From contig NZ_AP014627.1 of assembly GCF_001547895.1 (NCBI RefSeq), forward strand, positions 2,483,501 to 2,547,500: a stretch of DNA of 64,000 nt, written 5' to 3'. The notes below the pieces were generated by a model. That model saw only the letters and a list, made by a program, of their open reading frames with translations, ran no database searches and was not told the origin of the DNA. Positions 1-64,000 of this stretch are shown piece after piece (position 1 is the first letter of the stretch; each line of letters begins with the position of its first letter). Made by a program: the position numbers and the translations under genes. Source of the DNA: Pseudomonas sp. Os17 (GTDB lineage: Bacteria > Pseudomonadota > Gammaproteobacteria > Pseudomonadales > Pseudomonadaceae).

Positions 1-675
1 GGCGTCGATGCGCTGGCAGCCTTCTTCCACCGCCACCAGGGAGTTGGCCACCCCCAGGCCGAGGTTGTGGTGGGCGTGCATGCCGGTGGCGGTGTCTGGC
101 TTGAGCACGGCCTTCAGCGCCCTGAAGCGCAGGCGGATGTCCTGCATGTTCATCGCGCCGCCGGAGTCCACCACGTAGATGCAGGTGGCGCCGTAGCTTT
201 CCATCTTCTGCGCCTGGACGGCGAGATTTTCCGGGCTGGTCATGTGGCTCATCATCAGAAAACCCACGGTGTCCATGCCCAGCTCCCGGGCGCATTCGAT
301 GTGCTGGCGCGAGACATCGGCCTCGGTGCAATGGGTGGCCACCCGCACCACTCGGGCGCCGGCCCGGTAGGCGGCCTTGAGGTCATGCACGGTGCCGATG
401 CCGGGCAGCAGCAGGGTGGCGATGCGCGCGTGTTCGAGCACATCGGCCGCGGCTTCGATCCATTCCAGGTCGGTGTGGGCGCCGAAGCCGTAGTTGAAGC
501 TGGAGCCCTGCAGGCCGTCGCCGTGGGCCACTTCAATGCTGTCGACCCGGGCCGCGTCCAGGGCCCGGGCGATGGCCTGGACCTGATCCAGGCTGTACTG
601 GTGGCGGATGGCGTGCATGCCGTCACGCAGGGTCACGTCGGAAATGTAGAGCTTGTTGCCGGAGGTGGAGGTCAT
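1..675 (-). CDS. mhpE: 4-hydroxy-2-oxovalerate aldolase (3' part outside window)
   Basis: Cleaves 4-hydroxy-2-oxovalerate to pyruvate and acetaldehyde at the end of meta-cleavage pathways. The translation starts [29 protein letters not shown] is the metal and substrate loop of the DRE-TIM/HMGL-like aldolases. It continues with LLLPGIGT and MHAHHNLG, the HxH metal site. A good ribosome site (AAGGAG) precedes the ATG at 675. About 225 residues are visible of the usual ~340, and the C-terminal part lies left of the window. The acetaldehyde dehydrogenase ends 12 bases upstream; these two enzymes normally form a channelling complex. Confidence 0.93.
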
Positions 676-687
676 GGCGAAGCTCCT

Positions 688-1626
688 TCAGCGGTTGAGC
701 AGCGACTGGGCCATGCGCTCGGCGGTGGCCAGCGCGGCGCAGGTCATGATGTCGAGGTTGCCGGCGTAGGGGGGCAGGTAATGGGCGGCGCCTTCGACCT
801 CCAGGAACACCGAGGTCTTGAGCCCGCAAAAACGCCCCAGGCCCGGGATCAGCAGCGGCGCCGAGGCCGGAATCGGCTCGAACTGCACCTGCTGCTTGAG
901 CCGGTAACCGGGCACATAGGCCTGCACCGCCGCGGCCATCTCGCCGATGGAGGCGGCGACCTCCCGCTGATCGGCGGCGGCCGACAGCATCAGCACCGTG
1001 TCGCGCATGATCAGCGGCGGTTCGGCCGGGTTCATGACGATGATCGCCTTGCCCCGGGTGGCGCCGCCGAGGGTTTCGATGGCGTGGCGGGTGGTTTCGG
1101 TGAACTCGTCGATATTGGCCCGGGTGCCGGGGCCGGCGGACTTGCTGGCAATCGAGGCGACGATCTCGGCGTAGTGCACCTGGGCCACCCGCGACACCGC
1201 GGCCACCATGGGAATGGTCGCCTGGCCGCCGCAGGTGACCATGTTCAGGTTGAGGCTGTTCAGGTGTTGCTCCAGGTTGACCACCGGAATGCAGTAGGGG
1301 CCGATGGCCGCCGGGGTCAGGTCGATCAGGCGGATGCCCGGCTTGGCCTGGCGCAGCAGCGCCTCATGGTGCCGGTGGGCGCTGGCCGAGGTGGCGTCGA
1401 AAACGATGTCGATGGCGGCGAACTCGGGCATGCGCAGCAGGCCTTCGACGCCTTCGTGGGTGGTGGCCACGCCCAGGCGCCGGGCCCGCTCCAGGCCGTC
1501 GGAGGCCGGGTCGATGCCGACCATGGCGCTGAGGCTCAGGTGCTGCCCCTGGCGGAGGATTTTCAGCATCAGGTCGGTGCCGATATTGCCCGAGCCGATG
1601 ATCGCGGCCTTGAGGGTTGGGTTCAT
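688..1626 (-). CDS. mhpF: Acetaldehyde dehydrogenase (acylating)
   Basis: Converts acetaldehyde, NAD+ and CoA to acetyl-CoA, acting on the aldolase product. The 312-residue length fits the MhpF/DmpF family. The N-terminus has a Rossmann motif ([10 protein letters not shown], residues 9-18) and the catalytic cysteine is probably Cys132 in MVTCGGQAT. It sits between the hydratase and aldolase genes with 12-13 base gaps, as in other meta-cleavage operons, so co-transcription leftwards is likely. Family assignment is secure. Which upstream aromatic compound feeds the pathway cannot be read from this gene. Confidence 0.95.
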
Positions 1627-1639
1627 GAGTGGCTCCGGT

Positions 1640-2452
1640 TCATTGGGTTCTGGCGAAACTGGCGCTGACGCTGCCCAGGCCCTGGATGTGTGCGCTGAAG
1701 CGATCTCCCGGTTGCACCGCGACCATGGGCCCGAGGGCGCCGGTGAGGAGGATGTCGCCGGCCCGCAGCGGCGTGCCCAGGCGGGCCAGGGTGTCGGCCA
1801 GCCACAGGGCGGCGTTCAGCGGGTTGCCCAGGCAGGCGGCGCCGGCGCCCACCGACACCGGCTCGCCACCACGGGTCAGGCTCATGCCGCAGCGCACCAG
1901 GTCCAGCTGTTGCAATGGCACCGGCCGGCTGCCGAGCACGAACAGCCCGCTGGAGGCGTTGTCGGCGATGGTGTCGCTCAGCTGGATGTCCCACTGGGCG
2001 ATGCGGCTGCCGACAATCTCGATGGCCGGCAGGGCGAAGGCCGTGGCGCGGATCAGGTCGGCCAGGGTGTGCCGCTCGTGGGGCAGGTCGCGTTCCAGCA
2101 CCAGGGCGATCTCGGCCTCGACCTTGGGCTGGCAGGTGTCGCTCCAGGCGATGGGCTGGTCGTCGCCGCGGGCCATGTCGGCGAACAGCTGGCCGAAGTC
2201 CGGCTGCTCCACCCCCAACTGCCGTTGCACGGCGTGGGAGGTCAGGCCGATCTTGTGGCCCACCGGGCGGCGTCCGGCATCCATGGCGGCCAGGTTGTTG
2301 TAGCGCTGCACCTGGTAGGCCAGGTCGGCCAGTGAACTGTGGGGTTGTGCGGCCCGGGCCTGGGCGATCAGCTCGCGCACCGGGGCGCAGGGCTGGCCGT
2401 TGAGCTGGGCCTGGCGCAGCTGGTGCGCCGCTTCAATCAGGTCTGCATGCAT
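1640..2452 (-). CDS. mhpD: 2-oxopent-4-enoate (2-keto-4-pentenoate) hydratase
   Basis: Hydrates 2-hydroxypenta-2,4-dienoate to 4-hydroxy-2-oxovalerate. The 270-residue product has typical family segments: [23 protein letters not shown] with the metal-binding ExE, and [10 protein letters not shown]. The ATG at 2452 ([13 protein letters not shown]) was chosen because residues upstream in the same frame have no family character. It lies between the dehydrogenase (13-base gap) and the acetaldehyde dehydrogenase (13-base gap), which fits one operon. Related 4-oxalocrotonate decarboxylases share this fold, but order and sequence favour the hydratase. Confidence 0.9.
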
Positions 2453-2465
2453 GTCGGGGTGCCCC

Positions 2466-3926
2466 TCAAGGGTTGACGCAGATGGTGGTGATCTCGGAGT
2501 AGAAATCCAGGGAATGGCGGCCGCCTTCGCGCCCCACGCCCGAAAGCCTTGTGCCGCCGAACGGCGTGCGCAGGTCGCGCAGGAACCAGGTGTTGACCCA
2601 GACCATGCCCACACGGAAGCGCCGCGACAGCTGATGGGCGCGCTTCAGATCGCGGGTCCACAAGGCCGTGGCCAGGCCATAGGCGCTGTCGTTGACCCGG
2701 CGCAGCACTTCGTCCTCGGTGTCGAACGGGGCGATGTGGCAGACCGGGCCGAACACCTCTTCGCGCAGGCAGCGGGCGTGCTCCGGCAGGTCGGTCCAGA
2801 TCGTCGGCTGGACGTAGGCGCCCTGGTCCCGGGCATCGCCGAACTGCGGAATGCCGCCGCCGCTGACCAGGGTCGCGCCTTCCTCCAGGGCCAGTTGGAA
2901 GTAGCCCAGGACCTTGTCCCGGTGCTTGTGGGAAATCAGCGAGCCCATGTTCACCCCGTCTTCATCGGGGTAGCCGATCTTCAACTGTTCGGCGCCGGCC
3001 TTGAGGGCGGCGACGAAGCGCTGGTAGATCGGCCGCTCGACGTAGACCCGCTCCGAGCACAGGCACACCTGGCCCGAGTTGGTGAAGCTGGAGCGCAGCA
3101 CCCCGGCCACCGCGGCGTCGAAATCGCAGTCGGCGAACACCACCGCGGCGTTCTTGCCGCCCAGCTCGAAGGACACCTCGCGCACACCTTCGGCGGCGGC
3201 TTTCATGATGGTGGCGCCGGTACGGGATTCGCCGGTGAAGGTGATGGCGTCGACCTCGCGATGGGCGGTGAGGAATTCCCCGGCCGAGTTCGGCCCGAAG
3301 CCGTGCAGCAGATTGAACACGCCGGCCGGCACCCCAGCGTCGCGCATCACTTCGGCCAGCAGGGTGGCGCTGGAGGGGGTGTCTTCGGAGGGCTTGACCA
3401 CCACCGAGTTGCCACAGGCCAGGGCCGGGGCGACTTTCCAGGTGAGCAGCAGCAATGGCAGGTTCCACGGCGAGATGATTGCCACCACGCCGTGGGGCTT
3501 GCGCACGCTGTAGCTGAACACGTCATTGCCGTCGGCGCCGCGCATCTCGAAGATTTCGCCGCCGGACTGGCGCAGCAACTCGGCGAAGGTGCGGAAATTC
3601 TGCACCGCGCGGGCCACGTCCAGGGTCCGTGCCTGCTGCACCGGGCGCCCGGTGTCGGCGACTTCGGCGGCGACGAACGCCTCGAAACGGGCCTCGATAC
3701 CTTCGGCAATCCGCAGCAGCAGGTCGGCGCGCTGGCTGGCACTGTAATCGGCCCAGGGGCCGGACTGCGCCGCCTTGGCCGCCGCCACGGCGCGGTCCAC
3801 CAGGGGCCGGTCGGCCTCGCAGACCTGGCTCAGCACACGGCCGTCGACGGGGGAGACATTGGCAAAGGTCGCGGGGCTGGCGACGAACTCGCCGTCGATG
3901 AAATGACGCAGCAGGACTGTGGACAC
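2466..3926 (-). CDS. 2-hydroxymuconic or 2-aminomuconic 6-semialdehyde dehydrogenase
   Basis: An NAD+-dependent aldehyde dehydrogenase of 486 residues. Visible are the cofactor segment ISPWNLPLL (151-159), the general base Glu254 in SFELGGK and the nucleophile Cys288 in NSGQVCLC. The GTG start at 3926 follows GGAGG with a 5-base gap. It heads a dehydrogenase-hydratase-acetaldehyde dehydrogenase-aldolase set, so it probably oxidises a ring-cleavage semialdehyde. No hydrolase (XylF/DmpD type) lies between it and the hydratase. That fits either an oxidative-only branch or a 2-aminomuconate pathway (3-hydroxyanthranilate or 2-aminophenol). The substrate is not settled by sequence here. Confidence 0.88.
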
Positions 3927-3934
3927 TTGAACCT

Positions 3935-3952
3935 CCGAAACATGGGTTTCGG
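3935..3952 (-). promoter_or_regulatory. Hairpin overlapping the ribosome site of the semialdehyde dehydrogenase
   Basis: CCGAAA (3935-3940) and TTTCGG (3947-3952) are perfect 6-base arms around a 6-base loop. On the transcribed strand the hairpin ends in the first bases of the GGAGG ribosome site (3932-3936), so it could modulate translation or stabilise the 5' end. The pairing is seen; the role is inferred. Confidence 0.4.
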
Positions 3953-3974
3953 GGCGAGTGTAGGAAGGCCTGGT

Positions 3975-3987
3975 ATTAGTGAATAAT
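3975..3987. promoter_or_regulatory. Possible LysR operator upstream of the meta-cleavage operon
   Basis: ATTA-N5-TAAT (3975-3978 and 3984-3987) is a short dyad in the AT-rich 96-base gap between the LysR gene and the dehydrogenase gene. This is where the operon promoter should lie. The adjacent LysR product is the obvious candidate to bind. The dyad is small, so confidence is low. Confidence 0.3.
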
Positions 3988-4022
3988 CAAAGATCGGCCG
4001 CTAACTATTAACAATTGGAATA

Positions 4023-4994
4023 TCAGGACAAGGCCTGGATCGGCGCTTCCCCGTTGGCGGTCTCTGCCCGGGCCAGGTCCAGGCATTCGCGAAACAGCCG
4101 GGCCGCCGGACCCAGATGGCGCTGGGCGGCGTAGAAGCAACCGATGTCGCCGAACTGCAGCGGCGTCCCCAGATCGAACGCCTGGAGCATGCCGGCCTGG
4201 ATGAACTGCAACGAGGCCTCGTAGGGCATCAGGGCCACGGTGCGCTGATCCTGCATCAGGGTGATGTTGGTGAGGATCGACAGCGACTCGGCAACATTGT
4301 CCGGCGTCGATAGACCGTTGTCGGCGAACAGCCGGTCGGCGGTGCGCCGCAGCAGCGAGTCGCGGGTCGGCAGCACCCAGGGGTAGGCGTGCAGATGTGC
4401 CAGGCTGACCGGCGTCTGCTGGTGCAGCGGGTGATGGACGCCGGCGACGATGCTCAGGTCCTCGCGATACAGCACGTCGACTTCCAGCGACTCGCTGCGC
4501 CGGTGCCAGTCGTCCGGCACCCGGCCCACCACCAGATCCACATCGCCCACCGCCAGCGCTGGAAACAGCTGGTCCATCTGCCCGACCCGCAATGACACCA
4601 GCACCCCCGGCGCGCGCTGCTTGAGCAACTGGATGGCCCGGGGCAGCAGCGAGGTCGAGGCCGAGATCAGGGTGCCGACCACCACCTGCCCCGAGGTGCC
4701 TTCCTGGAAGGCGTTGACCTCATCGGTCAGGGCGCGCAGTTCTGCCAGCAGCGACTTGGCCCGTTGCACCACCACCTGGCCCAGCTCGGTGGCGGTCACC
4801 CCGCGGTTGCTGCGCACCAGCAACGGCGCCTCGAAGTAGGACTCCAGCTCGTGAATGATCTTGGTCACCGCCGGCTGAGTCAGGTTCAGCGCCTGGGAGG
4901 CGCGCACCAGCGAGCCGCTTTGCAGCACCTGCTCGAACACCACCAACTGGTGGAACTTGAGCTTGCGGGCGATGGACTGGGTGGTGAATTTCAT
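4023..4994 (-). CDS. LysR-family transcriptional regulator of the meta-cleavage operon
   Basis: A 323-residue LTTR. The N-terminal winged helix (about residues 8-70) contains QALNLTQPAVTKIIHELE, the typical recognition helix, followed by an effector-binding domain. The ATG at 4994 follows GGAG and begins MKFTTQSIARKLKFHQLVVFEQVLQSG, which resembles the GbpR/PcaQ-like subgroup. The gene lies directly upstream of, and in the same direction as, the catabolic genes, with a 96-base gap that could hold their promoter. The likely role is substrate-responsive activation; the inducer is unknown. Confidence 0.9.
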   Translation of the reverse strand: MKFTTQSIARKLKFHQLVVFEQVLQSGSLVRASQALNLTQPAVTKIIHELESYFEAPLLVRSNRGVTATELGQVVVQRAKSLLAELRALTDEVNAFQEGTSGQVVVGTLISASTSLLPRAIQLLKQRAPGVLVSLRVGQMDQLFPALAVGDVDLVVGRVPDDWHRRSESLEVDVLYREDLSIVAGVHHPLHQQTPVSLAHLHAYPWVLPTRDSLLRRTADRLFADNGLSTPDNVAESLSILTNITLMQDQRTVALMPYEASLQFIQAGMLQAFDLGTPLQFGDIGCFYAAQRHLGPAARLFRECLDLARAETANGEAPIQALS

Positions 4995-5208
4995 GGCGGA
5001 CTCCTTCAGCGTCTTGCCCGGGCCTCGGCTGAGGGGCGGGGTGGCGCTTTTGTTGGGGTGAGGACAAGCGTGCCCCGGGCAGGGCGCTGCAAGCCTAACC
5101 AAAGCCCGGCCCATTTGCTTGGTTCATGCGCTACCGCAGGTGTCCTGCCTTGAGGGGCTGGGCGCGGATGCTAGAGTGCGCCACTGATCCGCCGCCTCGG
5201 GAGTGACC

Positions 5209-5574
5209 ATGGAATTGTCCGACCACCTGTTGATGCTCGAACGCCAGTTGCAACAAGCCGAAGTGCGTGCCGATCGCCAGTTGCTGGACGCCTTGCTGGC
5301 CGACGACTTTCTCGAGTTCGGCGCCAGCGGCGGACGCTGGAACAAGGCCCAGGTGCTGCAAAGCCTGCCCCAGCAGGACTTCATCGAGCGCAGCATCAGC
5401 GAGTTCTCGTTGCAGCCTCTGGCGGCCGACCTGGCCCAGGTCACCTACCTGTGCCATAACGCCGCAGCCGGCGGGCGCGCGGCCGGCAGCGCCTGGCGCA
5501 GTTCGCTGTGGCGCTGCCGCGAAGGGCGCTGGCAGATGCTGTTCCACCAGGGCACGCCCCGGCCCGGGGCCTGA
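5209..5574 (+). CDS. NTF2-like (DUF4440-type) small protein
   Basis: A 121-residue protein with the layout of SnoaL/DUF4440 NTF2-fold proteins: an N-terminal helix (ERQLQQAEVRADRQLLDALLADDFLEFG), then beta strands (QVTYLCHNA, AWRSSLWRC, RWQMLFHQGTP). The ATG at 5209 has GGGAG five bases upstream and is preferred to an in-frame GTG at 5203. It is divergent from the LysR gene and 45 bases ahead of selD. Such proteins are often orphan enzymes or binding proteins; no function can be assigned. Confidence 0.8.
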   Translation: MELSDHLLMLERQLQQAEVRADRQLLDALLADDFLEFGASGGRWNKAQVLQSLPQQDFIERSISEFSLQPLAADLAQVTYLCHNAAAGGRAAGSAWRSSLWRCREGRWQMLFHQGTPRPGA

Positions 5575-5619
5575 CCCCCTCTGCTAGAATCCTGCGTCCC
5601 GAACTTGACGAGGTGCCCC

Positions 5620-6654
5620 ATGAGCGAGCCGATTCGCCTGACCCAGTACAGCCACGGAGCCGGCTGCGGCTGCAAGATTTCCCCCCAGGTACTGGAGGTG
5701 ATCCTGGCCGGCAGCGGGGCGCAGAACCTCGACCCCAAGCTGTGGGTCGGCAACGCTTCGCGCGATGACGCGGCGGTCTACGCCATCGACGAAGAGCGCG
5801 GCGTGGTCTCCACCACCGACTTTTTCATGCCCATCGTCGACGACCCCTTCGACTTCGGCCGCATCGCCGCCACCAACGCCATCAGCGATATCTACGCCAT
5901 GGGCGGCGACCCGCTGATGGCCATCGCCATTCTTGGCTGGCCGGTGAACGTGCTGGCCCCGGAAATCGCCCGGGAAGTGATCCGCGGCGGCCGCGCCGTG
6001 TGCGACGCGGCGGGCATTCCCCTGGCGGGCGGCCATTCCATCGACGCACCGGAGCCGATCTTCGGCCTGGCGGTGACCGGGCTGGTGGAAAAGCGCTTCA
6101 TGAAACGCAACGACACCGCCACCGCCGGCTGCCTGCTGTACCTGACCAAGCCCCTGGGGATCGGCGTGCTCACCACCGCCGAGAAAAAGGGCAAGTTGCG
6201 CGACGCCGACATCGGCCTGGCCCGCGACTGGATGTGCACCCTGAACAAGCCCGGCAGCCGTTTCGGCAAGCTCGAAGGGGTGACCGCGATGACCGACGTC
6301 ACCGGTTTCGGCCTGCTCGGGCACCTGGTGGAAATGGCCGATGGCAGCGGCCTCACCGCACAGATCCATTACGACCGCGTGCCACGCCTGCCAGGGGTTG
6401 AGTACTACCTGGATCAGGGCTGCGTGCCCGGCGGCACCTTGCGCAACTACAGCAGCTACGCCGAGAAGATTGGCCGGGTCCAGGAGCTGCACAAGCGCGT
6501 GCTCTGCGACCCGCAGACCAGCGGCGGCCTGCTGGTGGCGGTGACGCCTGAAGGCAATGCCGAGTTCCTCGCCCTGGCGGCGGAGCTGGGCCTGGAACTG
6601 GCGCCCATCGGTGAACTGGTGGAGCGACAGAGCCACGCGGTCGAGGTGTTCTGA
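5620..6654 (+). CDS. selD: Selenide, water dikinase (selenophosphate synthetase)
   Basis: Makes selenophosphate from selenide and ATP for selenoprotein and 2-selenouridine synthesis. The 344-residue protein has the glycine-rich N-terminus GAGCGCK with the reactive Cys16 and Lys19. A metal-binding Asp lies in [10 protein letters not shown], and [13 protein letters not shown] and ISDIYAMGG are family motifs. The ATG at 5620 is preferred to an in-frame TTG 15 bases upstream, since MSEPIRLTQ is the usual start. Its stop shares one base with the selU start (TGATG), which indicates translational coupling. Confidence 0.97.
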
Positions 6655-7754
6655 TGCCTCTGGACTGCACCGACTACCGCGAGATCTTCCTCAACGACCG
6701 GCCGATGATGGACACCCGGGCGCCGATCGAATTCACCAAGGGCGCCTTTCCCGGGGTGCTCAACCTGCCGCTGATGACCGACCAGGAACGCCAGCGGGTC
6801 GGCACCTGCTACAAGCAGCAGGGCCAGCAGGCGGCGATTGTCCTGGGTCATCAGCTGGTGTCCGGCGATATCAAGCAACAGCGCGTCCAGGCCTGGGCCG
6901 ATTTCGCCCGGGCTCACCCCAACGGCCTGCTGTACTGCTTCCGTGGCGGCCTGCGCTCGCAGATCGTCCAGCAGTGGCTCAGGGAAGCGGGCATCGACTA
7001 CCCGCGGGTCGGCGGCGGCTACAAGGCCATGCGGACCTTCCTTTTGGACACTACCGAGCAGGCGTTGCAGCAGTGTGATTTCGTCCTGTTGGGGGGCATG
7101 ACCGGCACCGGCAAGACCGAAGTGCTGGGCCAGCTGGACAACGCCCTGGACCTGGAAGGCCACGCCAACCACCGCGGCTCCAGCTTCGGCCGCCGCGCCA
7201 CCGGGCAGCCGAGCAACATCGACTTCGAAAACCGCCTGGCGGTGGACCTGCTGAAAAAGCGTGAGCGCGGCGTGCAGAGCTTTGTCCTGGAAGACGAAAA
7301 CCGCATGATCGGCAGCTGCGCCTTGCCGCTGCCGCTGTACCAGAGCATGCAGGGCCTGCCCATGGTCTGGCTGGAAGACCGCCTCGACAGCCGGGTACAG
7401 CGCATCCTTGACGATTACGTGGTCAACCTCAGCGCCGAGTTCGTGGCCGTGCATGGCGAGGAAGGGTTTGCCCTGTTTGCCGAACGCCTGCTGGAGAGCC
7501 TGAACAAGATCCACAAGCGCCTGGGGGGCGAGCGTCACCAGCGCCTGTTCCTGCTGATGGAAGCGGCGCTGGCGGAACAGGCCCGCAGCGGCGATGTGGA
7601 ACGGCACCGGGCCTGGATCGAAGGCTTGCTCGGCGAGTACTACGATCCGATGTACGCCTACCAACGCGAGAGCAAGGGCGCGCGGATCGAGTTCAGCGGC
7701 GAGCACGGCGCGGTGCTCGATTACCTGCGCCAGCGCCAGTCGCCCTCGCGCTAG
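6654..7754 (+). CDS. selU: tRNA 2-selenouridine synthase
   Basis: Replaces sulfur by selenium in tRNA wobble 2-thiouridine, using selenophosphate from SelD. The 366-residue product has an N-terminal rhodanese domain with catalytic Cys95 in [12 protein letters not shown]-loop domain follows ([10 protein letters not shown], about 147-156). The C-terminal part contains [13 protein letters not shown]. The overlap with selD places both in one operon. The family (YbbB/MnmH) is clear and full length. Confidence 0.96.
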
Positions 7755-7765
7755 CGCTCAATGAT

Positions 7766-7794
7766 CCGCGCGCTCACAGCACCTGAGCGCGCGG
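7766..7794. terminator. Hairpin between selU and the convergent DUF6124 gene
   Basis: CCGCGCGCTCA (7766-7776) and TGAGCGCGCGG (7784-7794) form a perfect 11-base stem with a 7-base loop, 11 bases after the selU stop and before the convergent gene end. There is no T-tract on either side, so it may be a bidirectional or Rho-assisted terminator. Confidence 0.55.
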
Positions 7795-7806
7795 TGTGCG
7801 CGGGCC

Positions 7807-8148
7807 TCAGCCGGCAGGGCGTGGACGGTCGAGCAAGGCCTCGACCACGGCCCGGGCCATTTCCACGGAATGCACCATGGACCAGATCAGGCCACGCTCG
7901 ATGCCGCTGGCGCGCTCGGTGATTTCATCGGACACCTCCTCGGCGCACTTGAGCAGCAGGGCGACGTGCCTCAAGGCCTGTTCGGCGTTGACCCCGGCTT
8001 GCACGCTGAACAGGGCATTGCCCTGGGCATCGCGCAGGCCGAACGGGCGTGCCTGGGTAGGTTTCAGCGCGGCGAGCAGGTTGGCGTTGGCGCGATCCAG
8101 CTCGGGATCGCGCAGGGGGCGGGGTGGATCGGGGACGAGCTTTTTCAT
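7807..8148 (-). CDS. DUF6124/DUF3077-type small protein
   Basis: A 113-residue protein starting MKKLVPDPP, a signature of a Pseudomonas-restricted family of unknown function. The middle is a helical segment (NAEQALRHVALLLKCAEEVSDEI) and a second helix follows (RGLIWSMVHSVEMARAVVEALLDR). The start at 8148 is supported by the family N-terminus; the same frame stays open upstream through a leader that is better explained as structured RNA. No enzyme motif is visible. Confidence 0.85.
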   Translation of the reverse strand: MKKLVPDPPRPLRDPELDRANANLLAALKPTQARPFGLRDAQGNALFSVQAGVNAEQALRHVALLLKCAEEVSDEITERASGIERGLIWSMVHSVEMARAVVEALLDRPRPAG

Positions 8149-8420
8149 TGGGGTACCTACGACTCTAAGGTTAAGTAGAGCCGCCGGTCTCGCTTCCACA
8201 CGAGAGGGTGGCAGCCGTGCGTGGGTGTGGAAGACCGGGGAGTCTTTTGGTACCCAAAACCCGGCGCACCCGAAGGTGCCCCACGCATGGCCGCCATAAC
8301 ACGTATCCGCAGGCGCAAAGCGTCGGCAGGCGCGTTGAAGCGTTGTACCTATGACCCTTCCGGACTTCCACATCCGAGCCGCTGATGGTGCAGCGACCGG
8401 GGGAGACTGCCTGACGAACA
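8149..8420 (-). promoter_or_regulatory. Structured 5' leader of the DUF6124 gene (candidate cis-acting RNA)
   Basis: Read on the minus strand, this leader contains several strong pairings. CCGGTCT (8184-8190) plus TCCACAC (8195-8201) pair with GTGTGGA (8225-8231) plus AGACCGG (8232-8238): 14 pairs with a 4-base bulge. TTTTGG (8245-8250) pairs with CCAAAA (8254-8259). GCACC (8266-8270) pairs with GGTGC (8275-8279) around a CGAA loop. In addition, bases 8249-8255 are complementary over 7 bases to 8151-8157, which lie 3-9 bases upstream of the start codon. That pairing could hide the ribosome site. Structure is seen; regulation is inferred. Confidence 0.55.
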
Positions 8421-8546
8421 CCCAGGGCACAAGCCGCTCAAAGGCGTTGGCGATTCTCTCGGACAAGCCTTACAAAACAAAGCGAAAACTCTGGTTTCTG
8501 GAGCGGCATTCCCTGATCAATGTGTTTCAAGACGATAACCAGGGCT

Positions 8547-9602
8547 CTACAACAACACCGCACCAATCAATCCGCAGACAATCCCCACCAGCATGGTCAG
8601 CACGGCCACGGTCACCAGCACCCTGGCATCGAAGTCTTTGCGCAGCATCAGCAGCGACGGCAGGCTGATGCTCGGCAGAGTCATTAACAGCGCCACCGCC
8701 GGCCCGGTGCCCAGGCCCAGGGTCATCATGGTCTGGACGATGGGAATCTCTGCCGCCGTAGGGATCACGAACAGGGTCCCGGCAATCGCCAGGGGCACCA
8801 GCCACCACAGGCTGTCGCTCATGGCACCGTCAATGTGCGGGAACAGCCAGACCCGCGCCGCGCCCAACACCAGTACTGCCAGCACATAGATCGGAATGGT
8901 GCTCCAGAACAGTTGCCACAGGGTCTTGCCCCAGCGGCTGAGGAACGGCTGCTCGTTCACCGTGCTGGCTTCCACCACCGCATCCACCGCGGCTTCCGGC
9001 AGTTGCTCGGGGCCGGCGACCCGCTGCGCCACCAGCGACACGCCCAGCACCAGGACGATGCCCGCCACCAGGCGCAGGGCGGAGAACCCCCAGCCTAAAA
9101 CAAAGCCCATGAACACCAGGGTCGCCGGGTTGAGCACCGGGTTGGCGATCCAGAACGCCAGGGCCGCGCCCACCGAAACCTTCTGCCGCCGCAGGCCAGC
9201 GGCTACCGGGGCGGCGCAGCAGGAACACATCATGCCCGGCAAGGCGAACAGCCCGCCGCGCAGGGTCGAGCCGAAGCCGGCGCGGCCGAACAGGCGCAGC
9301 AGCCAGTCCCGGGGAATCAGCACCTGCAACAGCGAGCCCAAGATCACCGCCAGCGCCGCGGCTTTCCAGATGGCCAGGAAGTACACCTGGGAATAGGCCA
9401 GGGCGGCGCTCCAGGGCGAGCTTTGCTGATCGTTGAGGATCGACGCGCCGATGCTGTGGCTGTCGGCGGCGACAAAGGCCTTGAGGTAGTAGGGCGACCA
9501 CTTCACGTAATACAGGCCGATGGCGGCCACCAGCAGGAACAGCAGGGGTTTGCACCAGAACGCCCAGCCGCGGGTGGGCTGGGTGGGGGCGAGGTTGGAC
9601 AT
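8547..9602 (-). CDS. UPF0718 (YraQ/DUF318-type) inner-membrane permease
   Basis: A 351-residue polytopic membrane protein with several hydrophobic spans (for example PLLFLLVAAIGLYYV near the N-terminus and VAVLTMLVGIVCGLIGAVLL at the end). The family motif PGMMCSCCAAP contains closely spaced cysteines, followed by FWIANPVLNPATLVFMGF. UPF0718 members are putative permeases sometimes linked to metal or metalloid handling; the substrate is unknown. The ATG at 9602 (MSNLAPTQPTRG) is preferred to an in-frame TTG six codons upstream. Confidence 0.85.
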   Translation of the reverse strand: MSNLAPTQPTRGWAFWCKPLLFLLVAAIGLYYVKWSPYYLKAFVAADSHSIGASILNDQQSSPWSAALAYSQVYFLAIWKAAALAVILGSLLQVLIPRDWLLRLFGRAGFGSTLRGGLFALPGMMCSCCAAPVAAGLRRQKVSVGAALAFWIANPVLNPATLVFMGFVLGWGFSALRLVAGIVLVLGVSLVAQRVAGPEQLPEAAVDAVVEASTVNEQPFLSRWGKTLWQLFWSTIPIYVLAVLVLGAARVWLFPHIDGAMSDSLWWLVPLAIAGTLFVIPTAAEIPIVQTMMTLGLGTGPAVALLMTLPSISLPSLLMLRKDFDARVLVTVAVLTMLVGIVCGLIGAVLL

Positions 9603-9687
9603 GAAGGGAATTCCGCACAAGACAATAAGCGCGAATTGTAGCCGCTGGCGCCGGTGCGCCGCGAACCGATCTCGCCCGGCATTGGGC

Positions 9688-10141
9688 TGTAGCCGCTGCC
9701 GAGCGTCAGCGAGGCTGCGCGAAGGCCCGCAGGGCCTTGCTTGGCGATCTCCCGTCGGAGCTCTGTCGGTCTTGAGAACGCCGCGTCCCTACGGGCCGTT
9801 CGCAGCCTGCGGCAGCGGCTACACCACTCTCGGATCGGCATTGGACTGTAGCCGCTGCCGAGCGTCAGCGAGGCTGCGCAAAGGCCCGCAGGGCCTTGCT
9901 TGGCGATCTCCCGTCGGAGCTCTGTCGGTCTTGAGAACGCCGCGTCCCTACGGGCCGTTCGCAGCCTGCGGCAGCGGCTACAACACTCTCGGATCGGCAT
10001 TGGACTGTAGCCGCTGCCGAGCGTCAGCGAGGCTGCGCGAAGGCCCGCAGGGCCTTGCTTGGCGATCTCCCGTCGGAGCTCTGTCGGTCTTGAGAGCGCC
10101 GCGTCCCTACGGGCCATTCGCAGCCTGCGGCAGCGGCCACA
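9688..10141. repeat. Three tandem REP-bounded units, period 159 bp
   Basis: TGTAGCCGCTGCCGAGCG begins at 9688, 9847 and 10006, exactly 159 bases apart. Each unit ends about 135 bases later in the inverted counterpart GCAGCCTGCGGCAGCGGC, so each is a bounded imperfect palindrome (BIME/MITE-like) with a conserved core. Units are nearly identical, which suggests recent duplication or homogenisation. The same family occurs near 26.1 and 30.5-31.1 kb. Confidence 0.9.
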
Positions 10142-10153
10142 GGGGAGCGATTT

Positions 10154-10930
10154 TCAGAGGGTGCGAATCGAGGTGCGGATGGCCCGGGCGCATTCGATCA
10201 CTGAAGGCGCGAGCTTGCGTTCGGCTTCTTCCAGGGTCCAGCGGCTGCTGGGCACCACCACGTGCACGGCGGCCACCGGCAGGCCCTGGCTGCCGAGGAT
10301 CGGTGCGGCAATGCTCATGTCCCCCAGGAACAGTTCCTCCGGGTTCAGGGCGTAGCCGCGGCGCTGGGTGAGCTCGATCTCGCGCTGGATATCCGCAAGC
10401 TCGGTCAGGGTGTGCCGGGTATGAGCCTTGCGCTCGCTGGCTTCGAGGATCTGTGTGGCCTCGGCGGCGGGCAGGGCGCTGAGGTAGGCGCGCCCGGAGC
10501 CGGTGCAGTACATGGGGATGCGGCTGCCGATGGGCATGTGGATGGGGATGAACTTGGGCGCCACGAAGCGCGCCACATAGACCATGTCCAGGCCATCGGG
10601 CTCGGTGAGGTTGGTGGTTTCTCCGGTGATCTGCGCCAGTTCGGCGAGGAACGGGTTGGCCACGTCCACCAGGGTGTCGGCAGCCAGGTAGTTGTAGCCG
10701 ATCTCCATCACCCGCGGAGTCAGCTGGAAGCGTTTGGTCTGCGGGTGCTTACGCACGTAGCCCAGCTGTTCCAGGGTGTGAATCATGCGCTGCGCCGAGC
10801 TCTTGTTGATGTCGGCGGCCGCGGCGATTTCCGCCAGGTTCATGGTTCGTTGCGCGGCGTTGAAGGCCCGCAGCACTGCCAGGCCTTTCTCCAGCGACTG
10901 GTTGAATAGGGAATTGTTGTTATCGCTCAT
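10154..10930 (-). CDS. IclR-family transcriptional regulator
   Basis: A 258-residue regulator. The N-terminal winged helix (SLEKGLAVLRAFNAAQRTMNLAEIAAAADINKSSAQRMIHTLEQLGYV, about 12-60) is followed by an IclR effector domain (GSRIPMYCTGSGRAYLS; GDMSIAAPIL). It is divergent from an ABC importer operon, with a perfect dyad between them, so it probably controls that operon. The ligand is unknown but may be the imported compound or a product of the flavin oxidoreductase. Confidence 0.92.
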   Translation of the reverse strand: MSDNNNSLFNQSLEKGLAVLRAFNAAQRTMNLAEIAAAADINKSSAQRMIHTLEQLGYVRKHPQTKRFQLTPRVMEIGYNYLAADTLVDVANPFLAELAQITGETTNLTEPDGLDMVYVARFVAPKFIPIHMPIGSRIPMYCTGSGRAYLSALPAAEATQILEASERKAHTRHTLTELADIQREIELTQRRGYALNPEELFLGDMSIAAPILGSQGLPVAAVHVVVPSSRWTLEEAERKLAPSVIECARAIRTSIRTL

Positions 10931-10960
10931 GACAGTCCTGTCTGGCTATTTCATGTTTTG

Positions 10961-10979
10961 AATATCGGTATTCGATATT
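10961..10979. promoter_or_regulatory. Palindromic operator between the IclR gene and the ABC operon
   Basis: AATATCG (10961-10967) and CGATATT (10973-10979) are perfect 7-base arms with a 5-base spacer, in an AT-rich divergent promoter region 30 bases from the IclR start. IclR proteins commonly bind such dyads. Binding is inferred from position and symmetry. Confidence 0.55.
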
Positions 10980-11100
10980 TATAAATCTCTTTACGATTTT
11001 TGTAAATTGTTTATAGTCGGGTCCATGCCTCCTGCCTTCCACACCAGAGGCTATCCATCACGGACTTCAAACAATAAAACCGTCCAATGGGAGATTCGCC

Positions 11101-11865
11101 ATGCATACCCGCACTCGTGTCCTTGCGCCCGCTGTATTCGCACTCTGTTGTGCCCTGGGCCTCTCGCTGTCGGTCCAGGCCGAGCCGCTGTACAAGGTCG
11201 GGGCCACCGCCACCGGCATTCCCTTCACCTTTCTTGACGTCAAGAGCCAGAGCATCGAGGGCATGATGATCGATGCCGCCCGGGCCGTGGGCAAGGCTGG
11301 CGGTTTCGCCGTGGACATCCAGCAGACCACCTTCGCCGCACTGATCCCGTCCCTGACCTCGAACAAGATCGACATCATCTCCGCCGCCATGCTGCGCACC
11401 CCGGTGCGCGAGAAAGTGGTGCAGTACTCCGACCCGGTGTTCAGCTACGGCGAGGGCCTGATCGTCAAGGCCGACGACACCGGCGACTACCGCCGCATGG
11501 AGGACCTGGCCGGGGAAACCGTCGGCGCCCAGGTCGGCACGGTGTTTATCGACGAGCTGAACAAGCGCGGGATCTTCAAGGAAGTACGCGGCTACGACTC
11601 GATTCCCGACCTGATGCGCGACCTGGCCCTGGGGCGGATCAAGGCCGGTTTCGCCGACCGGCCGATCCTCGCCTACCAACTGGCCCAGGGCACCCAGAAC
11701 AAGGTGCGGCTGGTCAAGGGCTACCAGCCGGTGGTCATGGGCGATGTGTGCCTGATCGTGCGCAAGGGCGATGCCCAGACCCTGGCCGAGGTCAATCGCG
11801 GGATCGCCGCGATCAAGGCCGACGGCACCCTGGAGCGCATCATCGAGCGCTGGAAGCTCAACTGA
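11101..11865 (+). CDS. ABC transporter periplasmic amino-acid-type binding protein
   Basis: A 254-residue extracellular solute-binding protein family 3 member. A Sec signal peptide (HTRTRVLAPAVFALCCALGLSLSVQA) precedes a mature domain with KVGATATGIPFTFLD, GMMIDAARAVGKAGGF and EDLAGETVGAQVGT, typical of polar amino-acid binding proteins. It is the first gene of a binding protein-permease-ATPase-oxidoreductase operon divergent from the IclR gene. The ligand is likely a small amino acid or amine and is not specified by sequence. Confidence 0.92.
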   Translation: MHTRTRVLAPAVFALCCALGLSLSVQAEPLYKVGATATGIPFTFLDVKSQSIEGMMIDAARAVGKAGGFAVDIQQTTFAALIPSLTSNKIDIISAAMLRTPVREKVVQYSDPVFSYGEGLIVKADDTGDYRRMEDLAGETVGAQVGTVFIDELNKRGIFKEVRGYDSIPDLMRDLALGRIKAGFADRPILAYQLAQGTQNKVRLVKGYQPVVMGDVCLIVRKGDAQTLAEVNRGIAAIKADGTLERIIERWKLN

Positions 11866-11925
11866 TCCAGTCGCGGCCCGGCACCTGGCCCGGGTCCCTT
11901 TCTTGCTGATTAAACGGGTCTCTCC

Positions 11926-12582
11926 ATGTTTCTCCAGAACGCTCTGGACTTCCTGCCCATTCTATTGAAAGGCGCAGTGGTCACCCTGCAGGTCACCGTT
12001 GGCTCATTCGTGCTCAGTTCGCTGATCGGCCTGGTCTTCGCCTTGATGATGGTGTCCAAGGTGCGCTCGGTGGCGTTGTTCGCCATCGGCGTGGTCAACG
12101 TCATTCGCGGGCTGCCGATCATCGTCCAGCTGTTTTACATCTACTTCGTACTGCCGGATTTCGGCATCCAGCTCACCGCCATGCAGGCCGGGGTGATCGG
12201 CCTGGGCATCGCCTACTCGGCGTACCAGGCGGAAAACTTCCGCGCCGGCATCCAGGCCATTCACCAGGGGCAGATCGAGGCCGCCGAATCCATCGGCATG
12301 CGCGGGCCGATGATCATGCGTCGGGTGGTGCTGCCCCAGGCCCTGCGCATCGCCTTGCCGCCCTACGGCAACACCCTGGTGATGATGCTCAAGGATTCGT
12401 CCCTGGTGTCCACCATCACCGTGGCCGAGATGACCCGGGCCGGGCAACTGATTGCGTCCTCGACCTTCGAGAACATGACCGTCTACACCCTGGTGGCCTT
12501 GCTCTACCTGGCCCTGAGCCTGCCGCTGTCCTTTGCCCTGCGCCGCCTGGAGGCGCGCATCAGCACCCGGAGAAAGCCATGA
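11926..12582 (+). CDS. ABC transporter permease, polar amino-acid type
   Basis: A 218-residue HisM/GlnP-type permease with hydrophobic spans and the EAA cytoplasmic loop (IEAAESIGMRGPMIMRRVVLPQALRIALPP). This contacts the ATPase. INVIRGLPIIVQLF-type sequence near residues 60-75 is typical of the family. Its stop overlaps the ATPase start (ATGA), so translation is coupled. Only one permease is present, implying a homodimeric channel or a partner encoded elsewhere. Confidence 0.92.
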   Translation: MFLQNALDFLPILLKGAVVTLQVTVGSFVLSSLIGLVFALMMVSKVRSVALFAIGVVNVIRGLPIIVQLFYIYFVLPDFGIQLTAMQAGVIGLGIAYSAYQAENFRAGIQAIHQGQIEAAESIGMRGPMIMRRVVLPQALRIALPPYGNTLVMMLKDSSLVSTITVAEMTRAGQLIASSTFENMTVYTLVALLYLALSLPLSFALRRLEARISTRRKP

Positions 12583-13325
12583 TCCAGATCAAGGGCGTAC
12601 ACAAGAGCTTTGGCAACGTGGCGGTGCTCGAAGGCATCGACCTTGAGGTGCGCAGCGGCGAGGTGGTGTGCCTGATCGGCCCCTCGGGGTCCGGCAAGTC
12701 GACCCTGCTGCGCTGTATCAACGGCCTGGAAAGCTACGAGCAGGGCGACATCCTGGTGAGCGGGGCGCGGGTCGAGCGGCAGGCCAAGAGCATCCACGAG
12801 CTGCGTACCCGGGTGGCCATGGTGTTCCAGCGCTTCAACCTGTTCCCCCATCGCACGGCGTTGCAGAACGTCACCGAGGGGCCGATCTACGTCAAGAAGC
12901 AGGACCCCCGGCAAGCACGCCTGCGGGCCGAGGCCCTGCTGGAAAAGGTCGGCCTGGCCCATCGCATGCACGCCTACCCGGACGAGCTCTCCGGCGGACA
13001 GCAGCAACGGGTGGCGATTGCCCGGGCACTGGCCATGGACCCGGAGGCGATTCTCTTCGACGAGCCCACTTCAGCGCTGGACCCGGAACTGGTGGGCGAG
13101 GTGCTGGCGGTGATGCGCAAGCTGGCCGACGAAGGCATGACCATGATCGTGGTCACCCATGAAATGGGTTTTGCCCAGGACGTGGCGGACCAGGTGTGCT
13201 TCCTTCACAGCGGGCGCATCGTCGAGGCCGGGCCGGCGCGCACCGTGCTCAGCACCCCGAGCCACCCGCGCACCCAGGACTTCCTGCGGCGCCTGCTCAA
13301 CCAGGGTGCGGAGGTGCAGGCATGA
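12579..13325 (+). CDS. ABC transporter ATP-binding protein, polar amino-acid type
   Basis: A 248-residue GlnQ/HisP-type ATPase with Walker A GPSGSGKST (about 33-41), the Q-loop in AMVFQRFNLFPH, signature LSGGQQQR and Walker B ILFDEPTSALDPE, followed by the H-loop (VTHEMGFA). It overlaps the permease by four bases at its start and the oxidoreductase by four at its end (ATGA in both cases). This indicates a tightly coupled operon that energises import. Confidence 0.95.
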   Translation: MIQIKGVHKSFGNVAVLEGIDLEVRSGEVVCLIGPSGSGKSTLLRCINGLESYEQGDILVSGARVERQAKSIHELRTRVAMVFQRFNLFPHRTALQNVTEGPIYVKKQDPRQARLRAEALLEKVGLAHRMHAYPDELSGGQQQRVAIARALAMDPEAILFDEPTSALDPELVGEVLAVMRKLADEGMTMIVVTHEMGFAQDVADQVCFLHSGRIVEAGPARTVLSTPSHPRTQDFLRRLLNQGAEVQA

Positions 13326-14611
13326 GTGCGTCCCAGCCTCTGCGCATGCCGCCCTCGCTGTGGGCGGCCACGGCCATGCCGGCCGAGCACACCCCGGCGC
13401 TGACCGAGGACCGGGAGGTCGATGTGGCGATTGTCGGCGCCGGCTACACCGGGCTGGTGAGTGCCCTGCGCCTGGCCCAGAGCGGTGCCCGTGTCTGTGT
13501 ACTGGATGCCGGCGAGCCCGGCTGGGGCGCCTCCGGGCGCAATGGCGGGCAGGTGATCCCCGGGCTCAAGTTCGACCCCGAGCAACTGCTGGCCAAATTC
13601 GGCCAGGTGCGGGGAGAGGCGCTGATCGAAGCCGTGGGCTCGGCGGCCGATGAAGTGTTCGAGCTGATCAAGGAACACCGCATTCGCTGCGACGCCACGC
13701 GCAAGGGCTGGATTCAGCCGGCGTTTTCCGGCGCGGCGATGCGCACCCTGGAGCAGCGCGCCGAGCAGTGGCGCCAGCGCGGCGTGGCCGTGGAGTTGCT
13801 GGACAAGGCGGCGGTGAGCCAGCGCATCGGCAGCCCGCAATACCTGGGTGGCTGGGTCGACCCTCGGGCCGGCAGCCTGCACCCGCTGAACTATGCCCGG
13901 GGGCTGGCCCGGGTGGCGATGGGGCTGGGGGTGAGCATTCACGGCCAGAGCCGGGTCCGGCAACTGCAGCGCGACGGCGGGCGCTGGACCCTGGAAACCG
14001 ACTGTGGCGCGCGGGTGCGCGCCCCGAAGGTGCTGCTGGCCACCAATGGCTACACCGACGACCTGTGGCCGGGGCTGCGCCAGACGGTGATCGCCGCCAA
14101 CAGTTTCATCATCGCCACCCGGCCACTGCCCGCCGAGCTGCGCCAGAGCATCCTGCCGGGCGGCGAGGTGTGTTCCGATGCCCGGCGCCTGCTGCTGTAT
14201 TTCAAGCAGGACGCCCAGGGGCGCCTGCTGCTGGGCGGGCGCGGACCGTTTTCCGAACCGCGCCGGGATGCCGATTGGAACCATCTGGAGCGCTCGTTGC
14301 TGAACCTGTTTCCCCAGTTGGCGGGCACCCCCATCGAGTACCGCTGGAGCGGGCGCGTGGCCCTGACCCCGAGCTTTCTGCCGCAGTTGCACGAACCGGC
14401 GCCGGGGCTGTCGATCCTGCTGGGCTATAACGGGCGCGGCATTGCCTTGTCGACCCTGCTGGGCAAGCACCTGGCGGCGCGGCTGACGGGAGCGGGGCAG
14501 GCCTTTCCGTTTCCGCTCACGCCCGTGCGGCCGATTCCGCTGCATGGCCTGCAACGCCTCTACCTGGGGGCGGGGATTGCCTGGTACCGGTTGCTCGACG
14601 CCCTGGGCTGA
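13322..14611 (+). CDS. FAD-dependent oxidoreductase (DAO/PuuB-like)
   Basis: A 429-residue flavoprotein. The dinucleotide-binding motif VAIVGAGYTG (35-44) and the second FAD motif WGASGRNGGQV place it in the D-amino-acid oxidase/gamma-glutamylputrescine oxidase group. The C-terminal GLSILLGYNGRGIALSTLLGK is the usual FAD-closing segment. The ATG at 13322 overlaps the ATPase stop. Being in the operon of an amino-acid-type importer suggests it oxidises the imported amine or amino acid. The substrate is not known. Confidence 0.88.
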   Translation: MSASQPLRMPPSLWAATAMPAEHTPALTEDREVDVAIVGAGYTGLVSALRLAQSGARVCVLDAGEPGWGASGRNGGQVIPGLKFDPEQLLAKFGQVRGEALIEAVGSAADEVFELIKEHRIRCDATRKGWIQPAFSGAAMRTLEQRAEQWRQRGVAVELLDKAAVSQRIGSPQYLGGWVDPRAGSLHPLNYARGLARVAMGLGVSIHGQSRVRQLQRDGGRWTLETDCGARVRAPKVLLATNGYTDDLWPGLRQTVIAANSFIIATRPLPAELRQSILPGGEVCSDARRLLLYFKQDAQGRLLLGGRGPFSEPRRDADWNHLERSLLNLFPQLAGTPIEYRWSGRVALTPSFLPQLHEPAPGLSILLGYNGRGIALSTLLGKHLAARLTGAGQAFPFPLTPVRPIPLHGLQRLYLGAGIAWYRLLDALG

Positions 14612-15286
14612 TCAGCTCGGGCAATCCTGCTCGCCGCCGTCCAGGCCCTGCTTGTAGCTCTGGCTGTGCAGGCTGGCCTTGCCGTTGCGCCAGGTCAGGG
14701 TCAGCACGTACAGCGAGTCGAAGTCGCTGGAGGCCCAGTCCTCGGTGATCGGGCGCTTCTGGCCCACGGCCTCTTCGGCGACCTTGTTGATCAGCTCCGG
14801 CAGGTAACCGTGGGACCAGGCGGTGTAGATGATCGCGTTGTGGTAGCGGTCGTGCAGCAGCTCGTCCGCCAGGTCGCTGGTGTCGTTGGCGGCAAAATCG
14901 ATGTTCACCGGCAGGCCGAGCTTGATGGCGCTGGGGCTGATGGTCATCAGGGGGCGGATGTAGCTGTAGGAGTTGTCCAGCTCGCCTTCCTCGACATTGC
15001 GCGTCGGGTCGGCGGCGAACACGTACTGCGCCTTGCCGAATTTTTCCGGCAGCAACGTGGCCAGGTCCAGGGCCCGGTTCAGGCCCTGGCAGTTGAGCTG
15101 GCCGAGGCCGCCGGCGGGCTTTTCCGCATGGCGCAGGAACACCAGGGTCTGGGTGCCGTCCACCGGTTGCGCGCGGCTGACGCTGGACTCCAGCGACAGG
15201 CACAGGGCACTGCCCAGCAACAGGGCGGGCAGCGGCAGGTAGCGGCGGTGCTTGAAGGAGCGGGCAAGGCGGCGGAGCAGTTTCAT
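14612..15286 (-). CDS. Exported histidine phosphatase family protein
   Basis: A 224-residue protein with a basic N-terminus and a signal-like hydrophobic stretch (RYLPLPALLLGSALCLSLESSVSRAQ). The phosphatase motif LVFLRHAEKP gives the phospho-accepting His, and a second catalytic His is probably in AWSHGYLP. The protein is likely periplasmic or membrane-anchored. Its stop codon abuts that of the oxidoreductase, tail to tail with no gap. The substrate is unknown. Confidence 0.8.
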   Translation of the reverse strand: MKLLRRLARSFKHRRYLPLPALLLGSALCLSLESSVSRAQPVDGTQTLVFLRHAEKPAGGLGQLNCQGLNRALDLATLLPEKFGKAQYVFAADPTRNVEEGELDNSYSYIRPLMTISPSAIKLGLPVNIDFAANDTSDLADELLHDRYHNAIIYTAWSHGYLPELINKVAEEAVGQKRPITEDWASSDFDSLYVLTLTWRNGKASLHSQSYKQGLDGGEQDCPS

Positions 15287-15512
15287 GGCGTGGCGATTCT
15301 TCGGGGCAATGGGGCGCGGCTGACAAACCGGTGTTCCCTGTCATCGAACGTGGCCTGTCGCGGCCGTGGTTTCTGAGTCCCTGAACGGCATTTGGTTCGA
15401 TTGCCCGCAGCTTAAGCGCCGCATGTTGCCGATTTAAGAAAGCCCGGCGGATAATCTCCCGCCGTTGCCCCTCTGTGGCGTCGCCCCCTTTGATTGAGAC
15501 TGGAAGCCTGTC

Positions 15513-16217
15513 ATGAGCGATCTTTCCGCCTTTGCCGTTACCCAGAAATGGCCTGCGCAATTCCCCGAGTGGATTCAGCTGTACTCGTTGCCGACCCCCA
15601 ACGGGGTCAAGGTCTCGATCATGCTCGAAGAGATCGGCCTGCCGTACGAAGCGCACCGGGTCAGCTTCGAGACCCAGGACCAGATGACCCCTGAGTTCCT
15701 CAGCGTCAGCCCGAACAACAAGATCCCGGCGATTCTCGACCCCCACGGCCCGGGCGACCGGCCCCTGGCGCTGTTCGAGTCGGGGGCGATCCTGATCTAC
15801 CTGGCGGACAAGAGCGGGCAACTGCTGGCCCAGGAATCGGCGGCGCGTTTTGAAACCATCCAGTGGCTGATGTTCCAGATGGGCGGCATCGGGCCGATGT
15901 TCGGGCAGGTGGGGTTCTTCCACAAATTCGCCGGCAAGGACTACGAGGACAAGCGGCCGCTGGAGCGTTACGTGAATGAGGCCAAGCGATTGCTGGGGGT
16001 GTTGGACAAGCACCTGAAGGGGCGCGAGTGGATCATGGGCGAGCGCTACACCATTGCCGATATTGCGACCTTTCCGTGGATTCGCAATTTGATCGGGTTT
16101 TATGAGGCGGGTGGGTTGGTGGGGATCGACAGTTTCCCCGATGTGCAGCGGGTGCTGGCCAAGTTTGTGGCGCGGCCGGCGGTGATTCGTGGGTTGGAGA
16201 TTCCCAAGGTGGTTTGA
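15513..16217 (+). CDS. Glutathione S-transferase, YghU/YfcG (nu-class) type
   Basis: A 234-residue GST. The thioredoxin-fold N-terminal domain includes TPNGVKVSIMLEEIGLPYE with NGVK in place of a catalytic Ser/Tyr, plus NNKIPAILD and LFESGAILIYLADK, which bind glutathione. The C-terminal helical domain includes ERYTIADIATFPWI. YghU/YfcG proteins have disulfide-bond reductase activity towards glutathionylated or organic-hydroperoxide substrates. The gene is divergent from the histidine phosphatase; no partner is obvious. Confidence 0.92.
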   Translation: MSDLSAFAVTQKWPAQFPEWIQLYSLPTPNGVKVSIMLEEIGLPYEAHRVSFETQDQMTPEFLSVSPNNKIPAILDPHGPGDRPLALFESGAILIYLADKSGQLLAQESAARFETIQWLMFQMGGIGPMFGQVGFFHKFAGKDYEDKRPLERYVNEAKRLLGVLDKHLKGREWIMGERYTIADIATFPWIRNLIGFYEAGGLVGIDSFPDVQRVLAKFVARPAVIRGLEIPKVV

Positions 16218-16264
16218 GGTGTTTTTTTAGGGGGGCGCGAAGGGGGGCATCTTCGGTGTTGCGG

Positions 16265-17200
16265 GTGTGGCTACTTAGGGGTTTGCTCTTGTAGCGAGTG
16301 GGACGGGGTACATATCCGGTGCTGCGGTCACGGCCACTTAGGGTTTCGCCCTTACGGCGACTCACTTTTGTCAAACGACACAAAAGTAAGCAAAAAGTCT
16401 TGCCCCTCCATACGGCCCCTCGCTGGGGCTCGGGGTGCCCGAGCTCCGGCATTGCTCCGGGGGCCCGCCGCCAACCGGCCATTCATGGCCGGGCGGCGGC
16501 TAGCTCGGCATCCATGCCGAGCTGCCCCCTACGCAACGCCTACGCTCGGCCTGCTGGGAAGGGGCCGGAAGATCAAGATCAAGATCAAAAGCCAACGCCA
16601 AGGTGCGCATGCTGGTTCCCTGTAGCCGCTGCCGCAGGCTGCGAACGAGCGCTCGCGCTCGCAAAACCAGGCGGCGCGATAGGTCAGGAATATCGGGGAG
16701 GCAGGTTTAGCGTCTCCTGCGGAGCCGGTCGCAGCCTTCGGCAGCGGCTACATTAACGCGAACGGCAATGAAACAGGCCGCCGTCAGATTCTGCTTTTGA
16801 TCTTGCTTTTGATCTTCCTGCCCCCTTAGACACGATGGCCGAACGCAGGCATTGAGCCGTGGGTAACCCGGCAGGGATGCCGGGTTAGCCGCACTGGGCC
16901 ATGGATGGCCCATTGCGGCGGCCCACGGATCAATGCCGGAGTGAGGGCATGCCGAGCCTAGGCGAGGCACCGAGTGGAGGGGCAGGAGCCTTTGGTTACT
17001 TTGGGCTTTTCAAAGTGACTCGCTGTAAGAGCGAAACCGCCAGTGGCCGTGACCGCAGGAATGGATATGTACCCCCTCCCACTCGCTGTAAGAGCGGAAC
17101 CCCAAGTAGCCCTGACCGCAGCAGCGGATATGTACACAGCCCACCGCTGTAAGAGCGAAACCACCAACCGCCACACCCGCAGCAACGAATATGTACACTT
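16265..17200. repeat. Large nested inverted-repeat intergenic element
   Basis: This ~1-kb gene-free stretch is an imperfect giant palindrome. The left arm (about 16285-16410) matches the reverse complement of about 16970-17110, including shared GGTACATATCC, GCGGTCACGGCCAC and CTTACAGCGAGT-type segments. An inner pair of GATCAAGATCAA-like arms lies at 16565-16592 and 16791-16825, around a central REP palindrome. The right side carries three ~62-bp direct repeats starting CGCTGTAAGAGCG at 17021, 17084 and 17145. Short open frames here look like accidents of high GC. Confidence 0.75.
16621..16751. repeat. REP-bounded palindrome at the centre of the nested repeat
   Basis: The unit begins TGTAGCCGCTGCCGCAGGCT at 16621 and ends with its inverted counterpart, GCAGCCTTCGGCAGCGGCTACA, near 16751. 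It belongs to the TGTAGCCGCTGCCG family found elsewhere in this window but has a different core containing GAGCGCTCGCGCTCGC. Its position at the axis of the larger inverted repeat is notable. Confidence 0.75.
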
Positions 17201-17237
17201 CACCCCCAGCCCCCCACCGACCCCAGGCTCCCTCTAA

Positions 17238-18083
17238 ATGCCCGCCCTGAACTTCAAACAAATCGACGTCTTCAGCTCCACCCCCCTCAAGGGCAACCCC
17301 CTGGCCGTTGTGTTCGACGCCGACAATCTCAGTGACGAACGCATGGCCGCGTTCGCCACCTGGACCAACCTCAGCGAAACCACCTTCCTGCTCAAGCCCC
17401 GCGACCCCCGCGCCGACTACCGTCTGCGGATCTTCACCACCCTCCAGGAGCTGCCGTTTGCCGGTCACCCGACCCTGGGCAGTTGCCATGCCTGGCTCGA
17501 AGCCGGTGGGGTGCCCCAGGGCGAGGAGATCATTCAGGAGTGTGAAGTCGGTCTGGTGCGCATTCGTCGTCAGGGCGAAAAGTTGGCCTTTCTCGCGCCG
17601 CCGCTGCTCAAGTCCGGCCCGGTGGAGCCCGAGGTGCTGGAGCAGGTAGGCCGTGGCCTGGGCCTGAAAGCCGGGGATATCGTCCAGGCGCAGTGGGTCG
17701 ACAACGGCGCCGGCTGGCTGGCGGTGATGCTCGGTGAGCGCCAGCAGGTGCTGGATCTGCAACCGGACTACCCGGCACTGATCGGTCTGGCTGTAGGGGT
17801 GATCGCGCCCTGTGACCCCGAGCGCGATGACACCGAGGCGCAGTTCGAGGTGCGGGCCTTTATCGCCGGCGACGGCATGCCCGAAGACCCGGCCACCGGC
17901 AGCCTCAATGCCGGGATCGCCCAGTGGCTGCTGGGGACCGGGCAGGCGCCGTCGCGCTATCGGGTCAGCCAGGGCCTGAGCATGGGCCGCGCTGGGTCCA
18001 TCGATGTGGAGCAGGTGGGCGATGAGGTGTGGATCGGCGGCTCTGCCGTCACCTGTATTGAAGGCAAGTTTCTCGCGGGGTGA
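17238..18083 (+). CDS. PhzF-family isomerase/epimerase
   Basis: A 281-residue PhzF/YddE-like protein. The catalytic glutamate is probably in TNLSETTFLL, and ELPFAGHPTLGS plus GMPEDPATGSLNAGIAQWL are the family's active-site segments. The fold resembles diaminopimelate epimerase, but family members act on varied small molecules. No other phenazine gene is near, so the common label 'phenazine biosynthesis' should not be read literally. The start ATG at 17238 directly follows the repeat region; the promoter is not evident. Confidence 0.9.
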   Translation: MPALNFKQIDVFSSTPLKGNPLAVVFDADNLSDERMAAFATWTNLSETTFLLKPRDPRADYRLRIFTTLQELPFAGHPTLGSCHAWLEAGGVPQGEEIIQECEVGLVRIRRQGEKLAFLAPPLLKSGPVEPEVLEQVGRGLGLKAGDIVQAQWVDNGAGWLAVMLGERQQVLDLQPDYPALIGLAVGVIAPCDPERDDTEAQFEVRAFIAGDGMPEDPATGSLNAGIAQWLLGTGQAPSRYRVSQGLSMGRAGSIDVEQVGDEVWIGGSAVTCIEGKFLAG

Positions 18084-18157
18084 AGCCGCGGCAAGTTTCC
18101 AGCTCCAAGCCCAGCCCGGCGCAGTTGCCACTTGCCGCTTGCCGCTTGCCGCTCGAA

Positions 18158-18223
18158 GCTTGTTGCTTGTTGCTTGTTGCTTGTTGCTTGTTGCTTGTTG
18201 CTTGTTGCTTGTTGCTTGTTGCT
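18158..18223. repeat. 7-bp tandem repeat (GCTTGTT)n
   Basis: About nine uninterrupted copies of GCTTGTT follow degenerate GCTTGCC units, within the 347-base gap between the PhzF-like gene and hemB. Pure short-unit arrays like this are prone to slippage. No gene or promoter is evident inside it, although it lies about 210 bases upstream of hemB. Confidence 0.9.
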
Positions 18224-18430
18224 GCTCCTCTGTCTTGCGTCAGATGGTCGCAGGCCGGCCTGCGCGGGCCCTCGCCAAGCCCATGAATAGCGGGCCTGGC
18301 GCTGATTGTTAGCAGATTCGCAAGACTCTCTTGAGCCGTGCGGGTTTGTACCACGGCGGCTCTGGGCATAAGCTTTCAGCCTTTTTTCGCCATCGCTCGT
18401 GTTGTCCCGCGCTCAGCCTTAGGAAAAATC

Positions 18431-19405
18431 ATGTCCAGCCAGTTCCCAGAAGCCCGTCCCCGTCGCCTGCGTCGCTCCGAACAACTGCGCAGTCTGTTCC
18501 AGGAAACCGAATTCACCCTCAATGACCTGGTGCTGCCGATTTTCGTCGAGGAGGAAATCGACGATTTCGTGCCGATCAAGAGCATGCCCGGGGTGATGCG
18601 CATTCCCGAATCCAAGCTGGCCGGGGAGATCGAGCGTTACGCCCGCGCCGGGATCAAGTCGGTGATGACTTTCGGTGTGTCGCACCACCTGGACTGCGAC
18701 GGCAGCGATACCTGGAAGGAAAACGGCCTGGTGTCGCGCATGTCGCGCATCGCCAAGGACGCGGTGCCGGAGATGATCGTGATGTCCGACACCTGCTTCT
18801 GCGAATACACCGAGCACGGCCACTGTGGCGTGATGCACGGCCATGAAGTGGACAACGACCAGACCCTGATCAACCTCGGCAAGCAGGCGGTGGCCGCGGC
18901 CCGTGCCGGCGCCGACGTGATCGCGCCGTCGGCGGCCATGGACGGTCAGGTCCAGGCCATCCGCCGCGCCCTGGACGCCGCTGGGTTCACCCAGACGCCG
19001 ATCATGGCCTATTCCACCAAGTTCGCTTCGGCGCTCTACGGCCCGTTCCGCGAGGCCGGTGGCAGCGCGCTCAAGGGCGACCGCAAGAGCTACCAGATGA
19101 ACCCGATGAACCGCCGCGAAGCGGTGCGCGAGTCCCTGCTGGACGAGCAGGAAGGCGCCGACTCGCTGATGGTCAAGCCCGCCGGGGCCTACCTGGACAT
19201 CATCCGCGACATCCGCGAGGCCTCGCGCCTGCCGGTGGCGGCGTACCAGGTCAGCGGTGAGTACGCGATGATCAAGTTCGGCGCCCAGGCCGGGGCCATC
19301 GACGAGCAGCGGGTGGTGCGTGAAAGCCTGGGTTCGATCAAGCGCGCCGGCGCCGACCTGATCTTCACCTACTTCGCCATGGACCTGGCCCTGGCCGGGA
19401 TCTGA
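18431..19405 (+). CDS. hemB: Delta-aminolevulinic acid dehydratase (porphobilinogen synthase), zinc type
   Basis: Condenses two 5-aminolevulinate molecules to porphobilinogen in haem synthesis. The 324-residue enzyme has both Schiff-base lysines (Lys197 in YSTKFAS, Lys249 in MVKPA). The metal-binding loop reads [14 protein letters not shown] with Cys122, Cys124 and Cys132. This is the zinc-site arrangement, unlike the Asp-rich magnesium type described for P. aeruginosa. The ATG at 18431 follows AGGA. A second HemB elsewhere in the genome would be expected if this is a paralogue; that is inference. Confidence 0.95.
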
Positions 19406-19430
19406 TCCCGAACCCGGCCAAACCGTCCCT

Positions 19431-19456
19431 CCACGAACGCCGCCCGGCGTTCGTGG
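19431..19456 (+). terminator. Strong hairpin after hemB
   Basis: CCACGAACGCC (19431-19441) and GGCGTTCGTGG (19446-19456) form a perfect 11-base stem with loop GCCC, 26 bases after the hemB stop. No T-run follows, so termination may be incomplete. It separates hemB from the sigma-factor operon. Confidence 0.6.
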
Positions 19457-19483
19457 CTATTGCCAAGACTTCCGCCTCTACAT

Positions 19484-19502
19484 GACAATGCGATTCATTA
19501 TC
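19484..19502 (+). promoter_or_regulatory. Fur box upstream of the ECF sigma factor
   Basis: The 19 bases starting GACAATGCGATTCATTATC match the classical Fur consensus at 15 of 19 positions by my alignment. They lie about 20 bases upstream of the sigma-factor ATG, where bound Fur would block transcription in iron-replete cells. This fits iron-starvation control of the sigma/anti-sigma pair. Confidence 0.7.
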
Positions 19503-19522
19503 AAATATGAATCCTTACTGTC

Positions 19523-20044
19523 ATGCCCGCCGACGACTTATCCCTGCGCTGCGCCGTCACCGATCTCTACACCCATCACCATGGCTGGTTGCAGGGCTGG
19601 CTGCGCCAGCGCCTGGGCAATGGCTTCGATGCCGCCGACCTGGCTCAGGACACCTTCGTGCGGGTGCTCAAGGCCCGCAACGCACAGGACATCCGTGAGC
19701 CGCGGCCCTACCTGTCGCGCATTGCCCGGGGCTTGCTGATCGATCTGTTTCGCCGCCGCTCCCTGGAGCAGGCCTACCTCGAAGCCCTGGCCCGGGTGCC
19801 CGAGGGCGAGCACCCGTCGCCGGAGGAGCAGAGCGTATTGTTCCAGGCGCTGATGGAAATCGACCGTCTGCTGGATGGCCTGGGGCCCAAGGTCAAGCAG
19901 GCCTTCCTGCTGTCCCAGTGCGACGGCCTGACCTACGAGCAGATCGCCGAGCGCCTGCAGATTTCCGTGCGCAGTGTGAGCAACTACATGGCCAAGGCCA
20001 TGGAGCACTGCTGCCTGATGCAGATGCGGATGCAGCTGTCATGA
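19523..20044 (+). CDS. FecI-like ECF sigma factor
   Basis: A 173-residue sigma70 family ECF factor. Region 2 includes DAADLAQDTFVRVLKAR and PRPYLSRIARGLLIDLFRRR. Region 4 includes LGPKVKQAFLLSQCDGLTYEQIAERLQISVRSVSNYMAKAM, a clear HTH. Together with the overlapping FecR-like gene and the TonB receptor carrying a signalling domain, it forms a cell-surface signalling system. Uptake of a particular ferric chelate should release the sigma factor to activate the receptor gene. Expression is probably Fur-controlled. Confidence 0.93.
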   Translation: MPADDLSLRCAVTDLYTHHHGWLQGWLRQRLGNGFDAADLAQDTFVRVLKARNAQDIREPRPYLSRIARGLLIDLFRRRSLEQAYLEALARVPEGEHPSPEEQSVLFQALMEIDRLLDGLGPKVKQAFLLSQCDGLTYEQIAERLQISVRSVSNYMAKAMEHCCLMQMRMQLS

Positions 20045-21012
20045 GCTTTGCCGGCCTGCAACTGAGCGTCGCCGAGCGTCAGGCCATCAGCGGCGCGGCG
20101 CGCTGGTACGCGCAATTGCGTTCCGGCAGCGCCTCCGAGCAGGAGCAGGCGGCCTGGCGCGAGTGGCTGGCCGCCGACCCCTTGCACCGCCAGGCCTGGG
20201 AGCGCATGCAGCAGTTGGGCGAGCAGATCTCGGCGCTGCCCGGCGGCCTGGCCGGCTCGACCTTGCGCGGGGCCGGGCGTTCGCGCCGCGAGCTGATGCG
20301 CAACCTGGTGGTGCTGGCCTCGGCCGGTTCCCTGGGCTGGCTGGGCTGGCGCAGCGACAGCGCCCAGCAGTTGCTGGCGGACTACCGGACGCAGATCGGC
20401 GAGCGCCGACAAGTGCGCCTGGCGGATGGCAGTTCGCTGCTGCTCAATACCAACACCTCGATCAACGTGCAGTTCGACGGCCAGCAGCGCAAGGTCCAGC
20501 TGCTGTGGGGCGAGATGCTGGTGAGCACCGGTGCCGACCCGCTGCAGCGGCCGTTCCGGGTACAGACCCGACACGCCGAGGTGCTGGCCCTGGGCACGCG
20601 CTTCGTGCTGCGCAGCGACGAGCGCGAGGAGCAGGTGGCGGTGCTGGAGCACGCGGTGCAGGTCAGCCTGGGCGATGGCAGCGCGCCGCGTCGGGTCGAG
20701 GCCGGCCAGCAACTGGCGTTCAGCGGCCGGGGCTTTGCCGCGCTGCGGCCCAACGATGCTTCGGTGGGCGCCTGGCGCCAGGGCAGCATCATCGCCATCG
20801 ACCGGCCCCTGGGGGACTTGCTGGCCGACCTGTCGCGCTACCGGCGCGGGGTGCTGCAGTGCGATCCGCAGATCGCCGGGCTGAAGATCTCCGGGGCCTT
20901 CCCCATCGACGACACCGACCGTGCCCTGGCGGCGTTGGAAAGCGGTTTCTCGCTGCAGATCAAGCGCTATACCCGTTACTGGGTGCGGGTCTCCGACAGC
21001 CGCCTGGGCTGA
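20041..21012 (+). CDS. FecR-like anti-sigma factor/regulator
   Basis: A 323-residue inner-membrane regulator overlapping the sigma-factor stop (ATGA). The N-terminal DUF4880-type cytoplasmic segment includes ARWYAQLRSGSASEQEQAAWREWLAADP. A single hydrophobic segment follows (NLVVLASAGSLGWLGW, near 85-100). The periplasmic FecR domain contains RQVRLADGSSLLLNTNTSI, and the C-terminus has a secretin/STN-like part (GVLQCDPQIAGLKISGAFP). It should relay the receptor signal to the sigma factor. Confidence 0.93.
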   Translation: MSFAGLQLSVAERQAISGAARWYAQLRSGSASEQEQAAWREWLAADPLHRQAWERMQQLGEQISALPGGLAGSTLRGAGRSRRELMRNLVVLASAGSLGWLGWRSDSAQQLLADYRTQIGERRQVRLADGSSLLLNTNTSINVQFDGQQRKVQLLWGEMLVSTGADPLQRPFRVQTRHAEVLALGTRFVLRSDEREEQVAVLEHAVQVSLGDGSAPRRVEAGQQLAFSGRGFAALRPNDASVGAWRQGSIIAIDRPLGDLLADLSRYRRGVLQCDPQIAGLKISGAFPIDDTDRALAALESGFSLQIKRYTRYWVRVSDSRLG

Positions 21013-21109
21013 AGCGTCGGAAAAAAATTTCGTGATCCTTGCAGGTTGGCCAGCCCTGGTCCGGCTTATCCCCCAGTGGATTCATTTTCGTTAGCGGGGA
21101 AGGCAAAGC

Positions 21110-23584
21110 ATGTCTGATGTTCACAAGTCGACGTTGGCCCGGGCAATCAAGCTCGGGCTCTGGGGTGCACTGGCGGTTTACGGGGCGACGCTGTTGCCGT
21201 TGACCGCGCTGGCGGCCAGCGAGCAGAGCGCCGTGCGCCGCTTCGACATTGCCCCAGGGGATCTGACCGAGGTGCTGAGCCGCTACGCCAGCGCTGCTGG
21301 GGCGGCGATTTCCTTCGACGCGCGACAGACCGCCGGCCAGCGTTCGGCGGGGCTCCAGGGGGATTACGGGGTGCAGGAAGGCTTTGCGCGGATTCTCGCC
21401 GGCAGTGGCTGGCAGGCCGAACCCCAGAGCAACGGCAGCTACGTGCTGCGCCCCGTGCCCAAGGGCAATGGCACCCTGGAGCTGGGCACCACCCAGGTGC
21501 AGGGCCAGGAGCTGGGGGCCACCACCGAGTATTCCGGTTCCTACACCACCGGCGCGGTGACCATCGGCAAGGGCCAGCACTCGCTGAAGGAAACCCCGCA
21601 GTCGGTGACCGTGATCACCCGCAAGATGCTCGACGACCAGAACCTCAACACCATCGACCAGGTGATGGAAAAGACCCCGGGCATCACCCTCTACGACTCG
21701 CCCATGGGCGGCAAGTATTTCTATTCCCGGGGCTTTCGCATGACCGGCCAGTATCAGTACGACGGCGTGCCCCTGGACATGGGCAGCAGCTACGTGCAGG
21801 CCGACAGCTTCAGCAGCGACATGGCCTTCTATGACCGGGTGGAGATCTTGCGCGGCGCCGCCGGCATGCTCAAGGGCGCGGGCGGCACCGCCGGCTCGGT
21901 GAACTTCGTGCGCAAGCGCGGCCAGGCCACGCCCCACACCGAGCTGACGATGTCCGCCGGCAGTTGGGACAACTACCGGGCCCAGGTGGACACCGGCGGG
22001 CCGTTGAACGATGCCGGCACCGTCCGTGGCCGGGCAGTGGTCACCCAGCAGACCCGGCAGTATTTCTACGACCTGGGCGAGCGCAAGGATCAGGTCTACT
22101 ACGGCGCCCTGGACTTCGACCTCAGCGACGCCACCACCCTGGGCCTGGGCATGGCCTATGAAGACGTCGACTCGCGCCCGTGCTGGGGCGGCCTGCCGCG
22201 CTACAGCGACGGCAGCGACCTCAAGCTCGGCCGTTCCACCTGCCTGAACACCGCCTGGAACAACTCGCGCAGCAAGCGCGCGACCTATTTCGCCGACCTC
22301 AAGCAGCAACTCAACGACGACTGGGCGCTGAAGGTGGCCGGGGTCTACAGCCGCAACACCCAGGACATCGAGTACGCCTTCCCCAGCGGTTCGGTGCCGG
22401 TGGGGGCCAACCGTTCCAGCACCCTGATGCTGGGCAGCACCTATGACTACGATCAGGTGGACTACGGCTTTGACGCCTATGTCGACGGCCGCTTCCAGGC
22501 CTTTGGCCGGGAGCACGAACTGGTCGTCGGTGCCAACGCCAGCCGCTCGATCAAGGACGACTTCTACGCCGTGGCCGGCTTGCCGCAGCGGCAGAACGTG
22601 CTGGACCCCGATCACCACCTGCCCAAGCCCGATGCCAGCTACTACGAAAGCAATTCCACCCGGGGCGGCCCCTCTGATCTGCGGATCCAGCAGCAGGGGC
22701 TGTATTCCACCCTGCGCCTGAAACTCGCCGACCCGCTGACCCTGGTCATGGGCAGCCGGGTCAGTTGGTACAAGTCGCAGAACGATGCCGTGGCCTACTG
22801 GCGCGACACCCGCACCCCCAGCAGCGCCCGTTCCAAGGAAACCGGCGAGGTCACGCCGTTCGCCGGGGTGCTGTACGACCTCAACGACAACCTCACGGTC
22901 TACGCCAGCTACTCCAGCATCTTCACCCCTCAGGGCAGCTATCGGACCCTGGACGGTGCGTCTCTCAAGCCGCTGGTGGGCAAGAGCTACGAAGCGGGGA
23001 TCAAGGGCGAGTGGTTTGACGGTCGCCTGAACAGCGCCTTCAGCCTGTTCCGCACGATTCAGGAGGATGCGCAGCAGGACGATCCGGCCTGCCCGGACAG
23101 CACCTGCTCGCTGAACTCGGGCAAGGTCCGTGCCCAGGGCTTTGAGGCCGAAGTCAGCGGTGAGGTGATCGAACGCCTGCAACTGCTGGCCGGCTACACC
23201 TACACCCAGACCAAGACCCTGGAGGATGCCGACAGCAGCAAGAACGGCCAGTCGTTCAACTCCTACGTGCCGCGGCACCTGCTGCGGGTGTGGGGCGACT
23301 ACCAACTGGGCGGTGCCCTGGAGCGCTTCAATGTGGGGGCTGGGGTCAACGCGCAAAGCGACAACTACCGGGTCTCGCCCACCAGCGGCAAGCACATCAG
23401 CCAGGCCGGCTATGCGATCTGGAACGGGCGCATCGGCTATCGCATCGACGACACCTGGTCCCTGGCGCTCAACGGCAACAACCTGCTGGACAAGCGCTAC
23501 TACACCACCATCGGCACCGAAGGCTTCGGCAACTTCTACGGCGACCCGCGCAACTTCACCCTGTCGGTCAAGGCCGATTTCTAA
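21110..23584 (+). CDS. TonB-dependent ferric-siderophore receptor with signalling domain
   Basis: An 824-residue outer-membrane transducer. After a signal peptide ending near LTALAAS comes an STN signalling domain (RRFDIAPGDLTEVLSRYASAAG). A TonB-box-like stretch (LELGTTQVQG) and a plug domain follow (SLKETPQSVTVITRKML; RGAAGMLKG). A 22-strand-type barrel ends FTLSVKADF with the terminal aromatic residue. The closest style is FpvA/FoxA-like hydroxamate receptors, but the ligand cannot be fixed. It lies downstream of the sigma/anti-sigma pair, which should control it. Confidence 0.94.
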   Translation: MSDVHKSTLARAIKLGLWGALAVYGATLLPLTALAASEQSAVRRFDIAPGDLTEVLSRYASAAGAAISFDARQTAGQRSAGLQGDYGVQEGFARILAGSGWQAEPQSNGSYVLRPVPKGNGTLELGTTQVQGQELGATTEYSGSYTTGAVTIGKGQHSLKETPQSVTVITRKMLDDQNLNTIDQVMEKTPGITLYDSPMGGKYFYSRGFRMTGQYQYDGVPLDMGSSYVQADSFSSDMAFYDRVEILRGAAGMLKGAGGTAGSVNFVRKRGQATPHTELTMSAGSWDNYRAQVDTGGPLNDAGTVRGRAVVTQQTRQYFYDLGERKDQVYYGALDFDLSDATTLGLGMAYEDVDSRPCWGGLPRYSDGSDLKLGRSTCLNTAWNNSRSKRATYFADLKQQLNDDWALKVAGVYSRNTQDIEYAFPSGSVPVGANRSSTLMLGSTYDYDQVDYGFDAYVDGRFQAFGREHELVVGANASRSIKDDFYAVAGLPQRQNVLDPDHHLPKPDASYYESNSTRGGPSDLRIQQQGLYSTLRLKLADPLTLVMGSRVSWYKSQNDAVAYWRDTRTPSSARSKETGEVTPFAGVLYDLNDNLTVYASYSSIFTPQGSYRTLDGASLKPLVGKSYEAGIKGEWFDGRLNSAFSLFRTIQEDAQQDDPACPDSTCSLNSGKVRAQGFEAEVSGEVIERLQLLAGYTYTQTKTLEDADSSKNGQSFNSYVPRHLLRVWGDYQLGGALERFNVGAGVNAQSDNYRVSPTSGKHISQAGYAIWNGRIGYRIDDTWSLALNGNNLLDKRYYTTIGTEGFGNFYGDPRNFTLSVKADF

Positions 23585-23753
23585 GGGCCCTGGCGCTCGG
23601 GCAGGCTTTCTGCGCGCTCGCTTCAGGCCTTGGGCGGTGCGGCGTCGAGCGGAGCCATGACCCGTCGCAACCGCGGCTAGGGGGGGGGAGGGCGGCGCCT
23701 ATGCATGTGCAACCCGATGCCCGGCCCCGGCTGCGCAGTGCGCCGAGCGCGGA

Positions 23754-25304
23754 TCAGCGCGGTTTGAGGGCGGCCGGGCTGTTCTGCGGGGAGATCTCGC
23801 GCTCGCGGAAATAACGCTCCAGCACCCGCGGATCGGCCGAACGTTCGGCCAGGGCCACGTAGGTGTCCGGGCGCAGCAGGTACAGGGCGTTGCGCGCCAG
23901 CCCCGCGTGGGCGTGGGCCGGGCGCCAGTCGAAGAGGCGCAACGGCACCCGGTGTTCGGCGCACCAGTCCTGTACCGCGTTGCTGGTGACGCCGTAGACG
24001 TGCACCTGCCAGCCCAGGTGATCGAGGCTGTCGAAGTTGTCGTGCTCGCCGTCGCGGACCCAGGGCAGGCGGTCGCCGCCGTGCACTGGGCCGACGCCAC
24101 CGGCGCTTAGGGGCATGCCCCGGTAGTTGAGGGTGATCTGCGACACGGTGCGAAAGAGAAATTCCCGGGCACTGTCAAAGGCGGCGATCTTCGGCAGCAG
24201 CAGGGGCGCCAGGCGGGTGCGTACCAGGTAGGCGACCGGGCCATCGGCGGTGGCGAAGCTGAACACCCGGTCGGTGGTGGCCACCAGGCGCCGGGCAAAC
24301 TCCATGCGTTCGATCTCATAGCTGTCCAGCAGGCTTTCGGCGCTCTGGCCGCTGAGCACCGCCGCCAGTTTCCAGGCCAGGTTGATGGCGTCGCCGATCC
24401 CGGTGTTCATGCCCTGGCCGCCGGCCGGGCTGTGCACATGGGCGGCGTCCCCCAGCAGGAATACCCGGCCGCAGCGAAACTGCTCGGCCACCCGGTGATG
24501 CACCTTGTAGGTGGAGAACCAGTTGACCTGGTTCACCTCGACCTTGAGCTGGCGCATGGCGCGCTGGCTGACGTCTTCGAAACGCAGGTTTTCCGGGTGT
24601 TCGGCCCGTTCGTCGCGCACCGTGCCGATCAGCCGCGCGCGGCCGCTGTGGGCCAGGGGAAACACCGCGAGAAAGTCGGCGTCGTCCAGGTCCACGTGCA
24701 ACTGGCCGTCGATGCTCGGGCCGCTGGCCTCGACATCGGCGACATAGAACACCTGCTGGTAGGTGCCGCCGGGAAAGCCGCTGCCCAGGGTCTTGCGCAC
24801 CGTGGAGCGGGCGCCGTCGCAGCCGGCCAGGTAGAAGGCCTGGCAGTGTTCCTCGCGGCCGTCGGGGCCGCGCAGGCGGGCGTTGATCAGGTGGCCGTGG
24901 TCGGTGAAGGCCAGCAGTTCGGTGCCCCGTTCGACCTCCACCCCCAGCAGCGCCAGGCGCTCGATCAGCAGCTGCTCGTGTTCGTCCTGGGGAAAGATCT
25001 GCAGGAAGGGGTAGGGCGTCAGGTCTTCGCCGATGGCGTTGAACGGCAGTTGTGCGGCCCGTTCGCCGCGGACCCAGAGGTTGACCGCCGGCACGTGGTG
25101 GCCGCGTTCGACGATGGCCTGGGTCAGGTCCAGCTGGCGGTACAGCTCCAGGGTCCGGGCCTGCACCGCCAGGGCCCGGGAGGTGGTGCCCGGGCCGAGG
25201 GTCTTGTCGATGATCCGTACCTTGATCCCCTGCCGGCGCAGCCAGAGCGCCAGCACCAGGCCGGTGGGGCCGGCGCCGATGATCAGTACGTCGCTGCAGT
25301 TCAT
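23754..25304 (-). CDS. FAD-dependent aromatic monooxygenase (PHBH/MhpA-like)
   Basis: A 516-residue flavoprotein hydroxylase. The N-terminal FAD motif VLIIGAGPTGLVLA (6-19), the NADPH/FAD motif LAGCDGARSTVRK and the ribityl-binding GRVFLLGDAAHVHSPAGGQGMNTGIGDA are all present. The C-terminal thioredoxin-like extension is typical of the MhpA/PgaE subgroup. Such enzymes hydroxylate phenolic or polyketide rings. The gene is convergent with the TonB receptor. The upstream LysE gene is 64 bases away on the same strand. The substrate is unknown. Confidence 0.9.
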   Translation of the reverse strand: MNCSDVLIIGAGPTGLVLALWLRRQGIKVRIIDKTLGPGTTSRALAVQARTLELYRQLDLTQAIVERGHHVPAVNLWVRGERAAQLPFNAIGEDLTPYPFLQIFPQDEHEQLLIERLALLGVEVERGTELLAFTDHGHLINARLRGPDGREEHCQAFYLAGCDGARSTVRKTLGSGFPGGTYQQVFYVADVEASGPSIDGQLHVDLDDADFLAVFPLAHSGRARLIGTVRDERAEHPENLRFEDVSQRAMRQLKVEVNQVNWFSTYKVHHRVAEQFRCGRVFLLGDAAHVHSPAGGQGMNTGIGDAINLAWKLAAVLSGQSAESLLDSYEIERMEFARRLVATTDRVFSFATADGPVAYLVRTRLAPLLLPKIAAFDSAREFLFRTVSQITLNYRGMPLSAGGVGPVHGGDRLPWVRDGEHDNFDSLDHLGWQVHVYGVTSNAVQDWCAEHRVPLRLFDWRPAHAHAGLARNALYLLRPDTYVALAERSADPRVLERYFREREISPQNSPAALKPR

Positions 25305-25367
25305 GTGTTTGCCCTCGCTAAGAGATCAACGTTATGCATCGGACTGCGGGCGGCGCCTGCCGCGGGG

Positions 25368-25982
25368 TCAACGCTGGGCGAAGGCCAGGTTCAGGCCCAG
25401 TCCCGCGAAGCTTGCGGCAAAGCTGCCGCGCAACCAGTTCTGCACCTTGGGCGACTCGATCACCGCGGTACGGAACAGATTGGCCAGCAGGCCGTAGAGC
25501 ACGAACACGAAGAAGGTCATGGCCATGAACACGCCGCTCAGGAGCAGCATCTGCGGGATCGGGTCGCTGCCGTCGTGGGCGATGAACTGGGGCAGGAAGG
25601 CCAGGAAGAAAATGGTCAGCTTGGGGTTGAGGATGTTCAGCAGGCAGGCCTTGAGCATCAGCGCGCCGGCGCCGTGGCTCACCGCCTTGCTGTCCACCGC
25701 AAAGGCCGAGCGATCACGCCAGGTGGCGTAGGCCAGGTAGAGCAGATAGGCGACCCCGGCGAACTTCAGGCCCTGGAAGGCCAGGGCGCTGGTGTGCAGG
25801 ATCGCCGACAGGCCGAGGATCGAGGCCAGCAGGTGCGGGACGATCCCGGCGGTGCAGCCGATGGCGGTGAACAGGCTGGCGCGCTTGCCGGCCACCAGGG
25901 CGGTGGAAATGGTCAGGATCACGCCGCTGCCGGGAATCAGCACGACAATCAGGCTGGTAAGCAGAAAATCCAGGGTCAACAT
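25368..25982 (-). CDS. LysE/RhtB-family amino-acid exporter
   Basis: A 204-residue inner-membrane protein of the LysE superfamily. The N-terminus (MLTLDFLLTSLIVVLIPGSGVILTISTALVAGKRA) carries the family's P-G-P/S-G-like turn. Further hydrophobic spans include GLKFAGVAYLLYLAYATW and ILNPKLTIFFLAFLPQF. These proteins export amino acids or homoserine lactones. The gene lies upstream of, and in the same direction as, the monooxygenase gene; a functional link is possible but not shown. Confidence 0.9.
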   Translation of the reverse strand: MLTLDFLLTSLIVVLIPGSGVILTISTALVAGKRASLFTAIGCTAGIVPHLLASILGLSAILHTSALAFQGLKFAGVAYLLYLAYATWRDRSAFAVDSKAVSHGAGALMLKACLLNILNPKLTIFFLAFLPQFIAHDGSDPIPQMLLLSGVFMAMTFFVFVLYGLLANLFRTAVIESPKVQNWLRGSFAASFAGLGLNLAFAQR

Positions 25983-26055
25983 CCGGGTGTCACTCCATTG
26001 AGGGCGGGGTCATCAAAGTACACCCAGCCACACCGCCAATAGAAGGATTTTAGCC

Positions 26056-26310
26056 TGTAGCCGCTGCTGAGCCTGCGAAGCTGCGCACCTTGCCTGGCGA
26101 TTTCCCGTCGATCACGCAGAGGCCTCAGGGTCCGAAGCCTTTCGCAGCCTGCGGCAGCGGTGGCACAAACCCCGGATCGGCATTGGCCGTAGCCGCTGCT
26201 GAGCCTGCGAAGCTGCGCGAAGGTCCGCAGGACCTTGCCTGGCGATTTCCCGTCGATCACGCAGAGGCCTCAGGGTCCGCAGCCTTTCGCAGCCTGCGGC
26301 AGCGGCTACA
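26056..26310. repeat. Two tandem REP-bounded units
   Basis: Units begin near 26056 and 26189 with (T)GTAGCCGCTGCTGAGCC and end with GCAGCCTGCGGCAGCGG at about 26160 and 26310. They share an inner GATTTCCCGTCGATCACGC segment. They fill most of the 422-base gap between the LysE gene and the DUF1615 lipoprotein gene. The first unit lacks the AAGGTCCGCAGGACCTT hairpin present in the second, so they are not identical. Confidence 0.85.
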
Positions 26311-26404
26311 GGGCGTGGCGGGAACAGCGCTCGCATTCTTTGGTCGAACGCCCCAGCCGCTGCTTTACTTGCACGGCCCTCGTCCAGCCATCTTGCGGAG
26401 TCCC

Positions 26405-27496
26405 ATGATTTCCTCTCGTCTTCTCAGTTGCTGCCTGGGCCTGTCGCTGCTGGCCGGTTGCGCCAGCCCACGTGGCCCCCAGGCACCGACGCTGACCCCG
26501 GAGCAGACCCAGGCGCGGATCCTGCGCCTGCTGCCGGCCCATGTCGGCGACCGCCAGGGCTGGGCCCGGGACATCCAGGTGGCCTTCAGCGCCCAGGGGT
26601 TGGAACCGAGCCCGAGCAACCTGTGCGCGGTGCTGGCGGTGACCGAGCAGGAATCGACCTTCCAGGTCGACCCGACGGTGCCGGGCCTGGGACGCATTGC
26701 CCGGGAGGAAATCGACCGCCGCGCGGCCAAGGTGCATGTGCCGGCGTTGCTGGTCAGCGCCGCCCTGCAAGTGCGCGGCGCGGACGGCCAGTCCTACAGC
26801 CAGCGCCTGGCCCGGGCCCGCAGCGAGAAGGAGCTGAGCGCGATCTTCGACGACTTCATCGGCCAGGTGCCCCTGGGCCAGACCCTGTTCGGCCGTTTCA
26901 ACCCGGTGCACACCGGCGGGCCGATGCAGGTCAGCATCGAGTTTGCCCAGCAGCATGCTCAGGGCTATCCCTATCCGGTGCAGGGCACCATTCGCCATGA
27001 AGTCTTCAGTCGCCGTGGCGGCCTGTACTTCGGCATCGCCCACCTTTTGGGCTACCCGGTGGACTACCCGCAACCGCTGTACCGCTTCGCCGACTTCAAC
27101 GCCGGCTGGTACGCCAGCCGCAACGCTGCCTTCCAGGCTGCGGTCAGCCGCCTCAGCGGGATCAAGTTGGCCCTGGACGGCGACCTGATCCGTTACGACT
27201 CGCTCCTGCCCGGCAGTACCGAACTGGCGGTGCGCACCCTGGGCAAGCAACTGGGGCTGCGCAACCCGCAGATCCGTGAGCAGATGGAACAGGGCGACCG
27301 CCAGGACTTCGCCCAGACCGAGCTGTACCGCCAGGTGTTTGCCCTGGCCGATCGAGCCGCCGGCCGGCCCGTGCCACGCCAGCAGTTGCCGGGCATCGAA
27401 CTCAAGAGCCCGAAGATCACCCGCCAGTTGACCACCGCCTGGTTCGCCAAGCGCGTGGATGAACGCTACCAGCGTTGCCTGCAACGGCCGCTGTAA
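26405..27496 (+). CDS. DUF1615 lipoprotein
   Basis: A 363-residue protein with a lipoprotein signal peptide (SSRLLSCCLGLSLLAGC), the lipobox Cys being residue 19, followed by a globular domain matching DUF1615 (SNLCAVLAVTEQESTF; GPMQVSIEFA; HTGGP). The E-Q-E-S-T-F stretch recalls the catalytic region of lysozyme-like transglycosylases, but enzymatic activity is not established. The ATG at 26405 was chosen because it gives the signal peptide. Confidence 0.88.
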   Translation: MISSRLLSCCLGLSLLAGCASPRGPQAPTLTPEQTQARILRLLPAHVGDRQGWARDIQVAFSAQGLEPSPSNLCAVLAVTEQESTFQVDPTVPGLGRIAREEIDRRAAKVHVPALLVSAALQVRGADGQSYSQRLARARSEKELSAIFDDFIGQVPLGQTLFGRFNPVHTGGPMQVSIEFAQQHAQGYPYPVQGTIRHEVFSRRGGLYFGIAHLLGYPVDYPQPLYRFADFNAGWYASRNAAFQAAVSRLSGIKLALDGDLIRYDSLLPGSTELAVRTLGKQLGLRNPQIREQMEQGDRQDFAQTELYRQVFALADRAAGRPVPRQQLPGIELKSPKITRQLTTAWFAKRVDERYQRCLQRPL

Positions 27497-27515
27497 CCCC
27501 AAGGGCCTGCCCGTC

Positions 27516-28005
27516 GTAGGAGCTGGCTTGCCAGCGAAGGCGTCCGTCAGGGTGATGCAAGGCTTGCGGTCCTGTTCGCCGGCAAGCCGGCTCCTACGGT
27601 TGGGCGCTGAGATGTTCCTGCCTGCCGTAGGCGCTGGCTTGCCAGCGAAGGCGTCCGTCAGGGCTATGCAAGGCTTGCGGTCCTGTTCGCCGGCAAGCCG
27701 GCTTCTACGATTGGGTGCTGAGGTGTTCCTGCCTGCCGTAAGAGCTGGCTTGCCAGCGAAGGCGTCCGTCAGGGCGATGCAAGGCTTGCGGTCCTGTTCG
27801 CCGGCAAGCCGGCTCCTACGATTGGGCGCTGAGGTGTTCCTGCCTGCCGTAGGCGCTGGCTTGCCAGCGAAGGCGTCCGTCAGGGCGATGCGAGGCTTGC
27901 GGTCCTGTTCGCCGGCAAGCCGGCTCCTACGATTGGGCGCTGAGGTGTTCCTGTCTGCCGTAGGCGCTGGCTTGCCAGCGAAGGCGTCCTTGAGAGCGCA
28001 GCAGG
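27516..28005. repeat. REP array, exact 111-bp period, 4 full copies plus a partial
   Basis: The palindromic end GTAGGAGCTGGCTTGCCAGCG or a one-base variant begins at 27516, 27627, 27738, 27849 and 27960, each exactly 111 bases apart. Each unit carries the inverted partner GCCGGCAAGCCGGCTCCTACG about 70 bases downstream. The last copy is truncated after GGCGTCCTTGAGAG. It lies between the DUF1615 gene and the His-leader region, in a 588-base stretch without genes. Confidence 0.93.
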
Positions 28006-28084
28006 ACCCTCAGGCCTCTTCGTCGGCGAGTGCCGGATGATTGGGCGGCTTGTCAGGCACTTGGGTCGCGTGGCAGGATGCGCC

Positions 28085-28195
28085 ATGAATTTTTTCCGCC
28101 TCGACTCCCGCCTGCATCACCATCGACCTCAGCTTCGGGGCCGTGGTCGCGTGTGCGCGTCGAGCGGTCAGTCATCCAGACACTGCGATCACTGA
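28085..28195 (+). CDS. Candidate leader peptide with three consecutive His codons
   Basis: A 36-codon frame starts ATG at 28085, after AGGA with a 7-base gap. Residues 11-13 are His-His-His (CAT CAC CAT), and it ends ...RHCDH just before a hairpin and a terminator. The next gene is HisRS-like. This is the arrangement of ribosome-mediated histidine attenuation, although the His run is shorter than in enterobacterial his leaders. It is too short for normal ORF calling; support comes from position and composition. Confidence 0.55.
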   Translation: MNFFRLDSRLHHHRPQLRGRGRVCASSGQSSRHCDH

Positions 28196-28240
28196 CCAAC
28201 GATGAAAAAAACCAAAGGCGCCCGACAAGGCGCCTTTTTT
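28166..28240 (+). terminator. Attenuator: upstream hairpin and intrinsic terminator before the HisRS-like gene
   Basis: GGTCAGT (28166-28172) pairs with ACTGACC (28191-28197), spanning the leader-peptide stop. Then GGCGCC (28217-28222) and GGCGCC (28229-28234), separated by CGACAA and flanked by A- and T-runs (T6 at 28235-28240), form a textbook intrinsic terminator. It sits 31 bases before the start of the HisRS-like gene. Termination upstream of a gene, after a His-rich leader, suggests conditional read-through. Confidence 0.7.
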
Positions 28241-28271
28241 ATTGCCTGTCAAAAACCAAGAGGAAACACCC

Positions 28272-28908
28272 ATGACCATGCTCCGTGGCACTCGAATGAT
28301 CACCGGCCCGCAAGCTGCCGCCCTACGCACCCTGGAAGAGCGCTTCCGGAGCTGGCTTCATCGAAGCGGGTGCTGAAGAAGTCATAGTCCCGGCGCTGTG
28401 GGGCCAGGACACCTTTATCGAAAAGGCCGGCGGCAGTGAAGTCATCGGCCAGATGTGGGCCTTCAACGACAAGGCCGGACGGCCGTGCTGCCTGATTCCG
28501 GAAGCCACTGCACTGTTCCAGGAAACCGCCCGCGAGCTGTTGGCAGGACGGGAGCAGGCGATCTTTTTCTACGTCGCTCGCTGTTATCGCTATGAACGGC
28601 CGCAAGCCGGGCGGTATCGAGAATTCACCCAGTTGGGCCTGGAGATACTGGGGCCCAAACCCTTGCAGGCGCTGGAGCGCGCGCGGGAACTGTGCGTTGG
28701 CTTTCTGGATGCCCTGGGCCTGGAGTACGAGCTCAACCTCGGGGTCAAGCGCGGCCTGACCTACTACCTCAATGGCGAAGGTTTCGAGGTGCGTTGCCCG
28801 CAGTTGGGTGCGCAACAGCAAGTGGTAGGTGCCGGCGCCTACCGCGAAGGTGCCGGATTCGGCATCGGCCTGGAGCGCCTGCAACTGGCGCTGCAACCCC
28901 AGTCGTAG
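28272..28908 (+). pseudogene. HisRS-like catalytic-domain protein, frameshifted near its N-terminus
   Basis: The frame from ATG 28272 (MTMLRGTRMITGPQAAALRTLEERF) runs to about 28350 and then hits TGA. The +1 frame continues from about 28351 (AGFIEAGAEEVIVPALWGQ) to TAG at 28908. The second part has class II synthetase motif 2 (YVARCYRYERPQAGRYREFTQLG), the HisRS signature KRGLTYYLNG and motif 3 (GFGIGLERLQLAL). The intact form would be about 210 residues, lacking an anticodon-binding domain. It could be a HisZ-like regulator or synthetase paralogue. The break is either a real mutation or a sequencing error. Confidence 0.75.
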
Positions 28909-29050
28909 GCGCTGGCTGGCCAGCGAAGGCGCCGTTGGGAGCGCTGCAGGATTCGCCGGCCTCTTTGCCGGAGAGCCGGCTCCTACGGGGCCTTGCGCGG
29001 TGTGTGGGCTAACCGTAGGAGCTGGCTTGCCAGCGAAGGCGCCCGCAAGG
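28905..29050. repeat. REP pair of the GTAGG-GCTGGC family
   Basis: Palindrome ends begin at 28905 (GTAGGCGCTGGCTGGCC) and 29015 (GTAGGAGCTGGCTTGCC), 110 bases apart, with an inverted partner AGCCGGCTCCTACGG near 28975. The first overlaps the stop codon of the HisRS-like gene (TAG at 28906-28908). Confidence 0.85.
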
Positions 29051-29062
29051 GTGCCGCAAAAC

Positions 29063-29860
29063 TCAGGGGCGGCGACGCACGAACTTGCGCCACAGCCAGA
29101 CCCACAGCAGTGCCAGCGGGAAGGCCAGGATCACGAAGGGCAGGGCCTGGCTGCCTTTCTCCAGGGCTGCGGCAGTGCCCTCGGCCAGGTTGTCCGGCAG
29201 GTCGCGCAGGGCGCGCTTGAGGCTTGAACCGCGTTCTGCGCCGTCACTGGGCAGGAAGTTCAGGGTCAGGCGGTTGGTGTCCAGGCGACGCTGGTGTCCG
29301 GCAGCTGTCTGGGCCAGGGCCTGCAGGTCATTCTCGATGCCTGCCTGCTCCTTGCTCAGGGCGATCAGGTCGCTGACGCTGATGTCCTTGCGCGCCGCCA
29401 GTTCATCCAGGCGCTGTTGCTGGGCCTTGAGTCGCTGTTGCTGGCGTTGCACATCGGCCACGGCGTCGGCCAGGTCTTCGGCGCTGGTGACCCGCTCGCC
29501 CAGTTCGGCCCCTTCGGACGCCTGCTTGACGATGGGTTCGACACCGTCCGGGGCGATTCGCAACACCACCCGAGCGCGGTACTTGCTCTGCTCCAGAAGC
29601 AGGATGTTGCAGGCGCCGAACTGGGCCTTTTCGCAGGACTCGCGGGTTTGTTCCAGGTGCGGGCCGATCTGTTCGGCGGGCAGGGACAGGGTCAGTTCGT
29701 GCTCGTAGGCCAGCAGGGCGCCAGCCTTGCCCTGGGCGCCGCCGAGGGCCACCGCGGAGCTGTTGTGATCACTGGGGGAACAGGCACTGAGGGCCAGGGC
29801 GCCGAAGAGGGCAAAGGCCAGTCGACGGCGGATGGCAGGGTGATCGTCCTGATGTTGCAT
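29063..29860 (-). CDS. DUF4349 lipoprotein
   Basis: A 265-residue protein with a lipobox (LALSAC) after a basic N-terminus. A periplasmic DUF4349 domain follows, with a long coiled coil (DAVADVQRQQQRLKAQQQRLDELAARKDISVSDLIALSKEQAGIENDLQ). One C-terminal transmembrane span (ALPFVILAFPLALLWVWLW) ends in a basic tail. The ATG at 29860 follows AAGGAG. The architecture suggests an envelope-anchored protein; the function is unknown. Confidence 0.88.
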   Translation of the reverse strand: MQHQDDHPAIRRRLAFALFGALALSACSPSDHNSSAVALGGAQGKAGALLAYEHELTLSLPAEQIGPHLEQTRESCEKAQFGACNILLLEQSKYRARVVLRIAPDGVEPIVKQASEGAELGERVTSAEDLADAVADVQRQQQRLKAQQQRLDELAARKDISVSDLIALSKEQAGIENDLQALAQTAAGHQRRLDTNRLTLNFLPSDGAERGSSLKRALRDLPDNLAEGTAAALEKGSQALPFVILAFPLALLWVWLWRKFVRRRP

Positions 29861-30056
29861 GGAGGCTCCTTGAGTACTTGAAACTGCGGCTAGGGCGCAG
29901 GCGCGCATCTTACCGCTGTTCCCGGGATCACCACGATCGCGGCGCAACTTATTTTCATCCATTTGCCTGGCTGATGCTCATGGGCACCTTGGTCAATCAG
30001 GGCTACACCTGTCGCCCTGTGCAACCCTCGTTACCCAGCGGTTCAAGGAGAACCTC

Positions 30057-30476
30057 ATGAGCGAATCGGACATCCCCCCGGGCTTCAGTCCCTGGCCTCG
30101 CAACAGCCCGCTGCTGGAGCTGATCGGCCCGGTCTATGGGCGTGGCAGTGGCCGTGAACTGTGCCTCGGCCTGCGCGCCGACACCCGCCATGCCAACGGC
30201 CGGGGCACGGTGCATGGCGGCATCATCGCCACCCTGGCGGACATCGGCATGGGCTACGCCATGGCGTTCTCCAGCGAGCCGCCGTTGCCGCTGATCACCG
30301 CCAGCATGACCCTCGACTACCTGGGGGCGGTGCAGGTCGGGGAATGGATCGAGGTGCGCCTGGAGCATGCCAAGCGCGGCCGGCAGATGGCCTTTGCCAC
30401 CGTGGTGCTGCGAGTCGGCGAGCGTGAAGTGGCCCGGGCCAGCGGCGTCTTCGCCGTCCCAACCGCAGCCCTGTAG
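30057..30476 (+). CDS. PaaI-type hotdog thioesterase
   Basis: A 139-residue hotdog-fold protein. GTVHGGIIATLADIGMGYAM is the PaaI/YdiI active-site helix and LITASMTLDYLGAVQVGEWIEVRLE the adjacent strands; such proteins hydrolyse acyl-CoAs. A good ribosome site (AAGGAG) precedes the ATG. The stop codon TAG (30474-30476) is formed by the first bases of the adjoining REP unit. Without metabolic neighbours the acyl-CoA substrate is unknown. Confidence 0.88.
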   Translation: MSESDIPPGFSPWPRNSPLLELIGPVYGRGSGRELCLGLRADTRHANGRGTVHGGIIATLADIGMGYAMAFSSEPPLPLITASMTLDYLGAVQVGEWIEVRLEHAKRGRQMAFATVVLRVGEREVARASGVFAVPTAAL

Positions 30477-31078
30477 CCGCTGCTGAGCCTGCGAAGCTGC
30501 GTAAAGGTCCGCAGGACCTTGCTTGGCGATCGCCAGCCAAACCGCTATTGATCTTGAGAACCCTGCGTCCCTGCGGGCCGTTCGCAGCCTGCGGCAGCGG
30601 CTACACAAATCCCGGATTGTCATTGGACTGTAGCCGCTGCCGAGCGTCAGCGAGGCTGCGCAAAGGTCCGCAGGACCTTGCTTGGCGATCGCCAGCCAAA
30701 CCTCTATCGATCCTGAGAGACCTGCGTCCCTACGGGCCGTTCGCAGCCTGCGGCAGCGGCTACATAAATCCTGGATCGGCATTGGCCTGTAGCCGCTGCT
30801 GAGCCATGGCGAAGCTGCGCAACGGTCCGCAGGACCTTGCCTGGCGATCGCCAGCCAAACCGCTATCGATCTTGAGAACCCTGCGTCCCTGCGGGCCGTT
30901 CGCAGCCTGCGGCAGCGGCTACACAAATACCGGATCGGCATGGGCCTTGTAGCTGCTGCCGAGCGTCAGCGAGGCTGCGCAAAGGTCCGCAGGACCTTGC
31001 TTGGCGATCGCCAGCCAAACCGCTATCGATCTTGAGAACCCTGCGTCCCTACGGGCCGTGCGCAGCCTGCGGCAGCGG

Positions 31079-31084
<6 letters not shown>
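30472..31084. repeat. Four tandem REP-bounded units, period 157-160 bp
   Basis: Units begin TGTAGC(C/T)GCTGC at 30472, 30629, 30788 and 30948, and each ends GCAGCCTGCGGCAGCGGCTACA. All share a core with GGTCCGCAGGACC, GGCGATCGCCAGCC and CTGCGTCCCT(G/A)CGGGCC. The block fills the gap between the thioesterase and rtcR exactly, and both genes' stop codons fall inside its terminal TGTAGCC sequences. Confidence 0.93.
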
Positions 31085-32671
<1,587 letters not shown>

Positions 32672-32704
32672 GTTTATACCTGAAGATAAAAAGCGATAGG
32701 CAAA

Positions 32705-32718
32705 GATATAAAAATATC
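32705..32718. promoter_or_regulatory. AT-rich dyad in the rtcR-rsr intergenic region
   Basis: GATAT-AAAA-ATATC (32705-32718) is a perfect inverted repeat about 100 bases upstream of the sigma54 promoter, in a strikingly AT-rich stretch for this genome. That is the usual distance for an activator site. AT richness could also favour IHF binding. RtcR binding is inferred. Confidence 0.35.
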
Positions 32719-32817
32719 GAGGCGTTTGTCTTGTCGAATGGCCAGTGAAAAAGAGAATAAAAATAAAACCGTTATAAATCAATAAGTTAAAAAATAATTT
32801 GCTGGAAAAATAAAACC

Positions 32818-32833
32818 TGGCACAGCGGCTGCA
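32818..32833 (+). promoter_or_regulatory. Sigma54 (-24/-12) promoter of the rsr-rtcBA operon
   Basis: TGGCAC-N5-CTGCA, with the GG (32819-32820) and GC (32831-32832) elements exactly 12 bases apart, matches the RpoN consensus with one change (C for T in TTGCA). Transcription would start near 32844. That lies downstream of an in-frame ATG at 32834, which rules that codon out as the rsr start. Confidence 0.85.
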
Positions 32834-32875
32834 ATGTATCTGGCAACGAACGAGACAACAGAGCGAGACGCCAAG

Positions 32876-34426
32876 ATGGCCAACTTCCAGCTGTTCAACA
32901 CCCAACAGGCAAAAGCGCCAGCGAGCACCACCCTGAACGCTTCCAAGGCACCGGCCTATGCCTACAACGCCAAGCATCGCCTGGCCCAGCTGGCGGTCAC
33001 CGGTTGCCTGAACTCGACCTTCTACACCTCGCCTGAAGGCCAGCTGGACGCGGTGCTGCAACTGGTGAGCGAGTTGGACAGCCGCTTCGTCGCCCAGGCC
33101 GCCCGTTACGCTCGGCAGCAAGGCCATATGAAGGACATGCCGGCGCTGCTGCTGGCGGCGCTGACCGCGCAACGCTCGGCCCTGGTGCCGGAGCTGTTCG
33201 CCCAGGTGGTGGACAACGGCAAGATGCTGCGCAACTTCGTGCAGATCCTGCGCAGCGGCGTGACCGGGCGCAAATCCCTGGGGTCGCAGCCCAAGCGCCT
33301 GGTGCAGAACTGGTTGAACACGGCCAGCGAGCGTCAGCTGTTGCAGGCTTCGATCGGCACCAAGCCGTCCCTGGCGGACGTGCTGAAGATGGTTCACCCC
33401 AAGCCAAGCGATGCCTGGCGCGAAGCCTTCTTTGCCTGGGTGATCGGCAAGCCGGTGGATGTGCAGGCGTTGCCTGAGCTGACCCGCGACCTGCTGGCGT
33501 TTCGCAGCGGGGCGACACAGGAAGTGCCGCAGGTGCCGTTCCAGTTGCTCGGCAACGAGACCCTGAGCGCCGGACAATGGGCGGCACAGGCCCGCAACAT
33601 GGGCTGGCAGGGGCTGCGCATGAACCTCAACACCCTGGCGCGCCACGGCGCGTTCCAGGTGCCGGGTTGCAGCGAGTACGTGGCGGCGCGGCTGGCGGAT
33701 GCCGGTGAAGTGGCCAAGGCCCGGGTCTACCCGTACCAGTTGCTGGCGGCCTACCGCATGGCCGGCGAGGACGTGCCGCAAGCGGTCCGCGAGGCGCTGC
33801 AGGATGCCCTGGAGCTGTCCCTGGCCAACGTGCCGGCGCTGGCGGGCCACGTGGTGGTCTGCCCGGATGTCTCGGGCTCGATGCACAGCCCGGTCACCGG
33901 CTATCGCCAGGGCGCCACCACCGCGGTGCGTTGCATCGATGTGGCGGCACTGGTGGCGGCGGCGGTGTTGCGCAAGCAGCCGGCGGCGCGGGTCATGCCG
34001 TTCGAGCGGGGTGTGGTGAACATCCACCTCAACCCGCGGGACAGCGTGATGAGCAATGCACAGAAGCTGGCCAACATCGGCGGAGGCGGGACCAACTGCT
34101 CGGCGCCCCTGGCGCAGTTAGCCAACGCCAAGAGCCGCGTGGACACCCTGATCCTGGTCTCGGACAACGAGTCGTGGATCGATGCGCGGCGCCACGGCGC
34201 TACGGAAACGATGCGCCAGTGGGAGCGGATCCGGGCCATCAACCCGCAGGCGAAGCTGGTGTGCATCGATATGCAACCCGGCGCCACGACCCAGGCGCCA
34301 GACCGCGAGGACATCCTCAACGTCGGCGGCTTCAGTGATGCGGTGTTCGATGTGATCGAGCAGTTCACTGCGGGCAACTACGGTGCGCAGCACTGGGTCA
34401 AGGCAATCGAGGCGATGCCGCTCTGA
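32876..34426 (+). CDS. rsr: Rsr, Ro60-like TROVE-domain RNA-binding protein
   Basis: A 516-residue bacterial Ro60 orthologue. The N-terminal TROVE HEAT-type ring (about 20-320) includes SRFVAQAARYARQQGHMKDMPALLLAAL. A von Willebrand A domain follows, with the MIDAS DVSGS at 331-335. Ro proteins bind Y RNAs and misfolded RNAs and, in bacteria, tether Y RNA to exoribonuclease PNPase. The ATG at 32876 is used because the sigma54 promoter places the transcript start after the ATG at 32834. It is the first gene of the repair operon, directly followed by five Y-RNA-like modules. Confidence 0.95.
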   Translation: MANFQLFNTQQAKAPASTTLNASKAPAYAYNAKHRLAQLAVTGCLNSTFYTSPEGQLDAVLQLVSELDSRFVAQAARYARQQGHMKDMPALLLAALTAQRSALVPELFAQVVDNGKMLRNFVQILRSGVTGRKSLGSQPKRLVQNWLNTASERQLLQASIGTKPSLADVLKMVHPKPSDAWREAFFAWVIGKPVDVQALPELTRDLLAFRSGATQEVPQVPFQLLGNETLSAGQWAAQARNMGWQGLRMNLNTLARHGAFQVPGCSEYVAARLADAGEVAKARVYPYQLLAAYRMAGEDVPQAVREALQDALELSLANVPALAGHVVVCPDVSGSMHSPVTGYRQGATTAVRCIDVAALVAAAVLRKQPAARVMPFERGVVNIHLNPRDSVMSNAQKLANIGGGGTNCSAPLAQLANAKSRVDTLILVSDNESWIDARRHGATETMRQWERIRAINPQAKLVCIDMQPGATTQAPDREDILNVGGFSDAVFDVIEQFTAGNYGAQHWVKAIEAMPL

Positions 34427-34448
34427 TCGCTGGAACATGAGATAAACC

Positions 34449-34470
34449 GTGCGCCGGCCAGCCGGTGCAC
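34449..34470 (+). other. Hairpin between rsr and the Y-RNA array
   Basis: GTGCGCCGGC (34449-34458) pairs with GCCGGTGCAC (34461-34470), with one G-U wobble, 23 bases after the rsr stop. A run of six T follows only after nine further bases, so it is not a standard terminator. It may be a processing or partial-termination element separating the mRNA from the small RNAs. Confidence 0.45.
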
Positions 34471-34491
34471 ACCACAGATTTTTTGATCATT

Positions 34492-34549
34492 GGCCCTGAA
34501 TGCCGCTGTGACTACATCCAAAGGCGTCTCAGCAACTTTTGTCAGGGCC
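34492..34549 (+). ncRNA. Y-RNA-like module 1 (minimal, no tRNA-like part)
   Basis: GGCCCTG (34492-34498) pairs with CAGGGCC (34543-34549), closing a 58-nt RNA. It carries the array's conserved pieces: GAATGC (34498-34503) on the 5' side, ACTACA (34511-34516), and CTTTTGTC before the 3' arm. The loop lacks the T-arm and D-arm sequences of the other modules. It is probably a minimal Ro-binding Y RNA; Ro binding is inferred from position behind rsr and from the shared stem. Confidence 0.75.
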
Positions 34550-34555
34550 GGTGAG

Positions 34556-34631
34556 GGCACGAATGCCAGTGGCTGTACATCCTGGTTAAGCCGGTTCGAA
34601 TCCGGCCATCAGTCACTACTTTTGTCGTGCC
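34556..34631 (+). ncRNA. Y-RNA-like module 2 (T arm only)
   Basis: GGCACG (34556-34561) pairs with CGTGCC (34626-34631), closing 76 nt. The shared GAATGCC (34561-34567) and CTTTTGTC are present, with CTGTACA in place of ACTACA. Inside is one perfect tRNA-like T arm: GCCGG (34590-34594), loop TTCGAAT, CCGGC (34602-34606). There is no D arm. A CTTTTTT tract follows at 34633-34639. Confidence 0.78.
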
Positions 34632-34648
34632 ACCTTTTTTGCAGTTTT

Positions 34649-34779
34649 TGCGACGAATGCGGATGGAACTACATCCCAGGTTCGGGATGCGGGTTCGATT
34701 CCCGCCGGTGCTGGAAAACGGCGCCGTGGTTCAATGGTCAGAACACGAACGCATTGTTCCATCGACTCTTGTCGTCGCA
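34649..34779 (+). ncRNA. Y-RNA-like module 3 with permuted tRNA-like domain
   Basis: TGCGACG (34649-34655) pairs with CGTCGCA (34773-34779), closing 131 nt. GAATGC (34655-34660), ACTACA (34668-34673) and CTCTTGTC are conserved. A T arm, GCGGG-TTCGATT-CCCGC (34689-34705), precedes a D arm, GTTC-AATGGTCA-GAAC (34729-34744). Between them CGGTGC and GCGCCG form an acceptor-like stem joined by a loop. The order T arm, acceptor, D arm is a circular permutation of tRNA, as described for YrlA-type Y RNAs. A TCTTTTTT tract follows. Confidence 0.85.
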
Positions 34780-34803
34780 TCTTTTTTCCCGCCTCGGCGG
34801 GAT

Positions 34804-34911
34804 GGCAGCGAATGCCACGGGTACTACATTTTGTCGCGGGTTCGAGCCCCGCCAGCCGCAAGGCTGTAGCTCAGTCGGTAGAGCAAATGTGCCTGTTCCC
34901 TTGTCGCTGCC
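34804..34911 (+). ncRNA. Y-RNA-like module 4 with permuted tRNA-like domain
   Basis: GGCAGCG (34804-34810) pairs with CGCTGCC (34905-34911), closing 108 nt. GAATGCC (34810-34816), ACTACA and CCTTGTC are present. The T arm is GCGGG-TTCGAGC-CCCGC (34836-34852). The acceptor-like stem CAGCC-GCAA-GGCTG (34853-34866) is capped by a GNRA loop. The D arm is GCTC-AGTCGGTA-GAGC (34869-34884). This is the clearest tRNA mimic of the array. Confidence 0.88.
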
Positions 34912-34938
34912 CGCAGGCCTGGCCTGCACCGATTGACC

Positions 34939-35053
34939 CGGCGAATGCCGGTGGAACTACAGGACAGCGAGGTCGCGGGTTCGAGTCCCGTTCACCGCAA
35001 GGTGCTAGCTCAGAGGCAGAGCGCGCTGCATGTTCCACCTTCACTTGTCGCCG
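34939..35053 (+). ncRNA. Y-RNA-like module 5 with permuted tRNA-like domain
   Basis: CGGCG (34939-34943) pairs with CGCCG (35049-35053), closing 115 nt. GAATGCC (34943-34949), ACTACA and CACTTGTC are present. The T arm is GCGGG-TTCGAGT-CCCGT (34975-34991, one G-U). The acceptor-like stem CACC-GCAA-GGTG (34993-35004) and D arm GCTC-AGAGGCA-GAGC (35008-35022) follow. A 15-base perfect spacer palindrome (34913-34927) separates it from module 4. Confidence 0.85.
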
Positions 35054-35076
35054 TCTGTACCGAACACCGAAATTCC

Positions 35077-35140
35077 GTAGGAGCTGGCTTGCCAGCGAAG
35101 AGACCCTTGAGATCGTCTTCTGCGCCCCCGGCTCCTACAC
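35077..35140. repeat. Single REP unit between the Y-RNA array and rtcB
   Basis: GTAGGAGCTGGCTTGCCAGCG at about 35078 is paired with a distal CCGGCTCCTAC near 35129-35139. It belongs to the same family as the 111-bp array near 27.5 kb. Its stem lies inside the operon, so it could mark a processing or attenuation point between the small RNAs and rtcB. Confidence 0.8.
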
Positions 35141-35191
35141 ACCCTAATGAACAAGGCTGAATCAGCGGCCACAGGAAAAAGAGTCAACGAC

Positions 35192-36418
35192 ATGGAACAC
35201 AAAACCTACCAACTGCTGGAAGTGGCCAACGGCAAGCCGATCAAGATGTGGACCCAGGGCGTGCCCGTGGAAAACGAAGCCCGCCAGCAATTGATGAACA
35301 CCGCGAAGATGCCGTTCATCTTCAAGCACCTGGCAGTGATGCCCGACGTGCACCTGGGTAAGGGGTCGACCATCGGTAGCGTGATCCCCACCGTAGGCGC
35401 GATCATCCCGGCCGCGGTCGGGGTGGATATTGGTTGCGGAATGATCGCCGCCCGTACTTCGCTGACCGCCTCGGACCTGCCGGATAACCTGGCCGGATTG
35501 CGTAGCGCCATCGAGGCCGCGGTGCCTCACGGTCGTACTTCGCCCCGTAGCGGTCGCGATAAGGGCGCCTGGGGTGATGTGCCGCAGCAGACCGACCAGG
35601 CCTGGGCTGCGCTGCACCCGCGCTTCAAGGCGATCACCGATAAGTACCCGGCCCTGGCCAACAGCAACAACCGCCAGCACCTGGGAACCCTCGGCGGCGG
35701 TAACCACTTCATCGAGGTTTGCCTGGATGAAGCCAACCGGGTCTGGTTCATGCTGCACAGCGGTTCCCGTGGCGTAGGTAACGCCATCGGCAACCTGTTC
35801 ATTCATCTGGCACAGGCCGATATGCGTCAACATATCGCCAACCTGCCGGATCGTGACCTGGCCTACTTCGAGGAAGGCAGCCAACACTTCGACGATTACG
35901 TGGAAGCCGTGGCCTGGGCCCAGGATTTCGCCCGGCAGAACCGTGAGCTGATGATGCAACTGGTGATCCAGGCCACCCGCAAGGTGATCAGCAAGCCCTT
36001 CGAGGTGGCGCTGGAGGCCGTCAACTGCCACCACAACTACGTGCAGAAGGAGCGCCACTTCGGTGAAGAGGTGCTGGTGACCCGCAAGGGCGCGGTGTCG
36101 GCGAAGAAGGGCGAGCTGGGGATCATTCCGGGGTCGATGGGGGCCAAGAGCTTCATCGTTCGCGGGCTGGGTAACGAGGAGGCGTTCTGCTCCTGCAGCC
36201 ACGGCGCGGGGCGTACCATGAGCCGCACCAAGGCCAAGAACACCTTCACCCTGGCCGACCAGATCCGCGCGACCGCTCATGTGGAGTGCCGTAAGGACGA
36301 AGCGGTGATCGACGAAATCCCGATGGCCTACAAGGACATCGACCAAGTGATGCACGCCCAGCGCGAGCTGGTGGAAGTGCTGCACACCCTGCGTCAGGTG
36401 GTGTGCGTTAAGGGGTAG
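35192..36418 (+). CDS. rtcB: RtcB, GTP-dependent RNA ligase
   Basis: Joins RNA 2',3'-cyclic phosphate or 3'-phosphate ends to 5'-OH ends. The 408-residue length equals the E. coli enzyme. Metal and guanylate-site motifs are present: VGVDIGCGM (77-84) with Cys82, GGGNHFIE (168-175), and the guanylylated His337 in CSCSHGAGR. The ATG at 35192 is used because residues from MEHKTYQLLE align with the family; an upstream in-frame ATG at 35147 has no ribosome site. Four bases separate it from the next gene. Confidence 0.97.
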   Translation: MEHKTYQLLEVANGKPIKMWTQGVPVENEARQQLMNTAKMPFIFKHLAVMPDVHLGKGSTIGSVIPTVGAIIPAAVGVDIGCGMIAARTSLTASDLPDNLAGLRSAIEAAVPHGRTSPRSGRDKGAWGDVPQQTDQAWAALHPRFKAITDKYPALANSNNRQHLGTLGGGNHFIEVCLDEANRVWFMLHSGSRGVGNAIGNLFIHLAQADMRQHIANLPDRDLAYFEEGSQHFDDYVEAVAWAQDFARQNRELMMQLVIQATRKVISKPFEVALEAVNCHHNYVQKERHFGEEVLVTRKGAVSAKKGELGIIPGSMGAKSFIVRGLGNEEAFCSCSHGAGRTMSRTKAKNTFTLADQIRATAHVECRKDEAVIDEIPMAYKDIDQVMHAQRELVEVLHTLRQVVCVKG

Positions 36419-36422
36419 AACA

Positions 36423-37766
36423 ATGGACGACATGGACGCCTTGATAGCGGCGCCGCCCGGCTGGCATTACCAGCTGAGCGACTACGAAGCCCGCCGCGTG
36501 CGGGAGGTGATGGACGAATTGGATCGGCACAGCGCCTGGCTGGAACTGAGCCGCTTTGGCAACGGTTTCGTGCGTCAGGCGGCGGTGCGCCACCTGGCCG
36601 CGCTGCCTTCGGCCGAGGCCTTGGCGGCCTTGCTGGAGCGCCTCAACGATTGGGTGCCCCAGGTGCGCCTGGAGGCCGCCGCGGCGGTCGAGGGGTATCT
36701 GGCGCCAGAGCGCGCCGAGCTGCTGTTGCAAAGCCTGAAGCCGCTGCTGGCCCTGGCCGGCAAGCAACGCGCCGACCACGGCGCGACCCTGGAACGGGCG
36801 CGTTCGGTGTTGCAACTGGCCCAGGTACGCGAAGAAGTTGAAGACGCCTTTGGCGATTGCCGGGGCAAGGCCGCGCGCTTTGTCTTCGAGCTGTTGCTCG
36901 AAGGGGCGCAGGATCGGGCAGCGCTGCTGGCCCGGGCTTTGCGCCACAGCGAAGTCAGCGTGCGGCAGATGGCCGTGGATGCCTGCGCCGAGCTGCCTGC
37001 CGGGCAGGCCGTGCCCCTGCTGGAAGAGGTGATGCACAGCTGCGGTGCCAGTGTGCGGGTCAAGGCGCTGCGCTTGCTGCTGCCGTTGCTGGCCGATCCT
37101 CGCGAGTATCTGAGTCAGGCATTGCTGGACCCTTCGGGGGCCTTGCGTTGCCTGGCCCATTGGGCCGCGCCCCGTCATGGGCTGGACCCGCGCGAGGTGT
37201 TGCTGCAACGGCTGCAACAGCCGGCACCACGGAACAAGCGCGCTTGGCTGGGGCTGTTGGGGTTGGTCAAGGAACTGCAGGAGCCCATGGCCGATGTCAT
37301 GGTGCGCCAGGCCTTGGCCTCGCCGGCGCCGAGTGTGCGCCTGCTGGCCCTGCAGACCCTGGGCGAGCGTGGCATGGCCGAGCAACTGGCGGCCCTGGAC
37401 GACGCCTCGGACAAGGTCTTCAACTGCGCCCTGGGCCTGTTGCACGAGCAACCCTGGGCGGTGTTCGACGAAGCCCTGGAACAGCGTCTGGACCAGCACT
37501 GGCACGACCTGCCGAAGGCGCGGCGCTGGGCCCTGCTGGCCCTCAAGCCGGGCTGGCGCCAGCTGGAGTACCTGCTGTGGCGCCTGGGGCAGGGCGGCAG
37601 CGAAGCCGCCTATTGGCGCCAGACCCTGGCGCACTGGTGCGATAGCCGCTACGGGATGTTCGACCCGGTCACCCCCAAGCCGCTGCGCGAAGCCATGCTG
37701 CAGCGCTTGCAGGCCATGGAGGCAGCCGGTGAATTGCCCGCAGGTACAGCCCAGCGCCTGCTTTGA
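36423..37766 (+). CDS. HEAT-repeat protein in the RNA repair operon
   Basis: A 447-residue all-helical protein. Repeats with the HEAT pattern are visible: VRQAAVRHLAALPSAEALAALLERL, VPQVRLEAAAAVEGYL, VSVRQMAVDACAELPAGQAVPLLEEV, ASVRVKALRLLLPLLAD and PSVRLLALQTLGERGMAEQLAAL. Each has the conserved A/V-x-x-x-A-L-x-x-L core. There is no catalytic motif. A good ribosome site (AAGGGG) lies four bases after the rtcB stop, so it is surely co-expressed. HEAT scaffolds often bind protein or RNA; a role as adaptor for the ligase or Ro particle is inference. Confidence 0.82.
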   Translation: MDDMDALIAAPPGWHYQLSDYEARRVREVMDELDRHSAWLELSRFGNGFVRQAAVRHLAALPSAEALAALLERLNDWVPQVRLEAAAAVEGYLAPERAELLLQSLKPLLALAGKQRADHGATLERARSVLQLAQVREEVEDAFGDCRGKAARFVFELLLEGAQDRAALLARALRHSEVSVRQMAVDACAELPAGQAVPLLEEVMHSCGASVRVKALRLLLPLLADPREYLSQALLDPSGALRCLAHWAAPRHGLDPREVLLQRLQQPAPRNKRAWLGLLGLVKELQEPMADVMVRQALASPAPSVRLLALQTLGERGMAEQLAALDDASDKVFNCALGLLHEQPWAVFDEALEQRLDQHWHDLPKARRWALLALKPGWRQLEYLLWRLGQGGSEAAYWRQTLAHWCDSRYGMFDPVTPKPLREAMLQRLQAMEAAGELPAGTAQRLL

Positions 37767-37784
37767 AAAATGGAGAGCGCCTTT

Positions 37785-38429
37785 ATGCAGCCGCGGCCAC
37801 TGTTGACCCGAATAGAAGATGAACACTGCCGCGCGCTACGCCAGCAACTGAAGGAGGTGTATTGCGTCTTCGATTTTGTGCTGCTGGCGGTCGAACCCGA
37901 GGCGGTGGTGGATCAAGCCCTGCATCGCCAGGGCTTGCAGCACCTCTACCAGCACTTGATGGCCGAACGCCGCGAGCGCTGGGAGCAACTGCGCCAGGAC
38001 CCGCGCTACGCCGACGTCGGCCTGACGTCGATGCGCTGGGAGCAGGAGCGGGCGGTGCCCGAGGCGCTCAGTCAGGAGCAGGTCCGGCAGTTGGTCTGCG
38101 AAAACCTGGAGCAGCAGGAGCTGGCCTTGTACCGGGCGTTTCGCCAGCCGCCATACGGGCTGCATTTCCCCGGCGGCGCCGAGCAGGCGCGGCAGGTGTA
38201 CGGCCAATGGCTGGACCTGCTGGGGCTGGACCCCGAACAGCAGCCCCAGGTGATCAACTGGGTAGGCAACCTGGAACTGGACTGTCAGGCGCCGGACATG
38301 GGCCCGCACCTGCAGCCCTGGAGTGACTATTTCGACGAAGGCCTGGAGTGGTGGGGCGTCTGGTGCCTGACGGTGTGGAACCCCGTGCGTCGGACCCTGA
38401 GTGTGCTGGCTGCCAGCGCCACCGATTGA
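37785..38429 (+). CDS. Conserved-looking protein of unknown function in the RNA repair operon
   Basis: A 214-residue protein I do not recognise. The N-terminus is helical and charged (TRIEDEHCRALRQQLKEVYCVFDFVLLAVEPEAVVDQALHRQGLQHLYQ). A middle helical section follows (QEQVRQLVCENLEQQELALYRAF). The C-terminus is rich in aromatics (WSDYFDEGLEWWGVWCLTVWNPVRRTLSVLAAS). No signal peptide or membrane span is visible. The ATG at 37785 has GGAG nine bases upstream; an ATG at 37770 lacks a ribosome site. Gaps to neighbours are 18 and 16 bases, consistent with one operon. Confidence 0.75.
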   Translation: MQPRPLLTRIEDEHCRALRQQLKEVYCVFDFVLLAVEPEAVVDQALHRQGLQHLYQHLMAERRERWEQLRQDPRYADVGLTSMRWEQERAVPEALSQEQVRQLVCENLEQQELALYRAFRQPPYGLHFPGGAEQARQVYGQWLDLLGLDPEQQPQVINWVGNLELDCQAPDMGPHLQPWSDYFDEGLEWWGVWCLTVWNPVRRTLSVLAASATD

Positions 38430-38445
38430 ACAAGGAAAAAGGATC

Positions 38446-39234
38446 ATGGAACACCTGGAGCGTCATCCCCTGAGCAGCGCCATGCGTGAGCGGGTATTGG
38501 CCGAGCTGGCGCGGATCGAGCGCGAGCGCAATGTGCAGGTGCTGTACGCCTGCGAATCCGGCAGTCGGGCCTGGGGCTTTGCCTCCACCGACAGTGATTA
38601 CGACGTGCGTTTCGTCTACGTGGAAAAGCCCGAATGGTTCATCCAGGTGGAGGCCGGGCGCGACGTGATCGAACGTCCCCTGGACGACGAGCTGGACATC
38701 AGCGGCTGGGAACTGCGCAAGACCCTCGGGCTGTTGCGCAAGTCCAACCCGACCCTGCTGGAATGGCTGGATTCGCCCCTGGTGTATCGCAGCGAAGCGG
38801 CCGCCACCGCGCGCTTGCGGGAGCTGGCGGAGGCGTTCTACAGCCCGCCGGCGGCGCGCAATCATTATCTGTCGATGGCCAAGAAGAACTTTCGCGGTTA
38901 CCTGCAAGGCGACAGCGTGCGTTTCAAGAAGTACTTCTACGTACTACGGCCCTTGCTCGCGGTGCGCTGGATCGATCAAGGCCGCGGCCGACCGCCGATG
39001 ACCTTCGCCGACCTGCTGACCACGGTCGACCACCCACCGCTGCTGGACGAAGTGGCCGAGCTGCTGGCCTTGAAACGCAGCGCCGAGGAGTCCGCCTACG
39101 GGCCGCGACGCCCGGCACTGCACGCCTTTATCGCCGCCGAGCTGGAACGCCCGGTGCCGAAACTGGCGCGCACCCATGAAGACAATGCGTTGCTGGACGC
39201 CTACCTGCGGGAAACGGTCCGGCACTACGCCTGA
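38446..39234 (+). CDS. RlaP-type (RNA-ligase-associated) nucleotidyltransferase
   Basis: A 262-residue polymerase-beta-superfamily nucleotidyltransferase. The catalytic signature is ESGSRAWGFASTDSDYDVRFVYV, with GS at 39-40 and the metal-binding Asp51/Asp53. KPEWF and LRKSNPTLLEWLDSPLVYR are typical of the YcgL/RlaP family (PF10127 as I recall). The family is associated with RNA ligase operons and is predicted to add nucleotides to RNA ends. It sits eight bases before rtcA, supporting a role in end processing of damaged RNA. Confidence 0.88.
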   Translation: MEHLERHPLSSAMRERVLAELARIERERNVQVLYACESGSRAWGFASTDSDYDVRFVYVEKPEWFIQVEAGRDVIERPLDDELDISGWELRKTLGLLRKSNPTLLEWLDSPLVYRSEAAATARLRELAEAFYSPPAARNHYLSMAKKNFRGYLQGDSVRFKKYFYVLRPLLAVRWIDQGRGRPPMTFADLLTTVDHPPLLDEVAELLALKRSAEESAYGPRRPALHAFIAAELERPVPKLARTHEDNALLDAYLRETVRHYA

Positions 39235-39242
39235 GGAATGAA

Positions 39243-40289
39243 ATGAAACAGGAAGTCATCGAACTGGACGGCGCCATCGGCGGCGGCCAGGTACTGCGCA
39301 GCGCCTTGAGCTTATCGATGCTTAGCGGCAAGACCCTGCGTATCCATAATATTCGTGCCCGGCGCAGCCGCCCGGGGCTGCTGCGCCAGCACCTGACGGC
39401 GGTGCAGGCGGCGGCCCAGGTGTGCGGCGCCAAGACCTCGGGGGTCGAACTCGGCTCCCAGGCCCTGACCTTCGAGCCGGGGCCGATCCGTGGCGGCGAC
39501 TACCGCTTCGCCATCGGCACCGCTGGCAGTTGCACCCTGGTGCTGCAGACCCTGCTGCCGGCCTTGTTGTACGCGCCGCAGCCCAGCCGCGTGAGCATCA
39601 GTGGCGGCACCCACAACCCCCTGGCGCCACCGGTGGATTTTCTCCAGCAGGCCTGGCTGCCGTTACTGCGGCGCATGGGCGGGCGGGTCGAGCTGCAACT
39701 GCTGCGCCACGGTTTTGTCCCGGCCGGCGGTGGTGAGCTGGAGGCCTTTGTCCAGCCTTCGGTGTTGCAGCCCCTGCACCTGGAGGCGCGTGGCGCACTG
39801 CTGGGGCGTCGGGCCTGGGCGCTGAGCGCGGGCCTGCCCGAGCATGTGGCGGAGCGCGAGTTGCGCCGGGTGCACAATCGCCTGGAACTGCCACGGGAGC
39901 ACCTCACCCCGGTGCAGCTGGATGAACAATACGGCCCGGGCAATGTGCTGTTGCTGGAGTACACCTTTGAACACCTGACCGAGCTGTTTTGCGGCTTCGG
40001 TCAGAACAGCCTGCGGGCGGAGAAGGTCGCTGACCTTGCCATCGATCAGGCTCGGGACTGGTTGGATTCCGGCGCCGCGGTGGCCGAGCACCTGGCCGAT
40101 CAACTGTTGCTGCCCATGGCCCTGGCCGGCGGCGGCAGTTTCACCACGCCGCGCATGACCGAGCACCTGGAAAGCAATATCCGCGTGATCGAGGCGTTCC
40201 TGCCGGTGCGCATCCAGACACAGACGGGCAATGCGCAGGCGCTGCGGGTCGAGTGTCTGGCCCGCCACGGCAATGAGTCCGCCACCTGA
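39243..40289 (+). CDS. rtcA: RtcA, RNA 3'-terminal phosphate cyclase
   Basis: Converts RNA 3'-phosphates to 2',3'-cyclic phosphates by adenylylation, complementing RtcB. The 348-residue protein has the family N-terminus IELDGAIGGGQVLRSALSLSMLSGK and RRSRPGLLRQHLTAV. The AMP-accepting His308 is in TEHLESNIRV. The ribosome site GAGGAA precedes the ATG. It is the last gene of the operon; the downstream M50-like gene is 173 bases away. Confidence 0.97.
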   Translation: MKQEVIELDGAIGGGQVLRSALSLSMLSGKTLRIHNIRARRSRPGLLRQHLTAVQAAAQVCGAKTSGVELGSQALTFEPGPIRGGDYRFAIGTAGSCTLVLQTLLPALLYAPQPSRVSISGGTHNPLAPPVDFLQQAWLPLLRRMGGRVELQLLRHGFVPAGGGELEAFVQPSVLQPLHLEARGALLGRRAWALSAGLPEHVAERELRRVHNRLELPREHLTPVQLDEQYGPGNVLLLEYTFEHLTELFCGFGQNSLRAEKVADLAIDQARDWLDSGAAVAEHLADQLLLPMALAGGGSFTTPRMTEHLESNIRVIEAFLPVRIQTQTGNAQALRVECLARHGNESAT

Positions 40290-40329
40290 TCGCCATCGGG
40301 GCCGGCATTGCCCGGCGCTCCTCATCCCT

Positions 40330-40412
40330 CAGGAGCTGGCTTGCCCGTGGAAGCGGCCCTGACATCGCCGCAGGACTCAAGGGCTGCTTCGCTGGCACAC
40401 CGTCTCCCACGG
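40330..40412. repeat. Degenerate REP unit after rtcA
   Basis: CAGGAGCTGGCTTGCCCGTGG near 40330 and GCTGCTTCGCTGGC followed by CTCCCACGGG near 40383-40412 resemble the two halves of the GTAGGAGCTGGC REP family, with mismatches. It marks the 3' end of the repair operon. Confidence 0.5.
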
Positions 40413-40462
40413 GGGGCGGCGTTGCCGGATAATGCCCGGCTTCACGTTCGGAGAAGTACGCA

Positions 40463-41575
40463 ATGGATCGCAACAGCTGGCTCAAGGCCTTGAACAAACT
40501 GCTGACGCTGGTGCAGCACCTGGTGGTGCTCGGCGGCTTTTTTCTCGCCGCGCTGTTACTGGGGTTCACCATCAAGTCCGAGTGGCAGCCCTTTCTGGCG
40601 GTCTTCCTGGCCTCGCTGCTGATGATCATCGGCGTGATGGTGCATGAGGGCGGGCACTACCTGGGAGCCCGCTGCTGCGGGATGCCGGTGTTGCAGGCGC
40701 GGATCGCCGCGGTGGAGGTGCAGGTGTTGCGCCGCGGCTGGCGCCTGCGCTGGTCGCCGCAGCTCAAGCGCAATCGCCTGGGGGGCTATGTGATGGCGGC
40801 GAGCAACCTGCAACGGCCGTTGCGTCGGCAATGGATGCTGATGGCCCTCGGCGGGCCGCTGCTGAATCTGCTGGTGGCGGGCATGGCCCTGGCGCTCGGG
40901 CTGTACTGGCAAGGGGTGCCCGGGGCCCTGGCTTTGGCCTTTGCCATCATCAATCTGGTGCTGGGGGTGGGTAATCTGCTGCCGGCCTGGCAGGTATTGC
41001 CCAGCGACGGCATGTTGGCGCTGGGGTGGTACCTGCACCGCGACGATCAACGTCCGGAGCTGGCCCAGGCGCGTCTGCTGGCCCTGACCGTGGCCGGGGT
41101 GCCCAGCGCGCAACTGCCGGCCCGGGACCTCGACCTGCTGGCCCAGGGCGCCATGCCCGGCCCTCTGGTTGCCTTCGGCTACCGGCTCAATGCAAGGCAG
41201 GACCAGGGCGACTGGTCCGGGGTTCTGCAGATGGAGCAGGAGCTGGACCAGCTGCTTGCCGCCCGGGCCGGGGAGTTGACCGGCATGAGCGGCCTGATCG
41301 AGCTGTTGCGTGGCGAGCTGGGTTTCAGCCGGGCCTACCTGCAGCGCGACGCCGGGCTGCTCAAGGGCCTGTCGATGAGTGCCGATGTCGACTGGTTTAC
41401 GCCCTGGTTGCGGCCGCGCTGCCAGGCATTGGCGGCCATCCTTGCAGGTGATCATCGGCAGGGCGAGGCCTATGTGCAGCAAGCGCTGCAGGCGGCGGAT
41501 AACTGCGTGGTGCGCTCCCAGGGGTGCAGCGAAGCCTTGCTGGCCGCACACCTGCGGGCCCTGGCGCAGCCGTAG
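40463..41575 (+). CDS. M50-like (site-2 protease-type) membrane protein
   Basis: A 370-residue protein. Hydrophobic spans near 15-35 and 45-60 lead into HEGGH (61-65), an HExxH-type zinc motif. Further spans follow (129-150, 156-172), and NLLPAWQVLPSDGML (171-185) resembles the second S2P motif with a possible zinc ligand Asp182. The C-terminal half is soluble and helical, possibly TPR-like (CQALAAILAGDHRQGEAYVQQALQAADN). It may be a rhomboid/S2P-style regulatory protease; the substrate is unknown. Confidence 0.7.
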   Translation: MDRNSWLKALNKLLTLVQHLVVLGGFFLAALLLGFTIKSEWQPFLAVFLASLLMIIGVMVHEGGHYLGARCCGMPVLQARIAAVEVQVLRRGWRLRWSPQLKRNRLGGYVMAASNLQRPLRRQWMLMALGGPLLNLLVAGMALALGLYWQGVPGALALAFAIINLVLGVGNLLPAWQVLPSDGMLALGWYLHRDDQRPELAQARLLALTVAGVPSAQLPARDLDLLAQGAMPGPLVAFGYRLNARQDQGDWSGVLQMEQELDQLLAARAGELTGMSGLIELLRGELGFSRAYLQRDAGLLKGLSMSADVDWFTPWLRPRCQALAAILAGDHRQGEAYVQQALQAADNCVVRSQGCSEALLAAHLRALAQP

Positions 41576-41748
41576 CGCGCCGCTGCGCCGGGCGCAGTTC
41601 TTCGCAGCGCTTGTCCGGTGAGGCGCCCCGGAGACGAGGCCGGGCTCTTGGGCCGCTTTGCCGGCGAGAGTGAAAGTCATCGGTATACGAGCGTAAAACT
41701 CTTATACTCCGGCGCCTTATTTTCCCTAGCCAGCAAGAGGAACGCCCC

Positions 41749-42042
41749 GTGGCCAACGAACCGGATCAGGATTTCTACAACCGCGCCGACGCCATCATCG
41801 AGTTGACCAACTCCCATATCGCCGACAGCAGCCGCGGCAAGGCCAGTGCGTCGCTGATGTACGCCAACGCGCGCTTCAGTGCCTGGGTCAGCGCCTGCGG
41901 TTGCCGCAATGCCGAGGAACTGACAGCGGCCAAGCAGCAGGCAGTGGACTATTTCCTGGAGGAGTTCCGCCTGATGCTCGAAGAGAACCTCAACGATTAC
42001 ATCGAGAACTTCCCGCGCTACATGAGCGGCAAGCAGGACTGA
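41749..42042 (+). CDS. DUF3144 small protein
   Basis: A 97-residue acidic protein starting with GTG after AAGAGG. The sequence DQDFYNRADAIIELTNSHIADSS and MYANARFSAWVSACG, and the C-terminal EEFRLMLEENLNDYIENFPRY, match the DUF3144 family, common in gamma-proteobacteria and of unknown function. A TATACT-like -10 sequence lies about 40 bases upstream. It is a single gene with its own apparent promoter. Confidence 0.88.
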   Translation: MANEPDQDFYNRADAIIELTNSHIADSSRGKASASLMYANARFSAWVSACGCRNAEELTAAKQQAVDYFLEEFRLMLEENLNDYIENFPRYMSGKQD

Positions 42043-42159
42043 AAGGTCGAGCGCCGTCGCTGAGTCAGCGGCGGATTGTGTGACCTGCGTCACTCTTTGC
42101 TCAAGTGATCCATGCTCCTGGTCGATAAGCTCTGAATGCCTATTGATATGGAGTTCGTC

Positions 42160-44178
42160 ATGGCCTTGCTACCGGTTCGTCTGTCTCATCGTTTGACCCT
42201 CGGCAGTGTGTTGCTGTTGCTGTTCACGGCGTTGGCGGTTTTTGCCGTGATGACCCTGCGGGGGCAGCCCAGAGTGGTGGAGGCGAGCTCGGCATTGATC
42301 GAACAGACCGGCAGCGCCATCGTCCGCCAACTGGCCTTGCAGTTGGCGGGGATCGAGGGCGTGACCGCCAGCATGGCCCACCTGGTGGAAGGGCTGCCCA
42401 AGGAGCAGGCGTTGTTCATGGCCACCTTGCCCAAGGTGATCGACCATGAAGGCGACAAGGCGATTGCCGGCGGCGGCATCTGGCCGGAGCCCGATGCCTT
42501 CGCGGCGGGCGTCGAGCGCCGCAGCTTCTTCTGGGCTCGCAGCGACGCCGGGCCCCTGGCGTTCTCCGATGACTACAACGCCGCCGGCAGCGCCGGCTAT
42601 CACCATGAAGCCTGGTACACCGGCGCCCGCAACAGCGCGCCCGGGCGCTGCCTGTGGTCCGAGGCCTATCAGGACCCGGTGACCCGGGTGCCGATGACCA
42701 CCTGCAGCGTGCCGTATCGCCAGGATGGCCGCTTTGCCGGGGTTGCCACCGTCGACCTGCGCCTGGATGACCTGGCGCGTTTCCTCAAGGAGCAGGGCGC
42801 GGTCACCGGCGGTTATGCCTTCGCCCTGGATCAGGCCGGCAACGTGCTGTATTTCCCCGAGGCCCAGGCCGGTGCCGACGGGCAGATGTTCAGCTTCGAG
42901 GCCCTGAGCAAACAGCAGCCCTGGCTCCGTCCGGTGGCCGAGGCCCTGGGCAGGGCCGCGGGCAGCCCCGGCCAGGTGCGCAGCCTGGACCTTGAGCAGG
43001 ATGGTCGGCTGCAGGAAGCGGCGCGGGTCAGTCTGTTCAGCATGCCCGGCAGTGGCTGGACCATCGGCCTGGTGACCCCGGAGCAGAAGGTCACCGGCCT
43101 GGCCCGGGCCATGACCACCGAGATCCTGGTGTTTCTCCTGCCATTGCTGGCCCTGCTGTTGTTCTTCGCCTGGCTGGGCGGCCACCGGTTGATTGCCCAG
43201 CTGGAAGAAACCACCCGGCAGATCGATGCCCTGGGCAGTGGCCAGGCCAGCGACAACGCCGAACTGCACGTGGCGCGGGCCGATGAGATCGGCGCCTTGC
43301 GCGGCGCGGTCAACCGCTACGCCGGACAGTTGCGGCAGATGCTGCAGAAGATCGCCAGCGAAGCCCGGCAGCTGCAGAACGAGGCCGGGCGCCTGGGCGA
43401 GTTGAGCGGCACCCTGGCCCAGCGCGCCGAGCAGCAGCGCCAGGAAAACACCCAGTTGGCCACGGCCATTACCCAGATGTCCTCCAGTGCCCTGGAAGTG
43501 GCGCAGAACACCAACAACTGCGCCGACACCGCCCGCCAGTCCCTGGTGGTGGTGCAGGATGGCCAGCAGCGGGTCGCGGCCAACAGTCAGTCGATCCAGC
43601 AGTTATCCACGGAAATGGCCGAGGCGGCGGCGGTGATCCAGCGCCTGGAGCAGGACAGCCAGCAGGTCGGCGCGGTGCTGGACGTGATCAAGGCCATCTC
43701 CGAGCAGACCAACCTGCTGGCCCTCAACGCCGCCATCGAGGCGGCCCGGGCCGGCGAGCAGGGCCGCGGCTTTGCCGTGGTGGCGGATGAAGTGCGGACC
43801 CTGGCCGGTCGGACCCAGACCTCGGCCAACGAGATCAGCGGCATGATCAGCGACCTGCAGCAGGCCTCACGCCAGGCGGTGCAGGCGATCCAGGCCGGTG
43901 AATCGCGTACCCGCGAAGCGGTGGGCGAGGCGTCCGGAGCCTCGGATGCCCTGTCGAGCACGGTCACCAGCTTCGACGATATTTCCCAGCGCGCGCAGCA
44001 GATCGCCGTGGCCGCGCAGCAGCAGAGCCATGTGACCCAGGAGATCAACGAACTGGCGGTGCGCATCCACGGCATCAGCGAGGACAACGCCCGGGACGCC
44101 CAGGCCCTGGACAAGGTCAGCGAGGCCATGCAGGCCCTGTCCGGGCGCTTGTCGCACCTGAGCCAGGGCCACAGCTGA
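42160..44178 (+). CDS. Methyl-accepting chemotaxis protein with periplasmic Cache-type sensor
   Basis: A 672-residue chemoreceptor. It has a transmembrane span near the N-terminus ([22 protein letters not shown]), a large periplasmic domain of dCache style ([48 protein letters not shown]) and a second span ([21 protein letters not shown]). A HAMP segment and a signalling domain with [20 protein letters not shown] follow. The ATG at 42160 has GGAG upstream and is preferred to in-frame ATGs at 42136 and 42148. The ligand is unknown. Confidence 0.93.
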
Positions 44179-44184
44179 AGACTC

Positions 44185-44216
44185 ACTCACCCGGGCCGCC
44201 GGCGGTCCGGGTGAGT
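44185..44216. terminator. Hairpin after the chemoreceptor gene
   Basis: ACTCACCCGG (44185-44194) and CCGGGTGAGT (44207-44216) form a 10-base perfect stem around a GC-rich loop that can pair further. It lies 6 bases after the stop and ends in GTTTCA. It sits between convergent genes and could serve both strands. Confidence 0.65.
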
Positions 44217-44253
44217 TTCAACTCCCTCTGCGGGGCGCTGTCGTCGCCCCGAT

Positions 44254-44709
44254 TCAGTGTTGGCTGAACAGCACCAGCTGAAAGTTCAGCAACAGCCCCA
44301 AGGCCACCCCGCCAAACCCCAGCAGCCCGCTTACCAGCGGTTTGCCCGCGGCCCTGTGCGCGGCCAGGAAGCGGGCAATGGCGGCGCCGATCAGCGCACC
44401 CGGAAAATCGAACAGGTAGAACAGCCAGCCCATGCTGTCGATCGGGGAGGTGATCCACAGGCAGAACAGCTGCAGGTGCGCCGCCAGGGCCAGCGCCACG
44501 CCGGTGAACAGCGCCGGGGTAGGGCGGGTGGCCAGCAGCAGTCCGAGAATCAGCCCCTGGGGCAGCCAGTAGGCGGCGAAGTTCTCCAGGAAATAGTCCC
44601 ACTGCGGCAGCGCCCGGCCGGCTGCCAGCGACAGGCCCCAGAGCAGGGCGGCGATGGCCGGCAGGTATTTGAGGGGAGCAGCCGGTACAGCGGGTGAGGA
44701 GGAAGGCAT
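44254..44709 (-). CDS. Small integral membrane protein of unknown function
   Basis: A 151-residue protein with about four hydrophobic spans (KYLPAIAALLWGLSLAAG; AYWLPQGLILGLLLATR; ALFTGVALALAAHLQLFCLWI; GLLGFGGVALGLLLNFQLVLF). No recognised family motif is visible. The ATG at 44709 is the first plausible start after the LysR gene, 32 bases downstream of that gene's stop on the same strand; the ribosome site is weak. A transport or membrane-scaffold role is only a guess. Confidence 0.65.
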   Translation of the reverse strand: MPSSSPAVPAAPLKYLPAIAALLWGLSLAAGRALPQWDYFLENFAAYWLPQGLILGLLLATRPTPALFTGVALALAAHLQLFCLWITSPIDSMGWLFYLFDFPGALIGAAIARFLAAHRAAGKPLVSGLLGFGGVALGLLLNFQLVLFSQH

Positions 44710-44741
44710 TGCAGGGGCTCGCAGTTCAGGGTGGGTCAGCG

Positions 44742-45659
44742 CTACTGGGTGTCGCCGAGAGTGGTCGCGGCAGCGCTGCAGATTTCGTGCACGCACTGGC
44801 GCAGCCAGCGATGGGCCGGGTCGGCCTCCATGCGCGGGTGCCAGAGCAGGGACACCGTCATCTCCGGCAGCGCCACCGGCAGGCTGAAACTGTGCAGGCC
44901 GGCTCGCAGATGACGGGTGTGGTGCTCGGGCACCATGGCGATCAGGTCCGAACCCCGGGCCAGGGCCAGGGCCGCGGAAAAACCGCTGACCAGGGTGATG
45001 ATCTGCCGCTGCCGGCCCAGGGCCTGCAGGGCTTCGTCCAGGCGGCCGTGGTCATGGCCCTGATGGGACACCAGGATGTGCTGGCCGGCCAGGTAGCGGT
45101 CCAGGCTCACCGGGCCGCGGCTCAGGGGATGACCGCTGCGCACCACGCCGATAAAGCGATCGCGGAACAGCGCCCGGGTGCGCAACTCGGGGCTGGTGTC
45201 GCTGGCGATCACCGCGGTTTCCAGATCGACGCTGGCCTCGCGCAGGGGCTGGCTGTCGCGATCGAGCTTGGGCACGAAATGCACCCGCACGCCGGGTGCC
45301 TGCTGCTGCAGGCGGCAGATCAGCGCCGGGCCGAAGTTCTCGACGAAGCCGTCGCGGCTGCGCAGGGTGAAGGTGCGTTGCAGCTGCCCGAGGTCGATCT
45401 GCCGGGCCGGGCGCAGCGCCATCAGGGCCTGCTCCACCAGCGGCCCGACCTGCTGGCGCAGTTCCAGGGCCCGGGGCGTGGGCACCAGCCCGCGTCCGGC
45501 GCGCACCAGCAAGGGATCGCCGGTGACCTGGCGCAGGCGCGACAGGGCCCGGCTCATGGCCGAAGGGCTCAGTTGCAGGCGCTGGGCAGCGCGCGCCACG
45601 CTGCCTTCGCTGAGGAGCGCATCCAGGGTGACGAGCAGATTCAGATCGGGTGTCGACAT
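44742..45659 (-). CDS. LysR-family regulator divergent from an MFS exporter
   Basis: A 305-residue LTTR with N-terminal HTH (LNLLVTLDALLSEGSVARAAQRLQLSPSAMSRALSRLRQ, about 6-45) and a substrate-binding-like effector domain. It resembles the NodD/LeuO-like branch (PDLNLLVTLDALL start). It is divergent from the DHA2-type MFS gene with a 129-base gap, the usual layout of a local regulator and its target. The inducer is unknown. Confidence 0.9.
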   Translation of the reverse strand: MSTPDLNLLVTLDALLSEGSVARAAQRLQLSPSAMSRALSRLRQVTGDPLLVRAGRGLVPTPRALELRQQVGPLVEQALMALRPARQIDLGQLQRTFTLRSRDGFVENFGPALICRLQQQAPGVRVHFVPKLDRDSQPLREASVDLETAVIASDTSPELRTRALFRDRFIGVVRSGHPLSRGPVSLDRYLAGQHILVSHQGHDHGRLDEALQALGRQRQIITLVSGFSAALALARGSDLIAMVPEHHTRHLRAGLHSFSLPVALPEMTVSLLWHPRMEADPAHRWLRQCVHEICSAAATTLGDTQ

Positions 45660-45788
45660 GGGCGGAATCTAGCACAGGGCGCTCGCTGACATGGCGTTAC
45701 GTGCATTCATTCAGTGCAATTGCTGCGTCTTCCGCCTGCTCGGGCCGGGGCATAGGCTGCCGGGCAATGCCTTGAAGGAGTCCGTGCA

Positions 45789-47225
45789 ATGTCCCGTCCC
45801 GAATCCAATCTTCCCGCGCTTGAGCCCCGGGCGCGCCTGGCCCTGGCCAGCCTGTCGCTGACGATGCTGATGCCGTCGCTGGACAGCAGCATTGCCAATG
45901 CCGCGCTGCCGGCGCTGGCCGAGGTGTTCGCCGCCTCCTTCCAGCAGGTGCAGTGGATCGTCCTCGCCTACCTGTTGGTGATGACCAGCCTGATTGCCGG
46001 CGCCGGGCGCCTGGGCGACCTGCTGGGGCGACGGCGCCTGCTGCTGGGCGGGATCGTCCTGTTCACCCTGGCTTCCCTGGGCTGCGCGCTGGCCCCCGGC
46101 CTGGGTTGGCTGCTGGCGGGCCGAGCCCTGCAGGGGCTGGGGGCGGCGCTGATGCTGGCCTTGAGCATGGCCCTGGTGGGGGATGCCTTGCCCAAGGCGC
46201 GCACCGGTGCGGCCATGGGCCTGTTGGGCAGCCTGTCGGCCCTGGGCACCACCCTGGGCCCGTCCCTGGGCGGTCTGTTGCTGGCCGGTGGCGGCTGGCG
46301 CTGGATGTTTCTGGTCAATGTGCCGTTGGGACTGCTGGCGCTGGGGCTGGCCTGGCGCAGTCTGCCGCGGGATCGCCGGTCAGCCTCGGTCGCCGGCTTC
46401 GACCTGGCCGGCACCGTGCTCCTGGCCCTGAGCCTGGGGGCCTATGCCCTGGCCCTGACCTTGGGCGAACGGCCCTGGGCTGTACAGAACCTGGGGCTGC
46501 TGCTGGTGGCGGCGCTGGGAGGCGGGCTGCTGATGCGGGTCGAGCGCCGGGCCGCTGCGCCGCTGTTGCAGCCGGCCCTGCTGCGCCGACCGGTCTTGCG
46601 CAGCGGCCTGATCGGCAGCCTGCTGGTGTCCACGGTGATCATGACCACCCTGGTGGTCGGGCCTTTCTATCTGTCCCGCGGGCTGGGTCTGGACCCCGCC
46701 CGGGTGGGGCTGTGCCTGTCCCTGGGACCGCTGGTGGCGGCCCTCGCCGGAGTGCCCGCCGGGCGCCTGGTGGATCGCTACGGCGCTCGCCCACTGTGCC
46801 GCCTGGGGTTGCTGGGACTGTTCGCCGGCTGCAGCCTGCTGGCCCTGTTGCCCAGCCATCTGGGGCTGGCGGGTTACCTGCTGCCCATCGCCCTGGTCAC
46901 CGCCGGCTATGCGCTGTTCCAGGCGGCCAACAACAGCCTGGTGATGCTCGATGCAGCGCCTGCGCAGCGGGGATTGACGGCAGGCTTGCTGAGCCTGTCG
47001 CGCCATCTCGGGCTGATCAGCGGCGTGGCCGCCATGGGGGCGTTGTTCGCCTGGGTGGCGCGAGCGCCAACCGCTGCTGGGGCCAGCGTCGAGGCGGTCG
47101 TCAGCGGCATGCACTGGACCTACGGCGTGGCGGCGCTGCTGACCCTGTCGGCCCTGGCCATCGCCTGCTCCGACCGGCTGTCAGGGCGGCTCGACGACGC
47201 TTGTCGGGCGCCGCGCCCGAGCTAG
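45789..47225 (+). CDS. MFS multidrug-type transporter, DHA2 (14-TM) family
   Basis: A 478-residue transporter. The N-terminal part has LMPSLDSSIANAALPALAEVFAASFQQVQWIVLAYLLV, the D-x-x-I-x-N-x-A-L-P motif of EmrB/QacA exporters, then the loop motif AGRLGDLLGRRRLLLGG. Motif C appears as LGTTLGPSLGGLLL. About 14 hydrophobic spans fit DHA2. A ribosome site (AAGGAG) precedes the ATG. It is probably a drug or metabolite exporter controlled by the divergent LysR protein. Confidence 0.9.
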   Translation: MSRPESNLPALEPRARLALASLSLTMLMPSLDSSIANAALPALAEVFAASFQQVQWIVLAYLLVMTSLIAGAGRLGDLLGRRRLLLGGIVLFTLASLGCALAPGLGWLLAGRALQGLGAALMLALSMALVGDALPKARTGAAMGLLGSLSALGTTLGPSLGGLLLAGGGWRWMFLVNVPLGLLALGLAWRSLPRDRRSASVAGFDLAGTVLLALSLGAYALALTLGERPWAVQNLGLLLVAALGGGLLMRVERRAAAPLLQPALLRRPVLRSGLIGSLLVSTVIMTTLVVGPFYLSRGLGLDPARVGLCLSLGPLVAALAGVPAGRLVDRYGARPLCRLGLLGLFAGCSLLALLPSHLGLAGYLLPIALVTAGYALFQAANNSLVMLDAAPAQRGLTAGLLSLSRHLGLISGVAAMGALFAWVARAPTAAGASVEAVVSGMHWTYGVAALLTLSALAIACSDRLSGRLDDACRAPRPS

Positions 47226-47262
47226 GCTTTGCCTGCACACCCCCACCAAGGAGCAGGTCATC

Positions 47263-48990
47263 GTGAGCACCCTTCGTACTCCTTCCTTAGGCCCGATCGT
47301 CGGGCACACCACCGACACTTCTTGCCGTTTATGGATCGCCGCGTCCGATGCCCTGGACGAGAAGGGCGTGGCGGAGGACATCCGTACCATCGGCGTCATT
47401 GGCGTGGTGAGCAGCAACGGCCGGGTCGCGGCGGACAACATCTTCTACTTTCGCTTGCGGCGTGAGTACCACCGCACCGGCACCTTCAATCTCGGGGTCG
47501 ACACCAGCCTGTGGGGCAACGAGGCCGCGCGCAAGCAGCTCAAGCCCTTTGTGCTGACGCCGGGCACCCGTTACCGGGTGCGCATGGCCTCGCTCAACGT
47601 CGATGACGCCGGCAACAACGATGACGACGTGTCCAGCGAGTCGGTGGTGCAGCGCCTGCCCGATCCCGGGGCCTGGGCCAATGACTTGAACCGCAGCGGG
47701 GCCGACAAGATGTACGTCGAGGCCGAGTTCACCACTCGGGCCAGTGCGGTGCCCGGCCAGGCATCGGCCCTGAGCTTCCTGCTGGGCTCCTGCCGCTACC
47801 CGGGGCTGCTGTGGAAACGCAAGAACTCCGACACGATCTTCGGGCCGATGCAGAGCGAACACGCCGATGCGCAGATGGTGCTGATGGTCGGCGACCAGAT
47901 CTACGCCGACCTGTTCAACCGCCTGGTGCCGGTGGGGCTGGCGGACACCTTCGAGGAGTTCGAGGAGCGCTACCACAGCGCCTTTGGCTCACCGAACATC
48001 CGCCAACTGCTGGCCCACATGCCCACCTACATGATCCTTGACGACCACGAGATCGAGGACAACTGGACCCAGGATCGGATCCGCAAGGACCGTGACAAGC
48101 GCCTGCTGTTCAACCTCGCCATGGGCGCCTACATGAGCTACCAGTGGAGTCATGGGCCACGCTTCGCCGACAGCTATGTCCATGGCCGGGCCATGACCGG
48201 TGACGACAAGTACCTGCAGCAGTTGCAGACCAACCAGCTGTTCTATGACTTCTCCTGTGGCCACTACCCGTTCTTCGTCCTCGACACCCGGACCCAGCGC
48301 TTTCTCGACGATGTGCCGGACGCCCTGGACGACAACCACCTGCTGGGCCGTCCCTCGCTGCACCCCAGCGAACCGGGTCAGCTCGACCGGCTGTGTGCCT
48401 GGCTGCGGCACATGCAGGAGGATCGGGGCAACGTGCCCAAGTTCGTGGTCACTTCCAGCGTCTTCGTGCCCAACGGTGTGGATACCGTGGGCACAGACCC
48501 TGATGCCGTGCGCCACAAGAACGACAGTGACGCCTGGTCGGCTTTCCCCACCACGCGCCGCACCGTGCTGGAAACCCTGGTCGAGCATCAGGTGCAGAAC
48601 GTGGTGTTCCTTTCCGGGGACATTCACTGCTCGAACATTTCCCGCTTGCAGTTCAGCGCCGCGGGTCAGGGGTTGAAGTGCTTCGCGGTCACCTCGTCGG
48701 CGTTCTACTGGCCCTTTCCCTTTGCCGACGGCGATCCGGCCGGGTACGTGCACGACTCGACGGCACCGCAGACGCCCGATAGCTTTGCGCTCTTCGACGG
48801 TACGCAGACCATGGACTACCACACCTGGGCCTTCACCCAGGCGGACAACTTTGCCCGCCTGGACGTGAAACCCGATCACGCTCAACTGGTGGTGCAGTTC
48901 TACGGTGCCGACGGCGAGCCACTGGTGACCCGCAAGCAGGACGACAGCGTGGACAACCAGCCGCAACGGCTGCAGCTGGAGCCCTGGTAG
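47263..48990 (+). CDS. PhoD-like metallophosphatase
   Basis: A 575-residue protein of the alkaline phosphatase D type. Calcineurin-like metal motifs are present: LGSCRYPG, VLMVGDQIYAD (metal-binding Asp), YMILDDHEIEDNWT (DDHE motif) and NVVFLSGDIHCSN (GDxH). The N-terminal part is a beta-rich PhoD N-domain. The GTG start follows AAGGAG, and there is no obvious signal peptide or Tat motif. It probably hydrolyses phosphodiesters or monoesters; cytoplasmic unless exported in some unseen way. Confidence 0.87.
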   Translation: MSTLRTPSLGPIVGHTTDTSCRLWIAASDALDEKGVAEDIRTIGVIGVVSSNGRVAADNIFYFRLRREYHRTGTFNLGVDTSLWGNEAARKQLKPFVLTPGTRYRVRMASLNVDDAGNNDDDVSSESVVQRLPDPGAWANDLNRSGADKMYVEAEFTTRASAVPGQASALSFLLGSCRYPGLLWKRKNSDTIFGPMQSEHADAQMVLMVGDQIYADLFNRLVPVGLADTFEEFEERYHSAFGSPNIRQLLAHMPTYMILDDHEIEDNWTQDRIRKDRDKRLLFNLAMGAYMSYQWSHGPRFADSYVHGRAMTGDDKYLQQLQTNQLFYDFSCGHYPFFVLDTRTQRFLDDVPDALDDNHLLGRPSLHPSEPGQLDRLCAWLRHMQEDRGNVPKFVVTSSVFVPNGVDTVGTDPDAVRHKNDSDAWSAFPTTRRTVLETLVEHQVQNVVFLSGDIHCSNISRLQFSAAGQGLKCFAVTSSAFYWPFPFADGDPAGYVHDSTAPQTPDSFALFDGTQTMDYHTWAFTQADNFARLDVKPDHAQLVVQFYGADGEPLVTRKQDDSVDNQPQRLQLEPW

Positions 48991-48997
48991 CGGGGCG

Positions 48998-50230
48998 TTA
49001 CAGCCCCAGTTCCAGCGCCAGCAGGTCCGCCAGGGGCTGGCGCCGGCGAATCAGCCGTGGCTGGCCGTTGGCGAACAGCACTTCCGGCAGCAGCGGCCGG
49101 CTGTTGTAGTTGGAGGACATGCTGGCGCCGTAGGCGCCGGTGTCGTGCAGCACCAGCAGGTCGCCAACCCGGGCCTGGGGCAGCAGGCGCGGGGTCAGGC
49201 ATTCGTCATCCTGGGTGAAGATGTCGCCGGACTCGCACAGCGGACCGCCGACCACGGTCAGTTGCTGCGGGCGGTCCACCGCCTGGCCGGCGGCGTCCAG
49301 CAGGCTCATGCCGTGGTAGGCGCCGTACATGGCCGGGCGCATCAGGTCGTTGAAACCGGTGTCCACCAGCACGAAGTGGTGCTGGCCGGCGGTTTTCACC
49401 ACCCGCACTTCGCTGACCAGGCAGCCGGCCTCGGCCACCAGGAAGCGCCCGGGTTCGATCTCCATGCGCACGCCGTGGCCCAGGTAGGCCTCGATCTCCT
49501 GGCGCGCGACCTTCCAGGCATTGGCGTAGCGCTGCACGTCCACCGGGGTGTCACCGTCGCGGTAGGGGGTAGACAGGCCGCCGCCGATGGAAAAGGCCTC
49601 GATGTCGTGGTCCAGGGATTTCACCGCCGTCACCATGGCCGCGCCCACTTGCTCCAGGTGGTCGTAATCGACCCCGGAGCCGATGTGCATGTGCAGGCCC
49701 ACCAGGTGGAGGCCGTGTTGGCGGATCACCGCCAGGGCCTCGCCGACCTGGTCGTGCCAGATGCCGTGCTTGCTGTTCTCGCCGCCGGTGTTGGTCTTGC
49801 GGCTGTGACCGTGGCCGAAGCCCGGGTTGATCCGCAGCCACACCCGATGCCCCGGGGACTGCTCCCCGAGCTGGCGCAGCATGTCGATCGAGCCGGCGTT
49901 GACTTCCACTTGCAGCTCCACCACGCGCTTGAGGGTGGCCTCGTCGAACAGGTCGCAGGTGAAGACGATACCGGCCTCCACCGGGCTGAAGCCGGCCAGC
50001 AGGGCACGCTCGATTTCCCCCAGGGAGACGGCATCGACCCGCACCCCGGCTTCGCGGATCAGGCGCAGCAGGTGCAGGTTGGACGAGGCCTTCTGGGCGT
50101 AGCGCACCACGTCGAAGGCCTGCAATTGGGCGATGCGCGCCTGGATGGTGGCGGCGTCGTAGCACCACAGCGGAGTGCCATATTGACGGGCGGCGGCAGC
50201 GAGTTGAGCGGGGGCGAAGGGTATGGCCAT
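48998..50230 (-). CDS. lysA: Diaminopimelate decarboxylase
   Basis: Makes lysine from meso-diaminopimelate with PLP. In the 410-residue protein the PLP-binding lysine is in VVRYAQKASSN. GGGLSTPYRDG is the glycine-rich phosphate loop, and CESGDIF contains the active-site Cys from the partner subunit. IGSGVDYDHLEQVGAAM is also typical. It is divergent from a LysR-family gene with a 129-base gap, the classical lysA/lysR layout. It may be a second lysA if one sits near dapF elsewhere. Confidence 0.9.
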   Translation of the reverse strand: MAIPFAPAQLAAAARQYGTPLWCYDAATIQARIAQLQAFDVVRYAQKASSNLHLLRLIREAGVRVDAVSLGEIERALLAGFSPVEAGIVFTCDLFDEATLKRVVELQVEVNAGSIDMLRQLGEQSPGHRVWLRINPGFGHGHSRKTNTGGENSKHGIWHDQVGEALAVIRQHGLHLVGLHMHIGSGVDYDHLEQVGAAMVTAVKSLDHDIEAFSIGGGLSTPYRDGDTPVDVQRYANAWKVARQEIEAYLGHGVRMEIEPGRFLVAEAGCLVSEVRVVKTAGQHHFVLVDTGFNDLMRPAMYGAYHGMSLLDAAGQAVDRPQQLTVVGGPLCESGDIFTQDDECLTPRLLPQARVGDLLVLHDTGAYGASMSSNYNSRPLLPEVLFANGQPRLIRRRQPLADLLALELGL

Positions 50231-50359
50231 GGCGATTGCAATCTGTGGTCAGTGAGAGTGGTTGCAGCATGCCGATGATTGGCTATTCAATAAAATATCT
50301 ATTCTTTGTTGGTTGATTCATATTTGATATGGACTGGTTGATCGAACGAGCCTCTGTTG

Positions 50360-51283
50360 ATGGACATCTCCCTGCGCCATATCGAAGTCTTCCGCGCCAT
50401 CATGCAGGCCGGCAGCGTCACCGGTGCTGCACGCTTGCTGTTTACCTCGCAACCCACGGTCAGCCGCGAACTGGCGCGGCTGGAAAGCCTTTCCGGGCTG
50501 CGCCTGTTCGACCGCGAAGGCGGGCGCCTGCTGCCCACGGCCCAGGCCCTGCTGTTGCTGGAAGAAGTGGAGCGGGCCTATGTGGGGCTGGAGCGGATCA
50601 ACAGCGTGGCCCAGTCGATCCGCCGTTTCGAACACGGCCAGTTGAGCCTGAGCTGCCTGCCGCTGTTCTCCCAGACCCTACTGCCCCGAGTGTGCAAGCG
50701 CTTTTTGCAACAGCATCCGGGGATCGGCCTGAGCATCACCGCCCAGGAGTCGCCGCTGCTGGAAGAATCCCTCAGCGCCCAGCGCCATGACTTGGGCCTG
50801 ACCGAAAGCGAGCACCTGCCCCGGGGCACCCAGGGCGAGTTGCTGTTCTGCGCCGACATGGTCTGCATCCTCGCCGACCACCATCCGCTGCTGGCCAAGC
50901 CACGGCTGGCGCTGGAGGACTTTCGCGGCCAGGACTTCATCAACCTCTCGGGCCTGGATATCTACCGGCAGACCCTGGACGAGCACTTTCGCCAGGCCGG
51001 GGTCGATCGCCGGGTGGTGGTGGAAACCACCAACGCCGCCTCGGTGTGCGCCATGGTGCGGCAGACACTCGGGGTATCGATCATCAACCCCTTGAGCGCC
51101 ATGGAGGAGGTCGGGCGCGGTCTGGCGATCCGGCCGCTGGAGTTTTCGGTGCCGTACCGGGTGATGCTGATCCGCCCGGATTACCGGCCGTCATCGAGTT
51201 TTGTCGAGGGGTTCTGCGAGTCGTTGCGGGGCGAGGCGGGGCGTCTGGATGAGCAGTTGAGCAGGCTGGTGCAAGCGCTGTAA
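50360..51283 (+). CDS. lysR: LysR regulator next to lysA
   Basis: A 307-residue LTTR with HTH MDISLRHIEVFRAIMQAGSVTGAARLLFTSQPTVSRELARLE, close in style to E. coli LysR. The ATG at 50360 is preceded by an in-frame TTG; the ATG is preferred. It is divergent from lysA, where LysR normally activates lysA in response to diaminopimelate. The intergenic region is AT-rich (AATAAAATATCTATTC near 50288), a likely shared promoter and operator. Confidence 0.87.
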   Translation: MDISLRHIEVFRAIMQAGSVTGAARLLFTSQPTVSRELARLESLSGLRLFDREGGRLLPTAQALLLLEEVERAYVGLERINSVAQSIRRFEHGQLSLSCLPLFSQTLLPRVCKRFLQQHPGIGLSITAQESPLLEESLSAQRHDLGLTESEHLPRGTQGELLFCADMVCILADHHPLLAKPRLALEDFRGQDFINLSGLDIYRQTLDEHFRQAGVDRRVVVETTNAASVCAMVRQTLGVSIINPLSAMEEVGRGLAIRPLEFSVPYRVMLIRPDYRPSSSFVEGFCESLRGEAGRLDEQLSRLVQAL

Positions 51284-51339
51284 CTGCAACAGCGCCTCTG
51301 GTGTGGGAGGGAGCAAGCTCCCTCGCCACGGAGGAAGCG

Positions 51340-52518
51340 TTAGCGTTCGATGGCCAGTGCCACGCCCTGGCCGCCGCCGATGCACAGGGTCGCCAGGCCT
51401 TTCTTGGCATCGCGCTTGAGCATTTCATGCAGCAGGGTCACCAGCACCCGGCAGCCCGACGCGCCAATCGGGTGGCCGATGGCAATCGCGCCGCCGTTGA
51501 CGTTGACCTTGCTCGCATCCCATTCCAGCTCCTTGCCGACCGACAGCGATTGCGCGGCGAAGGCTTCGTTGGCTTCGATCAGGTCCAGCTGGTCCAGGGT
51601 CCAGCCGGCCTTGTCCAGGCAGCGGCGGGTGGCCGACACCGGGCCGATGCCCATGATCGCCGGGTCGACCCCGGCGTTGGCGTAGGCGGCGATCCGGGCC
51701 AGTACCGGCAGGCCCAGGGCGCGAGCCTTGCTGGCGCTCATCAGCAGCACTGCGGCGGCGCCATCGTTCAGCGACGAGGCGTTGCCGGCGGTCACCGTGC
51801 CGTCTTTCTTGAACGCCGGCTTGAGCTTGGCCAGGGCCTCGGCGGTGGTGCCGGGGCGCGGTTGTTCGTCGGTGGCGAAGCTCAGCGGCTCGCCCTTGCG
51901 CTGGGGAATCAGGATCGGGGTGATCTCGTCGACAAAACGCCCGGCCTCGATGGCGGCCACGGCTTTTTGCTGGGACGCGGCGGCGAAGGCGTCCTGGGCT
52001 TCACGGCTGATGGCGTATTTGTCCACCAGGTTCTCGGCGGTGATGCCCATGTGGTAGTCGTTGAAGGCGTCCCACAGGCCGTCGCTGATCATGGTATCGA
52101 TCATCGGGCTGTGGCCCATGCGCAGGCCGGTGCGGGCGCCGGGCAGCACGTAGTTGGACAGGCTCATGTTTTCCTGGCCGCCGGCGATCATCACCTCGGC
52201 ATCGCCGCAGCGGATGGCCTGGGCGGCCAGGTGCAGGGCCTTGAGGCCCGAGCCGCAGACCTTGTTCAGGGTCATGGCGGGCACGGCGTGGGGCAGGCCG
52301 GCCTTGATCGCGGCCTGGCGCGCGGGGTTCTGCCCGGCGCCGGCGGTGAGCACCTGGCCCATGATCACTTCGTCGACCTGGGCCGGGTCGATGCCGGTCT
52401 GGGCCAGCAGCTGGCGGATCACCGCGGCGCCCAGGTCAACGGCGGGAATGCCCGCCAGGGAGCCCTGGAAACTGCCCACGGCGGTACGGGTGGCGGCAAC
52501 GATGACGACGTCTTGCAT
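51340..52518 (-). CDS. atoB: Acetyl-CoA acetyltransferase (thiolase)
   Basis: A 392-residue thiolase that cleaves or forms acetoacetyl-CoA. Catalytic Cys in [11 protein letters not shown], the active-site [17 protein letters not shown] with its His, and Cys in [10 protein letters not shown] are present. It is the last gene of a CoA-transferase A-B-thiolase operon. This fits conversion of a 3-oxoacid to a CoA ester and thiolytic cleavage. The order matches the dhcA-dhcB-atoB set of P. aeruginosa carnitine catabolism as I remember it. Confidence 0.93.
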
Positions 52519-52529
52519 GTTGGGGCTCC

Positions 52530-53189
52530 TCAGGCGAACTGCATTTCAGGCACGTGGTCCGGCACGATCAGCTTGCCGGCGGTCTTGCTGACGATTTCCT
52601 CGACGCTGACCCCGGGGGCGCGCTCCTTGAGGATGAAGGCGCCGTTCTCGATCTCCAGGTAGGCCAGGTCGGTGAGCACGCGCTTGATGCACTGGGCGCC
52701 GGTCAGCGGCAGGCTGCAGCGGTTCAGCAGCTTGGATTCGCCGTCTTTCGAGGCGTGGGTCATGGTCACGATGATGTTCTCGGCACCGGCCACCAGGTCC
52801 ATGGCGCCGCCCATGCCCTTGACCAGCTTGCCGGGGATCATCCACGAGGCGATGTTGCCCTGCACGTCCACCTCGAAGGCGCCGAGCACGGTGAGGTCGA
52901 TATGCCCGCCGCGGATCATCGCGAAGGATTCGGCGGAAGAGAAGATCGAGGCGCCGATGCGCGCGGTGACCGTCTGCTTGCCGGCGTTGATCATGTCGGC
53001 GTCGACCTGGTCTTCGGTAGGGAAGGCGCCCATGCCGAGCAGGCCGTTTTCCGACTGCAGCATGACTTCCATGCCTTCGGGGATGTAGTTGGCCACCAGG
53101 GTCGGGATGCCGATGCCGAGGTTGACGTAGAAGCCGTCCTGCAGTTCGCGGGCGACGCGCTGAGCCATTTGTTCGCGGGTAAGAGCCAT
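52530..53189 (-). CDS. dhcB: 3-oxoacid (dehydrocarnitine-type) CoA-transferase subunit B
   Basis: A 219-residue beta subunit of family I CoA-transferases. The CoA-accepting glutamate is in [25 protein letters not shown] is the N-terminal loop, and [29 protein letters not shown] is conserved. Eleven bases separate it from the thiolase. The family is secure; the choice between acetoacetate (AtoA/ScoB) and dehydrocarnitine (DhcB) rests on synteny only, so the symbol is provisional. Confidence 0.85.
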
Positions 53190-53226
53190 TTTGGTTGTCC
53201 TTGTTAGTCGGGCTGGGGAAGGGCGA

Positions 53227-53925
53227 TCACTTGCGCACGGTGCGCTGTTCGATGCGCTTCTCGAAGGTGCCGCAGATGACCCGGTCGACGTAGATGCCGG
53301 GGGTGTGGATCTGCGTCGGGTCCAGCTCGCCCGGCTCGACGATTTCTTCCACTTCGACCACGGTGATCTTGCCGGCGGTGGCCGCCAGGGGGTTGAAGTT
53401 CTGTGCGGTGTGGCGATAGATCACGTTGCCGAAATGGTCGGCCTTCCAGCCCTTGACGATGGCGAAGTCACCGGTGATGGACTCTTCCATCAGGTAGGTG
53501 CGGCCCTTGAATTCACGGGTTTCCTTGCCTTCGGCCACCGGGGTGCCGACGCCGGTGGCGGTGAAGAAGGCCGGGATGCCGGCGCCGCCAGCGCGCATTT
53601 TTTCCGCCAGGGTGCCTTGGGGGGTCAGCACCACTTCGATCTCGCCGCTGAGCAGCTGTTTCTCGAACAGGGCGTTTTCACCCACATAGGAAGCGACCAC
53701 CTTGCTGATCTGGCGGTCTTCCAGCAGCACCCCCAGGCCGAAACCGTCGACCCCGCAGTTGTTCGACACCACCGTCAGGTCGCGGGTGCCGCGGCGCTTG
53801 ATCTCGGCGATCAGGTTCTCGGGGATACCGCACAGGCCGAAGCCGCCGGCGATCACGGTCATGCCGTCTTGCAGACCTTCCAGGGCTTCCTCGTAGGACG
53901 CCACACGCTTATCGAAACCTGCCAT
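53227..53925 (-). CDS. dhcA: 3-oxoacid (dehydrocarnitine-type) CoA-transferase subunit A
   Basis: A 232-residue alpha subunit with [37 protein letters not shown] and [19 protein letters not shown], the family's CoA-binding regions. The ATG at 53925 is preferred: AGAGG is 9 bases upstream, whereas the ATG at 53934 abuts that ribosome site. It heads the operon A-B-thiolase and is divergent from a LysR gene. As with subunit B, the dhc name is provisional (scoA/atoD also fit). Confidence 0.85.
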
Positions 53926-54046
53926 TTGCACCATCCTCTTTCTTGTTCGTTGGCGGCTGGCCAGCCGTTTGCGGATCAGTGTTGCGCTGCGGGATTGATT
54001 TGTTAAGTTGATTTTTAAGGTTGATTGATTTTAAAAGCAGCATAAT

Positions 54047-54120
54047 CAGCTGCAAGCTGCAAGCTGCAAGCTGCAAGCTCCAGGCTACAAGCTTGCGGCT
54101 TGAAGCTTATAGCTTGCCGC
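54047..54120. repeat. 7-bp tandem repeat (AAGCTGC)n with degenerate tail
   Basis: About four to five copies of AGCTGCA-type 7-mers (54047-54079) run into looser CAAGCTTGCGGCTTGAAGCTTATAGCTTGC units. The array lies just upstream of the LysR start at 54141, in the divergent promoter region with dhcA. It looks like the inverted relative of the GCTTGTT array near 18.2 kb. Copy-number change here could alter promoter spacing. Confidence 0.8.
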
Positions 54121-54140
54121 TGCCCTCCCGAGGATGAGAG

Positions 54141-55043
54141 ATGACGGTTAAACAGATACGGGCCTTTCTGGCGGTGGCCCACAGTTTGAGCTTTGCCCTG
54201 GCCTGTGAGCGCTTGCACCTGTCGCAGTCGGCCCTGAGCCTGACCATCAAGGCCCTGGAAGAAGGGCTGGGCGGGCGCCTGTTCACGCGCAATACGCGCA
54301 ATGTGGCCCTGACCCCGGAAGGCGAGGCGCTGCTGCCCCTGGCGCGACGGCTGATCGCCGATTGGGACAACGCCGAGGACGAGCTGCGCCAGCGTTTCAC
54401 CCTGCAGCGCGGGCGGGTCACGGTGGCGGCCATGCCGTCCTTTGCCGGCAACCTGCTGCCGCCGATCCTCAAGCACTTTCGCGCCCGTTACCCCCAGGTC
54501 AACGTCACGGTCAACGACGTGGTCAACGAGCAGGTGCTGGAGATGGTCCGCGACCGCGAGGTGGAGCTGGGGGTGGCCTTCGAGCCTCAGGACAGCAGCT
54601 CCCTGCTGTTCACCCCGCTGTACGTCGACCGTTTCGTGGCCGTGGTGCCCCAGGATTCGCCCCTGGCGCAGCGCAGCCGCATCGACTGGCGGACCTTGCT
54701 GCAGGAGCCCTTTATCACCCTGCAGCGGCCGTCCACGGTGCGGGTGATGCTCGAAGACCACCTGCGGGCCCGGGGCGTGCAGTTGCCGGTGGAATTCGAA
54801 AGCCATCAGTTGGCGACCGTGGGGCGCATGGTCGCCAGCGGCCTGGGTGTCAGTGCCGTGCCGGCCCTGTGTGCCCAGCACATGCGCGAGTTGGGCGGAC
54901 ACTGCCTGACCCTGGACGACCCGGTGGTGGAGCGGGCCATCGGTATCCTGACCAAGCCTGGGGAAGAGCTGTCCACCGCGGCCCAGGCGCTGTTCGACAT
55001 CCTGCGCCAGGAGAACCTCGGTGAGCGCCTGGGCGCTGCCTGA
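54141..55043 (+). CDS. LysR-family regulator of the CoA-transferase/thiolase operon
   Basis: A 300-residue LTTR with HTH TVKQIRAFLAVAHSLSFALACERLHLSQSALSLTIKALEEGLGGRLFTRNTRN. It is divergent from the dhcA-like gene, the position of DhcR in P. aeruginosa. It probably activates the operon in response to the substrate or a CoA intermediate. The ribosome site is modest (GAGG upstream of the ATG). It is convergent with the sirtuin gene, with only one base between them. Confidence 0.9.
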   Translation: MTVKQIRAFLAVAHSLSFALACERLHLSQSALSLTIKALEEGLGGRLFTRNTRNVALTPEGEALLPLARRLIADWDNAEDELRQRFTLQRGRVTVAAMPSFAGNLLPPILKHFRARYPQVNVTVNDVVNEQVLEMVRDREVELGVAFEPQDSSSLLFTPLYVDRFVAVVPQDSPLAQRSRIDWRTLLQEPFITLQRPSTVRVMLEDHLRARGVQLPVEFESHQLATVGRMVASGLGVSAVPALCAQHMRELGGHCLTLDDPVVERAIGILTKPGEELSTAAQALFDILRQENLGERLGAA

Positions 55044-55044
55044 T

Positions 55045-55887
55045 TCAACCCAGCAGGCGCTCGGCCAGGAGCGGCAGGAGCTGGTCACAGGGCTCGCCGA
55101 ACTTGAGGTCCAGCAACTCGTCGGCGCGGGTCTTGCCGAAGTTGATGGCCAGCAGCGGCTTGCCCTGGTCAGCCACGGCGCGGCACAGGCGAAACGCCGA
55201 GTAGGCCATCAGCGATGAGCCCACCACCAGCAGGCCGGCGGCCTCGTGCACCGCATTCAAGGCCCGGGCGGCGGTGATCTGGGCCACGTTCTCGCCGAAG
55301 AACACCACGTCGGGCTTCAAGCGGTCGCCGTCGCAGTAGGGGCAGCGGGGCACCTGGAAGCGTTCCTCGAAGGCCGGGTCCAGCAGGGTGTCGCCATCCG
55401 GTGCCTGCACCGCGTCGACCCCGGCCAGGTACGGATTGAGTGCCTGCAACTGCTGCTGGATGGCATCGCGCTGGCTGCGTTGGCCGCAGTCCAGGCACAG
55501 CACCCGGTGCAGGCTGCCGTGCAGCTCGATGACGTCCAGGCTGCCGGCCTGATCGTGCAGGGTGTCGACATTCTGGGTGATCACCCCGGCGATGCTTCCT
55601 GCCGCCTGCAATTGCGCCAACGCCTGGTGCGCAGCATTCGGCCGGGCCTGGCGGATGCGCGGCCAGCCGAGCATGGCCCGGGCCCAGTAGCGGCGCCGGG
55701 CTTCGGCCTGGCCGAGGAACTCCTGGTACATCATCGGCTGCTTGCCGCGGCGCACGCCGTCGTTGTCGCGGTAGTCGGGGATGCCCGACGGGGTGCTGAT
55801 GCCGGCGCCGGTAAGGACCATGAACGGCTTGCCGTGCATGGCGGCGGCGAGTTGTTCGAGCGGTGGGGCAGTAGGGCGGTCGATCAT
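55045..55887 (-). CDS. NAD-dependent protein deacylase (sirtuin)
   Basis: A 280-residue Sir2-family protein. NAD-binding motif VLTGAGISTPSGIPDYRD, the TQNVDTLHDQAGS segment and catalytic His in ELHGSL are present. A four-cysteine zinc site (CLDCGQ and CPYC) and GSSLMAYSAF follow. The class looks like the SIR2 group IV/II type with the zinc pair about 45 residues apart. It removes acyl groups from lysines, making nicotinamide. The ATG at 55887 is chosen by family start; no operon partner is evident. Confidence 0.9.
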   Translation of the reverse strand: MIDRPTAPPLEQLAAAMHGKPFMVLTGAGISTPSGIPDYRDNDGVRRGKQPMMYQEFLGQAEARRRYWARAMLGWPRIRQARPNAAHQALAQLQAAGSIAGVITQNVDTLHDQAGSLDVIELHGSLHRVLCLDCGQRSQRDAIQQQLQALNPYLAGVDAVQAPDGDTLLDPAFEERFQVPRCPYCDGDRLKPDVVFFGENVAQITAARALNAVHEAAGLLVVGSSLMAYSAFRLCRAVADQGKPLLAINFGKTRADELLDLKFGEPCDQLLPLLAERLLG

Positions 55888-55970
55888 GGGCTGCACTCGT
55901 TTCCAGTGACCAGGGACGCCTACCAGAAATAGACGCAAAGCCTTCGCGGCGCCAGTGTCTTACCCGTGGT

Positions 55971-56936
55971 TCAGCGCCGGGGGCCGAACACCGACTTGGG
56001 TGACTTGCCATAGAACCGGGTAAAGGCCGCGCTGAAGTTGCCGGGAAAGCGGTAGCCCACCTGATAGGCCGCCTGGGCCACCTGGCAGCCGCCTTCCAAC
56101 AGGCGGTGGGCATGGCCCATGCGGATTTCCAGGAGCATGCGCTGCGGCGTGGTGTGGTAGTGCTCGCGCAGGCCCTGCTTGAGCTTGAACTCGTTCAGCC
56201 CCACAGCGGCGCACAGATAGGCCACGCTCAAGGGCTGGTGCATCTGCTCGAACATCAGGTCGCGTACCCGCTGCAGCCGTTCAAGATCGGCGGCCTTCAG
56301 GCGCCGGCCCGGGGCGACAGGGGCGGGGGCCAGGGCCTGCAATTGCAGGGACAGCAGGCTCAGGGCGTGAATGTGCAACTCCAGCGTCGCTGGCTGCTGC
56401 CGGCCCCAGGGTTGGGCCAGGGCACTGAGATGGCCGGCGCTGGCCCGGGAGGTGGGCCCGCAGGCCAGCAATTGCACGGCGTCCTGGCCCAGCAACTGGC
56501 GAGCCCGGGTGGGGCCCAGGTACTGCTGGAGCAGGGTTTCGCCCACCAGCAGGCGCAGTTGCTCCACTGTTTCATTGGCGCCATAACGGCGTTCGCCGCG
56601 GCTGGCCTGGAAGGCGCTGACGCTGGTGTGCCCGGCGCGAAACACCAGGCTCGAACCCTTGGCGTCGAGGTAGCCCGAGGTGCCTTGCAGGGCACAGGTG
56701 ATCACCAGTAGACGGCCGGCGTGGCAACTGCTGGCCTCTTCGATCAAGGGGCGATTGGGGTGGTAGCGCGAGCGCACCAGGGTCAGGTCCTGGGCCAGGG
56801 GCAGGCTGTCGCTGTAGCAATCGCCCAGGGCCTGGGGCAACTGCTGGCGTGACCCGCCGCCCGGGGCCTGGCGGTGCTCGCGTGGTGCGTTGCACGGCAC
56901 GCGATAGGACTGGGAAGAACCGGGTGCAACGGCCAT
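55971..56936 (-). CDS. AraC-family regulator, PchR-like
   Basis: A 321-residue regulator with a C-terminal double HTH (RLQRVRDLMFEQMHQPLSVAYLCAAVGLNEFKLKQGLREHYHTTP, then QVAQAAYQVGYRFPGNFSAAFTRFYGKSPKSVF, about 235-315). The N-terminal ligand domain resembles PchR-type iron-responsive AraC proteins. The ATG at 56936 follows AGGAG. It is divergent from an MFS gene, and a Fur-like box and a dyad lie in the gap, suggesting iron-linked control of metabolite or siderophore export. Confidence 0.87.
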   Translation of the reverse strand: MAVAPGSSQSYRVPCNAPREHRQAPGGGSRQQLPQALGDCYSDSLPLAQDLTLVRSRYHPNRPLIEEASSCHAGRLLVITCALQGTSGYLDAKGSSLVFRAGHTSVSAFQASRGERRYGANETVEQLRLLVGETLLQQYLGPTRARQLLGQDAVQLLACGPTSRASAGHLSALAQPWGRQQPATLELHIHALSLLSLQLQALAPAPVAPGRRLKAADLERLQRVRDLMFEQMHQPLSVAYLCAAVGLNEFKLKQGLREHYHTTPQRMLLEIRMGHAHRLLEGGCQVAQAAYQVGYRFPGNFSAAFTRFYGKSPKSVFGPRR

Positions 56937-56971
56937 GTTCGCGCTCCTGCAATGGATGTTCTGCGTTTGCC

Positions 56972-56994
56972 ATGGGAATGGATCCGTTTCCCAT
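56972..56994. promoter_or_regulatory. Dyad between the AraC-type gene and the MFS gene
   Basis: ATGGGAA (56972-56978) and TTCCCAT (56988-56994) are perfect 7-base arms with a 9-base spacer containing GGATCC. The dyad lies 36 bases upstream of the regulator start. It is a good candidate operator for the AraC-type protein, though direct repeats are commoner for that family. Confidence 0.45.
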
Positions 56995-57002
56995 ATGAAC
57001 AC

Positions 57003-57019
57003 GCATGATAAGCATTCTC
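57003..57019. promoter_or_regulatory. Probable Fur box upstream of the AraC-type regulator and MFS gene
   Basis: GCATGATAAGCATTCTC contains GATAA-G-CATTCTC, matching the inner half-sites of a Fur box with two or three mismatches. It is 67 bases upstream of the regulator start and 77 bases upstream of the MFS start. With the PchR-like regulator this points to iron control. Confidence 0.45.
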
Positions 57020-57095
57020 GCTAGAAAGTAAGCTGTTTCCCAAGCAGGGGTGAGCGTCGTCACCCGGCGGCGCGCCACCTGCCACGGAGCAAGGG

Positions 57096-58307
57096 ATGAA
57101 CCCTCAGAGCTTGAAAAACGCCAGTCCCCGGGGGCTCTGGCTGCGTACGGTGCTGGTGTGTGCCATGGGCCTGCCGATGCTGATCTTCTATGCCATCGGC
57201 GCCCTCGGGCCTCTGCTGATCGTCGATCTTGGGATTGCGCCCCACTGGCTGGGCTGGCTGCTGACCAGCGCCTTTGGCCTGGCGGCATTGCTGTCCCTGT
57301 GGGCGGGGCCGCTGGCCAGCCGACTCGGCATCCGCCGGGGCCTGGCCTTGCTGTTCTGGGCGACCCTGGCGGGGTATGGCCTGCTGGTCAGCTTGCCGGG
57401 CTTTGCCGGGGCGCTGCTGGCCCTGGCGATCTGCGGAGTGGCCCAGGCCCTGGCCAACCCGGTGACCCAACTGCTGGTGGCCGAGTGTGTCGAGGCCCGC
57501 AGCAAGGCCGCGGTGGTGGGGCTGAAACAGTCCGGGGTGCAGTTGTCCGCGCTGATCGCCGGCCTGTTGCTGCCGCCTCTGGCCGGGTCCCTGGGCTGGC
57601 GCGCAGCCCTGGCCTGCCTGCTTGTGCCGACATTGCTGCTGGCCCTGTGGGGGCCCAGGGTGGCGCCGGGCAGCGCCGTGGGCAAGGCCGTGAGCCTGAC
57701 GATTCCCCGGCCCAATTCACGGCTGACGCTGCTGCTCAGCGTGCAGCTGTGTGTCGGCCTGGTGCTTTCGTCCTTCGTGACCTTTCTTGGGGTATTCGCG
57801 GCCCGCCAAGGAGTGACGGTCGGCGAGACCGGGGCCATGGTCGCCGGGTTCGGGGTCATGGGCATCCTGGCCCGAACCCTGCTGACGCCATTGGCGGCCC
57901 GCATGGCCGAGGAGTCCTGGCTGCTGCTGACGCTGATGCTCCTGGCCAGCCTGGCCCTGGCGGTGACTGCCCAGGCCACGCCTCAGGCGCACTGGCCCTT
58001 GTGGTTCGGCGCTCTGGGCATGGGCCTGAGCGCCGTGGCCACCAACGCCATCGCCATGAGCATGCTGCTGCGCGATCCGGCCTTTGGCAGCCCGGCCTGC
58101 GCCTCGGGTCTGCTCTCGGCAGGCTTCTTCGCCGGGTTCGCCCTGGGGCCGGTGCTATTCGGCGCCGTGCAGCAGGGCGCGGCGGATTTTGCCAGCGCCT
58201 GGCTGATGCTGATCGCGGTCCTGCTGCTGGGTGCGGGGCTGAGTCTGATGCTGGTGCGTGCCCGAGCGCTTGAGTCGGGCAGTGCCAGTGCCAGTCCTAG
58301 AGCCTGA
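57096..58307 (+). CDS. MFS transporter divergent from the AraC-type regulator
   Basis: A 403-residue 12-TM-type MFS protein. The loop SLWAGPLASRLGIRRGLALLF carries a variant motif A, and about 12 hydrophobic spans are visible. It resembles CynX/NimT- or siderophore-export-like MFS proteins but has no decisive signature. Its 3' end overlaps the convergent chemoreceptor gene by 11 bases. The substrate is unknown; the regulator and Fur-like box suggest an iron-related compound. Confidence 0.88.
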   Translation: MNPQSLKNASPRGLWLRTVLVCAMGLPMLIFYAIGALGPLLIVDLGIAPHWLGWLLTSAFGLAALLSLWAGPLASRLGIRRGLALLFWATLAGYGLLVSLPGFAGALLALAICGVAQALANPVTQLLVAECVEARSKAAVVGLKQSGVQLSALIAGLLLPPLAGSLGWRAALACLLVPTLLLALWGPRVAPGSAVGKAVSLTIPRPNSRLTLLLSVQLCVGLVLSSFVTFLGVFAARQGVTVGETGAMVAGFGVMGILARTLLTPLAARMAEESWLLLTLMLLASLALAVTAQATPQAHWPLWFGALGMGLSAVATNAIAMSMLLRDPAFGSPACASGLLSAGFFAGFALGPVLFGAVQQGAADFASAWLMLIAVLLLGAGLSLMLVRARALESGSASASPRA

Positions 58308-59928
58308 ACACACTTACCTGCTGTTCCAGGTTCTGCGCCAGTTGCTGCAGGGAGCGGGCTGTCTCGGTGGTTTCCTCCACCGCCTGGCTGTTCTGCTGGG
58401 ACATCTGGGCGATGCGCTCGACATTGCGCGCCACATCCTGACTGGCGGCGGTCTGCTCCCGCAGGGCCAGGGAAATCTGGTCCACCACTCGCACCACGTT
58501 GCCGGACGAGGTGCGGATATTGACGATGGCCTCACCGGCCTGCTGGGCCAGTTCGACGCCGCTTTTCACCTGATTGACCCCCACGTCCATGCTGCTCACC
58601 GCCTCTCGGGTGCCCAGCTGGATCTTGCCGACCATTTCGGTGATTTCCTGGGTCGAGTTGGCCGTGCGCTGGGCCAGCAGGCGCACCTCATCGGCGACCA
58701 CGGCGAAGCCGCGCCCCTGTTCCCCGGCCCGGGCGGCTTCGATGGCCGCGTTCAGGGCCAGCAGGTTGGTCTGCTCGGCAATGCCCTTGATCACCCCGAC
58801 GATGCTGGAGATCTGCTCGGCGTGCTGGCCCAGTTCACCGATCTGGGAGGCCGAGGCCTGCACCGTCTCGGCGATCAGGCGCATGCTGCCCAGGGTGTCC
58901 TGGATCACGCTGCCGCCTTCCTCGGACTGGCGCCCGGACTCGCTGGACAGGGCGTGGGCATCCCCGGCGTTGTCCGCCACGTGGTTGATGCTCACGGTCA
59001 GTTCTTCCACCGTGGCCGCCATGGAGGAGGCCGAGTGGGACTGCTCCTGGGCCGAGGCCGAGAGCTGCAACGAGGCGCTGGAAATGCTCTGGGAGGCGCT
59101 GACCAACTGGTCGGCCCCCTGCTTGATCTGGCTGATCATGCTCCGCAGGCGCTCCTGCATGGCGGCGAAAGCGTGCAGCAGGTTGCTCACCTCATCACGC
59201 CCGCTGGCGCTGATGCTGCTGTCCAGACGGCCGGCGGCGATGGCCTTGGCCACGTCCACCGCCTGGCGTAGGCGCCCGACCAGGGTGCTGGACAGCGACC
59301 AGGCGACCAGCATCGCCAGCACCGCCGCCAGCAAGCCGCCGCCGATCAGGATGGCCAGGGCAGAGGCCTTGGCGTCGTCCATGGCCTGGCTGCGGGCGTC
59401 CTGCAGGCTTTTTTCCGCGTCGCGCAATTCATCGGTGAGCTGGCGCATGGCGTCCATCTTGGCCTTGTCGCGACCGGCGCTGATCTGTTCGGCCATGGCG
59501 GTGGCCGGCTGGCTGCCGGCGTTGATCGCCCGGCGCAGGGCCAGGTTGGCCTGGACGTCGTCGCGCAGCCACTGGTCATGCAGGGCCTTGAGTCGTTCCA
59601 GGCGCACCTGCTGCTCGGGATTGTCGGCGGTGCTGTTCTTGATCCGCGCGTAGTCCTCGGCAAAGGCTTTCTCGCCTTGCTCCAGGGGTTCGAGGAAGCT
59701 GTCGCGGCCGGTCAGGGCATAACCGCGCATGCCGGTCTCGACATTGATCAGGCTGCGCAGCAAGGCGTCGGACTGGCTCAGGACCTCGTAGCTGTGGATG
59801 TTGCTTTTGACACTGCTGCTGACTTGATCGAAGCCGCGCAGGGCCGCCAGCACCAGCAGCAGGAGGATCAGCAGGACGACGCCGAAACCGGCATAGAGCT
59901 TTTGCGAAATGCTCAGATTGGAAAACAT
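58297..59928 (-). CDS. Methyl-accepting chemotaxis protein with CHASE3-type sensor
   Basis: A 543-residue chemoreceptor. It has an N-terminal span (GFGVVLLILLLLVLAAL) and a helical periplasmic domain with VETGMRGYALTGRDSFLEPL, the CHASE3 signature. A second span follows (ASALAILIGGGLLAAVLAMLVAWSL), then HAMP, and the signalling domain with [35 protein letters not shown]. The ATG at 59928 gives MFSNLSISQKLYAGFG, the usual start of this group; upstream in-frame codons lack family similarity. The ligand is unknown. Confidence 0.93.
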   Translation of the reverse strand: MFSNLSISQKLYAGFGVVLLILLLLVLAALRGFDQVSSSVKSNIHSYEVLSQSDALLRSLINVETGMRGYALTGRDSFLEPLEQGEKAFAEDYARIKNSTADNPEQQVRLERLKALHDQWLRDDVQANLALRRAINAGSQPATAMAEQISAGRDKAKMDAMRQLTDELRDAEKSLQDARSQAMDDAKASALAILIGGGLLAAVLAMLVAWSLSSTLVGRLRQAVDVAKAIAAGRLDSSISASGRDEVSNLLHAFAAMQERLRSMISQIKQGADQLVSASQSISSASLQLSASAQEQSHSASSMAATVEELTVSINHVADNAGDAHALSSESGRQSEEGGSVIQDTLGSMRLIAETVQASASQIGELGQHAEQISSIVGVIKGIAEQTNLLALNAAIEAARAGEQGRGFAVVADEVRLLAQRTANSTQEITEMVGKIQLGTREAVSSMDVGVNQVKSGVELAQQAGEAIVNIRTSSGNVVRVVDQISLALREQTAASQDVARNVERIAQMSQQNSQAVEETTETARSLQQLAQNLEQQVSVFRL

Positions 59929-60094
59929 AGGAAGGACCGCTCCTAAACCGTTGACTGAATGCTTCACAGGGCTGTGTCTCGACGAGGCAGCGTGATAGCT
60001 CAATGATGTTCAAATGACATCAACGGTCCGACTTTTCCTGTACAAAAAAAGTTTCATGTACAAGAAAATATTTTTGCGGGGCGTGTAGAAGGGG

Positions 60095-60130
60095 GCATCG
60101 AGCGTCACCCGAAAGGGCGCCGCTCGATGC
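60095..60130 (-). terminator. Hairpin downstream of the LTA-synthase-like gene
   Basis: GCATCGAGCG (60095-60104) and CGCTCGATGC (60121-60130) form a perfect 10-base stem, with an inner CCCGAAAGGG hairpin in the loop. It lies 10 bases past the end of the gene. No T-run follows on the minus strand. Confidence 0.6.
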
Positions 60131-60140
60131 TCGGCGGGGC

Positions 60141-62366
60141 TCAGCTGGAGTGGGCGTTGCTGTCGTCCTCGGGCTCGACGCTCTCGGTCTGCCCCGGCAA
60201 CTCGGTGATCACGCTGAAATCGCTGACTTCCACTGCGCCCAGGCCATAGCCCAGCAGGTGGAAGGAGAAGGCCTTGCGGGTTTGCGGGTTGTCGAAGCTG
60301 AAGTCCATCTGCAGTGGCTGGTCGGGCGTCACCAGCATTTCTTCCGGCAGGCCTAGGGGTACATCCTGCTCCAGCTCCTTGCCCTTGAGCAGGATGTAGG
60401 CGTTCTGCTGCGGGTCGGCGGAGCGCACGGTGAAGCGCACCCGCGTCTGCGAGCCCTTGGGCATTTCCAGGTACTGGGCGCCGATCAGGTTGTCGGCCCA
60501 GTCATCCTTGATCTGCGCCTTGAGCGGGATGATTGCCGGGCTGCCGAACTGATAGTGCTGGTTCAGCGGCGACTGCAGCAGGCTGCGGTCCAGGTGCGTG
60601 GCCCGGGCGCTGATCTGCCGCGCCCGTTGACCGCCGTACTGGCCCTGCAGGCTGGCGCTGTCGGCGATGAAACCGGTGCTTGAGTAGTAGCGGCAGCGCT
60701 GCTGGAAGTCGCACTCGGTGAAGGTGCCCTGGCCGTCGTGGTAACGCAGCTTGCCGTTGGTGTAGGACATGATTTCCCGGCCCTGGGCATAGTCGCGGAA
60801 CAACGAGCGACCGCTGAGGCTGGCAGGCACCGGCAGGCCGAAGTAGTCGAGCACCGAGGCGCTGAGGTCGACGTGGCCGTAGGTCCCGGACTTGAGATGG
60901 GGCAGCAGGTCCTGGTCCGGGGCCAGCATCAGGTTGAAGCCCCAGGACGAGGCCAGGCGCACGCCGTCGATGCCGTGGGACTCGTCGGAGGTGATGATCA
61001 CCAGGGTGTCCTTGAGCACGCCCTTGCGCTCCAGCCCCGTGAGGAACTGGTCGATGGCGTCGTCCAGGTAACCGACCGCCGCCTGCTTGGGCGTGTCATA
61101 GCGCTCCAGGTAGTCCTCGGGCGCGGAGTAGGGCTGGTGGGTGCCGACGGTCAGCAGGGTGAGCATCCATGGCTGTTTTTTCTTCTTCAACTGGTCCACG
61201 TAGCTCAGGGCGCCTTCGAAGAAGGCCTTGTCGTCCTTGCCCCAGGGGAATTCCAGGTAGTTGTCGTTCTTGAACCACTCCAGGCCATGGGTCGAATCAA
61301 AGCCGATGTGCGGCATGATCTTGTCCTTGGCCATGAAGCGCAGGCCGGCGCCCTGCAGGTAGTGGGTGTTGAAACCGAACTTGTGCATCTGCGCCGGCAG
61401 GCAGGCCTGGTTGCGCTGGCTCTGGGTGAGCATCTCGACGCCCTTGGGGGTGCCGTTGTCGAGCTTGTCGTAGTCGCCGCAAAGCATGGCGTACAGGCCG
61501 CGGATGGTCTGGTGGCTGTGCAGCACGTAGTCCGGGGTGTTCATGCCGCGCTCGGCCCAGGCGCTGAGCTTGGGCATCAGGTCTTCCTGGTAGCGGCTGT
61601 TCAGGGCTTCGCGGTTGGTGCGGATATAGGCCCCGGGAATGCCTTCCAGGGTAATCAGCAGCACGTTGCGCGCGCGACCGGCGCTGGGCAGCAGGGGTTG
61701 GCCTTCAAGGTCCAGCCGGGTCAGGCCGGTCATCACCGGCGGCACGTCGGCGACATCGCCTTGCAGCCAGTCTTCGATGCGCATCTGCGCCTGGCCGGTG
61801 GCGGTGGCCAGGGCCTGGTGGGGCAGGTTGAACAGCTGCCACTGGTCGGCTTCGCTGGGTTTCAGGTACTGGGTGGTGCCATGGACCAGGAGCAGCCCCA
61901 GCGGCAGGGCCCACAGCGCCCGTGGCAGGGCCGGGCGTCGCACCCCGCGACTGCTGCGCTGGACCACCAGCCACAGCACCAGCCCCAGCAGCAGGGTCAG
62001 CCCCAGCTCGGGGTGGGTCAGGCCGCCGCCGGTGGAGTTGCCGACAAATTGCGGATCCACCAGGTAATGCAGGTCGGCGAGGTTGGGCATGCGCCCCACG
62101 GCGCTCACCAGCTCGGCGCTGACCAGGGTCAGGAGTGCCCAGACCAGCAGCACCGGCAGCGCCAGCCACCAGCGGCGGCGATACAGCAGCAGGGTCAGCA
62201 GGCTGGCGCTGGCCAGGTCCGACAGATAGCCCAGCGGGTGGGACCAGCCCAGGGCCAGGCGCGCGCCCATCGGCACCAGCAACAGCAGGCCGAACAAGGT
62301 GCACAGGGGAGCAAGAGGGTGTTGTAGGCAACGACGGATCAACTTCACAAATAACCTGCCTGTCAT
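60141..62366 (-). CDS. LTA synthase-family (phosphoglycerol transferase-like) membrane sulfatase-fold protein
   Basis: A 741-residue protein with about five N-terminal membrane spans (residues ~20-180). A periplasmic sulfatase-fold domain follows: NVLLITLEGIPGAY (metal site), HSHQTIRGLYAMLCG with the catalytic Thr, VIITSDESHGIDG (metal-binding Asp/His). An additional C-terminal beta-rich domain is present. Such enzymes transfer phosphoglycerol or phosphoethanolamine to envelope glycans. The ATG at 62366 is preferred to an in-frame TTG at 62381. The substrate is unknown. Confidence 0.88.
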   Translation of the reverse strand: MTGRLFVKLIRRCLQHPLAPLCTLFGLLLLVPMGARLALGWSHPLGYLSDLASASLLTLLLYRRRWWLALPVLLVWALLTLVSAELVSAVGRMPNLADLHYLVDPQFVGNSTGGGLTHPELGLTLLLGLVLWLVVQRSSRGVRRPALPRALWALPLGLLLVHGTTQYLKPSEADQWQLFNLPHQALATATGQAQMRIEDWLQGDVADVPPVMTGLTRLDLEGQPLLPSAGRARNVLLITLEGIPGAYIRTNREALNSRYQEDLMPKLSAWAERGMNTPDYVLHSHQTIRGLYAMLCGDYDKLDNGTPKGVEMLTQSQRNQACLPAQMHKFGFNTHYLQGAGLRFMAKDKIMPHIGFDSTHGLEWFKNDNYLEFPWGKDDKAFFEGALSYVDQLKKKKQPWMLTLLTVGTHQPYSAPEDYLERYDTPKQAAVGYLDDAIDQFLTGLERKGVLKDTLVIITSDESHGIDGVRLASSWGFNLMLAPDQDLLPHLKSGTYGHVDLSASVLDYFGLPVPASLSGRSLFRDYAQGREIMSYTNGKLRYHDGQGTFTECDFQQRCRYYSSTGFIADSASLQGQYGGQRARQISARATHLDRSLLQSPLNQHYQFGSPAIIPLKAQIKDDWADNLIGAQYLEMPKGSQTRVRFTVRSADPQQNAYILLKGKELEQDVPLGLPEEMLVTPDQPLQMDFSFDNPQTRKAFSFHLLGYGLGAVEVSDFSVITELPGQTESVEPEDDSNAHSS

Positions 62367-62606
62367 CAAAGCTTCACGCAAATGTGCGCAATGGTAACAA
62401 GAGCGACAGCTCAGACGTTTCTTATTAGTGGTGGGAATTTATTTCAAGGCGGCCTGAGAATTGGCCTGGATAGGCTCAAGACCGGGCTGAAGGCCCGTAT
62501 TCAGGTGTCTTATTGCGGCTGCGGCCGAGTCTGATGATGGCGGGATTTACTATTTCAGGGTGTTAAAAAGCCGCCGTCTACGGATCAGCTCAGAAGCGCA
62601 GATGAC

Positions 62607-63062
62607 CGTATGGGCGATGCAAGGTTTGCGGGCCTGTTCGCCGGCAAGCCGGCTCCTACGGGAATATCGCGCGGTGTCAGGGCGACCGTAGGAGCTGGCT
62701 TGCCAGCGAAAGCGTTGCCATGGACGGTGCAAGGCTTGCGGGCCCTTTCGCCGGCAAGCCGGCTCCCACGGGAATATCGCGCGGTGTCAGGGCGACCGTA
62801 GGAGCTGGCTTACCAGCGAAAGCGTTGCCATGGACGGTGCAAGGCTTGCGGGTCCTTTCGCCGGCAAGCCGGCTCCTACGGGAATATCGCGCGGTGTCAG
62901 GGCGACCGTAGGAGCTGGCTTGCCAGCGAGGGCGTTGCCATGGACGGTGCAAGGCTTGCGGGCCCTTTCGCTGGCAAGCCGGCTCCTACGGGAATATCGT
63001 GCGGTGTCAGGGCGACCGTAGGAGCTGGCTTGCCAGCGAAGGCGGCCCTACGGGCGGTGCAT
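62607..63062. repeat. REP array, exact 110-bp period
   Basis: GTAGGAGCTGGCTTGCCAGCGA (or a one-base variant) starts at 62688, 62798, 62908 and 63018, each 110 bases apart, preceded by a half unit from about 62607. Inverted partners, GCCGGCAAGCCGGCTCC(T/C)ACGG, lie between. The linker GAATATCGCGCGGTGTCAGG is nearly identical in all. The rest of the 706-base gap (62382-62606) shows no gene. Confidence 0.93.
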
Positions 63063-63087
63063 GGCGTTCGGACCCGTTCGCCTACGC

Positions 63088-63789
63088 TCAGACCACGGTG
63101 CCGAACACGCTGCCCACGGCGGCGGTGAGGCCCATGGCCAGGGCGCCCCAGAGGGTCACGCGCCAGGCCCCCGCCAGCACCCTGGCGCCGCCGGCGTTGG
63201 CCGCCACGGCTCCCAGGCCACCGAGGAACACCAGGGACATGCCGGCAATCCACGGCACCACGCTGTGGGTCGGGGCGATGAAGGTCACCGCCAGCGGCAG
63301 CGCCGCGCCCACCACGAAGCTGGCCGCCGAGGCCAGGGCCGCCTGCAGCGGCTTGGCCGCCAGGGCCTCGCTGATACCCAGTTCGTCGCGGGCGTGAGCC
63401 CCCAGGGCATCGTGGGCCATCAGTTGCACCGCCACCTGGCGGGACAGTTCCGGGTTGACGCCGCGGCTCTGATAGATGTGGGCCAGCTCGTTGAGTTCGG
63501 CCTGGTGATCGCTGGCCAGTTCGGCGCGTTCCCGGGCCAGGTCGGCCTGTTCGGTATCGGCCTGGGAGTGCACGGACACGTATTCTCCGGCGGCCATCGA
63601 CATGGCCCCCGCCACCAGCCCGGCCATGCCGGTGACCAGCAGCGTGCCGTGGCTGGCGCTGGCCGCGGCCACGCCGATCAGCAGGCTGGCGGTGGAGACA
63701 ATGCCATCGTTGGCCCCCAGGACGGCGGCGCGCAGCCAGCCAATACGGTCGTTACGGTGCAGTTCGCGGTGTCGGTGCATGAATTTCAT
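63088..63789 (-). CDS. VIT1/CCC1-family membrane protein
   Basis: A 233-residue protein of the vacuolar iron transporter family. GWLRAAVLGANDGIVSTASLLIGVAAA is the first span with the family's G-A-N-D-G-I-V-S motif. MSMAAGEYVSVHSQADTEQADLARERAEL is the loop after span 2, and spans follow at the C-terminus. The family moves iron or manganese. The start at 63789 (MKFMHRHRELHRNDRIGW) is uncertain; a second ATG lies 9 bases on. No partner gene is obvious. Confidence 0.88.
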   Translation of the reverse strand: MKFMHRHRELHRNDRIGWLRAAVLGANDGIVSTASLLIGVAAASASHGTLLVTGMAGLVAGAMSMAAGEYVSVHSQADTEQADLARERAELASDHQAELNELAHIYQSRGVNPELSRQVAVQLMAHDALGAHARDELGISEALAAKPLQAALASAASFVVGAALPLAVTFIAPTHSVVPWIAGMSLVFLGGLGAVAANAGGARVLAGAWRVTLWGALAMGLTAAVGSVFGTVV

Positions 63790-63843
63790 CGGCCATGGAC
63801 TCAGGTGGAGGGCACTGAACAATTTGTCGGGTGGGCCCGGGCT

Positions 63844-64000
63844 TCAACGGGCCTCGATGTCGGCCTGCAACTGCCCACCCACAATAGACACTTCCCGCAA
63901 CTGCCCCGCGTCGCGGATCACAAACAAGGCATCCATACCGCGCTCCTGGGCCAGCCGTGGCCCTTCGATTTCGCCCAGCACCAGCAGCGCGGTGGCCCAG
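63844..64000 (-). CDS. C-terminal end of an ApbE-like FAD:protein FMN transferase (5' part outside window)
   Basis: The last ~52 residues of a minus-strand gene are visible, ending ...DIEARstop at 63844. The sequence WATALLVLGEIEGPRLAQERGMDALFVIRD resembles the end of ApbE proteins, where A-x-A-L-L-V-L-G precedes the last helix and strands. ApbE attaches FMN to Thr or Ser of Rnf/Nqr or flavoreductase subunits. Too little is present to be sure. Confidence 0.65.
   Translation of the reverse strand, partial: WATALLVLGEIEGPRLAQERGMDALFVIRDAGQLREVSIVGGQLQADIEAR

What the first reader, a model, noticed from the sequence alone, without database searches (positions are those of the whole stretch)
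34492..35053. Five tandem Y-RNA-like modules between rsr and rtcB
Five consecutive segments (34492-34549, 34556-34631, 34649-34779, 34804-34911, 34939-35053) are each closed by a perfect terminal stem of different sequence (GGCCCTG, GGCACG, TGCGACG, GGCAGCG, CGGCG with their complements). The 5' side always runs into GAATGC and the 3' side always comes from (C)TTGTC. Four carry ACTACA about 8-13 bases after GAATGC (the second has CTGTACA). Covarying stems with fixed flanks are strong evidence for real RNAs. Known bacterial Ro loci typically have one or two Y RNAs; five in a row on one transcript is unusual to my knowledge.
Basis: partly seen in the sequence, partly recalled or inferred. Interest (0 to 1): 0.92.

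Follow-up and report, generated by a model that had tools for sequence, protein, structure and literature searches.

The report
Five-unit Y RNA array in Pseudomonas
Between a Ro60-like protein gene and an RNA-repair gene this bacterium carries five different Y RNA-like units in a row, two of them not recognised by the standard RNA library, and in the related loci examined such arrays are usual rather than exceptional.

Summary
Five modules, each a terminal stem + GAAUGC/UUGUC internal loop + inner stem, lie between rsr and rtcB; 5,000 shuffles of the region gave at most one. Modules 4 and 5 are YrlA above the Rfam cut-off, module 3 just below. Module 1 is a 58-nt core without tRNA-like part (like Salmonella YrlB); module 2 keeps only a T-arm; Rfam finds neither. 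These two are the best-kept: found in 45 and 46 of 46 Pseudomonas loci, while the tRNA-mimic modules are gone in three that keep an open rsr. Modules 1 and 2 covary.

'Five is unusual' fails: by the descriptor all 80 named rsr loci carry 2-8 modules, 29 of them five or more; at a cut-off without a single false hit, 20 of 80. Best reading: one RtcR/sigma54 operon yields Rsr plus Y RNAs sharing an Rsr-binding core but differing in effector domain: bare gates, half mimics, full tRNA mimics. A third module also follows YrlA in a Salmonella-like locus whose operon is published with two. Chen 2014 and Sim 2020 were not readable, so priority is open.

The parts
31079..32668 (-). rtcR, sigma54-dependent activator, divergent from rsr
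   Evidence: Pfam RtcR 279 bits, Sigma54_activat 167.1 bits
32818..32832 (+). candidate sigma54-type site TGGCAC-N5-CTGC upstream of rsr
   Evidence: pattern search: 2 matches in the window, 1.1 expected by chance; position and the Salmonella precedent (PMC9879122, passages) make it likely
32876..34426 (+). rsr, Ro60 orthologue (516 aa)
   Evidence: Pfam vWA_Ro60 79.3 bits, TROVE 23.4; D. radiodurans Rsr 2nvo E 4.8e-27
34449..34470 (+). hairpin in the leader between rsr and module 1
   Evidence: fold of the intergenic region; leader folds of relatives
34492..34549 (+). module 1: 58-nt core-only Y RNA-like module (YrlB-like), no tRNA-like part
   Evidence: fold z -3.35; 45 of 46 Pseudomonas loci; covariation; model R1
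34556..34631 (+). module 2: 76-nt Y RNA-like module with a T-arm only; signature GGCTGTACA...CAG
   Evidence: fold z -2.75; 46 of 46 Pseudomonas loci; covariation; TGTACA signature in second place also in Chitinimonas, Parachitinimonas, Andreprevotia
34635..34640 (+). U-run in the linker after module 2
   Evidence: sequence; T-run statistics
34649..34779 (+). module 3: YrlA-like, T-arm and D-arm
   Evidence: YrlA 62.9 bits, below the cut-off of 69; R1 46.0 bits; fold z -3.55
34788..34801 (+). G+C-rich hairpin in linker 3-4, preceded by a U-run at 34782-34787
   Evidence: sequence; linker folds
34804..34911 (+). module 4: YrlA, T-arm and D-arm
   Evidence: YrlA 71.7 bits, above the cut-off; R1 37.0 bits; fold z -3.38
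34913..34927 (+). G+C-rich hairpin in linker 4-5
   Evidence: sequence; linker folds
34939..35053 (+). module 5: YrlA, T-arm and D-arm
   Evidence: YrlA 74.1 bits, above the cut-off; fold z only -1.54
35192..36418 (+). rtcB RNA ligase
   Evidence: Pfam RtcB 443.8 bits
36423..37766 (+). HEAT-repeat protein, presumably of the same operon
   Evidence: Pfam HEAT_2 49.7 bits
37770..38429 (+). 219-aa protein, no Pfam match
38446..39234 (+). RlaP, RNA-repair-associated DNA-polymerase-beta-family protein
   Evidence: Pfam RlaP 321.9 bits
39243..40289 (+). rtcA RNA 3'-terminal phosphate cyclase
   Evidence: Pfam RTC 272.5 bits

Best explanation
The region encodes five bacterial Y RNAs transcribed with rsr and rtcB from the RtcR/sigma54 promoter. 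Each has the same presumed Rsr-binding core (terminal stem, GAAUGC/UUGUC internal loop, inner stem with UACA at its tip). They differ in what hangs on the core: nothing (module 1), a T-arm (module 2), or T-arm plus D-arm tRNA mimic (modules 3-5). Inferred: the modules are freed from the transcript at the linkers and each binds one Rsr ring; core-only and half-mimic forms act as gates that occupy the Y site without recruiting a partner, while the full tRNA mimics also tether Rsr to PNPase, as described for Deinococcus and Salmonella. The mix would set how much Rsr is shut, free or nuclease-coupled while tRNA damage keeps RtcR active. Shown here: module identity, conservation, covariation (modules 1 and 2), place between rsr and rtcB. 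Inferred: transcription, processing, Rsr binding, division of labour.
For: 5 modules against at most 1 in 5,000 shuffles. YrlA above cut-off for modules 4 and 5. Model R1, from Pseudomonas module 1 only, gives 82 matches at E up to 1 in the window and 35 loci outside Pseudomonas, 81 of 82 on the rsr strand, window modules 1, 3 and 4 among them, and finds Salmonella YrlB at E 0.0007. Covariation. Arrays beside rsr in 80 of 80 named loci by the descriptor; array wholly between rsr and rtcB in 77 of 80, in 4 of these with rtcB 423-1,651 bases further on; the other 3 have no rtcB in the stretch held. YrlA of 44.9 bits or more in 26 of the 27 Pseudomonas genomes with rsr and in none of the other 271 of 298 (capped candidates and stricter filters). 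Between the window and L007 modules differ at 51 of 488 sites, leader plus tail at 75 of 178. Effector parts come and go on a constant core: both hairpins of module 2 are lost in L018 and L060. Rsr binds the lower stem, Y RNA as gate and recruiter: PMC4726728 (passages); PNPase tethering and tRNA mimicry: PMC8394870 (passages).
Against: No RNA data. R1 did not report window modules 2 and 5. In a thermodynamic fold of the whole intergenic region the terminal stems of modules 1, 2 and 4 form (0.98-0.99) but those of 3 and 5 do not (0.04, 0.01). Module 5 alone folds little better than shuffles (z -1.54). Terminal stems of modules 3-5 give no covariation test in Pseudomonas. The inner linkers are about as conserved as the modules (window against L007: 7 of 67 sites), so conservation does not single out the modules from their linkers. 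The gate-only role of core-only modules has no direct evidence here.
Confidence: 0.62

Rival explanations
1. The array stays one RNA and works as a scaffold: several Rsr rings bind the cores of one unprocessed transcript, giving a multi-ring particle tethered to PNPase through the distal tRNA mimics.
For: Modules are close-packed (modules 1 and 2 are 3-8 bases apart in the Pseudomonas loci printed) and lie on one strand between rsr and rtcB. The inner linkers are conserved too.
Against: Salmonella YrlA and YrlB are named as separate noncoding RNAs in the papers seen (PMC9879122, passages). Linkers are U-rich and some carry hairpins, as expected of cutting or end-protection sites: T-runs of 4 or more in 35% of 233 stretches after non-last modules against 1.7% of 1,693 stretches inside modules.
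Confidence: 0.12
2. The modules are a cis-acting element of the operon mRNA: bound by Rsr they feed back on rsr/rtcB mRNA stability or translation.
For: Position after rsr and before rtcB in 77 of 80 loci. In genome G107 rsr is in two pieces, one with a stop, but five modules are kept, which would fit a role for the downstream genes.
Against: In three viral contigs the modules lie upstream of rsr; in L051 and L052 two modules lie about 580 bases beyond the main cluster. The passages read describe bacterial Y RNAs as RNAs bound to Rsr, not as mRNA elements.
Confidence: 0.1
3. The modules are decoys: the tRNA-like parts compete for the anticodon nucleases or other tRNA enzymes active during tRNA damage, or tune the RtcR signal.
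For: T-loop and D-arm sequences in modules 3-5; Hughes et al. raise YrlA as a possible competitive inhibitor of the nuclease (PMC7790460, passages).
Against: Module 1 has no tRNA-like part and module 2 half of one, yet they are the most widely kept; three loci have kept only these two.
Confidence: 0.1
4. Decaying tandem duplicates of YrlA or tRNA-derived repeats without function.
For: Modules share a core, and the tRNA-like parts are missing in module 1 and partial in module 2.
Against: Positional orthologues with their own signatures across the genus, covariation, lower divergence than leader and tail.
Confidence: 0.03

Closest known systems
YrlA (Rfam RF02553), bacterial Y RNA with tRNA-like domain
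   Same: Modules 4 and 5 above the family cut-off, module 3 just below; same core, T-arm, D-arm and place beside rsr
   Different: Three copies of different sequence in one locus, accompanied by two modules that the family model does not find
YrlB (Rfam RF02565), short Salmonella Y RNA
   Same: Module 1 has the same plan (core only) and the same place, first after rsr; model R1 from Pseudomonas module 1 finds Salmonella YrlB at E 0.0007
   Different: The Rfam YrlB model (cut-off 97 bits) does not find module 1 even at E up to 1
[quoted passage not shown]
   Same: rtcR divergent, sigma54 promoter, rsr - Y RNAs - rtcB ... rtcA (PMC7790460 and PMC9879122, passages)
   Different: Five Y modules instead of two named ones; HEAT, 219-aa and RlaP genes between rtcB and rtcA
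Deinococcus radiodurans Rsr / Y RNA / PNPase machine (RYPER)
   Same: Ro60 orthologue with Y RNA as gate and tether (PMC4726728, PMC8394870, passages)
   Different: Its locus was not examined here; that it is not beside rtcB is recalled only

Membership tests
YrlA (RF02553), modules 4 and 5 | Score at or above the Rfam cut-off (69 bits) | tested here: met
   71.7 and 74.1 bits
YrlA (RF02553), modules 1, 2 and 3 | Score at or above the Rfam cut-off (69 bits) | tested here: not met
   module 3 62.9 bits; modules 1 and 2 no match up to E 1
YrlA (RF02553) | tRNA-like domain with T-arm and D-arm | tested here: met
   met by modules 3, 4 and 5; module 2 has the T-arm only, module 1 neither
YrlA (RF02553) | Encoded beside an rsr gene | tested here: met
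   rsr directly upstream
YrlA (RF02553) | Binds Rsr and PNPase; carries dihydrouridine and pseudouridine | not testable with these tools
   needs biochemistry
YrlB (RF02565) | Score at or above the Rfam cut-off (97 bits) | tested here: not met
   no match of any window module up to E 1, so module 1 is called YrlB-like, not a member of RF02565
YrlB (RF02565) | Short core-only Y RNA, first after rsr | tested here: met
   module 1 against L128:725-790; R1 bridges the two at E 0.0007
Bacterial Y RNA in general | Terminal stem with GAAUGC/UUGUC internal loop and inner stem, beside a Ro60 gene (features as seen in YrlA and YrlB here) | tested here: met
   all five modules, 43-47 points against a cut-off of 28
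Bacterial Y RNA in general | Stable small RNA whose level depends on Rsr | not testable with these tools
   needs northern blots or RNA-seq with and without rsr

The most novel reading that the evidence does not exclude
Ro60 in these bacteria works with a repertoire of Y RNAs, not one: a kept set of core-only gates and half mimics (modules 1 and 2) is the constant part in Pseudomonas, and the tRNA mimic on which the field has concentrated is the replaceable part, since three Pseudomonas loci have lost it and keep an open rsr. Library models miss most modules at their cut-offs, and even the Salmonella operon may hold an overlooked third Y RNA after YrlA.
Probability: 0.4. Interest if true: 0.75.

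Novelty: new variant of a known kind. Interest (0 to 1): 0.52.

Why it matters
What bacterial Ro60 and its RNAs do in RNA repair is open. A natural series in one operon, from bare core to full tRNA mimic, lets the gate and tether roles be separated by deleting single modules, and species that lost the tRNA mimics are ready-made controls. It also suggests that Rfam undercounts bacterial Y RNAs: at default cut-offs it reports 2 of 5 modules here.

Tried and rejected
YrlA hits in Pseudomonas genomes without rsr: G009, G104 and G129 (42.0, 42.9 and 36.6 bits) coincide with tandem tRNA genes (tRNA-Arg beside an undetermined tRNA twice, two tRNA-Gly once), and the fetched stretch of G239 (33.2 bits) holds four tRNA genes; none holds a module by the descriptor. 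Other low hits were not looked at.

'Short modules first, long last' looked like a rule in the 80 named loci (first shorter than last in 76 of 80) but holds in only 2 of 8 of the phylum sample (L114-L121): a feature of some lineages.

Three distant Rsr relatives (25-28% identity, L122-L124, about 1.5 kb on each side held) and Myxococcus phage Mx1 (L130, 3 kb on each side) have no module by the descriptor.

Two short 'phage' records (L128, L164) looked like two species with an identical Y region; they are identical in rsr too and differ only in rtcB (87 of 531), so one is probably a chimera and gives no evidence of selection.

Whole-region folding does not favour modules 3 and 5. No sigma70 promoter or terminator was found in 32600-35300. 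Orthology labels rest on a simple score; the first module of L054 was set to module 1 by hand, and the third module of the fluorescens group (labelled M4) may be M5.

Full report
WHERE. The window lies in a 6.885-Mb single-contig genome whose Rsr is 100% identical to that of Pseudomonas protegens FD6 (L039). The order is rtcR (minus strand), then on the plus strand rsr, the five modules, rtcB, a HEAT-repeat protein, a 219-aa protein without Pfam match, RlaP and rtcA. A sigma54-type site lies at 32818-32832 (1.1 such matches expected by chance in the window).

THE OBSERVATION. A scored version, written after looking at relatives, gives the five 43-47 points; its cut-off of 28 is passed 3 times in 736,498 bases of the other strand of the 80 named loci and 0 times in 180,000 shuffled bases, and 6 times on the rsr strand outside the arrays, highest 36. 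Folding energies are lower than in shuffles with z = -3.35, -2.75, -3.55, -3.38 and -1.54 for modules 1-5.

WHAT THEY ARE. Rfam reports YrlA for modules 4 and 5 above the cut-off (71.7 and 74.1 of 69 bits) and module 3 at 62.9 bits. Modules 1 and 2 have no match up to E = 1. Module 1 is a bare core of 58 nt, module 2 carries a T-arm, modules 3-5 a T-arm followed by a D-arm, the order of the YrlA model. Module 1 orthologues (42 rows, 31 distinct, Pseudomonas) pair in 95.2% of cells and have 68 double-changed cells (shuffled mean 17.8, 0 of 500 as high), covariation score 0.423 (shuffled 0.142, 0 of 500; best slid version 0.110). For module 2 (41 rows, 37 distinct) the values are 99.3%, 40 (10.3) and 0.212 (0.103; best slid 0.087). 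Two of the five measures are not clearly above shuffles: pairs with a double change (36 and 223 of 500 as high) and further pair types (72 and 500 of 500). For modules 3-5 the terminal stems hardly vary in Pseudomonas (3, 4 and 11 distinct stems; 0, 1 and 0 double changes): no test there.

A LINK BETWEEN THE MODULES. A covariance model of module 1 from Pseudomonas alone (R1), searched in the window and 35 loci outside Pseudomonas, gave 82 matches at E up to 1, 81 of them on the rsr strand; in the window it finds modules 1 (72.4 bits, in the seed), 3 (46.0) and 4 (37.0), not 2 and 5. In a second set of 17 loci it finds, among 18 matches at E up to 0.5, Salmonella YrlB at E = 0.0007 and modules of the viral contigs.

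FIVE IS NOT UNUSUAL. In 80 named rsr loci (the best 80 of 116 found; 45 of them Pseudomonas, so not independent) the descriptor finds arrays of 2 (10 loci), 3 (30), 4 (11), 5 (24), 6 (2), 7 (1) and 8 (2) modules within 1.7 kb after rsr, 309 modules in all; at cut-off 37, which no hit outside an array reaches, 283 modules remain and sizes are 0:1, 1:2, 2:14, 3:26, 4:17, 5:16, 6:1, 7:3. A phylum sample of 398 genomes had 13 with an Rsr match; besides the window's own genome and one Pseudomonas, 8 are full-length relatives of 54-63% identity with 5, 4, 5, 7, 5, 3, 4 and 3 modules, and 3 are distant (25-28%) with none. A class sample of 369 genomes gave two more intact loci, with 4 and 3 modules, and a broken rsr fragment with none. 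In the family of G386 (395 genomes searched, 33 with a match) the 30 loci fetched carry 2-5 (L162 repeats the genome of L121). A Rhizobium etli plasmid locus carries 5. Of 298 Pseudomonas genomes 27 have an rsr match.

WHICH MODULES ARE KEPT. In 46 Pseudomonas loci (window included) module 2 is found in 46 and module 1 in 45 (one, in L054, labelled by position); the exception, L027, shows a recognisable module 1 with a poor terminal stem in its leader. Modules labelled 3, 4 and 5 are found in 21, 33 and 28. None of these is found in L008, L010 and L020; there a piece of about 30 nt resembling the 5' end of a tRNA-mimic module stands before rtcB. Rfam finds no YrlA in these three up to E = 0.5, while it does in two controls, L013 (73.6 bits) and L021 (52.2), and their rsr frames are open over the matched length (514-516 codons). 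The genome that matches L010 by contig coordinates (G016) has no YrlA match above tRNA level (28.5 bits listed), whereas the other 26 rsr genomes of the sample have one of 44.9 bits or more and the other 271 genomes have none (stricter filters, 12 candidates scored a genome). From memory, the abstract of Chen et al. 2014 says that at least one Y RNA in each species has a tRNA-like domain; these three loci would be exceptions, but the paper was not held.

THE EFFECTOR PARTS TURN OVER. Module 2 has a T-arm-like hairpin plus a second hairpin in many Pseudomonas, T-arm only in the protegens group, a changed loop in the fluorescens group, and neither in L018 and L060, where the pair 1-2 is also duplicated. 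L031 has a T-arm inside module 1. The core stays: GGCTGTACA and CAG are invariant columns of the module 2 alignment. The TGTACA signature at position 2 recurs in Chitinimonas, Parachitinimonas and Andreprevotia (L042, L043, L047, L059), so the layout is older than the genus or travelled with the operon.

LINKERS. T-runs of 4 or more occur within 14 nt after 35% of 233 non-last modules, after 23% of 81 last modules and before 38% of 314 modules, against 1.7% of 1,693 stretches inside modules. Hairpins of differing sequence stand in the leader and in the linkers 3-4 and 4-5 of many Pseudomonas loci printed. This suits cutting between modules and protected ends, but no terminator was called in 32600-35300. 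Against neat folding: in the whole intergenic region the terminal stems of modules 1, 2 and 4 form with 0.98-0.99 and those of 3 and 5 with 0.04 and 0.01.

SELECTION. Five close relatives were compared. In the most diverged, L007, modules 1-5 differ from the window at 3/58, 8/76, 21/131, 4/108 and 15/115 sites (51 of 488), the leader at 19/64 and the tail before rtcB at 56/114, but the three inner linkers at only 7 of 67. The closest, L004, shows 13 of 488 in modules against 15 of 201 in leader plus tail.

A SALMONELLA LEAD. Record OR851267.1 (L128), a 2.2-kb unverified contig from a phage preparation on Salmonella Kentucky, holds rsr and rtcB ends. Rfam finds YrlB at 719-796 (105.5 bits) and YrlA at 800-918 (70.9 bits), plus a sub-threshold YrlA match at 924-1037 (31.7 bits, E 0.0046); the descriptor gives that third module 35 points, within the range of the best false hit (36), but it folds with a 6-bp terminal stem, a 9-bp inner stem and a T-arm (z -2.62). 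The papers seen name two Y RNAs there (PMC7790460, PMC9879122, PMC4987338; passages). No genome known to be Salmonella was reached, so this is a lead.

HOW IT PROBABLY WORKS. From passages: Rsr binds the lower stem of bacterial Y RNAs, and Deinococcus Y RNA gates substrate access and recruits exonucleases (PMC4726728); [quoted passage not shown] 5' tRNA fragments ending in a cyclic phosphate bind RtcR (PMC7790460). Put together: tRNA damage switches the operon on and yields Rsr with a mixed set of Y RNAs. Inference: full mimics couple Rsr to PNPase, core-only and half-mimic forms only occupy the ring. The constancy of modules 1 and 2 suggests that, in Pseudomonas, the gate is the part that is not given up.

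NOVELTY. Five paper searches on bacterial Y RNAs, one on TROVE/RtcB and one on Salmonella sRNAs were made in the held library; I saw the listings and passages of seven papers and no description of arrays of five or of core-only modules in Pseudomonas in them. The specialist papers are not in that library. I therefore rate it a new variant of a known kind, with real doubt whether the array has been listed before.

Noticed in passing
L128:925-1033 (OR851267.1): A third Y RNA-like module between YrlA and rtcB in a Salmonella-like locus whose published operon names only yrlB and yrlA; folds with z -2.62.
   Followed up: partly
L008, L010, L020 (Pseudomonas sp. Irchel s3h14, P. pharyngis, P. sputi), before rtcB: The tRNA-mimic module is reduced to a 5' remnant of about 30 nt while an open rsr and modules 1 and 2 are kept.
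   Followed up: partly
L107/L108 (genome G107): rsr is in two pieces, one with a stop codon, but five modules are still there.
   Followed up: no
L125, L126, L127 (viral contigs): Viral rsr relatives of 44-48% identity have two modules upstream instead of downstream of the gene.
   Followed up: no
L050, L051, L052, L067: Undibacterium, a Burkholderiales MAG and Massilia carry runs of five or six short (57-80 nt) modules before longer ones; in Massilia two types appear to alternate.
   Followed up: no
L109 (G009) and L111 (G129): A tRNA-Arg beside an undetermined tRNA-like gene between similar genes in two Pseudomonas genomes without rsr; they score 42.0 and 36.6 bits with the YrlA model.
   Followed up: partly
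window 8204-8301 (-) and 16461-16944: Rfam C4 antisense RNA and two TwoAYGGAY RNA matches elsewhere in the window.
   Followed up: no
window 37770-38429: A 219-aa protein with no Pfam match sits between the HEAT protein and RlaP in the RNA repair gene cluster.
   Followed up: no
L164 against L128: Two short records filed as phages are identical over rsr and the Y region but differ at 87 of 531 bases in rtcB, so one is probably a chimeric assembly.
   Followed up: yes
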